A stretch of DNA of 28,600 bases from a virus, in IMG/VR virus record IMGVR_UViG_3300037247_001033, positions 1-28,600 of that record. One strand, written 5' to 3'. Position 1 is the stretch's first letter. Each line of letters opens with the position of its first letter. Below are positions 1 to 28,600 of this stretch, piece after piece. The translations under genes and the position numbers were made by a program. The notes beneath the pieces are model-generated. The model saw only the letters and a program-made list of their open reading frames with translations. It did no database searches and was not told the origin of the DNA.

Positions 1-2796
1 GACTCCCCGAGCAAAGGGGCTTACCCCCTTCGCGGGCACCCGCATAAGAGAAGTCTCTCCATATTTGATGATGCCCTGTTTTGCCAGCCAGTCCGACAGC
101 ACTTTGTCTCGACCCACCCGCTGGAAGCCAGCGATGGCGTTGTCCATCTGAGCCAACACATCGGGGCGGTACCTGATGCCCAAGTTTGTGATGGCTTCCT
201 CTTGACTCTCAACAACACGACTGAAGAACGACGGGACTTTGCTCGGGCCTCTGCCCACAGTAAACGCCTTCTTGCTGGGGTCGATAACGAAACGAGGCCA
301 CCAAGCAGGACGCTTGGAGATCGTCTCTCCAATTGCCCGCTCTGCCTGACGGACGTAGGAGCCCAGCACAGAGTCTGCCCGTATCATCCAGCTCACCTGG
401 TCATCGGTCAGCCGACTCAGATACTTAGACTCCTGCCGTAGCACACTTTCGAACACGTCTCCGAAGGCAACCCACTCGCCTCCCTTACCCACCGCTCGAG
501 GAAGGATTTGAATGCCTCGTTCGAGACGGGAAGCGGCCGGAGCGTTGGGTACCCAGATCTGCGCTAGGTGGTTCTGGACGAAGGGCACGCGGCTCCCCCT
601 GAAGCCGGCCATACTCAGCACCCGTGCAGCGTCGTCCACGTCCTTCAGGACCTGGTAGCCAAAGCCTCCCTGAATGATCGGGTCGTCTGCAATCGAGCTA
701 ATGTTGATTGCACGAACAAGCTGGCGGACTCCCGGGATGTGCCCCATTGCACCAGCCGCTTTCCTGAGGAAGTCCTGAGCGGCCGGCCTGGTGATGTTCG
801 CCTCGATGACTTGTTCCAGCAACGGGACAGTAGCGCCGTCAGCCCCACCAGCGACTGCCGGAAGAGCACCCCCCCCACGCCCTCCGGGGAATTGAGAGAG
901 CGTAATTGGCAGTGGGGGGCCTTCACCTAGCAATGAGGACGCCTTCGCCTCTAGGATGGCAGCCTGCTGTTCGTTTGCCACTCGCTGCCTACCCCTGGCG
1001 GGGAGAGTCCGAAGTTCTGCCGCTTGCTGACGCAATCGTTTCACTTGCAACCGCAATCGTGCCCCAGCCTCTGCTACTTCTGGGGCTAGCACACTCCGCA
1101 GAGCACGCTGATAGGTGAGCTGCCCAGCCAGCCTACTATCCAAAGCGATAGAGCCCGTCACCCCTTTACCTTCAGCAACTGCCTTGAGGGCGTCGTCGAG
1201 TGAGAGTGTGCTCCCCTTCAAGTTGCGTAGGGTGGCGCCAAAGCGGTTGAAGAGTCTTATCCCCGCCGCTGTATTCAAGTCCGCTGTAGCTGTCTTTGCT
1301 CCGCTCGCACTGATGTCCGCTAGCGCCCGCTCCATCAGGGAGGTACCAAGGCCCTGCCCTTCTGCCTGAACCACTACATCCATAATGTGCCCAGGTGTCC
1401 GCCACTGAAGTCTACCTAGTTCGGCTCCTTCGGGGCCAGTCGCCTGCAAAGTGTGGCGACCTGCACGGGCCTCGGCTGGCGACACCACTGCCTCTCCAAT
1501 AGTCTCCCCGTTTGGCCCCACCACCCGCTGGGGGTTAGGCAGACCGCCGCTCGCACGCAGCACTTCTGTTGCCGGCTCTCCCGCAACGGGATTGACCCGC
1601 GCCTTCTGGAGTGCAGACTTATACAGCCCTCGGGTGAAGCCCCGTATCGCTGGGCCAAGAGCAAGAGGGCCTGCAACGGCACCAACTATGGGCGGGAGAC
1701 CAACAGCTTCAGCAGCTTCTTCTCCAGCACCGATCTCTACAGCCAGTCGCAACATCATCCTCGTCTTACTTGCTCCGGCCGCTAGAGGGAAGACTGCCAT
1801 CGTACCAACAAAGATGGGGTCGAGACCGATCTCCGTTGCCTTCTGAAGTGCATCCTTGAGGAAGGGCACATCAGGCACATAGGCTTCTTCCACCGCAGAC
1901 ACGAACACGCCCGGATGTCTCAAGTCAAGGGTCACCACGGGCGGAGGAACAGACAGGAACTGCGTCGACGCCCTGTTCCAAAGCTCGTTCAGCCCCGCTT
2001 CTGAGGACAGAAACTCCGAGTAGTTGTCAGGGTGTTCCTCCTGAATCTGAGACAGAGCCAACGAAACTGCCGCAAGGGGGTTGAGCGTACCCGCCCGAAA
2101 CTGAGCTTCTGGAGAAGCCTCCCGCTGCGCCTCGTTGATCCCCTGCACTGCATCTGCATGGTACCTGTCCATGAACTTAGCATACTGCTGGAGGTTCTTG
2201 TAGGTGAGGAAGATGTTTCCATACCCCTCAGTCACAGTCTCGGGGGTACCGACAATAGGGGGAGGCTGTACAGGAACGAGCTCTCTCAACTCCCCAGGAA
2301 CGCGATCTTCGAGAGTAGAGACGCTATTGAATATCTCAACGAACTTGACGAACTCGTCTGCCGTAGCCTCTTGCAACTCGGGGTCGGGCTGCCAGGGCCG
2401 GAAGACATCGGCCGGCTCCACTCGATAGTTCCACAAAGGAGTCCCCTCAACGGGGGCCTTCTCAAGCACCGTGTACGGCCGCGACCTGTCCCGCAGTGTG
2501 CCCTGAATTTCGTCGCCAACTTCAAAGTTGCGGTCTTCCCAGAAAGAGACAGTCTCGTCAAACTCTCCCTCGTTCTCTACCTGGTAGACCTTACCCCGCA
2601 CAGGGGTGCTGTCAGACACAGGTGGAGGGGTTGGAGTAGCTATAGGCGTCGGCAAAGGAGCCGGCGTCGGCGCGGCGGGAGGAGGTGGCGGCGTCGGTGT
2701 TGGTCGCACAACAACCTGACGGCGCTGGCGTTCGCTAGCTACCTGCTCGCGCTCGCGTGCCTCTCCGACAGTCTCATCGCCGAAACGAATGGTCAT
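1..2796 (-). CDS. Large virion-associated protein with internal GNAT-like domain (partial, C-terminus off the window)
   Basis: An uninterrupted minus-strand frame of 932 codons begins at an ATG three bases after the previous stop and is still open at base 1. Residues about 28-60 are a Pro/Thr/Ala linker. Residues about 325-385 hold Ala/Gly-rich hydrophobic segments. Residues about 445-515 read like a GNAT acetyltransferase core: a beta strand (IMDVVV), then the acetyl-CoA loop EGQGLGTSL, and a later strand-helix ending FNRFGATL. The remainder is helical and unassigned. As the last and largest gene after terminase and portal, it is probably a head-internal or ejected virion protein; that role is inferred from position only. 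The GNAT call rests on motif shape, and the first Arg/Gln of the canonical loop is Glu here. Confidence 0.85.
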   Translation of the reverse strand, partial: MTIRFGDETVGEAREREQVASERQRRQVVVRPTPTPPPPPAAPTPAPLPTPIATPTPPPVSDSTPVRGKVYQVENEGEFDETVSFWEDRNFEVGDEIQGTLRDRSRPYTVLEKAPVEGTPLWNYRVEPADVFRPWQPDPELQEATADEFVKFVEIFNSVSTLEDRVPGELRELVPVQPPPIVGTPETVTEGYGNIFLTYKNLQQYAKFMDRYHADAVQGINEAQREASPEAQFRAGTLNPLAAVSLALSQIQEEHPDNYSEFLSSEAGLNELWNRASTQFLSVPPPVVTLDLRHPGVFVSAVEEAYVPDVPFLKDALQKATEIGLDPIFVGTMAVFPLAAGASKTRMMLRLAVEIGAGEEAAEAVGLPPIVGAVAGPLALGPAIRGFTRGLYKSALQKARVNPVAGEPATEVLRASGGLPNPQRVVGPNGETIGEAVVSPAEARAGRHTLQATGPEGAELGRLQWRTPGHIMDVVVQAEGQGLGTSLMERALADISASGAKTATADLNTAAGIRLFNRFGATLRNLKGSTLSLDDALKAVAEGKGVTGSIALDSRLAGQLTYQRALRSVLAPEVAEAGARLRLQVKRLRQQAAELRTLPARGRQRVANEQQAAILEAKASSLLGEGPPLPITLSQFPGGRGGGALPAVAGGADGATVPLLEQVIEANITRPAAQDFLRKAAGAMGHIPGVRQLVRAINISSIADDPIIQGGFGYQVLKDVDDAARVLSMAGFRGSRVPFVQNHLAQIWVPNAPAASRLERGIQILPRAVGKGGEWVAFGDVFESVLRQESKYLSRLTDDQVSWMIRADSVLGSYVRQAERAIGETISKRPAWWPRFVIDPSKKAFTVGRGPSKVPSFFSRVVESQEEAITNLGIRYRPDVLAQMDNAIAGFQRVGRDKVLSDWLAKQGIIKYGETSLMRVPAKGVSPFARGV

Positions 2797-2799
2797 TGT

Positions 2800-3189
2800 T
2801 TACCCGCTCCCGAAGAATCGGCGAACGCGCCCCACACTGGGGTGTAACTCTGCGCGTCTCTCTGCCTTCATCTGATCGAGGAAGGATGTAATCTGCCCCA
2901 GAAACTCTGCACGCTGCTCAGGGTCAAGACCGAGTTGGTCGCCCGCAGGCTGCGGCTGTTGTCCTGGTGCCGGCGCGGGCTCACCCGGGAGCTGCGCCTG
3001 CTCAGGCGGCTGCGGCCGCTTAGCCAGAGCGTCCTGTTGAGGGCTGGTTTTATCCTGAGCGGGTGCTGTCGGAGGTGGCGGCCCACCCCGACGCACTGTT
3101 CCAGGACGGTCAAGCAGAGCGTCACGGGCCGCCGTTAGCGTACGACGCCGAGCTGCCGCGTTGGCAAGAAAGGAACCTGCTTCAGCCAT
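2800..3189 (-). CDS. Small Pro/Gln-rich probable virion protein
   Basis: A 129-residue protein. A basic N-terminal helix (residues 1-30) is followed by a Pro/Gln/Ala-rich middle (about 35-85) and a charged C-terminal helix (about 88-110) containing EFLGQITSFLDQMKAE. It starts at an ATG with GAGGAG upstream, one base after the stop of the preceding gene, and ends three bases before the next start, so it is co-transcribed with its neighbours. A disordered linker plus a coiled helix fits a scaffold, adaptor or head-internal role, but no family is recognised. Confidence 0.72.
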   Translation of the reverse strand: MAEAGSFLANAAARRRTLTAARDALLDRPGTVRRGGPPPPTAPAQDKTSPQQDALAKRPQPPEQAQLPGEPAPAPGQQPQPAGDQLGLDPEQRAEFLGQITSFLDQMKAERRAELHPSVGRVRRFFGSG

Positions 3190-3190
3190 A

Positions 3191-4111
3191 CTATGTTCTC
3201 CTCGCAGACACCGCTACCGAGCCACCTCTAGGGCGCTGCCGTGGTGCCGACGCTCGTAGTTCTGTTGCTAGCTTTCCAAGGAACCTCTCTCTACCCTCTT
3301 CTGGCGTCTCTCCCTCAACAGGGCCAGGGTTGAAACGCTGGAGGAAGAATGTAGTAGGAGAAAGCTTGAAGATCGGAGTGATGTTGGGGCGCTGGACAAT
3401 CTCCTCCGTCTCTTCGAAGGTGCGCGTCCGATCAGCCGTTGACACAGCCGTACCAGTCTCCGTACCGCCCTCGGTCACAGTCCTAGTGGAAGGAGGCCCT
3501 GAAGGCTCCTGTGCCTCCCCACCCTCGCCTGCTGTAGTGCCCAAGGGGGTCGTAATCGTCGTAGAGCCTCCCCGAGTAGCTGCCTCAGTCTCCAACCGAG
3601 ACACCCGCTCCGTCTCTGTCTCAACACGTTGGCCCGGGCGCTCACCGACCTGTACCTGTTCTCCCCCCAATCCAGCCAACTCGAAGGGGTCTTCGCCCCT
3701 AGCAGCCATCTGTGCAAGCTCTCCCCTATACTCATCCAACATCTGCTGCATGAAGCCCGAGCTAGGGTCACGCATCTGGTTAATGTCCCCCCCGCTTAGC
3801 CCAGCCTCCTCTGCGTTGGCGATGAAGCCAGAAAAGGCATTGCCAAACTCATTGAGAAACTCTTCAGGCGTGGGTACAGCAAAGAACACGCGCTGGGTCT
3901 GCTGGATGATTTCGTCGGTCGTCTCCTTCGTAAAGGAATCCTGCGCGGTTGTAGTCGTGCGGGAGACGGCCGTATCTTCGGCACCTCCACCCACATCAGC
4001 CATAAAAGCACACTCCGGCGCGTCTCGATTGTTCTGACAGAAAACTATTAGGTTAGCAAGATTGCCTAAGTTCCCGTCTTCTTCTTCGGGGTGTCCTGGT
4101 TCGTGTGACAT
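3191..4111 (-). CDS. Uncharacterised virion-module protein, 306 aa
   Basis: The N-terminal ~50 residues include two Cys (CQNNRDAPEC). A helical region with EFLNEFGNAFSGF and FMQQMLDEYRGELAQMAARG covers about 70-145. A Thr/Glu/Gly-rich disordered stretch covers about 155-240. The C-terminal part contains ITPIFKLSPTTFFLQRFNPG and an acidic/basic tail. It lies in the terminase-portal operon, and its ATG overlaps the region of the previous gene's stop. A long low-complexity linker between two ordered ends is common in phage structural proteins. The antisense frame is open for 324 codons but has no phage-like composition and is treated as a shadow. Confidence 0.75.
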   Translation of the reverse strand: MSHEPGHPEEEDGNLGNLANLIVFCQNNRDAPECAFMADVGGGAEDTAVSRTTTTAQDSFTKETTDEIIQQTQRVFFAVPTPEEFLNEFGNAFSGFIANAEEAGLSGGDINQMRDPSSGFMQQMLDEYRGELAQMAARGEDPFELAGLGGEQVQVGERPGQRVETETERVSRLETEAATRGGSTTITTPLGTTAGEGGEAQEPSGPPSTRTVTEGGTETGTAVSTADRTRTFEETEEIVQRPNITPIFKLSPTTFFLQRFNPGPVEGETPEEGRERFLGKLATELRASAPRQRPRGGSVAVSARRT

Positions 4112-4113
4112 GG

Positions 4114-4290
4114 CTAAAACATCCTTAGTTGCCGCATCTTACGTGCGGAGGTTGCACGCGACTTGCGTGCGTCATCTAAACGTGCCTTCACCGACATCGG
4201 CGGCTTAGGCTGTTCGACAGGTTCTGGCTCGGGGGGTGTCCCAAAGAGCCTCGAGACAAGACGATCAGCCAACCTACTTCCCTGAGTCAT
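4114..4290 (-). CDS. Small basic protein, 58 aa
   Basis: The ATG follows the portal stop codon directly (TAG then ATG), and the gene ends three bases before the next ATG, so it is translationally coupled. The product has a short amphipathic N-terminus (MTQGSRLADRLVSRLFG), a PEPEP segment, and a very basic C-terminal helix rich in Lys and Arg. Such peptides beside portal genes are usually minor head or DNA-binding proteins. No family is recognised. The main support for the gene is the perfect packing between two well-supported genes. Confidence 0.62.
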   Translation of the reverse strand: MTQGSRLADRLVSRLFGTPPEPEPVEQPKPPMSVKARLDDARKSRATSARKMRQLRMF

Positions 4291-6279
4291 CTAAACTGTC
4301 GTCCTCTCTCCCATCGCCCCAAGCCCCTGAGCGCCTTCTGGCTGAGGGTTCTCCGTTCCAGTACGAGTTGTCGACAGGCTGAGCGGGCCGGCGCCAGGTG
4401 CTGGAGCTGGCAGGTTTTCCTGCCCAGGAGCGCTGCCTGTAAGCTGGCGCATCTTCGCTTCCTCAACAAACTTCGCCGCGAATTCCTGTTGGCGGATGCG
4501 AGCTGCCATCTCCTTCTCACCATGACGCTCGAGAGCCATAGCCATCTGCTCCAAGATGATAAGAGGGTCGGTCTGAGCGAGGTCTTCCCAAATGCGGTCA
4601 GCCTCAGCCGTGGGGTCGTCGATGAAGAGGATGTCCTCCATCACAGTCATCAGCGACAGCATCGGCCGGCGCGGGTCAAGAGCCATACGCGCAGCCGTCA
4701 TACGGACAGTCAGGTCATCGGGCAAGGCGGGCTTCATCACCGGTACCGGCCGGTAGTGGCGCCCTGCATCTAGCTCCTTGGCCGGATCGAACTCAATGTT
4801 GAACCAAGTCTTCTTAGGCGTAGCGGCCTGGAGTTCGAATGAGCCAATGACAGGCGCCGCCTTCTGAAGCTGTGCCAAGATAGACGTACCCATGCGCGTT
4901 CCAAACTGTTGGGGGCCTACTGCGTAGGGATCAAGTGAGCTTAAAGCCGCATTCGAAATCTGTTGGAGAAGGACACCACTAGCTAGATTGGGCGTCACTG
5001 CCTGGAGTATGTTGGAAAGGATACCCTTCTGCCTCTCCTCCTGAAGAATATCTATCAGACGGTAGGCATCCGGGGAAATGGGCGTAGGAACCATTCGCTC
5101 CACCGACTCCTGGGGCGTCAGCGCGACCTGTGCCCCAATACCCGGATCGAATTCCGGTAGTTCCCCAGTAGGAGTCTTAAAAATCCACGTAGGGTAGGTC
5201 TCTATCGTCAAATGTTGGAAGATGGTAGCGATAAGTTCGTTGTACTGAGGCACCTGTTCCTCAACAGCGCTCAGAATACCGCGCCCCAGCTCAGCCACCC
5301 AGGAAGCGGGGCCGTGCCACGCCAACGACTCCATCGACAGTAGATCGGCCCGTTCTTGGAGGCGTTCCTCCAGGGGCGAAAGGATAGCGGGTTTATGAGT
5401 AATAGGGGCACCATTCACCGCCACGCCTACAACAGGAAGTTCCTCGTAGGTGTAACCATGTAGATACGGAGGCACGAGCCAACGAGCGTCCTTACCCATC
5501 GTATCCCCAATCACCATACCCGTGAACCCACTCGTTGCTGTAGGCGTACCTACCGAAGCGAGAACAGCGGACATACCTTTACGGTCACCTCTGTCGTTAC
5601 TCCAGAACTCTATCTTCAGTGCTGGTGTATGCGGATCATAGTCACTACGCTCGAGGAAGTCCCCATACACCCCGGGGTAGCTCGCAACCAGATTACCTAG
5701 ATTAGTAGGTTTTTCAATGACGACCTGATTTAACCCCCAATCGTCAATGTGCGGGAAGACCAGGCGCGAGTCGTAGATTTCTGGAATGAGCGGAGAGTGC
5801 CGGTACTTCAACGCTTCCGTTGTAATGTGGAACTTGCCCCAGATCATCCCCCGCATCAAACCCATCCAGACGACCTGCTTCCAAAACGAAGGCTGGAGGC
5901 GCATCCCGAATAGCTCGTCCATATCATAGACCAAGCCCTCGAGCGTCCGCTCAATGCGCCCCACCCGACGCCGCTCCTCCTGATTTTCGTCCTCTGCCCC
6001 CTTGAGGGGGATGCGCCAGATAGTAGGGTTCCGGGTAAGGATAGCCAGCGCCGCGTCGACACCAGTGCGCGGCTCGTTCGACACGAAGCGGCGGGCCACA
6101 CCTAGGGGCTTCGACTGCTGAAGAATATCTAGCATCCAGTACATATTGCTCCAGTAGTCCTGGCGGAGACTGAGAGGCCTCCAGAACTGTTTTAGCTGCC
6201 GGTGCCTCGTCAGAAGACCGTTCTTCAGGTCATCCAGGCGACTTCTGCCTTGAACTAGAGCTGTTCCTGGAATTGCCAT
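4291..6279 (-). CDS. Portal protein (probable)
   Basis: A 662-residue protein encoded four bases after the terminase stop, the usual portal position. The N-terminal half is mixed alpha/beta with conserved-looking aromatic motifs (WRIPLKG at about residue 90, GMIWGKFHI at about 145). The central part is rich in helices, and residues 395-470 resemble the long stem/crown helices of portals (QQISNAALSSLDPY). The C-terminal ~60 residues are Pro/Gly-rich and probably disordered. Portals form the dodecameric DNA gate and dock the terminase motor. Size and position fit, but there is no diagnostic motif, so the call is mainly contextual. Confidence 0.74.
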   Translation of the reverse strand: MAIPGTALVQGRSRLDDLKNGLLTRHRQLKQFWRPLSLRQDYWSNMYWMLDILQQSKPLGVARRFVSNEPRTGVDAALAILTRNPTIWRIPLKGAEDENQEERRRVGRIERTLEGLVYDMDELFGMRLQPSFWKQVVWMGLMRGMIWGKFHITTEALKYRHSPLIPEIYDSRLVFPHIDDWGLNQVVIEKPTNLGNLVASYPGVYGDFLERSDYDPHTPALKIEFWSNDRGDRKGMSAVLASVGTPTATSGFTGMVIGDTMGKDARWLVPPYLHGYTYEELPVVGVAVNGAPITHKPAILSPLEERLQERADLLSMESLAWHGPASWVAELGRGILSAVEEQVPQYNELIATIFQHLTIETYPTWIFKTPTGELPEFDPGIGAQVALTPQESVERMVPTPISPDAYRLIDILQEERQKGILSNILQAVTPNLASGVLLQQISNAALSSLDPYAVGPQQFGTRMGTSILAQLQKAAPVIGSFELQAATPKKTWFNIEFDPAKELDAGRHYRPVPVMKPALPDDLTVRMTAARMALDPRRPMLSLMTVMEDILFIDDPTAEADRIWEDLAQTDPLIILEQMAMALERHGEKEMAARIRQQEFAAKFVEEAKMRQLTGSAPGQENLPAPAPGAGPLSLSTTRTGTENPQPEGAQGLGAMGERTTV

Positions 6280-6283
6280 TAGC

Positions 6284-8065
6284 TTACCTCAACCACGGCT
6301 TCACCCGTTCTCGGGCAGGCCCACGAGAAACGACAACACCGCCTCTACCGAGAACGACCACTTCATTTTCCTGAATGGGGCCTGTTGGTGCCCTCTGCTT
6401 AGTATTATACCTTGCTGAAGCCAAAGGCGCAATGTATGCCAGGCCGGCCGCACACATCACGAGGTCGTCTTTCTGGCCTTTTCCTGCCTCTTTCAGGCCG
6501 TGGCGCTTCTGCGCTACCTTCTGCCACGTAAACGCGCCAAACTGCTGTACCATCCAACCATCCGACGTATGAAACAGCCCTTCGAACACCTTCTCACGAA
6601 GGGCACTCAGGATGTGCTGACGTATCTGAGTAGGGTGGCCCCACGGCTTCTGAATGGGCTTACTAATAGACATCGCCTGCCCAGGCTCGAGCCAGTACCA
6701 CAACTTCTTGTAACCAATGTCCTGAATCTTGTCCACACAGACCGAGCCGAAGGCGTCACGCTCACCCCCTAGGAGGGCGGTGTTGTAGTACGCAGCAATC
6801 GCTACTGCCATCGGCGCGGCTTCCTGAGGTGCCACCTTGACCGCCAGACGGGCAGCGATGAACATCTCCGCACAGTCCAGCACAACGATGGCGGTGTAGT
6901 CAGCACTCTCCTCAAGGCCCCCACCAGCGCAGTCCACCCAAACGGCATAGGGGCGCCCCAATTGCGGCCGCTGCCAGATGTGCAGGCCAGCGCCAGCGAA
7001 GTGTACCGAACTTCCAGGCAGGCTCTCCACCACCTCCTTCGGAGGCTTGACAGTCTGACGGTACTGCTCTAGGTGGTTGATCCCATCGGGAGTCCCGAAG
7101 TAGTTCCCGCCGGCAGTGAGGAAGCAGCCATCCAACGTCTCCACGTACTCCTGAAGGAAGGGGGCGTTCGTCTTGTCCTGCTCCGCCTTCCGAATGCGGC
7201 GCCATATCAACTGCCCAGGGTCTAGCTCGTACTCGTCCTTGAGCCGCTCCTCCTCCTCTGTCGCTCGGAAGTCTTGGAGGTGACGCGCCCATTCGGAGTC
7301 ACCGTAAAGTATATCACAGCCAGAGGTAGTACCCGCACGGTAGCGTGGCTCCAACCACCAGGGGTAGAAGTGTGTTGACCAGCGCGACATTGGATTGTAG
7401 GTCTTGGAGTCCATCACCATATCGTAGAACTGACCCTCAGCGCCGTTTGGCGTGGACTCAATGTCCATCCACCCCGCCGGCGGCCCGGGCACAGACGGCG
7501 TAATGCCCCCAATGAGGGTCGCAGCATTGTCCAGCGGCCAGTGAGCAAACTCCGACAGATGGCAGATGTGGGCACTGTAAGCCCTACCTGCGGTCTGCTC
7601 GTGGCCGGAAGCCCAGATGTAGCGACAGTCAATGTCTTTGAAGACAAGCTCGTCCTCGTTATCAAGCGCAATCTCGAAAGGGAATCCTGCCTGCGTCAAG
7701 TCCTTCAGGTGGTGCTTGATTCGCCCACGGAACGTAGCGGTAGTCTGGTCGTCCTGAGTCATCACTAGCTGCTTCAACCCCTGGCTGGTAACCATCCGGC
7801 GGAGGTTCTTCGCTAGGATGTAGGACGACGCACGAGTCTGCCTACCCTTGACCGTGAGATCACGGCCCGTCTTGTTGTGGGCCATCTGGATCTGCTGGGG
7901 GTAGAGGTGGAACTGGACAATCTTACCCTGCTCAGAGTCGATGCTGAGGAAGTTTTCAATCCAGTCTATCTCATCCTGAGGCTCCGAACCAAAGAAGAGG
8001 CGTTGAGTATTCTCATCCTCAAAGTCTCCCGCCTCCAGGCGCTTAGCAGCTTGGGGCTTAGTCAC
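6284..8065 (-). CDS. terL: Terminase large subunit (TerL), DNA-packaging ATPase and nuclease
   Basis: A 593-residue protein. The ATPase half shows a deviant P-loop KGRQTRASS (residues 73-81, no lysine before Ser; the Lys/Arg on the N-terminal side resembles other K-x-R-Q terminases), a Walker B-like segment ICHLSEFAHW (167-176), and the coupling motif STPNG (204-208). The RNase H-like nuclease half has acidic residues in WVD (378), ADYTA (Asp389) and KDDLVM (533-534). I chose the GTG at 8065 because GGAGG lies 10 bases upstream. A GTG at 8113 in the same frame would add 16 Cys/Gly-rich residues but lacks an SD. The start overlaps the stop of the small membrane gene upstream. Confidence 0.93.
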   Translation of the reverse strand: MTKPQAAKRLEAGDFEDENTQRLFFGSEPQDEIDWIENFLSIDSEQGKIVQFHLYPQQIQMAHNKTGRDLTVKGRQTRASSYILAKNLRRMVTSQGLKQLVMTQDDQTTATFRGRIKHHLKDLTQAGFPFEIALDNEDELVFKDIDCRYIWASGHEQTAGRAYSAHICHLSEFAHWPLDNAATLIGGITPSVPGPPAGWMDIESTPNGAEGQFYDMVMDSKTYNPMSRWSTHFYPWWLEPRYRAGTTSGCDILYGDSEWARHLQDFRATEEEERLKDEYELDPGQLIWRRIRKAEQDKTNAPFLQEYVETLDGCFLTAGGNYFGTPDGINHLEQYRQTVKPPKEVVESLPGSSVHFAGAGLHIWQRPQLGRPYAVWVDCAGGGLEESADYTAIVVLDCAEMFIAARLAVKVAPQEAAPMAVAIAAYYNTALLGGERDAFGSVCVDKIQDIGYKKLWYWLEPGQAMSISKPIQKPWGHPTQIRQHILSALREKVFEGLFHTSDGWMVQQFGAFTWQKVAQKRHGLKEAGKGQKDDLVMCAAGLAYIAPLASARYNTKQRAPTGPIQENEVVVLGRGGVVVSRGPARERVKPWLR

Positions 8066-8165
8066 CGGACTTACGCCTCCGCCAGAACACGAACCAGATG
8101 AGCAGCAAACCACCCCAGACGGTATCCAGGGTGTTGAAACCGAGAAGAATAGCCGTCCAGTCCAT
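8058..8165 (-). CDS. Single-pass membrane mini-protein, 35 aa
   Basis: A strong SD (GAGGAGG) lies seven bases before the ATG. The product is an N-terminal stretch, one hydrophobic helix (residues about 5-28, TVWGGLLLIWFVFW) and a positively charged tail RRRKSGD, which suggests an inner-membrane protein with its C-terminus in the cytoplasm. The stop overlaps the terminase start by eight bases, so the two are probably translationally coupled. It could be a holin- or spanin-like peptide, but no specific family is visible. No overlapping frame explains the SD better. Confidence 0.6.
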   Translation of the reverse strand: MDWTAILLGFNTLDTVWGGLLLIWFVFWRRRKSGD

Positions 8166-8189
8166 TGCTGTCCTCCTCTATGCTAACCA

Positions 8190-8348
8190 CTATTTTCTCA
8201 ATTCTCCGCGCCGCTGCATACTAAGTGCGATTGCAACGGACTGATCTTGTGATTTCCCCTCCCGACGCAACTTCCTGATCTTCGCGCCAACCGTCATCTT
8301 CGCATGGGAGCTGCGGAGTTTCTTGCGCCGGTCGCCGTGGTCAGCCAC
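8190..8348 (-). CDS. Small phage protein with KIRKLxxEGKxQxQ motif, 52 aa
   Basis: It starts at a GTG two bases after the previous stop. The second half contains KIRKLRREGKSQDQSVAIAL, a signature I recognise from many small phage-encoded proteins of the type EGKPQxQAVAIALS. Their function is not established. The protein is very basic (Arg/Lys-rich N-terminus). An internal ATG at codon 18 is an alternative start. It sits between structural genes and upstream of the terminase. Confidence 0.66.
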   Translation of the reverse strand: MADHGDRRKKLRSSHAKMTVGAKIRKLRREGKSQDQSVAIALSMQRRGELRK

Positions 8349-8350
8349 CG

Positions 8351-8767
8351 CTACGCGCCTGTCGCTGGAGCAGGGGCCTTCTCTAGTTCGGGCTCGGGCT
8401 GTACCGCAGGACGAGCCAAGAGAGTTCTCAGCTCCTGGATTTGCATCTTCAGTGCCGAAATCTTGGTGTCAAACTCCCTGTCCTGGCGCCGGTACTCCTC
8501 CAGCACCTCATAGGGAGGCATGTGTGGCGGTTCATGCGACATAAGAGAGTGCGGAGACCCGTACATCTTAGCGTACAGGACACTCTGCTCCTGCTTAAGC
8601 TGATTCAGTTGCTTGATGAGCTTCTGGAGGAACTCAGGCGTTTGCTGCGCGTGGTCAGCAGGGATAGGCGGGTTTGCCGTCCCCGTAGACTGCGCGGCCG
8701 GCGTTTGGACGTTGAAGTCCTGTGCTGGCTGCACCGTACTGGTCTTGTGGTCAAATGTACAAGGCAT
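8351..8767 (-). CDS. Coiled-coil protein, 138 aa
   Basis: The ATG is preceded by GGAGGATTAAC, which includes the stop codon of the previous gene. Residues 1-45 are Pro/Gln/Ala-rich. Residues 46-70 (FLQKLIKQLNQLKQEQSVLY) and 90-117 (YRRQDREFDTKISALKMQIQ) form heptad-like coiled coils. The tail is a Pro/Ala/Glu linker. Coiled coils next to terminase genes can be small-terminase or scaffold-like proteins, but no DNA-binding helix-turn-helix is evident here. The function is unassigned. Confidence 0.72.
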   Translation of the reverse strand: MPCTFDHKTSTVQPAQDFNVQTPAAQSTGTANPPIPADHAQQTPEFLQKLIKQLNQLKQEQSVLYAKMYGSPHSLMSHEPPHMPPYEVLEEYRRQDREFDTKISALKMQIQELRTLLARPAVQPEPELEKAPAPATGA

Positions 8768-8768
8768 G

Positions 8769-8918
8769 TTAATCCTCCAGTACCCTCTCCAGTTCGTCCA
8801 ACCCCTCCTTCAGCGACTTCAGACTGCCTGTTGGACTCGTCTGCATCTGCAACCAGGCGGGCAGAAGCAGCGCTGCCAAAGTTTTCCGAGAGGGCTGTTG
8901 CACAGGGAAGATAGGCAT
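8769..8918 (-). CDS. Small protein, 49 aa
   Basis: The ATG overlaps the stop of the upstream gene by one base (TAATG), and the stop lies within the SD-to-start space of the next gene, so its boundaries fit the operon exactly. The product has a hydrophobic, Leu-rich helix (residues 14-24) and an acidic amphipathic C-terminus (LKSLKEGLDELERVLED). No family is recognised. Confidence rests on packing rather than on similarity. Confidence 0.58.
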   Translation of the reverse strand: MPIFPVQQPSRKTLAALLLPAWLQMQTSPTGSLKSLKEGLDELERVLED

Positions 8919-9244
8919 TAATCGCCGCTCCAAAGAACGCCACGCACCCGAGGCTGAGCAGCCACGGTTACGTTGATGAAACTAAAGTTTGTTGAAACCT
9001 CTAGTCGGGACTCAGAGTAGGCTTCTCCCTCTTTGATCAACAGGTCGGAGGTTGTTGCTGTAGCGTCGGCGCTCAGTGCAATATCCCCCGGGCCTTCGTT
9101 CACAAAAGAGATGATGCGGCCAAACTTGTTAGCTGGCACAGTCACAAGGTCTTCAGCCGTGGCTACGACCGCCAGAGTTACATCAAATGGCGTATCGGTA
9201 TCGGCCAGCTTCTCGGTAAAGGCAGGTTTTGGTGTGATAGGCAT
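8918..9244 (-). CDS. Beta-rich probable virion surface protein, 108 aa
   Basis: The ATG follows AGGAGAAATTGAACT. The product is a compact all-beta sequence with alternating hydrophobics (RIISFVNEGPGDIAL, FSFINVTVAAQPRVRGVLW) and no Cys, of the kind seen in phage head-decoration or fibre-base proteins. It lies directly after the LamG-domain gene. Identity beyond probable virion protein is not supported. Confidence 0.7.
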   Translation of the reverse strand: MPITPKPAFTEKLADTDTPFDVTLAVVATAEDLVTVPANKFGRIISFVNEGPGDIALSADATATTSDLLIKEGEAYSESRLEVSTNFSFINVTVAAQPRVRGVLWSGD

Positions 9245-9257
9245 AGTTCAATTTCTC

Positions 9258-10106
9258 CTAAGCTAGCCCAAGCAACCGGCGCCCCAGCCCATAGAGCTGA
9301 GAGACCTCGCCGGCTGAGAGTTCTTTACCACAGACAAAGGGCAGGGCAATCCGCCCCTCCCACTCAAACGTGGGGCCAGCCGAGTCATCTGCGGCACCCA
9401 CCAGAGGGATAGTTGCCGTGTTCTCCGTATCCTCGTAATCGTCGCCGCCGCTCCCCGCGACAGTACCTGTGTCGTCGACGCCATTCAAGTAGACCGCCAG
9501 GGTCATTGAAGAGCCCGCGAAGCCGGGGGCGCCCCCCTGCCCCCCATACGTCGCCACGACAAAGGCCCATTCGTTGACCGTCAGCGCAGTCGCGCCCGGG
9601 GCGGTGACCGCAGCATTCGCGTCAGCGATGCTCTCATCGAACAGTTCGAACTGAATCTCCTCGCTAGCATTGAGGAAAAGCTGCCACTCTCGGAATCCCC
9701 CCGCCACATCGTACTTGGCAAACAGGGCCTGCTGTGTGCCGGCCAGTCGCGGTAGGCACCAGGCACCAACAGAGAAGGCCGCATCCACGCCCCCACTTAT
9801 AGCGCTGAAGTCATCATGGTCAGCGCCGACCGCAAGGTGGTTGTTAACAGACCTGTCGATGAAGTAGGAATGGACTCCGCCACTGTGCTTGTAGGGGATG
9901 AACTCGGCTTCTAGATCACGCGCAGCCCCGTCGCTGGGGGTTAGGTCGTGAACACTCTCCTCATACGACTGGACTACCTGCCCCACAGACTCTATGAAAG
10001 GGAAGAGCACCGTGCGGGTCGAGCCCAAGATGGTGATGATGGAATCCAAGTCTACGAATGTCGGATAGTCGCGTTCCTGAAGGCGGCCGTCGATGTAGTT
10101 AGGCAC
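9258..10106 (-). CDS. LamG/concanavalin-like lectin domain protein (probable adhesin or decoration)
   Basis: A 282-residue protein from a GTG whose first base overlaps the upstream stop (TAGTG), with GGAGG 10 bases before it. After a ~75-residue N-terminal region, residues about 100-275 show the LamG/Laminin_G_3 pattern: FSVGAWCLPRL, LFAKYDVAGGFREWQLFLN, WAFVVATYGG, LAVYLNGVDDTG, and the closing VCGKELSAGEVSQLYGLGR, matching the typical L-s-x-x-E-I-x-x-L-Y end of these domains. Such jelly-roll domains bind glycans. In a phage structural operon this suggests host-surface binding or capsid decoration. Confidence 0.82.
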   Translation of the reverse strand: MPNYIDGRLQERDYPTFVDLDSIITILGSTRTVLFPFIESVGQVVQSYEESVHDLTPSDGAARDLEAEFIPYKHSGGVHSYFIDRSVNNHLAVGADHDDFSAISGGVDAAFSVGAWCLPRLAGTQQALFAKYDVAGGFREWQLFLNASEEIQFELFDESIADANAAVTAPGATALTVNEWAFVVATYGGQGGAPGFAGSSMTLAVYLNGVDDTGTVAGSGGDDYEDTENTATIPLVGAADDSAGPTFEWEGRIALPFVCGKELSAGEVSQLYGLGRRLLGLA

Positions 10107-10513
10107 TAGACTCGACCCTCCGCACGCTCAGCCTCATACCGGCCCACAACATCAGGCACAGGGTACTCGTGCTCGAACTTGATCTCCACAGCCGCCGTGA
10201 TGCCTGCCCCACCAGCGGGTGTCAATACGTCGATTACATCCTCAGGAGCCAAAGGAATGGGCTGTTCTGGCAAGTAGACCCCGTACCGATTGGCAGCGAA
10301 GGTAAGAGTGGAGAGCAGTACGTCAAAACCGCCAGCCACACCCGAGTTGATGGTGACCGTAGCATTGAGAGAAACGTTTGCACTGTAGACAACATAGACA
10401 GCAGTCAACCATGTCCGCTTGTCCTGCGTAACAGGTGGACTAGAAGTAGTCAGTGCTGCATTAGCCCCGCCGATGCGACGGGTACGCGCTGGTTGCCTTG
10501 GGAAAATAGGCAT
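10106..10513 (-). CDS. Beta-rich virion-module protein, 135 aa
   Basis: The ATG has GGAGGGACTTAC upstream. Its stop shares one base with the GTG start of the LamG gene. The sequence is mostly beta (LTAVYVVYSANVSLNATVTI, VLLSTLTFAANRYGVYL), lacks Cys, and has a charged C-terminal helix. The N-terminus MPIFPRQ resembles the MPIF/MPIT/MPIE starts of three neighbouring structural genes. It is a probable tail or decoration component; no family is recognised. Confidence 0.72.
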   Translation of the reverse strand: MPIFPRQPARTRRIGGANAALTTSSPPVTQDKRTWLTAVYVVYSANVSLNATVTINSGVAGGFDVLLSTLTFAANRYGVYLPEQPIPLAPEDVIDVLTPAGGAGITAAVEIKFEHEYPVPDVVGRYEAERAEGRV

Positions 10514-10537
10514 GTAAGTCCCTCCTACTCCCCCGGC

Positions 10538-11242
10538 TTAACCGATGTCTTCGCCAGTCTCAAACTCTGCGTAAACGAACTTCTGGAAGCCTGTGCCTCC
10601 TACAGCCGCAATATACCCCGCAATAAACGTCGGCCCCTGGCAGATGTGCAGGTCGGCAGGCGATGAGGCTTTGAACTGGAAGCGACTGGGCCACGCGGCA
10701 GTGTCGTCGGCCGCGATGTCCTCAACAAGCTGGAGACCGCCACGCCAAATCTCAGCTTCCTTCGTGAGACCAGTCCCAGCAGCAGCGGCAAGCGCAACGA
10801 CGTTGTTTGTGAGGGCACTAACCTTATTGGACGCCATGTTCTGATTGACCGGCACCAGAGTCAGGTCAGTCCCGCCGCTCACAGCACCAGTACCCCGGGC
10901 CAACAGAATTTCAAGAAGACCGGTGGCACCGAACTTCTCCAGGACGACAGTCCACTCAAGGGGGACAATTACAGTACCTGGCGGCACCGTAATGAGCAAG
11001 TCGAACTCCGTTGAGTCCAAAGCGCCAGCGCCAAAAGTACCTGGGTCGGTGATCCCCTGGTCAGTCGCCCCGCAAGCAACCTGGTGAATCCTACCTCGCA
11101 GGAGCTGCTTGAGGTACCAATCAGCCGAGAAGAGAGCGCCGTCCCTAGTAGCCTGGACGGGGACGATATCGCCGTCTTTAACTACCTCAGGTTCTGCCTG
11201 CCGCGCCTTCGCCCGAATGTCTACATCACGTTCAATGGGCAT
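10538..11242 (-). CDS. First gene of the virion operon: probable structural protein, 234 aa
   Basis: The ATG lies 4 nt after AGGAGG and about 45 nt downstream of the best promoter in the window, so this should be a highly expressed late gene. The protein is rich in beta strands and small residues (FDLLITVPPGTVIVPLEWTV, GLLEILLARGTGAVSGG), with two Cys and an aromatic C-terminus (FQKFVYAEFETGEDIG). High expression suggests an abundant virion component such as a decoration or tail-tube-like protein. It is too short and atypical to call major capsid protein from sequence alone. Confidence 0.74.
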   Translation of the reverse strand: MPIERDVDIRAKARQAEPEVVKDGDIVPVQATRDGALFSADWYLKQLLRGRIHQVACGATDQGITDPGTFGAGALDSTEFDLLITVPPGTVIVPLEWTVVLEKFGATGLLEILLARGTGAVSGGTDLTLVPVNQNMASNKVSALTNNVVALAAAAGTGLTKEAEIWRGGLQLVEDIAADDTAAWPSRFQFKASSPADLHICQGPTFIAGYIAAVGGTGFQKFVYAEFETGEDIG

Positions 11243-11292
11243 AAGTCCTCCTAGTAAGCGTCAATTAGGCAGCAGACGCCGCCCACACTTTC

Positions 11293-11322
11293 ATTATAGG
11301 GGGTGCGCTGGGTCTGTGTCAA
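11293..11322 (-). promoter_or_regulatory. Consensus sigma-70 promoter of the virion operon
   Basis: On the minus strand the -35 box is TTGACA (11317-11322) and the -10 box is TATAAT (11293-11298), both perfect, separated by 18 bp. Transcription should start near 11286 and give a leader of about 45 nt before the ATG at 11242. It is the strongest promoter-like sequence in the window. Confidence 0.85.
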
Positions 11323-11375
11323 GTGGGGTACTAGGGTTTTTGTGGTGGAGGCGAGGAAGAATCGCACTTCCTGTC

Positions 11376-11408
11376 CTGAGCTAGACCGCGAGCGGTATTC
11401 TAGCTCAG
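11376..11408 (-). terminator. Hairpin at the end of the 13.9-11.4 kb operon
   Basis: A perfect 10-bp inverted repeat, CTGAGCTAGA with TCTAGCTCAG, contains an inner CCGC/GCGG pairing. It lies 29 bp after the stop at 11437 and upstream of the virion promoter. There is no clear U-run, so it may be a Rho-assisted or tail-less terminator, or a protein-binding site. Confidence 0.5.
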
Positions 11409-11436
11409 TCGAAACTTTCCGCCCCCACGAAGGTAA

Positions 11437-11655
11437 TCAGGACAGCCCCAGCCTTGCACGCAACTTCATCAGGTCGGCGTTCCACTGTACCCCGATTGCC
11501 TCCACAATAGCAAGGTTGCACTCGATAGCATGGAGACCGACTTCAGCCGCCGCAATGAGGGCGTCGTAGCGATGCTTAGCCTCATAGCGCTTTCGCCCCG
11601 CACGTATAGCCCGTCGGTGCTTCCAACATGTGAGGAGTTTAAGCAACGACCTCAA
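11437..11655 (-). CDS. Small basic helical protein, 72 aa
   Basis: It starts at a TTG that overlaps the upstream stop (TTGA), with GGAGGGGGG just before it; another TTG three codons later is possible. The product is strongly basic at the N-terminus (KHRRAIRAGRKRYEAKHRY) and then forms a hydrophobic amphipathic helix (LIAAAEVGLHAIECNLAIVEAIG). It is the last gene before the hairpin at 11376-11408. No family is recognised. Confidence 0.6.
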   Translation of the reverse strand: MRSLLKLLTCWKHRRAIRAGRKRYEAKHRYDALIAAAEVGLHAIECNLAIVEAIGVQWNADLMKLRARLGLS

Positions 11656-11810
11656 CCCCCCTCCGCCCCCACGGTGACGGGCTCTTTCTTCTCGGGCGCT
11701 TCCACCGGCGCCTGCTCAGGCTCAGGCGTAGGCTGTGGAGGAAGGGTCTTGGGCATAATCCTCGGCCGGCCGGCGACTTCAACTAAAGGTGTACCAATTC
11801 TACGGGACAT
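11652..11810 (-). CDS. Small Pro/Glu-rich protein, 52 aa
   Basis: I chose the ATG at 11810, whose A overlaps the upstream TAA stop (TAATG); an in-frame upstream extension would overlap the preceding gene by about 70 bases. The N-terminus is compact (MSRRIGTPLVEVAGRPRIMP), followed by a Pro/Glu-rich, probably disordered tail. It is coupled on both sides. The function is unknown. Confidence 0.58.
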   Translation of the reverse strand: MSRRIGTPLVEVAGRPRIMPKTLPPQPTPEPEQAPVEAPEKKEPVTVGAEGG

Positions 11811-12463
11811 TACTCTCTGTACCCCTCTCCAAACCAAGCGTGCCGCATCGTCTTGGTGACCTCCTCCGGTTTCCTCCACGAATTAGCAACTAGGCACACA
11901 GGGCATCCCTCCATGTCGTGCCGCTCCAAGATGGGAACACCCAGACTGGCAGCAATCTCCTCCATCACCTCGGTCTGGACAAACGAATCCGTAGGCATTC
12001 CAAAGTAGCCCCACTGGTTGGCGATCACGCCGGAGTTCACCAAAGGCACGTAAACCTTCGTATCCGTTTTCTCAGGCAGCAGCAGATAGTCAACGGCGTA
12101 TTGGGTTGTCCTCCCCCCACCCGTATGGAGGACAGTACGCTCCAGACAAGTCACATGCACGTAAATCTGGCTGGGGGATGTCCAGGCATCTTCGAAAGTG
12201 CGGAAGAAGTAGTGCCCACAGGTACAATCCCAATCTGGCGACGGCTCTTTATGCGGAACAGAGCCTGGCTTCGCATAGGCCGCCAAGCGGTCGCGTGCCG
12301 TCTGTGTCATCCACATGGCATGGGAAATGCCCCGACACTCTGCGGGCCGCTGAACCCGGGAATGCAGATGCATTCCTGCCGACCCCGCTAGAGTAAGATC
12401 ACCTGTCCTCGAGCATCGAACAACATGGAATGTGCGGAACCCATGGATGTTTGAGGTGCTCAT
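11810..12463 (-). CDS. Uncharacterised protein with CxC and CxxC pairs, 217 aa
   Basis: The ATG follows the SprT-like gene's stop directly. The protein has a mixed fold with DWDCTCGHYFF (about residue 78) and GCPVCLVANSW (about 187), two Cys pairs that could bind one metal. The centre is rich in aromatic beta strands (TQYAVDYLLLPEKTDTKVYVPL). Its neighbours are a zinc-peptidase-like gene upstream and tiny genes downstream. I do not recognise a family. Confidence 0.7.
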   Translation of the reverse strand: MSTSNIHGFRTFHVVRCSRTGDLTLAGSAGMHLHSRVQRPAECRGISHAMWMTQTARDRLAAYAKPGSVPHKEPSPDWDCTCGHYFFRTFEDAWTSPSQIYVHVTCLERTVLHTGGGRTTQYAVDYLLLPEKTDTKVYVPLVNSGVIANQWGYFGMPTDSFVQTEVMEEIAASLGVPILERHDMEGCPVCLVANSWRKPEEVTKTMRHAWFGEGYRE

Positions 12464-12853
12464 CTACACAACCTTCAGGCGGCCGCCCGACCTCTTGTAC
12501 GTAGCCAACATAGTCTTTCGATGACAGTAACCCTCGCTATCCAGCGCCGCCCGCACGGGGATGCGATAGCGCCGGAAGAGAGGCCAGAGGAAACCATAGA
12601 ACTGCTCCGAGTGCTCCCCCCGATAGCTCCGCACCTTACGAAGTAAGATGAGATGAGCCAGCTCATGAAGAAGGGTAATCCGGCTGTCCATCTTGTCCGT
12701 GCCGGCCGTCACCGTGACGACCTTACCGTCCAGCGTACAGCTCCCAGCAGAGAAGCGTTCCTTCCGGCGCCGCCAGTGAAAGGCAGGAGGACGAATATGG
12801 TAGTCCTCCACCACGCGGTTCAGAAGATTCTTCGCCCAGGTAGGAGCAGGCAT
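12464..12853 (-). CDS. SprT-like zinc metallopeptidase
   Basis: A 129-residue protein. The active-site helix is LLHELAHLILL (HExxH at residues 63-67), and a candidate third ligand is His81 in GEHSEQFYGF; this spacing and the H-x-x-x-F-Y context match SprT/WSS1-type minimal zincins. There is no C-terminal zinc ribbon. It starts at an ATG with GGAGG upstream, directly after an intergenic stretch with no other gene. SprT-like proteins cut DNA-bound or misfolded proteins; in phages their targets are unknown. It lies two genes downstream of a second HExxH protein. Confidence 0.8.
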   Translation of the reverse strand: MPAPTWAKNLLNRVVEDYHIRPPAFHWRRRKERFSAGSCTLDGKVVTVTAGTDKMDSRITLLHELAHLILLRKVRSYRGEHSEQFYGFLWPLFRRYRIPVRAALDSEGYCHRKTMLATYKRSGGRLKVV

Positions 12854-12879
12854 CTACAACGCCTCCACGTTAACCTTTG

Positions 12880-13080
12880 TTAGTCCAGGGCACCAACCTT
12901 CTTGTACGCCGACACCGCCATGAGCTTCATGTGGAGTGTGTAGGGCACACTGAACAGTTGGCTGACCTGAGCGCGGTCTTTTCTGTGGCGGAGCTGGGCG
13001 CAGGCACCGATCCACTCCATAATGTACGCCCATCTACTCCACCCGTTCCCTAACCGTAGTCGGCTTGGTAGTACACCCAC
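12880..13080 (-). CDS. Small helical protein, 66 aa
   Basis: Codon third positions in this frame are GC-rich, like the neighbours, unlike a competing frame that reads into the next gene. The start is taken as the GTG at 13080 (GGAG about 8 bases upstream). An ATG at codon 21 is an alternative but has no SD. The part from residue 21 on (MEWIGACAQLRHRKDRAQVS then FSVPYTLHMKLMAVSAYKK) looks like a genuine helical protein. The function is unknown. Confidence 0.55.
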   Translation of the reverse strand: MGVLPSRLRLGNGWSRWAYIMEWIGACAQLRHRKDRAQVSQLFSVPYTLHMKLMAVSAYKKVGALD

Positions 13081-13096
13081 TCATTTACTCCACCTC

Positions 13097-13681
13097 CTAG
13101 AAGTCTACCCGGCCACGAAGTCGACGACCGAGGCGTCTCATCTGTTCTCGAGCGCGGCTCTGCTGCGTAGAAGTACCCGTTGTCGCCACCTTCACCAGTT
13201 GTTGGGTCTGAAACCCCCTAAACTCGGGTCGAGGGCCAAAAGGGAATGGAGGTCTCCTACTCCGACGGGCTGCTGTAGTCTTCACCGCCCGCTGGAGGCG
13301 CTGGGCAGGGGGAAGTGCTTGTGCCCGAACAGCACGCTGCGTTTGTTGTCTTGACAGACCCCCCAATCCCCCAGTAGCGGCCCGTATCGCCGTATGGCCA
13401 GCACCCAAGTGGTGGGCAACTTCATGGCGAGCGGTACCTCGTATAGTCCGGGTGGAACCGGTAAGCCGACCTGATGGCCCGGTAGCAAAGGTGATGCTAG
13501 GAGAGGTAGAAATGGCCAAAAACTCCTGCGTCTGCCTCAAGATAGGGCGAGTAGCCGTCCCTATTCGACTCCTCTGAGAAGGAGGGAGCTCGCTCAACGC
13601 TGTTCGCGTGGCTGCCTGTGCCTGGCGCACGGACTGGCGGCGGTTACGCATTCGCTGACGGCTGGCACGATCTTCAGGCAT
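13097..13681 (-). CDS. Basic protein with metzincin-type HExxHxxGxxH motif, 194 aa
   Basis: Residues 86-96 read HEVAHHLGAGH, the complete three-ligand metzincin motif with the Gly turn. The rest is unusually Arg/Gln/Thr-rich (N-terminal RASRQRMRNRRQSVRQAQAA, C-terminal RRLGRRLRGRVDF), which is compatible with DNA or virion binding. A metzincin also needs a Met-turn, and no clear one is visible, so activity is uncertain. The ATG follows the previous stop immediately, with GGAGG upstream. An Arg-rich head-maturation or structural protein is possible. Confidence 0.72.
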   Translation of the reverse strand: MPEDRASRQRMRNRRQSVRQAQAATRTALSELPPSQRSRIGTATRPILRQTQEFLAISTSPSITFATGPSGRLTGSTRTIRGTARHEVAHHLGAGHTAIRAATGGLGGLSRQQTQRAVRAQALPPAQRLQRAVKTTAARRSRRPPFPFGPRPEFRGFQTQQLVKVATTGTSTQQSRAREQMRRLGRRLRGRVDF

Positions 13682-13870
13682 CTACTCTACCTCCACGGGT
13701 TCTGGTCTCTCCACTACCGAGCACTTGTCGCAATGCGCCTCCACTGCATCAAGCTCCGAGGCGAAGTGCGTATGAATCAGCCCGCCGCAATCGCAAGACG
13801 TTGGGGGGTAGACGCAAGCCTCGCACTCACTGTCGCCCTCGGTATGGAACATTCTCCACTCATTCATCAC
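13682..13870 (-). CDS. Cys-rich small protein, probably leaderless
   Basis: A 62-residue acidic protein with CEAC, CDC and CDKC pairs plus His residues (about positions 16-50), resembling a zinc-binding knuckle. It begins at GTG 13870 or the adjacent ATG 13867; no SD is present. A TTGCAC-17-TACACT promoter ends six bases before the GTG, which fits a leaderless mRNA. Upstream lies copy 1 of the repeated structured RNA. It heads the operon that includes both zinc-peptidase-like genes. Confidence 0.65.
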   Translation of the reverse strand: MMNEWRMFHTEGDSECEACVYPPTSCDCGGLIHTHFASELDAVEAHCDKCSVVERPEPVEVE

Positions 13871-13876
13871 ACTCTT

Positions 13877-13905
13877 AGTGTACCAAAATGGGGGTAAGAG
13901 TGCAA
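13877..13905 (-). promoter_or_regulatory. Promoter for the 13.9-11.4 kb operon
   Basis: The minus-strand -35 box is TTGCAC (13900-13905) and the -10 box is TACACT (13877-13882), with a 17-bp spacer. The predicted start falls on or beside the GTG at 13870. Confidence 0.65.
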
Positions 13906-14047
13906 GGGGGGTGTAGCGCTTACGCTACACCCCTCGGAAGGACAAAGGGCCAGCTACCCTTGCGGGAGAGCCTTATGGGGCTCTTATCACTGGCCATACA
14001 TCCATGCAAACCCCGGGTTCCGTGCTGGCCTCCAGCCAACACCTACA
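13905..14047 (-). ncRNA. Structured RNA candidate, copy 1 of a two-copy motif
   Basis: Read on the minus strand, an outer stem GGCCAG/CTGGCC (13990-13995 with 13948-13953) encloses the shared core AGTGATAAGAGCC (13979-13991). It also encloses a hairpin AGAGCC/GGCTCT and a CCC-GCAA-GGG hairpin with a GNRA loop (13957-13966), making a three-way junction. Before it stands a GCTGG/CCAGC hairpin, and after it an 11-bp hairpin. A -10 element lies at the 5' end. The core recurs at 18990-19002 on the other strand. No known riboswitch class was recognised. Confidence 0.6.
13908..13933 (-). terminator. Perfect 11-bp GC-rich hairpin ending RNA copy 1
   Basis: GGGGTGTAGCG and CGCTACACCCC are perfect complements with a four-base loop. 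The hairpin lies just after the structured RNA motif and just before the next promoter. No U-run follows on the minus strand, so it may be a tail-less terminator or the last helix of the RNA. Confidence 0.55.
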
Positions 14048-14052
14048 TTCTT

Positions 14053-14061
14053 ATTATACCA
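14053..14061 (-). promoter_or_regulatory. Extended -10 promoter for RNA copy 1
   Basis: TGGTATAAT on the minus strand is an extended -10 (TGn plus a perfect TATAAT). It overlaps the stop codon of the gene ending at 14054. No good -35 is present. The predicted start is near 14046. Confidence 0.55.
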
Positions 14062-14446
14062 CATCCGGCGGGTTCTTGCCTGGGGGCAGCACCACAGCAT
14101 CCAGCGCCGCCGCCACGTCCTTGTCCGAGGCCAGCAAGACGGATTCGCTCCCCGTGGTCAGCTCGAACAGCACCTGACGGGTCTGGGCCAAGACCTGACC
14201 AGCCCAGTCGCCGTCCTCAGCAGAGAGGAAGTTGTTGATAATCATGATCTCGTCCTCGCTGACGGGAAAATCAACAGCCCCCAGCTCGGGGTCGGCTTCA
14301 AGAGAGTAGAGGGCAAGGTAGAGGCGCCGGCAGAAGTCCACCACCGCCGCAGGAGAGTGAGAAGTCTCCTCCAGAGGGCGAATGGCCTCCCGTAGCCCCC
14401 CGCACATGGCTAGCGTCAGCCGAAGTTGCTTGAACGCCCGGGGCAT
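14054..14446 (-). CDS. Uncharacterised helical protein, 130 aa
   Basis: The ATG is two bases after the upstream stop. The product is largely alpha-helical (FKQLRLTLAMCGGLREAIRPL, VVDFCRRLYLALYSLEADP, IMIINNFLSAEDGDWAGQVL) and acidic, with a C-terminal helix and a short PPGKNPPDVV tail. No motif points to a function. It is the end of the operon that starts at the 15.2 kb promoter. Confidence 0.7.
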   Translation of the reverse strand: MPRAFKQLRLTLAMCGGLREAIRPLEETSHSPAAVVDFCRRLYLALYSLEADPELGAVDFPVSEDEIMIINNFLSAEDGDWAGQVLAQTRQVLFELTTGSESVLLASDKDVAAALDAVVLPPGKNPPDVV

Positions 14447-14448
14447 CC

Positions 14449-15033
14449 CTAATCACTTTCAATAGGGTCAGACGCTTCGGACACTTCACGATAGAACTCG
14501 CGGGTCTCGAAGTCGTATTGCACGCCCTCTTGAGTCATCCATTTCAAGTAGCAATGGTTCCATTCCACGCAGAGCTTACGCTTCAACCGCAGGGGTAGCG
14601 TGATGAAGGGAAGAGGACGGAGGCGCCAACCTATCGGCCTCTTCTCCGTAGGCATGTCCTGAAACAGCTCAACGAAGCGGCGTAGGTTAGCCACACTCCG
14701 TTCCTCATCGGGCTCAGGGACACCCTCGGCTGCACCACCCGCGTGCCACGCAGCAAAGTGCATCATCTTTGACCGGGTACTCTCGATGTCAAGCTGGTGC
14801 TGGTAGCCCGCGACTCGGCGGATGGCCTCCTCGTCAGTCAACCGCACACAGAAAATGCAGTCATCCGCCACCACTGACAGCTCTTTCCAGCGCCGGCTGC
14901 GGTCAACCGTAACGAGGGGGGTCTGTTGGACGTTTCGGTAGGGGTGGCCTACAAGGGCGCCAGCATACTTCTGGGCGAGCAAGGTATGCTCATCCGCCAA
15001 TTCCTGAGGAAGTCTAGCAAATTGACGCACCAT
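14449..15033 (-). CDS. Uncharacterised protein, 194 aa
   Basis: The start is the ATG at 15033; the SD is weak. The protein contains a CIFC pair (about residue 60), several Trp, and a basic central region (PIGWRLRPLPFITLPLRLKR). The C-terminus is acidic (YREVSEASDPIESD). It follows the 42-residue gene by 15 bases and leads into the 130-residue gene. No family is recognised; a single CxxC with nearby His residues could bind metal only with a partner. Confidence 0.68.
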   Translation of the reverse strand: MVRQFARLPQELADEHTLLAQKYAGALVGHPYRNVQQTPLVTVDRSRRWKELSVVADDCIFCVRLTDEEAIRRVAGYQHQLDIESTRSKMMHFAAWHAGGAAEGVPEPDEERSVANLRRFVELFQDMPTEKRPIGWRLRPLPFITLPLRLKRKLCVEWNHCYLKWMTQEGVQYDFETREFYREVSEASDPIESD

Positions 15034-15048
15034 TGCTGAGCGCCATCG

Positions 15049-15177
15049 CTACGGCCGGCTGAACCGTTCGGCGTCGTCGCGCTGAGACGGACAAAGCCGC
15101 TCTGGATTGTAGAATTTGTCCGGGTCAACGTTCGTCTCGGTGCGCGTGGGGGTATCGGTCTTTGTCTTCGTGGGCAT
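15049..15177 (-). CDS. Small Thr/Asp-rich protein, 42 aa
   Basis: The ATG is preceded by GGGGAGCAAG. The product is a hydrophilic Thr/Lys/Asp-rich N-terminus followed by PDKFYNPERLCPSQRDDAER. It is the first gene after a promoter-like element and is followed closely by the 194-residue gene. The function is unknown. Confidence 0.58.
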   Translation of the reverse strand: MPTKTKTDTPTRTETNVDPDKFYNPERLCPSQRDDAERFSRP

Positions 15178-15199
15178 CTTGCTCCCCTTCTTTCCTTGT

Positions 15200-15228
15200 C
15201 TAATACCAGAGTACCAGACTCAGAGCAA
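15200..15228 (-). promoter_or_regulatory. Promoter for the 15.2-14.1 kb operon
   Basis: On the minus strand TTGCTC (15223-15228) and extended -10 TGGTATTAG (-10 at 15200-15205) are separated by 17 bp. A second overlapping choice (TTGCTT with TACTCT) also has 17-bp spacing. Confidence 0.45.
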
Positions 15229-15238
15229 GAAAGCAAGT

Positions 15239-15490
15239 CTAGTCCGTCTCCTCCTCGGGAACGGTCGCAGAACAGCAAGTAGGACAAATAGCCGGCCGCT
15301 CGGTCTTTCCCCACTTCCACCCAGAAGTAAAGAAGCGCAGCAGCAAGTCGTGGTTCAGATCGGAGATGTCAATAGTCTCCTCACCACTAGCCTCAGCCCG
15401 CTCCCGCCGGCCCCAAACTAGGTCACCAACAGCGCACTCAAAGGCATACTTGATACGCTTTTTTTCGTTCTTGGACTGCTCGGCGCTCAT
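15239..15490 (-). CDS. Small protein with C-terminal CPTCC, 83 aa
   Basis: The ATG overlaps the upstream stop (ATGA), so it is coupled. The N-terminus is basic and helical (SAEQSKNEKKRIKYAFECAV). The middle has ETIDISDLNHDLLLRFF and a Trp-rich WKWGKTERP, ending in CPTCCSAT and an acidic tail. The Cys cluster could bind zinc together with the earlier Cys. It is the last gene of the seven-gene coupled operon. The function is unknown. Confidence 0.66.
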   Translation of the reverse strand: MSAEQSKNEKKRIKYAFECAVGDLVWGRRERAEASGEETIDISDLNHDLLLRFFTSGWKWGKTERPAICPTCCSATVPEEETD

Positions 15491-15753
15491 GATTTGCTCT
15501 CTGCCAGAAATTCAGCGAGTTCCCGTATTGCCTCCGGCTCCAGCACAATCTCCTCAAGGAGATAGTCACGACCCAGAAGCGCTGTCGCAGCGAGCTTCAC
15601 TCGCTCCCACCAACGTTCGAAACATGAATGCTGCTTGTTATAGAACTCACTGATGTAGACCGAAAGATAGAGCCACCCATCCTCTTCATCCAAATGCAAC
15701 GCCAAACCATGATCCCGCGCTGCACACTCTACGATAATACTATCTTGGCTCAT
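15487..15753 (-). CDS. Uncharacterised protein, 88 aa
   Basis: It is coupled by ATGA overlaps at both ends. The product is an N-terminal beta hairpin region (GLALHLDEEDGWLYLSVYIS) followed by helices with Trp and basic residues (FERWWERVKLAATALLG) and an acidic C-terminal helix (LEPEAIRELAEFLAESKS). That C-terminal pattern is shared with the 73-residue gene upstream, suggesting related small folds. No family is recognised. Confidence 0.68.
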   Translation of the reverse strand: MSQDSIIVECAARDHGLALHLDEEDGWLYLSVYISEFYNKQHSCFERWWERVKLAATALLGRDYLLEEIVLEPEAIRELAEFLAESKS

Positions 15754-15968
15754 TCAGGCTCGTCCCACACAAAGGTAGTCCTCCCAGGCCCGCTATGGAG
15801 CTCTATACGATTGGCATCAATCACATTTAGGCGTTCCTTGTAGAGCCCTGCGTTGACAAGAATCCGCACCTTTCGGCGCCACTCCACCTCCGAAGCAGCA
15901 GCTAGCGCCCCCTGCAAGGTATTGAAGTCTCCCTTACCCTTAGCGTCGACGACGAAATCGTATTTCAT
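15750..15968 (-). CDS. Miniature protein like the N-terminal turn of a pectinesterase beta-helix, 72 aa
   Basis: The ATGA overlaps couple it to both neighbours. The sequence DFVVDAKGKGDFNTLQGALAAA, then KVRILVNAGLYKERLNV and IELHSGPGRTTFVW, follows the pattern of the first coils of pectin methylesterase-like right-handed beta-helices. Those typically run V-x-A-dG-GD-x-x-T-x-Q-x-A-L-x-A, then I-x-I-x-x-G-x-Y-x-E, then a G-x-G-x-x-T turn. The catalytic part of that family lies further along and is absent, so an enzyme is unlikely. It may be a stand-alone structural cap. Confidence 0.68.
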   Translation of the reverse strand: MKYDFVVDAKGKGDFNTLQGALAAASEVEWRRKVRILVNAGLYKERLNVIDANRIELHSGPGRTTFVWDEPE

Positions 15969-16186
15969 TTCTTGTTTCTCCCTATGAACGCAAGTAGCTC
16001 TCGAACCTGTTTGCGTGAGAGCAGCACTCGCTGAACGGCAAGCTCGACAAACTCCTGCTCCCCCTTAACAGACTGTGACTGAGTGAGGCCCACGTAGCCG
16101 TCACAGTAGTCGAACGTGGCAGGCCAATGGTAGTTTTCCCCGTCGCCAGGAATCGTTTCACTGTAGATTGTCCGTCCCTCGCCCAT
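15965..16186 (-). CDS. Uncharacterised protein, 73 aa
   Basis: I chose the ATG at 16186, which overlaps the previous TGA (TGATG); a longer in-frame version would run across the 43-residue gene. The sequence has an aromatic beta region (NYHWPATFDYCDGYVGLTQS) and a C-terminal helix (LSRKQVRELLAFIGRNKK). It is coupled to the next gene by an ATGA overlap. The function is unknown. Confidence 0.64.
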   Translation of the reverse strand: MGEGRTIYSETIPGDGENYHWPATFDYCDGYVGLTQSQSVKGEQEFVELAVQRVLLSRKQVRELLAFIGRNKK

Positions 16187-16317
16187 CAGACACTTTTCCT
16201 CTCTCCCTGGCGTCCGTACTTCTTCTCGAACGCGCGGCGCTCCTGCTCTTCCTTCCACGTAGGGTACAGACGCTTCCCGGGTTCGGGAAACTTCGGCGGT
16301 TTTTCTTTTGGGGCCAT
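16186..16317 (-). CDS. Small basic protein, 43 aa
   Basis: The ATG shares one base with the upstream stop (TAATG), and the stop shares one with the next ATG (TGATG). The product is Lys/Glu/Pro-rich with a central YPTWKEEQERRAFEKKYG helix. The perfect coupling at both ends supports it despite its size. The function is unknown. Confidence 0.6.
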   Translation of the reverse strand: MAPKEKPPKFPEPGKRLYPTWKEEQERRAFEKKYGRQGERKSV

Positions 16318-16472
16318 TACTTCATCACCATCCCAACACCAGTCGGCGGCCGCCATTCGGCCTGGTGTAGACTATTCTGACACAGTATCTGCTTCGGTGG
16401 TGGCTTATGAATGGGGGCCTCCACTTCGAAGGTCTCGTCGCACTTAGAGCAATAGTAGGTCTGGATGGGCAT
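16317..16472 (-). CDS. FmdB-like zinc-ribbon mini-protein, 51 aa
   Basis: The start MPIQTYYCSKCDETFEVE resembles FmdB-type regulatory zinc ribbons (MPxYxYxCxxCGxxFE). The second knuckle is degenerate: only one further Cys (ILCQN) is present, with a His nearby. The ATG follows the upstream TAA directly. It might bind zinc weakly or dimerise to complete a site. Confidence 0.66.
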   Translation of the reverse strand: MPIQTYYCSKCDETFEVEAPIHKPPPKQILCQNSLHQAEWRPPTGVGMVMK

Positions 16473-16904
16473 TTACACTTCCTCCGGCTCATCAACTTGG
16501 AAATCCGTTCGAGCCGTTGCTGTAACCCGCCCCACACCCGTGAGGATGAAGGTAGAGGCGATCCCTCCCCGTATTCTCTTAACCAGCTCTCTGGCTTCGA
16601 TCTCTACAACACCTATCCTGCCCTCATGAAAGGTCGAGAAGACAATTGCAAGGTCAAAACGCTGGAGTGGCTTCGTCGCCCTCAGCTCGTACCCCTCGAG
16701 CCTCTTCAGGGCCTCCGTCAGAGCTTCCTGCCCAGTTGTTCGTGGTTCTTCCCCCCGCTCGTTCATGACCTCATCTACCGCTTTTTGGATTCTTGCGTGC
16801 AGTTCTTCTGCCACCTCTACTGGCTCTTCCACGTCGCGGGGGCCGACAAGGGGGCCTGTTTCGTCACCTGGCGTGTTGGGTTCATCGGTGGGTTCTTCGT
16901 TCAT
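16473..16904 (-). CDS. Acidic protein heading the coupled operon, 143 aa
   Basis: I chose the ATG at 16904 because GGAGG lies eight bases before it; an upstream GTG would place the SD inside the gene. Residues 1-35 are acidic and Pro-rich. They are followed by a helix (EVAEELHARIQKAVDEVMNE) and then a beta-rich C-terminal domain (RFDLAIVFSTFHEGRIGVVEIEA, STFILTGVGRVTATARTDFQ). A clear promoter lies just upstream. The function is unknown. Confidence 0.72.
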   Translation of the reverse strand: MNEEPTDEPNTPGDETGPLVGPRDVEEPVEVAEELHARIQKAVDEVMNERGEEPRTTGQEALTEALKRLEGYELRATKPLQRFDLAIVFSTFHEGRIGVVEIEARELVKRIRGGIASTFILTGVGRVTATARTDFQVDEPEEV

Positions 16905-16923
16905 GTCTTTCACCTCCATCTTC

Positions 16924-16953
16924 ACTATACCCCAAGTGGCCGGCGGGCGTCAA
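16924..16953 (-). promoter_or_regulatory. Promoter of the seven-gene coupled operon
   Basis: The minus-strand -35 is TTGACG (16948-16953) and the -10 is TATAGT (16924-16929), with an 18-bp spacer. The predicted start is about 13 bases before the ATG at 16904. Confidence 0.7.
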
Positions 16954-17159
16954 GAGCTCCAACACTTGGGGCAACGGGACAGATGGGGAGCTTCGGCAGT
17001 CAGCCAATCCTCATGGTCGGCCGGAAACCGCGCATTCATTGAGAGAGAGGCGCACCGCGCCCAACCAGTGAAGCCTAGCTCCTTGTGGTAGCGCGTCCGT
17101 GCCGTCTTGCTGTAACCAACCATGTACGTACCGTTGGGATCGTGGCCTGCTCTACGCAT
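16950..17159 (-). CDS. Small Cys-containing basic protein, 69 aa
   Basis: The ATG has a strong SD (GTAGGAGGTACATC) and an extended -10 promoter directly upstream, so it is a single-gene unit. The sequence is aromatic and basic (GTYMVGYSKTARTRYHKELGF) with WARC and a C-terminal CPKC. Three Cys and two His could form a zinc knuckle. The function is unknown. Confidence 0.68.
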   Translation of the reverse strand: MRRAGHDPNGTYMVGYSKTARTRYHKELGFTGWARCASLSMNARFPADHEDWLTAEAPHLSRCPKCWSS

Positions 17160-17176
17160 GATGTACCTCCTACTTT

Positions 17177-17185
17177 AGTATAGCA
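17177..17185 (-). promoter_or_regulatory. Extended -10 promoter, TGCTATACT
   Basis: The 13-mer TTGTGCTATACTA on the minus strand (17176-17188) contains an extended -10. The same 13-mer recurs at 18252-18264 upstream of another small gene. No convincing -35 is seen. Confidence 0.55.
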
Positions 17186-17252
17186 CAACGCCTCGGCTGA
17201 TCTCGCTGGCCCATACGAGCCATCCGACCGAGGCGTGCACTCTGGATACTCT

Positions 17253-17327
17253 TGGTAACGGGAGGGGGATTCGAACCCCCGACCTTCAGGTTATGAGCCT
17301 GACGAGCTGCCGCTGCTCCACCCCGTA
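17253..17327 (-). tRNA. tRNA-Met(CAU), initiator-like
   Basis: A complete cloverleaf with encoded CCA: acceptor TACGGGG/TCCCGTT with discriminator A, D arm GAGC/GCTC with a short seven-base loop, anticodon arm TCAGG-CTCATAA-CCTGA (anticodon CAU), and T arm GGGGG-TTCGAAT-CCCCC. Initiator features are an unpaired 1:72 position (U:U), an A11:U24 pair in the D stem, and close resemblance to bacterial tRNA-fMet in the D and anticodon arms. The third hallmark, GGG:CCC in the anticodon stem, is changed to AGG:CCU. A TTGACA/TATACT promoter stands just upstream. Confidence 0.9.
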
Positions 17328-17332
17328 GGTTC

Positions 17333-17362
17333 AGTATACACACGGTTGCTGAAGGTTGTCAA
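17333..17362 (-). promoter_or_regulatory. Promoter of the tRNA gene
   Basis: The minus-strand -35 is TTGACA (17357-17362) and the -10 is TATACT (17333-17338), with an 18-bp spacer. It lies immediately before the tRNA 5' end and overlaps the opposing phosphatase promoter. Confidence 0.75.
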
Positions 17363-17374
17363 GTGTGGTAGACT
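17346..17374 (+). promoter_or_regulatory. Leaderless promoter of the phosphatase gene
   Basis: TTGCTG (17346-17351), a 17-bp spacer and extended -10 TGGTAGACT (-10 at 17369-17374) end five bases before the ATG at 17380, so the mRNA should begin at or next to the start codon. Confidence 0.6.
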
Positions 17375-17379
17375 GAGGT

Positions 17380-17868
17380 ATGGATCATGACACCCCCTCC
17401 CCCATCATCCCCAACCTCCTGTGGCAGTCAGGAGAGATGAGAGACCACCCCGAAAGGATTGAGGAGAACAAGATTGATGTCATCCTCAACCTCTCCTACT
17501 ACCCAGACCCAGAGAAAATCCAACGTTCCGTCTCTGAGTACCTCCAGTGGGGGTTCGACGACGGGCGCCTCCCAGACCTCGAGCAGCTCTGGCGCACCGT
17601 CAACTGGGTCTGCGGCGCCCTGAGAGCCGGCCGTCGCGTGCTGGTACACTGCGATGCGGGCCTAAACCGAAGCGGCCTCGTCTGCGCTCTGGTCGTCCGA
17701 GTGCTCCGAGGGCTAGGGGGCGCCTACGCAGTTGAGCTCGTACGCATCTGTAGGGGCAAATGGGCACTCTGCAACGAAACGTTCGTCACCTACATCAAGA
17801 GCGCGGACGCCACCGAGGCGGCGAACGCCTCGCTCAAGAGCCAAAACCAGCCATATTCAACCTCTTAG
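17380..17868 (+). CDS. Dual-specificity / tyrosine phosphatase-like protein
   Basis: A 162-residue protein with the Cys-based phosphatase P-loop VHCDAGLNRSG (Cys91, Arg97; HCxxGxxRSG). A candidate general acid Asp60 or Asp61 in GFDDGRLPD lies about 30 residues earlier, as in DSP/PTP folds. The N-terminus (IPNLLWQSGEM, IDVILNLSYYPD) matches the opening strands of these phosphatases. The last ~25 residues are a polar tail. It is the only plus-strand gene among minus-strand ones and seems leaderless. It may remove phosphate from host proteins, RNA 5' ends or lipids; the sequence does not tell which. Confidence 0.85.
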   Translation: MDHDTPSPIIPNLLWQSGEMRDHPERIEENKIDVILNLSYYPDPEKIQRSVSEYLQWGFDDGRLPDLEQLWRTVNWVCGALRAGRRVLVHCDAGLNRSGLVCALVVRVLRGLGGAYAVELVRICRGKWALCNETFVTYIKSADATEAANASLKSQNQPYSTS

Positions 17869-17983
17869 CCCCCAATATTGCTGTTTTTCGTGTTTTTGGA
17901 GCTAATGTTGCTTCGGCTGGCACTTCACGCCACTGCTCGATTTTGGCGCCGGCGCCGCTGATTTCTCTCATTTTGGCCTTTGG
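17869..17983. terminator. Convergent intergenic region with GC palindrome
   Basis: Between two convergent genes. It holds a perfect 12-bp palindrome GGCGCCGGCGCC (17945-17956) and short T-runs on both strands, which would suit bidirectional termination. The segment TTTGGTCAATTTTTCACT at its right end is repeated with one change near 18275. No coding frame is supported. Confidence 0.4.
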
Positions 17984-18211
17984 TCAATTTTTCACTGAGC
18001 CACACTTTGTACAAGGGGCCTTCTCCAACCTCAGCTCTTCTATGCTGCGAATGAGTTCGCCCCAAGCACCGGCAGAGAAGGTTGAAAACCCGCCCCCTTC
18101 ATCCACAGCGACCAACTGCTCGTTGTCCGCCCAGTGGAATAGGATGAGGTGCCCCCCAATGAAGACCCTCGCCGTGCACTCCCTAGTAATTCCCTTGTCT
18201 GCGGTAGTCAT
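17984..18211 (-). CDS. Uncharacterised protein with C-terminal CTKC, 75 aa
   Basis: The ATG follows GGAGGGTTTT and overlaps the upstream stop (ATGA). The N-terminal part is beta-rich (CTARVFIGGHLILFHWADNEQLVAVDEGG), followed by a helix (WGELIRSIEELRLEKAPC) and a terminal CTKCGSVKN. A shared-motif extended -10 promoter at 18253 would serve it alone. The function is unknown. Confidence 0.72.
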   Translation of the reverse strand: MTTADKGITRECTARVFIGGHLILFHWADNEQLVAVDEGGGFSTFSAGAWGELIRSIEELRLEKAPCTKCGSVKN

Positions 18212-18402
18212 AAAACCCTCCTAAGCTCCTCTTTCTCTGTTTTTCTATTTCTAGTATAGCACAATTGGGAGCTTTTGGTCAGTTTTTCACTCGCTGAGTG
18301 TGGGGTTTGACCATCATAACCCCCCACTACCATAACAACGTCGCCGTCCAGAACCATCGCATCCCGTAACCGTACTATCCCAGAAAGCTTTACTAGAGCC
18401 AT
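18208..18402 (-). CDS. Possible small protein, 64 aa
   Basis: The stop is coupled to the next ATG by an ATGA overlap. The N-terminal two thirds (MALVKLSGIVRLRDAMVLDG, DVVMVVGGYDGQTPHSA) looks protein-like, but the last part covers the promoter and SD of the downstream gene and reads as low-information Lys/Glu/Arg. No SD is seen before the ATG. It may be real with a C-terminus doubling as control DNA, or only a remnant. Confidence 0.4.
   Translation of the reverse strand: MALVKLSGIVRLRDAMVLDGDVVMVVGGYDGQTPHSASEKLTKSSQLCYTRNRKTEKEELRRVL
18253..18261 (-). promoter_or_regulatory. Extended -10 promoter, second copy of TTGTGCTATACTA
   Basis: Identical over 13 bases to the element at 17176-17188. 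The predicted start gives a leader of about 35 nt before the ATG at 18211. Confidence 0.55.
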
Positions 18403-18485
18403 AAGCCGGTAGGCTTAGGCTACAATCGACCTAACGTTGGAGTACGAGAGGACGTAGCTCGCTAGGTAGACGTACTTGGATAGAT

Positions 18486-18502
18486 ACGTGGTAGTACCAC
18501 GT
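18486..18502. promoter_or_regulatory. 17-bp perfect palindrome, operator-like
   Basis: ACGTGGTA-G-TACCACGT, a perfect eight-base inverted repeat around one central base. The geometry suits a dimeric DNA-binding protein such as the winged-helix protein encoded at 26585; that link is only a suggestion. Confidence 0.5.
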
Positions 18503-18520
18503 CTGTTGCTCAGAGTCAAC

Positions 18521-18588
18521 ACCACGGCTCGGCCCCACATGGCGGCAAGTCTTCACCACGGCTCGGCCCCACATGGCGGCAAGTCTTC
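18521..18588. repeat. 34-bp direct tandem repeat, two exact copies
   Basis: Units at 18521-18554 and 18555-18588 are identical, and the following bases (ACCACC) begin a partial third unit. GC-rich, outside any gene. It may be slippage-generated or a protein-binding array in the control region. Confidence 0.85.
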
Positions 18589-18677
18589 ACCACCCCGCCA
18601 CCTACCACGCGGCCAGCACCACCACAGGGCCGCTGATGGGGGCTGTAACGCCGGGGGTGGCAGGGCGTTGTAGGTAG

Positions 18678-18803
18678 TGAGGGCTGCACTAACCCTATGA
18701 GGAGCGACCCTCCTCAAGGGAGACGCGGCCGAGGGGTTGAAATAAAACCGCCGGTCGCGATGCCAGTAAGAGGCTTCAGCTTACCGCAGCAGTGCAGCCC
18801 TCA
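18678..18803. other. Branched fold closed by a 13-bp perfect inverted repeat
   Basis: TGAGGGCTGCACT (18678-18690) is exactly complementary to AGTGCAGCCCTCA (18791-18803). Between them are GAGGAG/CTCCTC, GCGGCCG/CGGTCGC (one G-U, with an inner GGTT/AACC) and GTAAG/CTTAC hairpins, giving a cloverleaf-like four-way junction on either strand. It could be an RNA (plus or minus) or a DNA cruciform at an origin. No known RNA family is recognised. Confidence 0.5.
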
Positions 18804-18813
18804 TAAACCCCCT

Positions 18814-18908
18814 GTACCCTACAACCCATTGTACCCTACACGCCTTTATCGCCCCTAACCTACGTAAACCTATAGTACCCTACAACCCATTGTGGCCTAC
18901 AACCCATT
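18814..18908. repeat. Iteron-like 17-bp direct repeats
   Basis: GTACCCTACAACCCATT occurs exactly at 18814-18830 and 18875-18891. Each is followed head-to-tail by a variant: a 10-base match from 18831, and GTGGCCTACAACCCATT at 18892-18908. The two pairs are offset by 61 bp. An inverted half-site GTTGTAGG lies at 18667-18674. Confidence 0.75.
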
Positions 18909-18981
18909 ATGAGGTGCAATAAACCGAAGATTGCCGCGTTAGGGCCTTCAGAACGCCACATCCCGGCCGATACTAGGGTCA

Positions 18982-19045
18982 GAGGAGCGAGTGATAAGAG
19001 CCGCAAGGATGAATAGGCCGCCCGAAAGGGGAATTGCCGCTCCTC
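18982..19045 (+). ncRNA. Structured RNA candidate, copy 2, upstream of a Cys-rich gene
   Basis: A perfect 8-bp outer stem GAGGAGCG/CGCTCCTC (18982-18989 with 19038-19045) encloses the core AGTGATAAGAGCC (18990-19002), a CC-GCAA-GG mini-hairpin and a CCC-GAAA-GGG hairpin (19021-19030). The core is identical to that of copy 1, and both copies have a C3-GNRA-G3 hairpin, but the outer stems differ in sequence while staying perfectly paired. It is placed 50 nt before an SD-masking hairpin. Confidence 0.6.
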
Positions 19046-19094
19046 CCACCTTTACCAACAAAATAGACGGAACGAGAGGGATGGCGGGCGGGCG

Positions 19095-19130
19095 GTTAGA
19101 CTCCCCAGACGTGAAACAGGAGGGTCTAAC
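19095..19130 (+). promoter_or_regulatory. Hairpin hiding the ribosome-binding site of the gene at 19132
   Basis: GTTAGACTCCCC (19095-19106) pairs with GGAGGGTCTAAC (19119-19130): 11 of 12 positions pair (one G-U, one C-A mismatch). The 3' arm contains the whole SD (AGGAGGG), and the ATG begins one base after the stem. This would keep translation off unless the hairpin is opened. Confidence 0.65.
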
Positions 19131-19131
19131 A

Positions 19132-19452
19132 ATGAACGGAATGGATCAAGAGCCGATAGGATGCGGCGAGCTAGCCCAGATACTATGCAACTGCTGGGTG
19201 GCAACAATGCCAGAAGAGGATCGATTCAGCATCCGATACGGTGCTCACAACCCGGCCTGCCCACAGTACCGCGAAAGTGGCGACCCGGTAGACCGCGTAA
19301 ATGACGAAGAACTCCGGGCCAGATTCGACATACACAATCGCTGCGATGGCGGGGGGCAGACACCTTGCCCTAACACCCCACGGATAGAAGGTAAGCGATA
19401 CTGCGCCCCATGCTTAGTCAAGGTCAACCAGATCAACGAGACGCAAGCCTAA
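19132..19452 (+). CDS. Cys-rich putative zinc-binding protein, 106 aa
   Basis: The ATG at 19132 has SD AGGAGGG nine bases upstream; longer in-frame starts would read through the structured leader and are rejected. Cys/His groups are GCGELAQILCNCW (residues 11-22), HNPAC (about 40-44), and CDGG-TPC-CAPC (71-93), suggesting one or two zinc sites. It is the first gene of the rightward block and the only one with a masked SD and a structured RNA in front, so it is probably specially regulated. The function is unknown. Confidence 0.75.
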   Translation: MNGMDQEPIGCGELAQILCNCWVATMPEEDRFSIRYGAHNPACPQYRESGDPVDRVNDEELRARFDIHNRCDGGGQTPCPNTPRIEGKRYCAPCLVKVNQINETQA

Positions 19453-19532
19453 CCACCCAGCCTGGGTCTAGCCGCCACCGCCCGCCGTGCCTCTCACAAG
19501 AAGCAAGCTCACCACTAGCAGGAGGGTAGACA

Positions 19533-19697
19533 ATGTCCAATATTCAAGCACAAGTATCCCCGAACCTACTAGAAGAGGGATACGACCGGCCCTACACCTT
19601 GCTGTGCATCCTCCAACCACCCACGAATCAGGGCCGCACTTGTGGCCACCAACGGCCTAGCGCACAGTGCCAGGACTGCATCGACGCGCTGAGTTAG
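19533..19697 (+). CDS. Cys-rich mini-protein, 54 aa
   Basis: The ATG is preceded by AGGAGGGTAGACA. The C-terminal half carries CGHQRPSAQCQDC, a C-x2-H and C-x2-C arrangement that could bind one zinc with Cys25. A small hairpin (ACCCA/TGGGT) lies in the 80-bp gap before it. The function is unknown. Confidence 0.68.
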   Translation: MSNIQAQVSPNLLEEGYDRPYTLLCILQPPTNQGRTCGHQRPSAQCQDCIDALS

Positions 19698-19712
19698 GCA
19701 GGAGGTAGAGAG

Positions 19713-19907
19713 ATGGCGAAGAAAAGGTTTGCGCTCAACCCAAGGGAACGAGACAAGGAATGCTCTCACGAGCTGGGATTCCGTTACAATGGCACCATTC
19801 CATGCACTGGCCCTAAAGTATGCCTGATGTGTGGCGAACAAGAGGAGCGGGCGGCACTTCGCAAGGCGGGCCTCAAGCTGGACGAGCACGGATTCATCAC
19901 ACCCTAA
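19713..19907 (+). CDS. Zinc-knuckle-like mini-protein, 64 aa
   Basis: The SD AGGAGGTAGAGAG lies before the ATG. Cys17, His19, Cys31 and CLMCG (37-41) fit a C-x-H...C-x2-C zinc site. The N-terminus is basic and the C-terminal helix amphipathic (ALRKAGLKLDEHGFITP). It belongs to the mini-gene array. Confidence 0.72.
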   Translation: MAKKRFALNPRERDKECSHELGFRYNGTIPCTGPKVCLMCGEQEERAALRKAGLKLDEHGFITP

Positions 19908-19993
19908 CCCCGCCACGCGCCTCCATCAGCAGCAGCTGGTAGAGGCGAGCGGCCGGGCTAGACAGCCTAGCGAGCAGTAGGAGGATAGGAACG

Positions 19994-20158
19994 ATGGCCA
20001 CCACACCGCGCGACCAAGGGTATGGGCGGCGCAAGCGTCAATCCCTCGCCTCGCGCCACAACATGCACGAGCGGAGGGTCTACGCCTGCCCTAGGTGCTC
20101 ACCTAATGCACGTGACCTCATAAGCCGGGAGAAGGTCGAAGATGCCACGGAAGACTAG
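19994..20158 (+). CDS. Basic CxxC mini-protein, 54 aa
   Basis: SD AGGAGGATAGGAACG precedes the ATG. The N-terminus is Arg/His-rich (GRRKRQSLASRHNMHERR), followed by YACPRCSPNAR and an acidic end. It overlaps the next gene by 17 bases. Two hairpins (CGCCTC/GAGGCG and GCTAG/CTAGC) fill the 86-bp gap upstream. Possibly nucleic-acid binding. Confidence 0.65.
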   Translation: MATTPRDQGYGRRKRQSLASRHNMHERRVYACPRCSPNARDLISREKVEDATED

Positions 20159-20342
20159 GGCCACGCTACGGAAGATGTCACCACTAGCGCGAGAGATCGC
20201 CAAGCTCGCAGGGGAATTGGCCGGCGAAAGCACCCGGCTCATGCGCCTAGCAGAGAAGGTGGCGAGGATTGAGCACAAAGCAACGGCGCTTGACGCCTAC
20301 ATGGTGTCGACCCGGATGGCGACGGGCTGCGAGGAGGACTAG
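20142..20342 (+). CDS. Coiled-coil mini-protein, 66 aa
   Basis: It starts inside the previous gene's end with GGAGAAGG upstream. A basic N-terminus is followed by a long amphipathic helix (AREIAKLAGELAGESTRLMR and on to about residue 55), likely a dimeric coiled coil. The function is unknown. Confidence 0.68.
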   Translation: MPRKTRATLRKMSPLAREIAKLAGELAGESTRLMRLAEKVARIEHKATALDAYMVSTRMATGCEED

Positions 20343-20345
20343 ACG

Positions 20346-20522
20346 ATGTTCAGGCTTACACAATGGATAGAAGACAAGGCCAAGGCCGACGCAGCCGAGC
20401 GCCTGCGAGCGTTGACCGCCGACTGGACGGAGGCCGAGCGTCAGGACGTAGAGACAGTGATTGAGGGGCGCCAAGTTGAGCAGCGCATCCCGATTGTAAG
20501 GCGCAAGCAACTCGCGCGTTAG
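20346..20522 (+). CDS. Helical mini-protein, 58 aa
   Basis: The ATG is four bases after the previous stop with GAGGAGG upstream. The sequence is highly charged and helical (WIEDKAKADAAERLRALTAD, EAERQDVETVIEGRQ) with a basic C-terminus (VRRKQLAR). It is not recognised. Confidence 0.65.
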   Translation: MFRLTQWIEDKAKADAAERLRALTADWTEAERQDVETVIEGRQVEQRIPIVRRKQLAR

Positions 20523-20553
20523 TAGATAGGAGCAAGAGTGAGAGGAGAACCTG

Positions 20554-20742
20554 ATGCAGCTACGCATGATGACGCTTGAGATAGCCGAGGTGTTCATACT
20601 CTCGGCCAAGTCCGCAGCTGATCTACAGGCGGAGATAACTGAAGAGACACAGCGATTCCTGCACAGCCTAAAGCTCTGTGCCTTCAACGTAGATGATAGT
20701 TCAGCGTTCGTACGGGTTGAGTTAGCAAACGTTGACGACTAG
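20554..20742 (+). CDS. Uncharacterised mini-protein, 62 aa
   Basis: SD GAGAGGAGAACCTG before the ATG. The pattern is beta-alpha-beta-like (LRMMTLEIAEVFILSAKSAA, EITEETQRFLHSLKL, AFNVDDSSAFVRVELANVDD). The leader contains GCGTTAGTAGA, repeated before the next gene and at about 23781. The function is unknown. Confidence 0.66.
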   Translation: MQLRMMTLEIAEVFILSAKSAADLQAEITEETQRFLHSLKLCAFNVDDSSAFVRVELANVDD

Positions 20743-20785
20743 GCAAGAGGAGCGCGTTAGTAGATGGGAGTAGGAGGAACGGACG

Positions 20786-20923
20786 ATGTTCAAACAGGAG
20801 CGTGGGTGTGGCCGATGTGGCTCAAGTTGTGGTGTCACAGGCTGCCGGATATGCGAGGGCTGGGTGCTGTGTACCCCTTGCAGCAGGGCTCTTGCGGGTA
20901 GATACCTTCGGGAGCGAGGGTAG
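20786..20923 (+). CDS. Seven-cysteine mini-protein, 45 aa
   Basis: Cysteines at 8, 11, 15, 20, 23, 29 and 32 form three C-x2-C pairs (CGRC, CRIC, CTPC) plus one extra, enough for one or two zinc sites in 45 residues. The SD is TAGGAGGAACGGACG. The C-terminus is basic (RALAGRYLRERG). Resembles zinc-ribbon cores; no specific family. Confidence 0.65.
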   Translation: MFKQERGCGRCGSSCGVTGCRICEGWVLCTPCSRALAGRYLRERG

Positions 20924-20950
20924 CGGGTGTTAGGTAGTAAAGGTAGACTA

Positions 20951-21151
20951 ATGGAACGAAACGCACACAACCTAGCACACGCCCTGAAACCTAGGGACAC
21001 ATATTGCCGACACGAGGCCAAGGATATAGATCGCTGCGTGATCTGCGATGCAAAGCTAGACCTACTAAGGCCAAGAGTCGGCGTAGACACTTGTTCCCGT
21101 GGCTGCCACCAGCGCCTAATGCGAGAACAAGAGCGGCTACCGTATCCATAG
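20951..21151 (+). CDS. Zinc-ribbon mini-protein with C-terminal CSRGC, 66 aa
   Basis: I chose the ATG at 20951 (AAAGGTAGACTA upstream); a GTG 24 bases earlier is in frame but lacks an SD. CVICDAKL followed 20 residues later by CSRGCHQR matches the C-x2-C...C-S-x2-C pattern of small zinc ribbons that recognise damaged or unusual ends; Cys19/His21 may add to it. Confidence 0.72.
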   Translation: MERNAHNLAHALKPRDTYCRHEAKDIDRCVICDAKLDLLRPRVGVDTCSRGCHQRLMREQERLPYP

Positions 21152-21174
21152 TAGATAGGAGTAAAGAGGGTAGC

Positions 21175-21450
21175 ATGAAAGACGTTAGATTCTATGCTGA
21201 ACATAGCACACCTAAGGACAAGCGCGCCCGCAAGGGTAACGGGAACGTACTAGCTACATTTAGCACACGATACCTTGGCCGCTTAGGTCCCGTAGTCGAG
21301 GCGCTGGGAGCGGTCTCCTATGAGCCCAACAGTCCCGTTGCTAGTACGGGGGTTTCCGGCGACCACCTACACCGCTACTGTCGCCGAATTAGCGAGGCAG
21401 AGGCCCGGAAGATTCACCCTGCACTATTCGAAAGACTGGATCAGGAGTAG
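21175..21450 (+). CDS. Uncharacterised protein, 91 aa
   Basis: The ATG follows AAAGAGGGTAGC; an upstream in-frame extension overlaps the previous gene and is rejected. The sequence has an N-terminal beta region (MKDVRFYAEHSTP), a KDKRARKGNGNVLATFST segment, and a C-terminal HLHRYCRRISEAEARKIHP helix. No motif is recognised. Confidence 0.68.
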   Translation: MKDVRFYAEHSTPKDKRARKGNGNVLATFSTRYLGRLGPVVEALGAVSYEPNSPVASTGVSGDHLHRYCRRISEAEARKIHPALFERLDQE

Positions 21451-21461
21451 GAGGGTAGAAC

Positions 21462-21959
21462 ATGAAAGGCTACACGAAACAGGACGTAGAACAGCACGGA
21501 TCAGGCTTCGGTGATGGGCAACCCGCCGTCAACGTCAAGTCGCGGACGTTCCCGACTATCGATCAAGTAGTCGAACGTTTCGGCTGCTCGGAAGAGACAG
21601 CACAGCAGGCCCTAGAGTTCGCCTTTGAGTCCCATCAAGGGTCGTTCTGGGAGTCTGCACAAGAGGTAGCTCAACACTACTTCGGGCCTTGCGTAGTGTA
21701 TAGTGAGGGCCATTCGGGCGGTTGGCTAGTTATCGCTCCTAAGCTGGAGCGTGGGCTAGTGACCATGCGCTCGCTGCTCCCAGACGTTGAGGGTTGGGAC
21801 GCAATCACCCTGAACAAGTGGGCGCTGTTTGAGCGATGCTTACAGCGTGAGGTTGAATACCTCTGCTCATGGGAAGCAGTGGAAGCGTCGATAGATGCTA
21901 ACGCATGGGCCGAAGATCAGACCGCTATCGAGGGTATGCTAGAGGTAGCTAACGCCTAG
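21462..21959 (+). CDS. Uncharacterised protein, 165 aa
   Basis: SD AGGAGGGTAGAAC. Residues 35-70 resemble a helix-turn-helix-like bundle (IDQVVERFGCSEETAQQALE, FAFESHQGSFWESAQEVAQ). A central beta region (CVVYSEGHSGGWLVIAPK) and acidic C-terminal helices follow. It is the largest early gene before the AAA+ ATPase except for the 164-residue one. The function is unknown. Confidence 0.75.
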   Translation: MKGYTKQDVEQHGSGFGDGQPAVNVKSRTFPTIDQVVERFGCSEETAQQALEFAFESHQGSFWESAQEVAQHYFGPCVVYSEGHSGGWLVIAPKLERGLVTMRSLLPDVEGWDAITLNKWALFERCLQREVEYLCSWEAVEASIDANAWAEDQTAIEGMLEVANA

Positions 21960-21971
21960 TAGGAGGGTAGA

Positions 21972-22145
21972 ATGTACTGCACTATCGGAGGATACCACAG
22001 CGAGGGCCAGCTACAGGGGTTACGCACTTGTGACCTCTGCGGTAAGGCTATCTGTGTTGAGCACCGTGGGCTACACTGGGAGCGGCACCACAAGGCTAAC
22101 GTGATCGACTACCGATACGGAATACCGCCAAGTCCACGAGACTAG
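21972..22145 (+). CDS. B-box/AN1-like Cys-His mini-protein, 57 aa
   Basis: Cys3, His9, CDLC (20-23), Cys28, His31, His35, then HH (39-40): the order C...H...C-x2-C-x4-C-x2-H...H resembles small B-box or AN1-type zinc fingers. The SD TAGTAGGAGGGTAGA directly follows the previous stop. Binding partner unknown. Confidence 0.7.
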   Translation: MYCTIGGYHSEGQLQGLRTCDLCGKAICVEHRGLHWERHHKANVIDYRYGIPPSPRD

Positions 22146-22161
22146 TAGGAGGATAGAGACA

Positions 22162-22377
22162 ATGGCAGCAACAAGAGGGAAAGTACGAGGATACCAGCGC
22201 CACGGAGGGCCACAGAATACCCCAGTTACGCGGCTAGGCCACGGCCATGTTGAGGCCGAAGCCGCTACGTGGAGAACGTTCGCGTGGGCTACAGTGTACG
22301 CTGACGGGCACGGTAGCGTTGAGGTAAAGCGCGACGGCAAACTGCTCCATATCTTCACATTCAGTGCAGAGAGGTAG
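22162..22377 (+). CDS. Uncharacterised mini-protein, 71 aa
   Basis: SD TAGGAGGATAGAGACA. A Gly/Arg/His-rich N-terminus precedes a beta-rich C-terminal part (FAWATVYADGHGSVEVKRDG, KLLHIFTFSAER) that resembles a three-stranded sheet. The function is unknown. Confidence 0.67.
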   Translation: MAATRGKVRGYQRHGGPQNTPVTRLGHGHVEAEAATWRTFAWATVYADGHGSVEVKRDGKLLHIFTFSAER

Positions 22378-22386
22378 TTAGGAACG

Positions 22387-22881
22387 ATGGGCTATTACAC
22401 GATCACTAAGGCTGACGTAGGGAAGCGGCACATTCAAGCATTCGGCAAGACGTGGCTCACGTCAGGTTTCCTGGGAATCGTCCTCGATATGGACGTAGGC
22501 AAGCGGGTCTACCAGCGGCGGGACATTCTCCAAGTCGAGAACCAAGCGCAACTTCGCGCCCGCATAGAGGCGGCACCAAGGCCGTGGAAAGCTGAGTTCG
22601 ATGATATTGGCAACGGCTCATGCCACTGGCAAATCATCGGCGGTGACGGGAATCCTGTTGCAGTGTCGCCTGTTGGACCCCACGCCTTCAACGAGAAGAT
22701 TGCCCAGCTCATAGCAGCCGCTCCGGCGCTGCTGGAGGGGCTACGCTTTACACTAGAAGCAATCGGTCGCCTTGTACCACCAGACGCCCTTGAGGGTGAC
22801 GAACCGTTCGAAATTGCAGCCTATATGGATAGCCTCGCTAGTGCCCGCGCGGCCATCGCCAAGGCAGAGCCCGATGCCTAA
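22387..22881 (+). CDS. Phage accessory protein with IAAAPxLLEGL motif, 164 aa
   Basis: The ATG follows TAGTTAGGAACG. The N-terminal ~50 residues are beta-rich (GYYTITKADVGKRHIQAFGK). Residues 105-125 contain AQLIAAAPALLEGLRFTLEA, followed by ASARAAIAKAEPDA, a C-terminal pattern I recognise from many small accessory phage proteins of unknown function. The central WQIIGGDGNPVA segment resembles the N-terminal part of the same group. It overlaps the next gene by eight bases. Confidence 0.77.
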   Translation: MGYYTITKADVGKRHIQAFGKTWLTSGFLGIVLDMDVGKRVYQRRDILQVENQAQLRARIEAAPRPWKAEFDDIGNGSCHWQIIGGDGNPVAVSPVGPHAFNEKIAQLIAAAPALLEGLRFTLEAIGRLVPPDALEGDEPFEIAAYMDSLASARAAIAKAEPDA

Positions 22882-23026
22882 CTGGGGCGGCGACCTATTC
22901 GGAGTGGACTGCGAAAACGGAAGGCACACCTGCCGCCCCACCTACGGAGACGATGGCTATCCAGGCCCGCCGGTTACGTGTAAGTGGTGCGGGATAGCAC
23001 GCTACGAGGAAGAGGAAGACGCATGA
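22874..23026 (+). CDS. Zinc-knuckle mini-protein, 50 aa
   Basis: I chose the ATG at 22874, overlapping the previous stop; an upstream in-frame start would be antiphase over 100 bases. Cys13, His18, Cys20 and CKWCG (36-40) fit a C-x4-H-x-C...C-x2-C site, with an acidic C-terminus. Confidence 0.67.
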   Translation: MPNWGGDLFGVDCENGRHTCRPTYGDDGYPGPPVTCKWCGIARYEEEEDA

Positions 23027-23190
23027 TGACCGCTGGGCACTGGCAATCATACCGACCGCCGGAAGCGAGGATGCCCGTTGGCCTAGCCCTGCTATGGGCC
23101 ACGGTTGACCTGCCTCTAATGTTCTGCCTGCGAGTGACAGAGCTGAGCTTAGAGGTGGCAAGGGAATGGTCAAGGGTGCGTGATGCCTGA
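23023..23190 (+). CDS. Small protein with hydrophobic segment, 55 aa
   Basis: The ATGA overlap couples it to the previous gene. Residues 17-36 (MPVGLALLWATVDLPLMFCL) may be a weak membrane helix, followed by a charged helix (ELSLEVAREWSRVRDA). The function is unknown. Confidence 0.6.
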   Translation: MMTAGHWQSYRPPEARMPVGLALLWATVDLPLMFCLRVTELSLEVAREWSRVRDA

Positions 23191-23371
23191 CTTCCCCATC
23201 CAGCGACGGAAGCGAGCCCCTAAGGACTACCGAGGGCCGAAGTGTAAGCCAGGTCAGACACCGATGCTGTGCCCGGTCGAGCGAGCGTATCGGGCCTTCG
23301 CCTTCACGCCGGATGATAGGTTGCGCTGTACTAGCTGCGGGTTTACAATAGCAAGAGAGGAGACAGTATGA
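23183..23371 (+). CDS. Zinc-ribbon mini-protein, 62 aa
   Basis: It overlaps the previous stop by eight bases; a GTG one codon earlier is an alternative start. A basic N-terminus (IQRRKRAPKDYRGPKCKPG) is followed by Cys residues near 21, 30 and the pair CTSCG (49-53). A C...C...C-x2-C zinc ribbon is plausible. Confidence 0.67.
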   Translation: MPDFPIQRRKRAPKDYRGPKCKPGQTPMLCPVERAYRAFAFTPDDRLRCTSCGFTIAREETV

Positions 23372-23553
23372 ACAGAGTGTTTGGCACACTAACGAAGATG
23401 AGTCTTGAAAAAGGCATATCAAGAGGGGTTGACGCAATCCTTACCGTGCGGGTCTTTAATCCTACACAGGCAGATGCAGCAACGCTCACGCGACTTATCG
23501 GCAAAGGTGCAGGAATCGTCACTCGAAGAATACACGGTGCCTGGGATGACTAA
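23368..23553 (+). CDS. Uncharacterised mini-protein, 61 aa
   Basis: ATGA overlap with the previous gene and GAGAGGAGACAGT as SD. The sequence has a helix (FGTLTKMSLEKGISRGVDAI), a strand (LTVRVFNPTQ) and a second helix (AATLTRLIGKGAGIVTRR). It is not recognised. Confidence 0.62.
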   Translation: MNRVFGTLTKMSLEKGISRGVDAILTVRVFNPTQADAATLTRLIGKGAGIVTRRIHGAWDD

Positions 23554-23764
23554 GCGCATCACCAAGCCGACGACGGCGGAGCAAAGGCGCTGGCTCCGCC
23601 AAAACTGGAACGTAGGTGAGCCTAGCTTTCGAGAATGGGTTGCTGGTAGCGACCACGCGCACAGGCTCGTGCTCGCCCTCCTCGAAGACGTAGACGCCCT
23701 CATTACTGAGCGCGATGCGGCCCGTGGGTTGCTCACAGAGTACGAAGCCCTGCTCGCCCAGTAA
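23546..23764 (+). CDS. Helical mini-protein, 72 aa
   Basis: I chose the ATG at 23546, overlapping the previous stop by eight bases; the longer in-frame version covers the whole upstream gene. The sequence contains WLRQNWNVGEPSFREWV and a long C-terminal coiled helix (LVLALLEDVDALITERDAAR to the end). It is not recognised. Confidence 0.66.
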   Translation: MTKRITKPTTAEQRRWLRQNWNVGEPSFREWVAGSDHAHRLVLALLEDVDALITERDAARGLLTEYEALLAQ

Positions 23765-23797
23765 CAATCGAGAGGGTACTGCGTTAGTAGAGTAGAG

Positions 23798-23860
23798 GCG
23801 GGAGTGGGCCACGGATTGGCCCTTTCGGCTGCACGAGTACCCGGCGAGCGCCGCTCCCGC
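23798..23860. other. Branched inverted-repeat fold in a 126-bp gap
   Basis: GCGGGAG (23798-23804) pairs with CTCCCGC (23854-23860) around GGGCCA-CGGAT-TGGCCC (23806-23822) and GGC-GAGC-GCC (23843-23852). The plus-strand GGGCCA hairpin is followed by TTTC, so it may be a mid-array terminator or an RNA element. It does not carry the AGTGATAAGAGCC core. Confidence 0.45.
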
Positions 23861-23890
23861 TTCACTTAGAAAATGAAAGGAACGCCCCAC

Positions 23891-24055
23891 ATGCGTACTG
23901 ACCAGCAGGCAAAGGAACAGCCGCAGCCGGCCGAGCAGAGCAACCTAAGAGGCTCATGCGACCGTTGTGGGGCCGGCCAACGCCTCCATCCCCCCACTAA
24001 CCTATCCCGCAACGTATTCGACGCCCTACGCAACAGGCTAAGAGTGCTTTACTAG
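23891..24055 (+). CDS. CxxC mini-protein, 54 aa
   Basis: AAAGGAACGCCCCAC precedes the ATG at 23891; an ATG six codons earlier has no SD. A Gln-rich N-terminus, then CDRCGAGQRLHPP and a C-terminal basic helix (NVFDALRNRLRVLY). Only one Cys pair, so metal binding would need dimerisation or the nearby His. Confidence 0.62.
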   Translation: MRTDQQAKEQPQPAEQSNLRGSCDRCGAGQRLHPPTNLSRNVFDALRNRLRVLY

Positions 24056-24065
24056 GGGAACGACA

Positions 24066-24188
24066 ATGTACAAACGCGAAGAGGACTATCAACGAGAGTT
24101 CACCCGCCTGCTAGAGCTGGCCGGGTGGGGAGCAGGCGTGGGGATCGCCATACTCATTAGTGCAGGCATCATCCTACGCTTAGTATAG
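24066..24188 (+). CDS. Single-pass membrane mini-protein, 40 aa
   Basis: The ATG is preceded by GGGGAACGACA. A charged N-terminus (MYKREEDYQREFTRLLELAG) is followed by a 20-residue hydrophobic helix (GAGVGIAILISAGIILRLV) reaching the C-terminus. It could be a holin-like or membrane-tethered regulator. Confidence 0.62.
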   Translation: MYKREEDYQREFTRLLELAGWGAGVGIAILISAGIILRLV

Positions 24189-24198
24189 GGAGGAAGCC

Positions 24199-24597
24199 AT
24201 GACGCCAGAACAACGCCGGAAGCTCGAACAGATCGCTAGCATGATACTATTGGGGGAGTGCCCATGCGACGAACACCCCAACGGGTACGAAATGGCTATC
24301 GACGACGCACTCTACACAGCAACACAAGCCGTCCAGACAGTACGCACAGTGCTCGACATGCCGTCACATGGCCCGACCGAACGCGAGCGCGACCTTGCGG
24401 AACTACTCTCTGGGCAGCACGTAACAGCGAACAACAACGATGGGATGCTTGGCTACGCCCGGCTAGTGCTAGCAACCGATACACCGGTTGAGCGGGCGGT
24501 TGCCTACCTAAGCGACACCGCCACACCCCAGAGCGCAAGCGGGCGCCTGTTGCTGCGAGCGGCCGAGCGTGCGCTGCGAGCGGCCGGCGACCTATAG
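24199..24597 (+). CDS. Uncharacterised helical protein, 132 aa
   Basis: SD GGGAGGAAGCC. CPCDEH near residue 22 is a possible metal site. The rest is a helical bundle (YTATQAVQTVRTVLDMP, ERERDLAELLSGQH, GRLLLRAAERALRAAGDL). The function is unknown. Confidence 0.72.
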   Translation: MTPEQRRKLEQIASMILLGECPCDEHPNGYEMAIDDALYTATQAVQTVRTVLDMPSHGPTERERDLAELLSGQHVTANNNDGMLGYARLVLATDTPVERAVAYLSDTATPQSASGRLLLRAAERALRAAGDL

Positions 24598-24607
24598 GAG
24601 GCAGAAC

Positions 24608-24775
24608 ATGCAGACACCAATAACCCTTCGCCGCCCGAAAGACGCCAGCAAGCCACACAAGCCCGACCACTACGGGTGCTGTGAGTACGTTCGCTGCGTC
24701 GTCTGGACGGGTACACTCCCGATGGATCTGCGGCGCGGCCGTACCGATGTAGAGCAGACCTACACTAGGGGGTAA
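24608..24775 (+). CDS. Small Cys-containing protein, 55 aa
   Basis: I chose the ATG at 24608, which has GGAGGCAGAAC upstream. A basic, Pro-rich N-terminus (ITLRRPKDASKPHKPDHYG) is followed by CCEYVRC and a polar C-terminus. Possibly a zinc knuckle with the His residues. The function is unknown. Confidence 0.62.
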   Translation: MQTPITLRRPKDASKPHKPDHYGCCEYVRCVVWTGTLPMDLRRGRTDVEQTYTRG

Positions 24776-24780
24776 GACAC

Positions 24781-24996
24781 ATGGCAACAGAGACGAAGTA
24801 CGAGCTAGAGTTCTACACCTACCTTGATGCCCTGCGAAGGTCAGGCGCCACTAACATGTGGGGAGCCGCGCCCTACCTTATTGAAGAGTTCGATATGAAC
24901 GACACACCCGGCGGCGAGCAAAAGGCGGGCTTGATCGTCGCTGACTGGATGGACACGTTCACCGCGCGCCGAGAGGCTGGCGAGACGGGAGACTGA
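24781..24996 (+). CDS. Widespread small phage protein (LDALRxSGxTNMxGAAPYL type), 71 aa
   Basis: The sequence YLDALRRSGATNMWGAAPYL, then EEFDMNDTPGGEQKAGLIVA and a final WMDTF, follows a pattern I recognise from many phage genomes: a short helical protein with NMFGA-type turn and W-M-x-x-F end. Its role is not established. The SD is AGGGGGTAAGACAC. Confidence 0.78.
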   Translation: MATETKYELEFYTYLDALRRSGATNMWGAAPYLIEEFDMNDTPGGEQKAGLIVADWMDTFTARREAGETGD

Positions 24997-24998
24997 CA

Positions 24999-25220
24999 AT
25001 GGCTAAGCAATGTCGCCTACTCTGCACGAGTAGGGCCACCTACTCAGAGAAGGACGGGCTCTACTGTGACGTACATGGGCAAGCGGCCCACAACCTACGA
25101 CGGAAGCAGCCGCCATGTTTCTGCGAGCACTGCCTCCAGCGTGCAGAGATGAGAGGTCGTCGGACGGCCAAACCGAAAACCAAAGCCAGTGAGCCAGAGA
25201 TTCAGGCAAACGTCGATTAG
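24999..25220 (+). CDS. Cys-rich basic mini-protein, 73 aa
   Basis: GGGAGACTGACA precedes the ATG. Cys5, Cys9, Cys23 with His26, then CFCEHC (40-45), suggest a C-x3-C...C-x2-H...C-x2-C zinc site. The C-terminus is Lys/Thr-rich and likely disordered. Possibly nucleic-acid binding. Confidence 0.68.
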   Translation: MAKQCRLLCTSRATYSEKDGLYCDVHGQAAHNLRRKQPPCFCEHCLQRAEMRGRRTAKPKTKASEPEIQANVD

Positions 25221-25247
25221 CGTCGACCGGGTATCTAGGAGGACAAC

Positions 25248-25442
25248 ATGGTCAACACGATAACAGAGAAGCGGTTCGAATGCTCCCGCTGTAACAGCGT
25301 CTTTCCAGATGAGCTAGATGCTCTTGGCTGCTGCGCTACCGCCTACGAGACGTTCGTCTTCATATGCGGATCGTGTGACATAGAACACGACTTCGAAGAC
25401 GACGCCGACGACTGTTGCCCTGAGGAGGAAGACGAAGCATGA
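25248..25442 (+). CDS. Rubredoxin-like Cys-rich mini-protein, 64 aa
   Basis: SD TAGGAGGACAAC. FECSRCNSVF (C12, C15) and FICGSCD (about 40-43) form two knuckles as in rubredoxin-like zinc ribbons, with an extra CC at 28-29 and at 56-57 in a strongly acidic tail. Coupled to the next gene by ATGA. Confidence 0.72.
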   Translation: MVNTITEKRFECSRCNSVFPDELDALGCCATAYETFVFICGSCDIEHDFEDDADDCCPEEEDEA

Positions 25443-25669
25443 CCCTCAGTGACGGCCTGTTGATACTGGCCGGGGCCTTCCTCTTCGTTCACCTGTTGAC
25501 CGACGCCCGCCGGATGGTACAGGTGCTCAAGTATAGGCACTTTCCCGGGGCAATCAAAGGCGCATGCGATCACTGCACAGAAGTAAAAGCTGGCCTCAAG
25601 GAAGCATGGTGGGAGGTCGCTACCTTCGTGGCACTCATCGGGCATCTAGCATTCGACTACACAGGATAG
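25439..25669 (+). CDS. Membrane mini-protein with CDHC loop, 76 aa
   Basis: An N-terminal hydrophobic helix (GLLILAGAFLFVHLLTDA), a basic/aromatic loop with CDHC (43-46), and a second less hydrophobic helix near the C-terminus (WWEVATFVALIGHLAFDY). Probably two membrane contacts with a cytoplasmic loop. The function is unknown. Confidence 0.68.
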   Translation: MTLSDGLLILAGAFLFVHLLTDARRMVQVLKYRHFPGAIKGACDHCTEVKAGLKEAWWEVATFVALIGHLAFDYTG

Positions 25670-25682
25670 GGGGCAGCACAAA

Positions 25683-26117
25683 ATGCCAATGAGTAACCCG
25701 CGCTGGACGCCAGAGGTCAAGCTGAACAACCGCCCGCCCGACCTGATGCACAACCATGAGCATGGGAAGGGACGCATCGTATACGCTGGGTTCAGCGAGA
25801 AGGCCCCGATGTACCACCTGTTTAGGTGCGAGGCTTTCAGCGACCCACCCCGGCGACAGGTAGAACTCAAGCCCTTCCAGCAGTGGGCCTTTACCCCCGA
25901 ATCGAAGGCCGGGCGTGGGGGATGCTCCCTTCGTCACTGTCCCGGTGAAGCTGTAGAAATGAACAAGAGCGAGACCACAGCGTACTGCACACACTGCGCC
26001 CAGCGGGTAAGGGACATCGTACCCTGCCCGTGGGCATCCATCGCCCTCTGTGCTCACAGGTGGGTTGGCCAGTCGTGTGCGACGTGCGCGACCTTTGAGA
26101 AAGAGGAGGTAGCATGA
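25683..26117 (+). CDS. Cys/His-rich protein, 144 aa
   Basis: SD GGGGGCAGCACAAA. Several potential metal-binding groups: HNHEH (about 23-27), CSLRHC (about 81-86), CTHC (102-105), and C-x6-C..C-x8-C-x2-C near the C-terminus (CPWASIALCAHRWVGQSCAT). It is the largest Cys-rich member of the array. Coupled to the next gene by ATGA. Confidence 0.72.
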   Translation: MPMSNPRWTPEVKLNNRPPDLMHNHEHGKGRIVYAGFSEKAPMYHLFRCEAFSDPPRRQVELKPFQQWAFTPESKAGRGGCSLRHCPGEAVEMNKSETTAYCTHCAQRVRDIVPCPWASIALCAHRWVGQSCATCATFEKEEVA

Positions 26118-26302
26118 CACACTTTCCATTCAACCATAGATGGGAGAATACAGCCACAGAAAACGCAACCGATACGAGGGCGGGACGCAGACGACCGCTT
26201 ACACTCATAGCTCAACGCTGCGAGTGCGGCAATCAGAGAGTCAAGGAAGTTTCGGGGTGGTGGCGGCTCAACGAAAGCGGCCACCTCATAGCAAACGAGT
26301 GA
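26114..26302 (+). CDS. Small CxC protein, 62 aa
   Basis: ATGA overlap with the previous gene, and GAGGAGGTAGC as SD. Asn/Thr/Arg-rich N-terminus, then RCECGNQRVK and SGWWRLNESGHLIAN. A single Cys pair. It is not recognised. Confidence 0.6.
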   Translation: MTHFPFNHRWENTATENATDTRAGRRRPLTLIAQRCECGNQRVKEVSGWWRLNESGHLIANE

Positions 26303-26316
26303 GAGGCGTTGCTACA

Positions 26317-26484
26317 ATGACTAACGAACAAGAGTACGAGCTGCACCGATGCGACGGGTGCCACACTGATCGGCTCTGCCGTGAGTACAAGGGGCTCTGG
26401 TTGTGCCTCAAGGGGCCGGCCAAGTGCTACCGGAAACGTCAAGCCATACGCGATTCTCTCTCAATGAGAGGAGGAGGGGCCTAA
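26317..26484 (+). CDS. Zinc-knuckle mini-protein, 55 aa
   Basis: I chose the ATG at 26317 (GAGAGG upstream); a longer in-frame reading overlaps the previous gene almost completely. RCDGCHTDRLCREYKGLWLC gives C-x2-C-x5-C-x8-C, close to small zinc fingers, followed by a basic helix. The function is unknown. Confidence 0.68.
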   Translation: MTNEQEYELHRCDGCHTDRLCREYKGLWLCLKGPAKCYRKRQAIRDSLSMRGGGA

Positions 26485-26485
26485 C

Positions 26486-26584
26486 ATGGAAACACTTGCA
26501 ATCGTCCTAGCCCTAGGTGTAGTTGCCTTGTACGTATTGGCGGCTTTCGCCTTCATGATCTTCTGCGTGGTGGGAAAATCCTAG
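26486..26584 (+). CDS. Membrane mini-peptide, 32 aa
   Basis: A strong SD (GAGGAGGGGCCTAAC) precedes the ATG. The whole peptide is one hydrophobic helix (IVLALGVVALYVLAAFAFMI) with a short CVVGKS end. It lies between a Cys-rich gene and the winged-helix gene; the next ATG follows its stop directly. Confidence 0.6.
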   Translation: METLAIVLALGVVALYVLAAFAFMIFCVVGKS

Positions 26585-26755
26585 ATGTCGCCTGTAGCTT
26601 ACGCTCTGTTCACCCACCTACAAGGGCTAGCACCCGGTAGCAACATTGTCCTAGAGGAGCTGGTGCGCGTGTGTCGGTCATCGAAGACAGCCATCCGGGC
26701 CGCGTTCGAAGAGCTAGCGGCCGAGGGGCTGATATCCTACACCCAGGAGGGCTAA
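26585..26755 (+). CDS. Minimal winged helix-turn-helix DNA-binding protein, 56 aa
   Basis: The ATG follows the previous stop without a gap. The sequence reads as a complete winged helix: a helix (AYALFTHLQGL), a strand (NIVLEELVRVC), a recognition helix (SSKTAIRAAFEELAAEGLI) and the wing ISYTQEG. The S-x-x-T-x-x-x-A-x-x-x-L-x-x-x-G-L-I pattern is that of GntR/MarR-type HTH domains. No effector domain. It may control the array or load the downstream ATPase. Confidence 0.75.
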   Translation: MSPVAYALFTHLQGLAPGSNIVLEELVRVCRSSKTAIRAAFEELAAEGLISYTQEG

Positions 26756-26757
26756 AC

Positions 26758-27927
26758 ATGGATCACTCCATACCACAGACCCTAGACATCGCCAGCGTAG
26801 AAAGTAGCGCCCTACCTTGGCATCTCTTCGTCCATTGGGCACTCATGGACAACAGGGTATTCATCCAACAAAGCTCTTGGGCGGGCGACCCAGACCAGCT
26901 CTATGCCGAGAAGCTAGCCACCCTAGGCGAGGACAGATGCAAGAGCTTTACAAGCCAGGATGCAGGAAGTACCTCTATGTTGATCGCACTTAAGGACGGC
27001 CTTGGTTGGGTGTCATGTGATAACCACGCCAACCTCTATGTTACTACAGCCTTCTCACACAGAAACACCAAGGAACACCAAGCCTTTGTAAAGGAGTTAC
27101 TAGCGTGCTTCCCCGTCGCCACCCCCCAAGACGACAAGACAGTACAAGTACGGTTCTGGATGCAATCACCCAACGGCGGGGCCACCACACAATCTCGGCG
27201 CTTGAGTATACCCCCCTGGGAAGAAATCGCTAGCAACTACCCACCGACCGTTTCCGGCCTCTTGGCCCCGCTAATGGGAGATTTCAAGCCCGCCCGTGGG
27301 GGGCAACTTATACTCTGGCATGGCTCGCCAGGAACAGGCAAAACTTTTGCCCTCCGAGCGCTCGCCTACGCTTGGCGACACTGGTGTGAACCTGACTACA
27401 TCACTGACCCGGAAGCCTTCTTTGGGTCGGCAAGCTACATGATGAACGTCATCATGACCCCCGTAGACGAACCAGCCTACCTAACCAAAACGGGGACGGG
27501 GGCAGTGAGAATGACACACCCCCTGGCCAAGGCGGGTAAGTGGCGCCTGTTGATACTGGAAGACGCGGGCGAGCTCCTAGCGGAGGACGCCCGACAACGG
27601 GAGGGGCAGGCATTGTCCCGGTTCCTCAACCTTGCAGACGGGCTGATCGGGCAGGGGTTGAAGATTGTAACGCTCGTGACGACGAACGAGCCACTAGGCA
27701 AGCTACACCCAGCGGTGGGGCGCCCAGGCCGCTGCGCTGGTGAAGTAGAGTTCCGACCGTTCACCGGCACAGAGGCCAAAGCGTGGTTCAAGGAACGGAA
27801 AGTGAGGCCCACAAGCACCAAGGGGAGGAAGAGCACACTAGCCGAGCTCTATGCAGCCGCAGAAGGATACACTAGAGCAAAGGGCAGCCAACAAAAACCT
27901 ATGGGCTTCGGTAGTGTGGTAGAATAA
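26758..27927 (+). CDS. AAA+ ATPase
   Basis: A 389-residue protein. The N-terminal ~170 residues have no recognised fold. The AAA+ module has Walker A GSPGTGKT (189-196), Walker B LLILEDAGEL (264-273), sensor-1 VTTN (307-310) and the GRPGR segment (321-325) typical of katanin/spastin-like or proteasomal AAA ATPases. I chose the ATG at 26758 (CAGGAGGGCTAAAC upstream); an earlier GTG overlaps the winged-helix gene. With an SF2 helicase next, it may remodel replication or recombination complexes. Confidence 0.88.
   Translation: MDHSIPQTLDIASVESSALPWHLFVHWALMDNRVFIQQSSWAGDPDQLYAEKLATLGEDRCKSFTSQDAGSTSMLIALKDGLGWVSCDNHANLYVTTAFSHRNTKEHQAFVKELLACFPVATPQDDKTVQVRFWMQSPNGGATTQSRRLSIPPWEEIASNYPPTVSGLLAPLMGDFKPARGGQLILWHGSPGTGKTFALRALAYAWRHWCEPDYITDPEAFFGSASYMMNVIMTPVDEPAYLTKTGTGAVRMTHPLAKAGKWRLLILEDAGELLAEDARQREGQALSRFLNLADGLIGQGLKIVTLVTTNEPLGKLHPAVGRPGRCAGEVEFRPFTGTEAKAWFKERKVRPTSTKGRKSTLAELYAAAEGYTRAKGSQQKPMGFGSVVE
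27920..27925 (+). promoter_or_regulatory. Extended -10 of a leaderless helicase transcript
   Basis: TGGTAGAAT ends six bases before the GTG start. The 11-mer AGTGTGGTAGA is identical to that of the phosphatase promoter (17362-17372). No good -35 is seen. Confidence 0.5.
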
Positions 27928-27931
27928 CCCT

Positions 27932-28600
27932 GTGCCCCGTAACACCATCACATTCACCAACACCTGGGCTCAGTTTGAGGGGCCAAACCTCTACCAAGCT
28001 AGAGAGGTGCTGTCCTATCAACAGAAGGGCTATACCTACTCTCGGGCCTTCAAACTTGGCGTCTGGGATGGCATAGTCCACCTGATCAAGGCCAAGGGGC
28101 GGTTCCCTGCGGGCCTGGTGCCCTGGCTGGTCGAGAGGCTAGCGGCAGAGGGCATCGACGTAGAGGTAGTGGACACCCGGCCAGAGCCCCTACCCCGTGA
28201 CACTAGACTATCCGAGCTCCACACCAACGTAGAGTTACGAGAGCACCAGCAGGATGCCGTCAGTCAGGCGCTAACCGGAGAGCGCGGCGTGGTGTGGCAC
28301 CCAACAGCGGCTGGGAAGACCGAGATTTTCATCGAACTAACCAGGCGCATCGGCCGGCCTGGTCTGGTGCTCGTGCATCGCAAAGACCTGATGTACCAGG
28401 CGGCTGAGCGGTTCATGAAGACGCTAGACCTTGGCGAGAGCATGAAGGATTTTGCCGACCAAGACGTGATAGGCCTCATCGGTGATGGGGAGTGGCAGCC
28501 ACGAGTCATCACCGTTGCCACCTTCCAGACGTTGTACATGAGACTCAAGCAGGGCCTCCATGAAGTAGAGCACTGGCTACGCGAGGAGATAGGTCAAGTA
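27932..28600 (+). CDS. SF2 DNA/RNA helicase, UvsW-like (partial, C-terminus off the window)
   Basis: 223 codons from a GTG, open at the right edge. The N-terminal ~95 residues form a small substrate-binding domain (YSRAFKLGVWDGIVHLI), as in T4 UvsW-type phage helicases. The helicase core then shows a Q-motif-like ELREHQQDAV (101-110), Walker A PTAAGKT (124-130), motif Ia LVLVHRKDL (145-153) and motif Ib-like TVATFQTL (194-201). No SD precedes the GTG, but an extended -10 does. Such helicases unwind replication and recombination intermediates. Confidence 0.85.
   Translation, partial: MPRNTITFTNTWAQFEGPNLYQAREVLSYQQKGYTYSRAFKLGVWDGIVHLIKAKGRFPAGLVPWLVERLAAEGIDVEVVDTRPEPLPRDTRLSELHTNVELREHQQDAVSQALTGERGVVWHPTAAGKTEIFIELTRRIGRPGLVLVHRKDLMYQAAERFMKTLDLGESMKDFADQDVIGLIGDGEWQPRVITVATFQTLYMRLKQGLHEVEHWLREEIGQV

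Follow-up and report, generated by a model that had tools for sequence, protein, structure and literature searches.

The three-way-junction RNA on the minus strand of this phage DNA (copy 1; Table 1) is very probably a phage-borne member of a class of DUF3800-associated small RNAs that Rfam does not list. The window analyzed here is the whole 28,600-nt stretch of the IMG/VR record. An initial annotation, made from the letters of the window, had described copy 1 as three stems around a conserved core, and both the sequence and the predicted fold agree with that description: the computed fold of copy 1 with its flanks is exactly the described junction (-27.9 kcal/mol, z -3.1). Members of the class are RNAs of roughly 67 nt, with one copy per genome. 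Most have a 5' AAAGG box and a 3' GGTC box, both of which copy 1 lacks. The nearest relative of copy 1 is a Chloroflexota RNA (L038/L072) that adjoins a DUF3800 gene and is identical to it at 43 of 50 positions (86%).

Table 1. Features of the window, numbered from its first letter
Feature	Position	Strand	Details and basis
Three-way-junction RNA core, copy 1	13948..13995	-	Fold; covariance model match over 13937-14005, taken as the extent of the RNA
Copy 1 P1	13995-13989/13954-13948	-	GGCCAGU/GCUGGCC, 7 pairs, closing pair U-G
Copy 1 J1/2	13988-13985	-	GAUA
Copy 1 P2	13984-13979/13972-13967	-	AGAGCC/GGCUCU
Copy 1 P3	13966-13964/13959-13957	-	CCC-GCAA-GGG, GCAA loop
Copy 1 J3/1	13956-13955	-	UA
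Candidate -10 box of the copy 1 transcript	14053..14058	-	TATAAT; sequence match
Predicted hairpin upstream of the junction, same presumed transcript	14022..14042	-	Fold of 13900-14047
Predicted strong hairpin downstream of the junction	13908..13933	-	Sequence and fold
Cys-rich ORF, 62 aa, downstream of copy 1	13682..13870	-	Homologues in related phages
tRNA-Met (CAT) gene	17253-17327	-	
Dual-specificity phosphatase-like gene (PF00782)	17380-17868		Homologue in related phage L119
Imperfect direct repeats of CCTACAACCCATT, possibly a control region	18806-18911		Upstream of copy 2, between divergent gene blocks
Copy 2	18975..19053	+	AGTGATAAGAGCC core, GGC, CCCGAAAGGG, enclosed by GGAGCG/CGCTCC; model support absent
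AAA ATPase, 418 aa	26671-27927		DUF5925 similarity

The 13-mer core of copy 1 recurs exactly at 18990-19002. By our estimate, about 24 exact 13-mer pairs are expected by chance in 28.6 kb, so the repeat by itself carries little weight, and the motif was therefore tested against sequences outside the window. A search pattern composed of the core, the P2 partner, and the GNRA hairpin matched two phage contigs (L003 and L005) and 17 bacterial loci with good, differing P1 stems; about half of the 34 genome matches had no P1 and were judged to be chance, and only P1-bearing matches were retained. The viral pattern GATAAGAGC...GCY gave six matches, all of which were judged to be chance. Neither Megablast of the window nor a distant search of phage records with the transcript produced a match, and a search of plasmids was likewise negative. 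The initial annotation had called for a covariance model of the two window sequences; ours (R1) was built from the 17 bacterial relatives and contained no window sequence. Run without filters on the window, R1 matched copy 1 with 49.8 bits (E 1.9e-14). Class members score mostly over 80 bits on the sense strand and under 19 bits on the reverse strand, and R1 found them in 11 of 301 sampled Chloroflexota genomes and 7 of 396 sampled Actinomycetota genomes.

Homologues with compensatory changes, which the initial annotation had set as one test of its proposal, were found at the 17 bacterial loci and later among 34 members, many of them detected by the model rather than by the pattern. In the alignment of the 17 bacterial sequences (A2), 7 of the 10 P1 pairs are changed on both sides; across the 34 members this holds for 13 of 19 pairs, P2 included, and 96.7% of cells are paired. 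The initial pattern held P2 fixed; its changes across the members include AGAACC/GGUUCU in L147, and in the related phage G535, GAGCU/AGCUC replaces GAGCC/GGCUC. The core is near-invariant from CPR bacteria through to phages, and J1/2 reads GAUA, GACA, or GAAA across the class. None of 500 shuffles had as high a covariation score, for a 34-member alignment fitted to the model structure and shuffles that ignore kinship, and sliding the pairing partners lowered the score from 0.46 to at most 0.14. The initial proposal, a functional structured RNA whose unpaired core is conserved and whose stems show compensation, is thus borne out. A bidirectional terminator, or a fold that arose by chance, could be imagined from the U-run that often ends the RNA and from its place between two convergent units. 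However, the conserved unpaired GAUA/GACA/GAAA and UA segments, the compensated stems, and the E value of 1.9e-14 make this reading hardly credible, and covariation refutes it as a full account.

The RNA lies tail to tail with a DUF3800 (PF12686) gene at 20 of the 38 loci of the class, a count that includes two broken gene remnants (L092 and L149). The DUF3800-adjoining loci represent at least seven phyla and Gordonia phage Kenna; the convergent gene is found at the RNA 3' end in CPR bacteria, Nitrospira, Delta- and Gammaproteobacteria, Elusimicrobia, Chloroflexota, Actinomycetota, and phage Kenna. At many bacterial loci, the stop codon of a 220- to 260-aa gene, identified as DUF3800 by Pfam and often Tyr rich at its end, meets the RNA 3' end. 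At the -10 position, members match TATAAT at 4.36 of 6 bases, compared to 2.85 of 6 in control windows, and the start of the -10-like hexamer lies mostly 11 to 13 bases ahead of AAAG in the members examined. Members often end in a U-run. Because the -10 position is fixed relative to AAAG, transcription probably begins at AAAG and stops past GGTC and the U-run; from the -10 position and the U-run we infer that the bacterial RNA is a separate small transcript of about 67 nt.

This arrangement bears on the suggestion that the motif acts as a riboswitch or leader controlling the Cys-rich gene downstream. In the window, the 62-aa ORF lies on the same strand as copy 1 and starts 78 nt past the junction, with TATAAT upstream of the RNA, and the ORFs downstream of both copies are Cys rich, as annotated. 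However, the class RNAs do not lead a same-strand gene, because each has a promoter position of its own and a convergent neighbor. The neighbors of lone copies are varied, and related phages without the motif have retained the Cys-rich gene. A search across the loci for the riboswitch arrangement, a 5' leader in conserved association with a same-strand gene, revealed convergent neighbors and mixed contexts instead. We consider a leader function very unlikely, and this implication of the initial annotation does not survive comparison with the relatives. In two of the related phages, the homologue of the 62-aa ORF has another large structured RNA immediately upstream. The sequence upstream of copy 1 itself gave no full sigma70 match that included a -35 box. 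The fold of 13900-14047 has an energy of -69.8 kcal/mol (z -3.3), and whether the hairpin downstream of the junction is a terminator is uncertain because no U-run follows it. No DUF3800 gene lies beside copy 1 in the window, which is a fragment of a phage genome.

The second copy proved different. As described, the 13-mer on the plus strand is followed by a C3-GNRA-G3 hairpin (CCC-GAAA-GGG) and enclosed by a different closing stem. Its P2 has only three good pairs around a 13-nt loop, and its J3/1 is GA, versus UA in copy 1. For copy 2, R1 gave 8.3 bits (E 3.2), which is below the score of an unrelated hairpin at 17180-17243; since such a value is noise, copy 2 was rejected as a second class member, and the motif cannot be called two-copy, as the model passes copy 1 alone. 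A relaxed, post hoc core descriptor does match copy 2 and gave 2 matches in 400 shuffled windows (0.005 per window), so it may at best be a decayed copy.

At the gathering level, no Rfam 15 family recognized any member tested, the window copies included. Scans of the window, both copies, and the relatives returned a tRNA, chance matches, and sub-threshold DUF3800-IX, together with true DUF3800-V and DUF3800-IX RNAs in positions neighboring some relatives. A naRNA4 match at 13905-13995 on the plus strand (19.8 bits, E 0.13) was taken as chance; twister-sister, hammerhead, and other ribozymes were considered because of CCGCAAGG, and Rfam gives them no support. The nearest family is DUF3800-IX (RF02968), reportedly first described by Weinberg et al. 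in 2017, which under permissive settings matched L028 with 20.7 bits and L033 with 21.1 bits against a gathering score of 36.8. The DUF3800-IX model did not match copy 1 at E 10, and when R1 was run on ten DUF3800-IX loci, only L079 was matched in the correct position (13.9 bits, E 0.04).

The two kinds of RNA share a three-way junction with a P1 of 10 to 11 pairs, a 4-nt J1/2 beginning with GA, P2, P3, and a UA J3/1; in both, many copies have 5' AAAG, a 3' GG(A)TC-U-run, and a sigma70-like promoter, and both lie tail to tail with a DUF3800 gene. They differ in the sequences of P2 and P3 and in the subclass of the cognate DUF3800 protein. True DUF3800-IX copies from Patescibacteria begin with AAAG like the class RNAs, share their UA junction and promoter, and often have the U-run too; several of them adjoin a DUF3800 gene of another subclass. 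At L147, a DUF3800 gene with a class RNA is followed in tandem and in the same orientation by a DUF3800 gene with a DUF3800-IX RNA; the latter match (53.4 bits) belongs to a separate RNA and does not overlie the motif. Because this tandem holds both RNAs and members score below the DUF3800-IX gathering cut-off, we regard the class as a sister of DUF3800-IX rather than a member of it, and thus a new class within a known kind, the DUF3800-associated candidate RNAs. The earlier statement that no described riboswitch has this core therefore holds at Rfam thresholds, but it overlooked the kinship to the DUF3800-associated RNAs, and to DUF3800-IX as the nearest. DUF3800-V (RF02964) is likewise DUF3800 linked and differs in its greater length and its fold; in Elusimicrobia (L033/L066), one such RNA (67.3 bits) precedes a class member on the same strand by about 30 nt. 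Two further loci, L153 (G035) and L154 (G081), carry DUF3800-IX RNAs as direct repeats around a DUF3800 gene, 776 and 838 bp apart.

Seven related Chloroflexota genomes give a view of how the locus changes. The RNA is 94 to 99% identical in most pairs and the flanks are 80 to 93% identical; DUF3800 follows the RNA in three genomes and is missing in four, and homology breaks just after the RNA, where the gene comes and goes. In two genomes, insertions of 1.76 kb and 1.31 kb, the first encoding an HSDR_N/RAMA protein and the second a similar-looking protein, end two bases before the RNA. HSDR_N/RAMA restriction-type genes and DUF3800 swap at the two RNA edges in this group (L093-L098 and L100), as at a defence-gene insertion hot spot. 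Such breaks, along with the direct repeats of DUF3800-IX RNAs in G035 and G081, would suit a small mobile cassette with a folded DNA (or RNA) as its recombination end or insertion hot spot, comparable to integron attC sites. Against this, the constant spacing of the -10 box, the U-run at the 3' end, the GNRA loop, and the U-G pairs favor a single RNA strand, and the reverse-strand scores are low; the sequence shows no attC R boxes. We regard the cassette reading as improbable. In five bacterial assemblies, perhaps incomplete, in which the RNA is alone or beside a broken gene, no intact DUF3800 match was found anywhere. These lone chromosomal copies are compatible with an antidote that outlasts a lost toxin, and also with an independent role or an insertion hot spot.

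Among phages, both arrangements occur. In Gordonia phages Kenna and Lutum, the RNA and DUF3800 (gp54 in Kenna) are flanked by an IrrE-like protease gene on one side and the immunity repressor on the other, in a slot that holds other cargo in phages Horus and BeeGee. The RNA is without an adjoining DUF3800 gene in the window, in the related phage G535, and in Mycobacterium phage Nebkiss, where it occupies 73162-73220 beside tRNA genes in a 617-bp stretch with no match in phage Gaia. Relatives of the 662-aa protein of the window mostly come without the RNA; G535 has it near the contig end, and DUF3800 was not found in 16 related phage records. The G535 junction is embedded in a larger structured stretch whose flanking modules are common to G533 and G542, both of which lack the junction. 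L133 (G535), L135 (G533), and L136 (G542), and no other phage contigs, share this larger structured RNA of some 330 nt, in which a variable middle separates the conserved modules CGACAGGGGCCTACGGGTTNCTGT and GGGCAACCCYAGGCTAACG; it has no Rfam match.

The phage RNA might accordingly be a free-standing regulator, or a domain of a larger phage RNA, whose present role is unrelated to DUF3800. The G535 structure, shared in part with the junction-less G533 and G542, is consistent with this, as are the extra hairpins in the fold of the window transcript and the lone chromosomal copies in assemblies without any DUF3800. However, with a core that hardly varies between CPR bacteria and phages, selection probably acts on the same surface here as in the DUF3800-adjoining copies, and copy 1 is nearest to a DUF3800-linked copy. 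On balance, an unrelated role appears rather unlikely.

The DUF3800 alignment has invariant D10, E11, E63, D64, and D192. An AlphaFold2 model of the protein is fair (mean pLDDT 83.5). Foldseek found no match below 0.001 for it in the PDB, and a sequence search found no DUF3800 among solved structures. Among the leading Foldseek matches, all weak, are short-Argonaute chains and a terminase nuclease, both of which we take to hold RNase H folds; among viral models, DUF3800 ranks first. PADLOC places DUF3800 among its candidate defence proteins. The protein is probably an RNase-H-fold nuclease, judging from the model and in agreement with published work that assigns DUF3800 an RNase H fold and links it with noncoding RNAs (PMC10910872).

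Starting from the RNA class, structure, gene arrangement, and lone phage copies documented above, we propose that RNA and DUF3800 work together as a single RNA-protein system: the RNA would bind its cognate DUF3800 protein and hold or direct the RNase-H-like nuclease. We find this partnership reasonably likely. Because phages keep the RNA without the gene, the lone phage RNAs would most likely act in trans on a putative DUF3800 protein of the host or of a competing prophage, as decoys or antidotes; we advance this part tentatively. Class membership, RNA-protein partnership, and phage decoy or antidote together make up our best explanation, to which as a whole we give slightly less than even confidence. 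That DUF3800 and its RNAs form an RNA-controlled nuclease defence system, with the lone phage RNAs as RNA-only counter-defence, is a more speculative extension and somewhat unlikely. To our knowledge, RNA-only phage counter-defence by decoy or antidote has so far been known for ToxIN and CRISPR alone.

Until now, DUF3800 RNAs have been known only as candidates, with no function assigned. Our results add a widespread RNA class absent from Rfam 15 and a case of an RNA class that tracks a protein subclass, and the lone phage copies raise the possibility that the RNA disarms a DUF3800 nuclease. Both forms exist in cultured phages with laboratory hosts, the RNA plus gene on G. terrae 3612 (Kenna and Lutum) and the RNA alone on M. 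smegmatis mc2 155 (Nebkiss), so that the function of these RNAs is now open to ordinary plaque and pull-down experiments.

HEARO/OMEGA RNAs are structured RNAs that adjoin one gene for a nuclease of RNase-H-like fold, an arrangement similar to that of the class; they are longer and have a guide region, and none was seen in the class RNA. ToxI also pairs a small structured RNA with a nuclease gene, and phage PhiTE carries RNA-only pseudo-ToxI mimics (PMC3475682), which the class resembles only in its proposed working. ToxI is a repeat array co-transcribed with its toxin, whereas the class RNA has its own promoter position, a different fold, and a different protein family; the tandem repeats upstream of and codirectional with the toxin that mark type III toxin-antitoxin systems were not found, the class RNA being a single, convergent copy. 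Racr RNAs, the RNA anti-CRISPRs of phages (PMC10651486), are likewise lone phage copies of an RNA that is otherwise part of a defence locus, but they involve CRISPR repeats and Cas proteins and have no sequence or protein kinship to the class. The analogies to pseudo-ToxI and Racr are therefore analogies of working, not of kinship.
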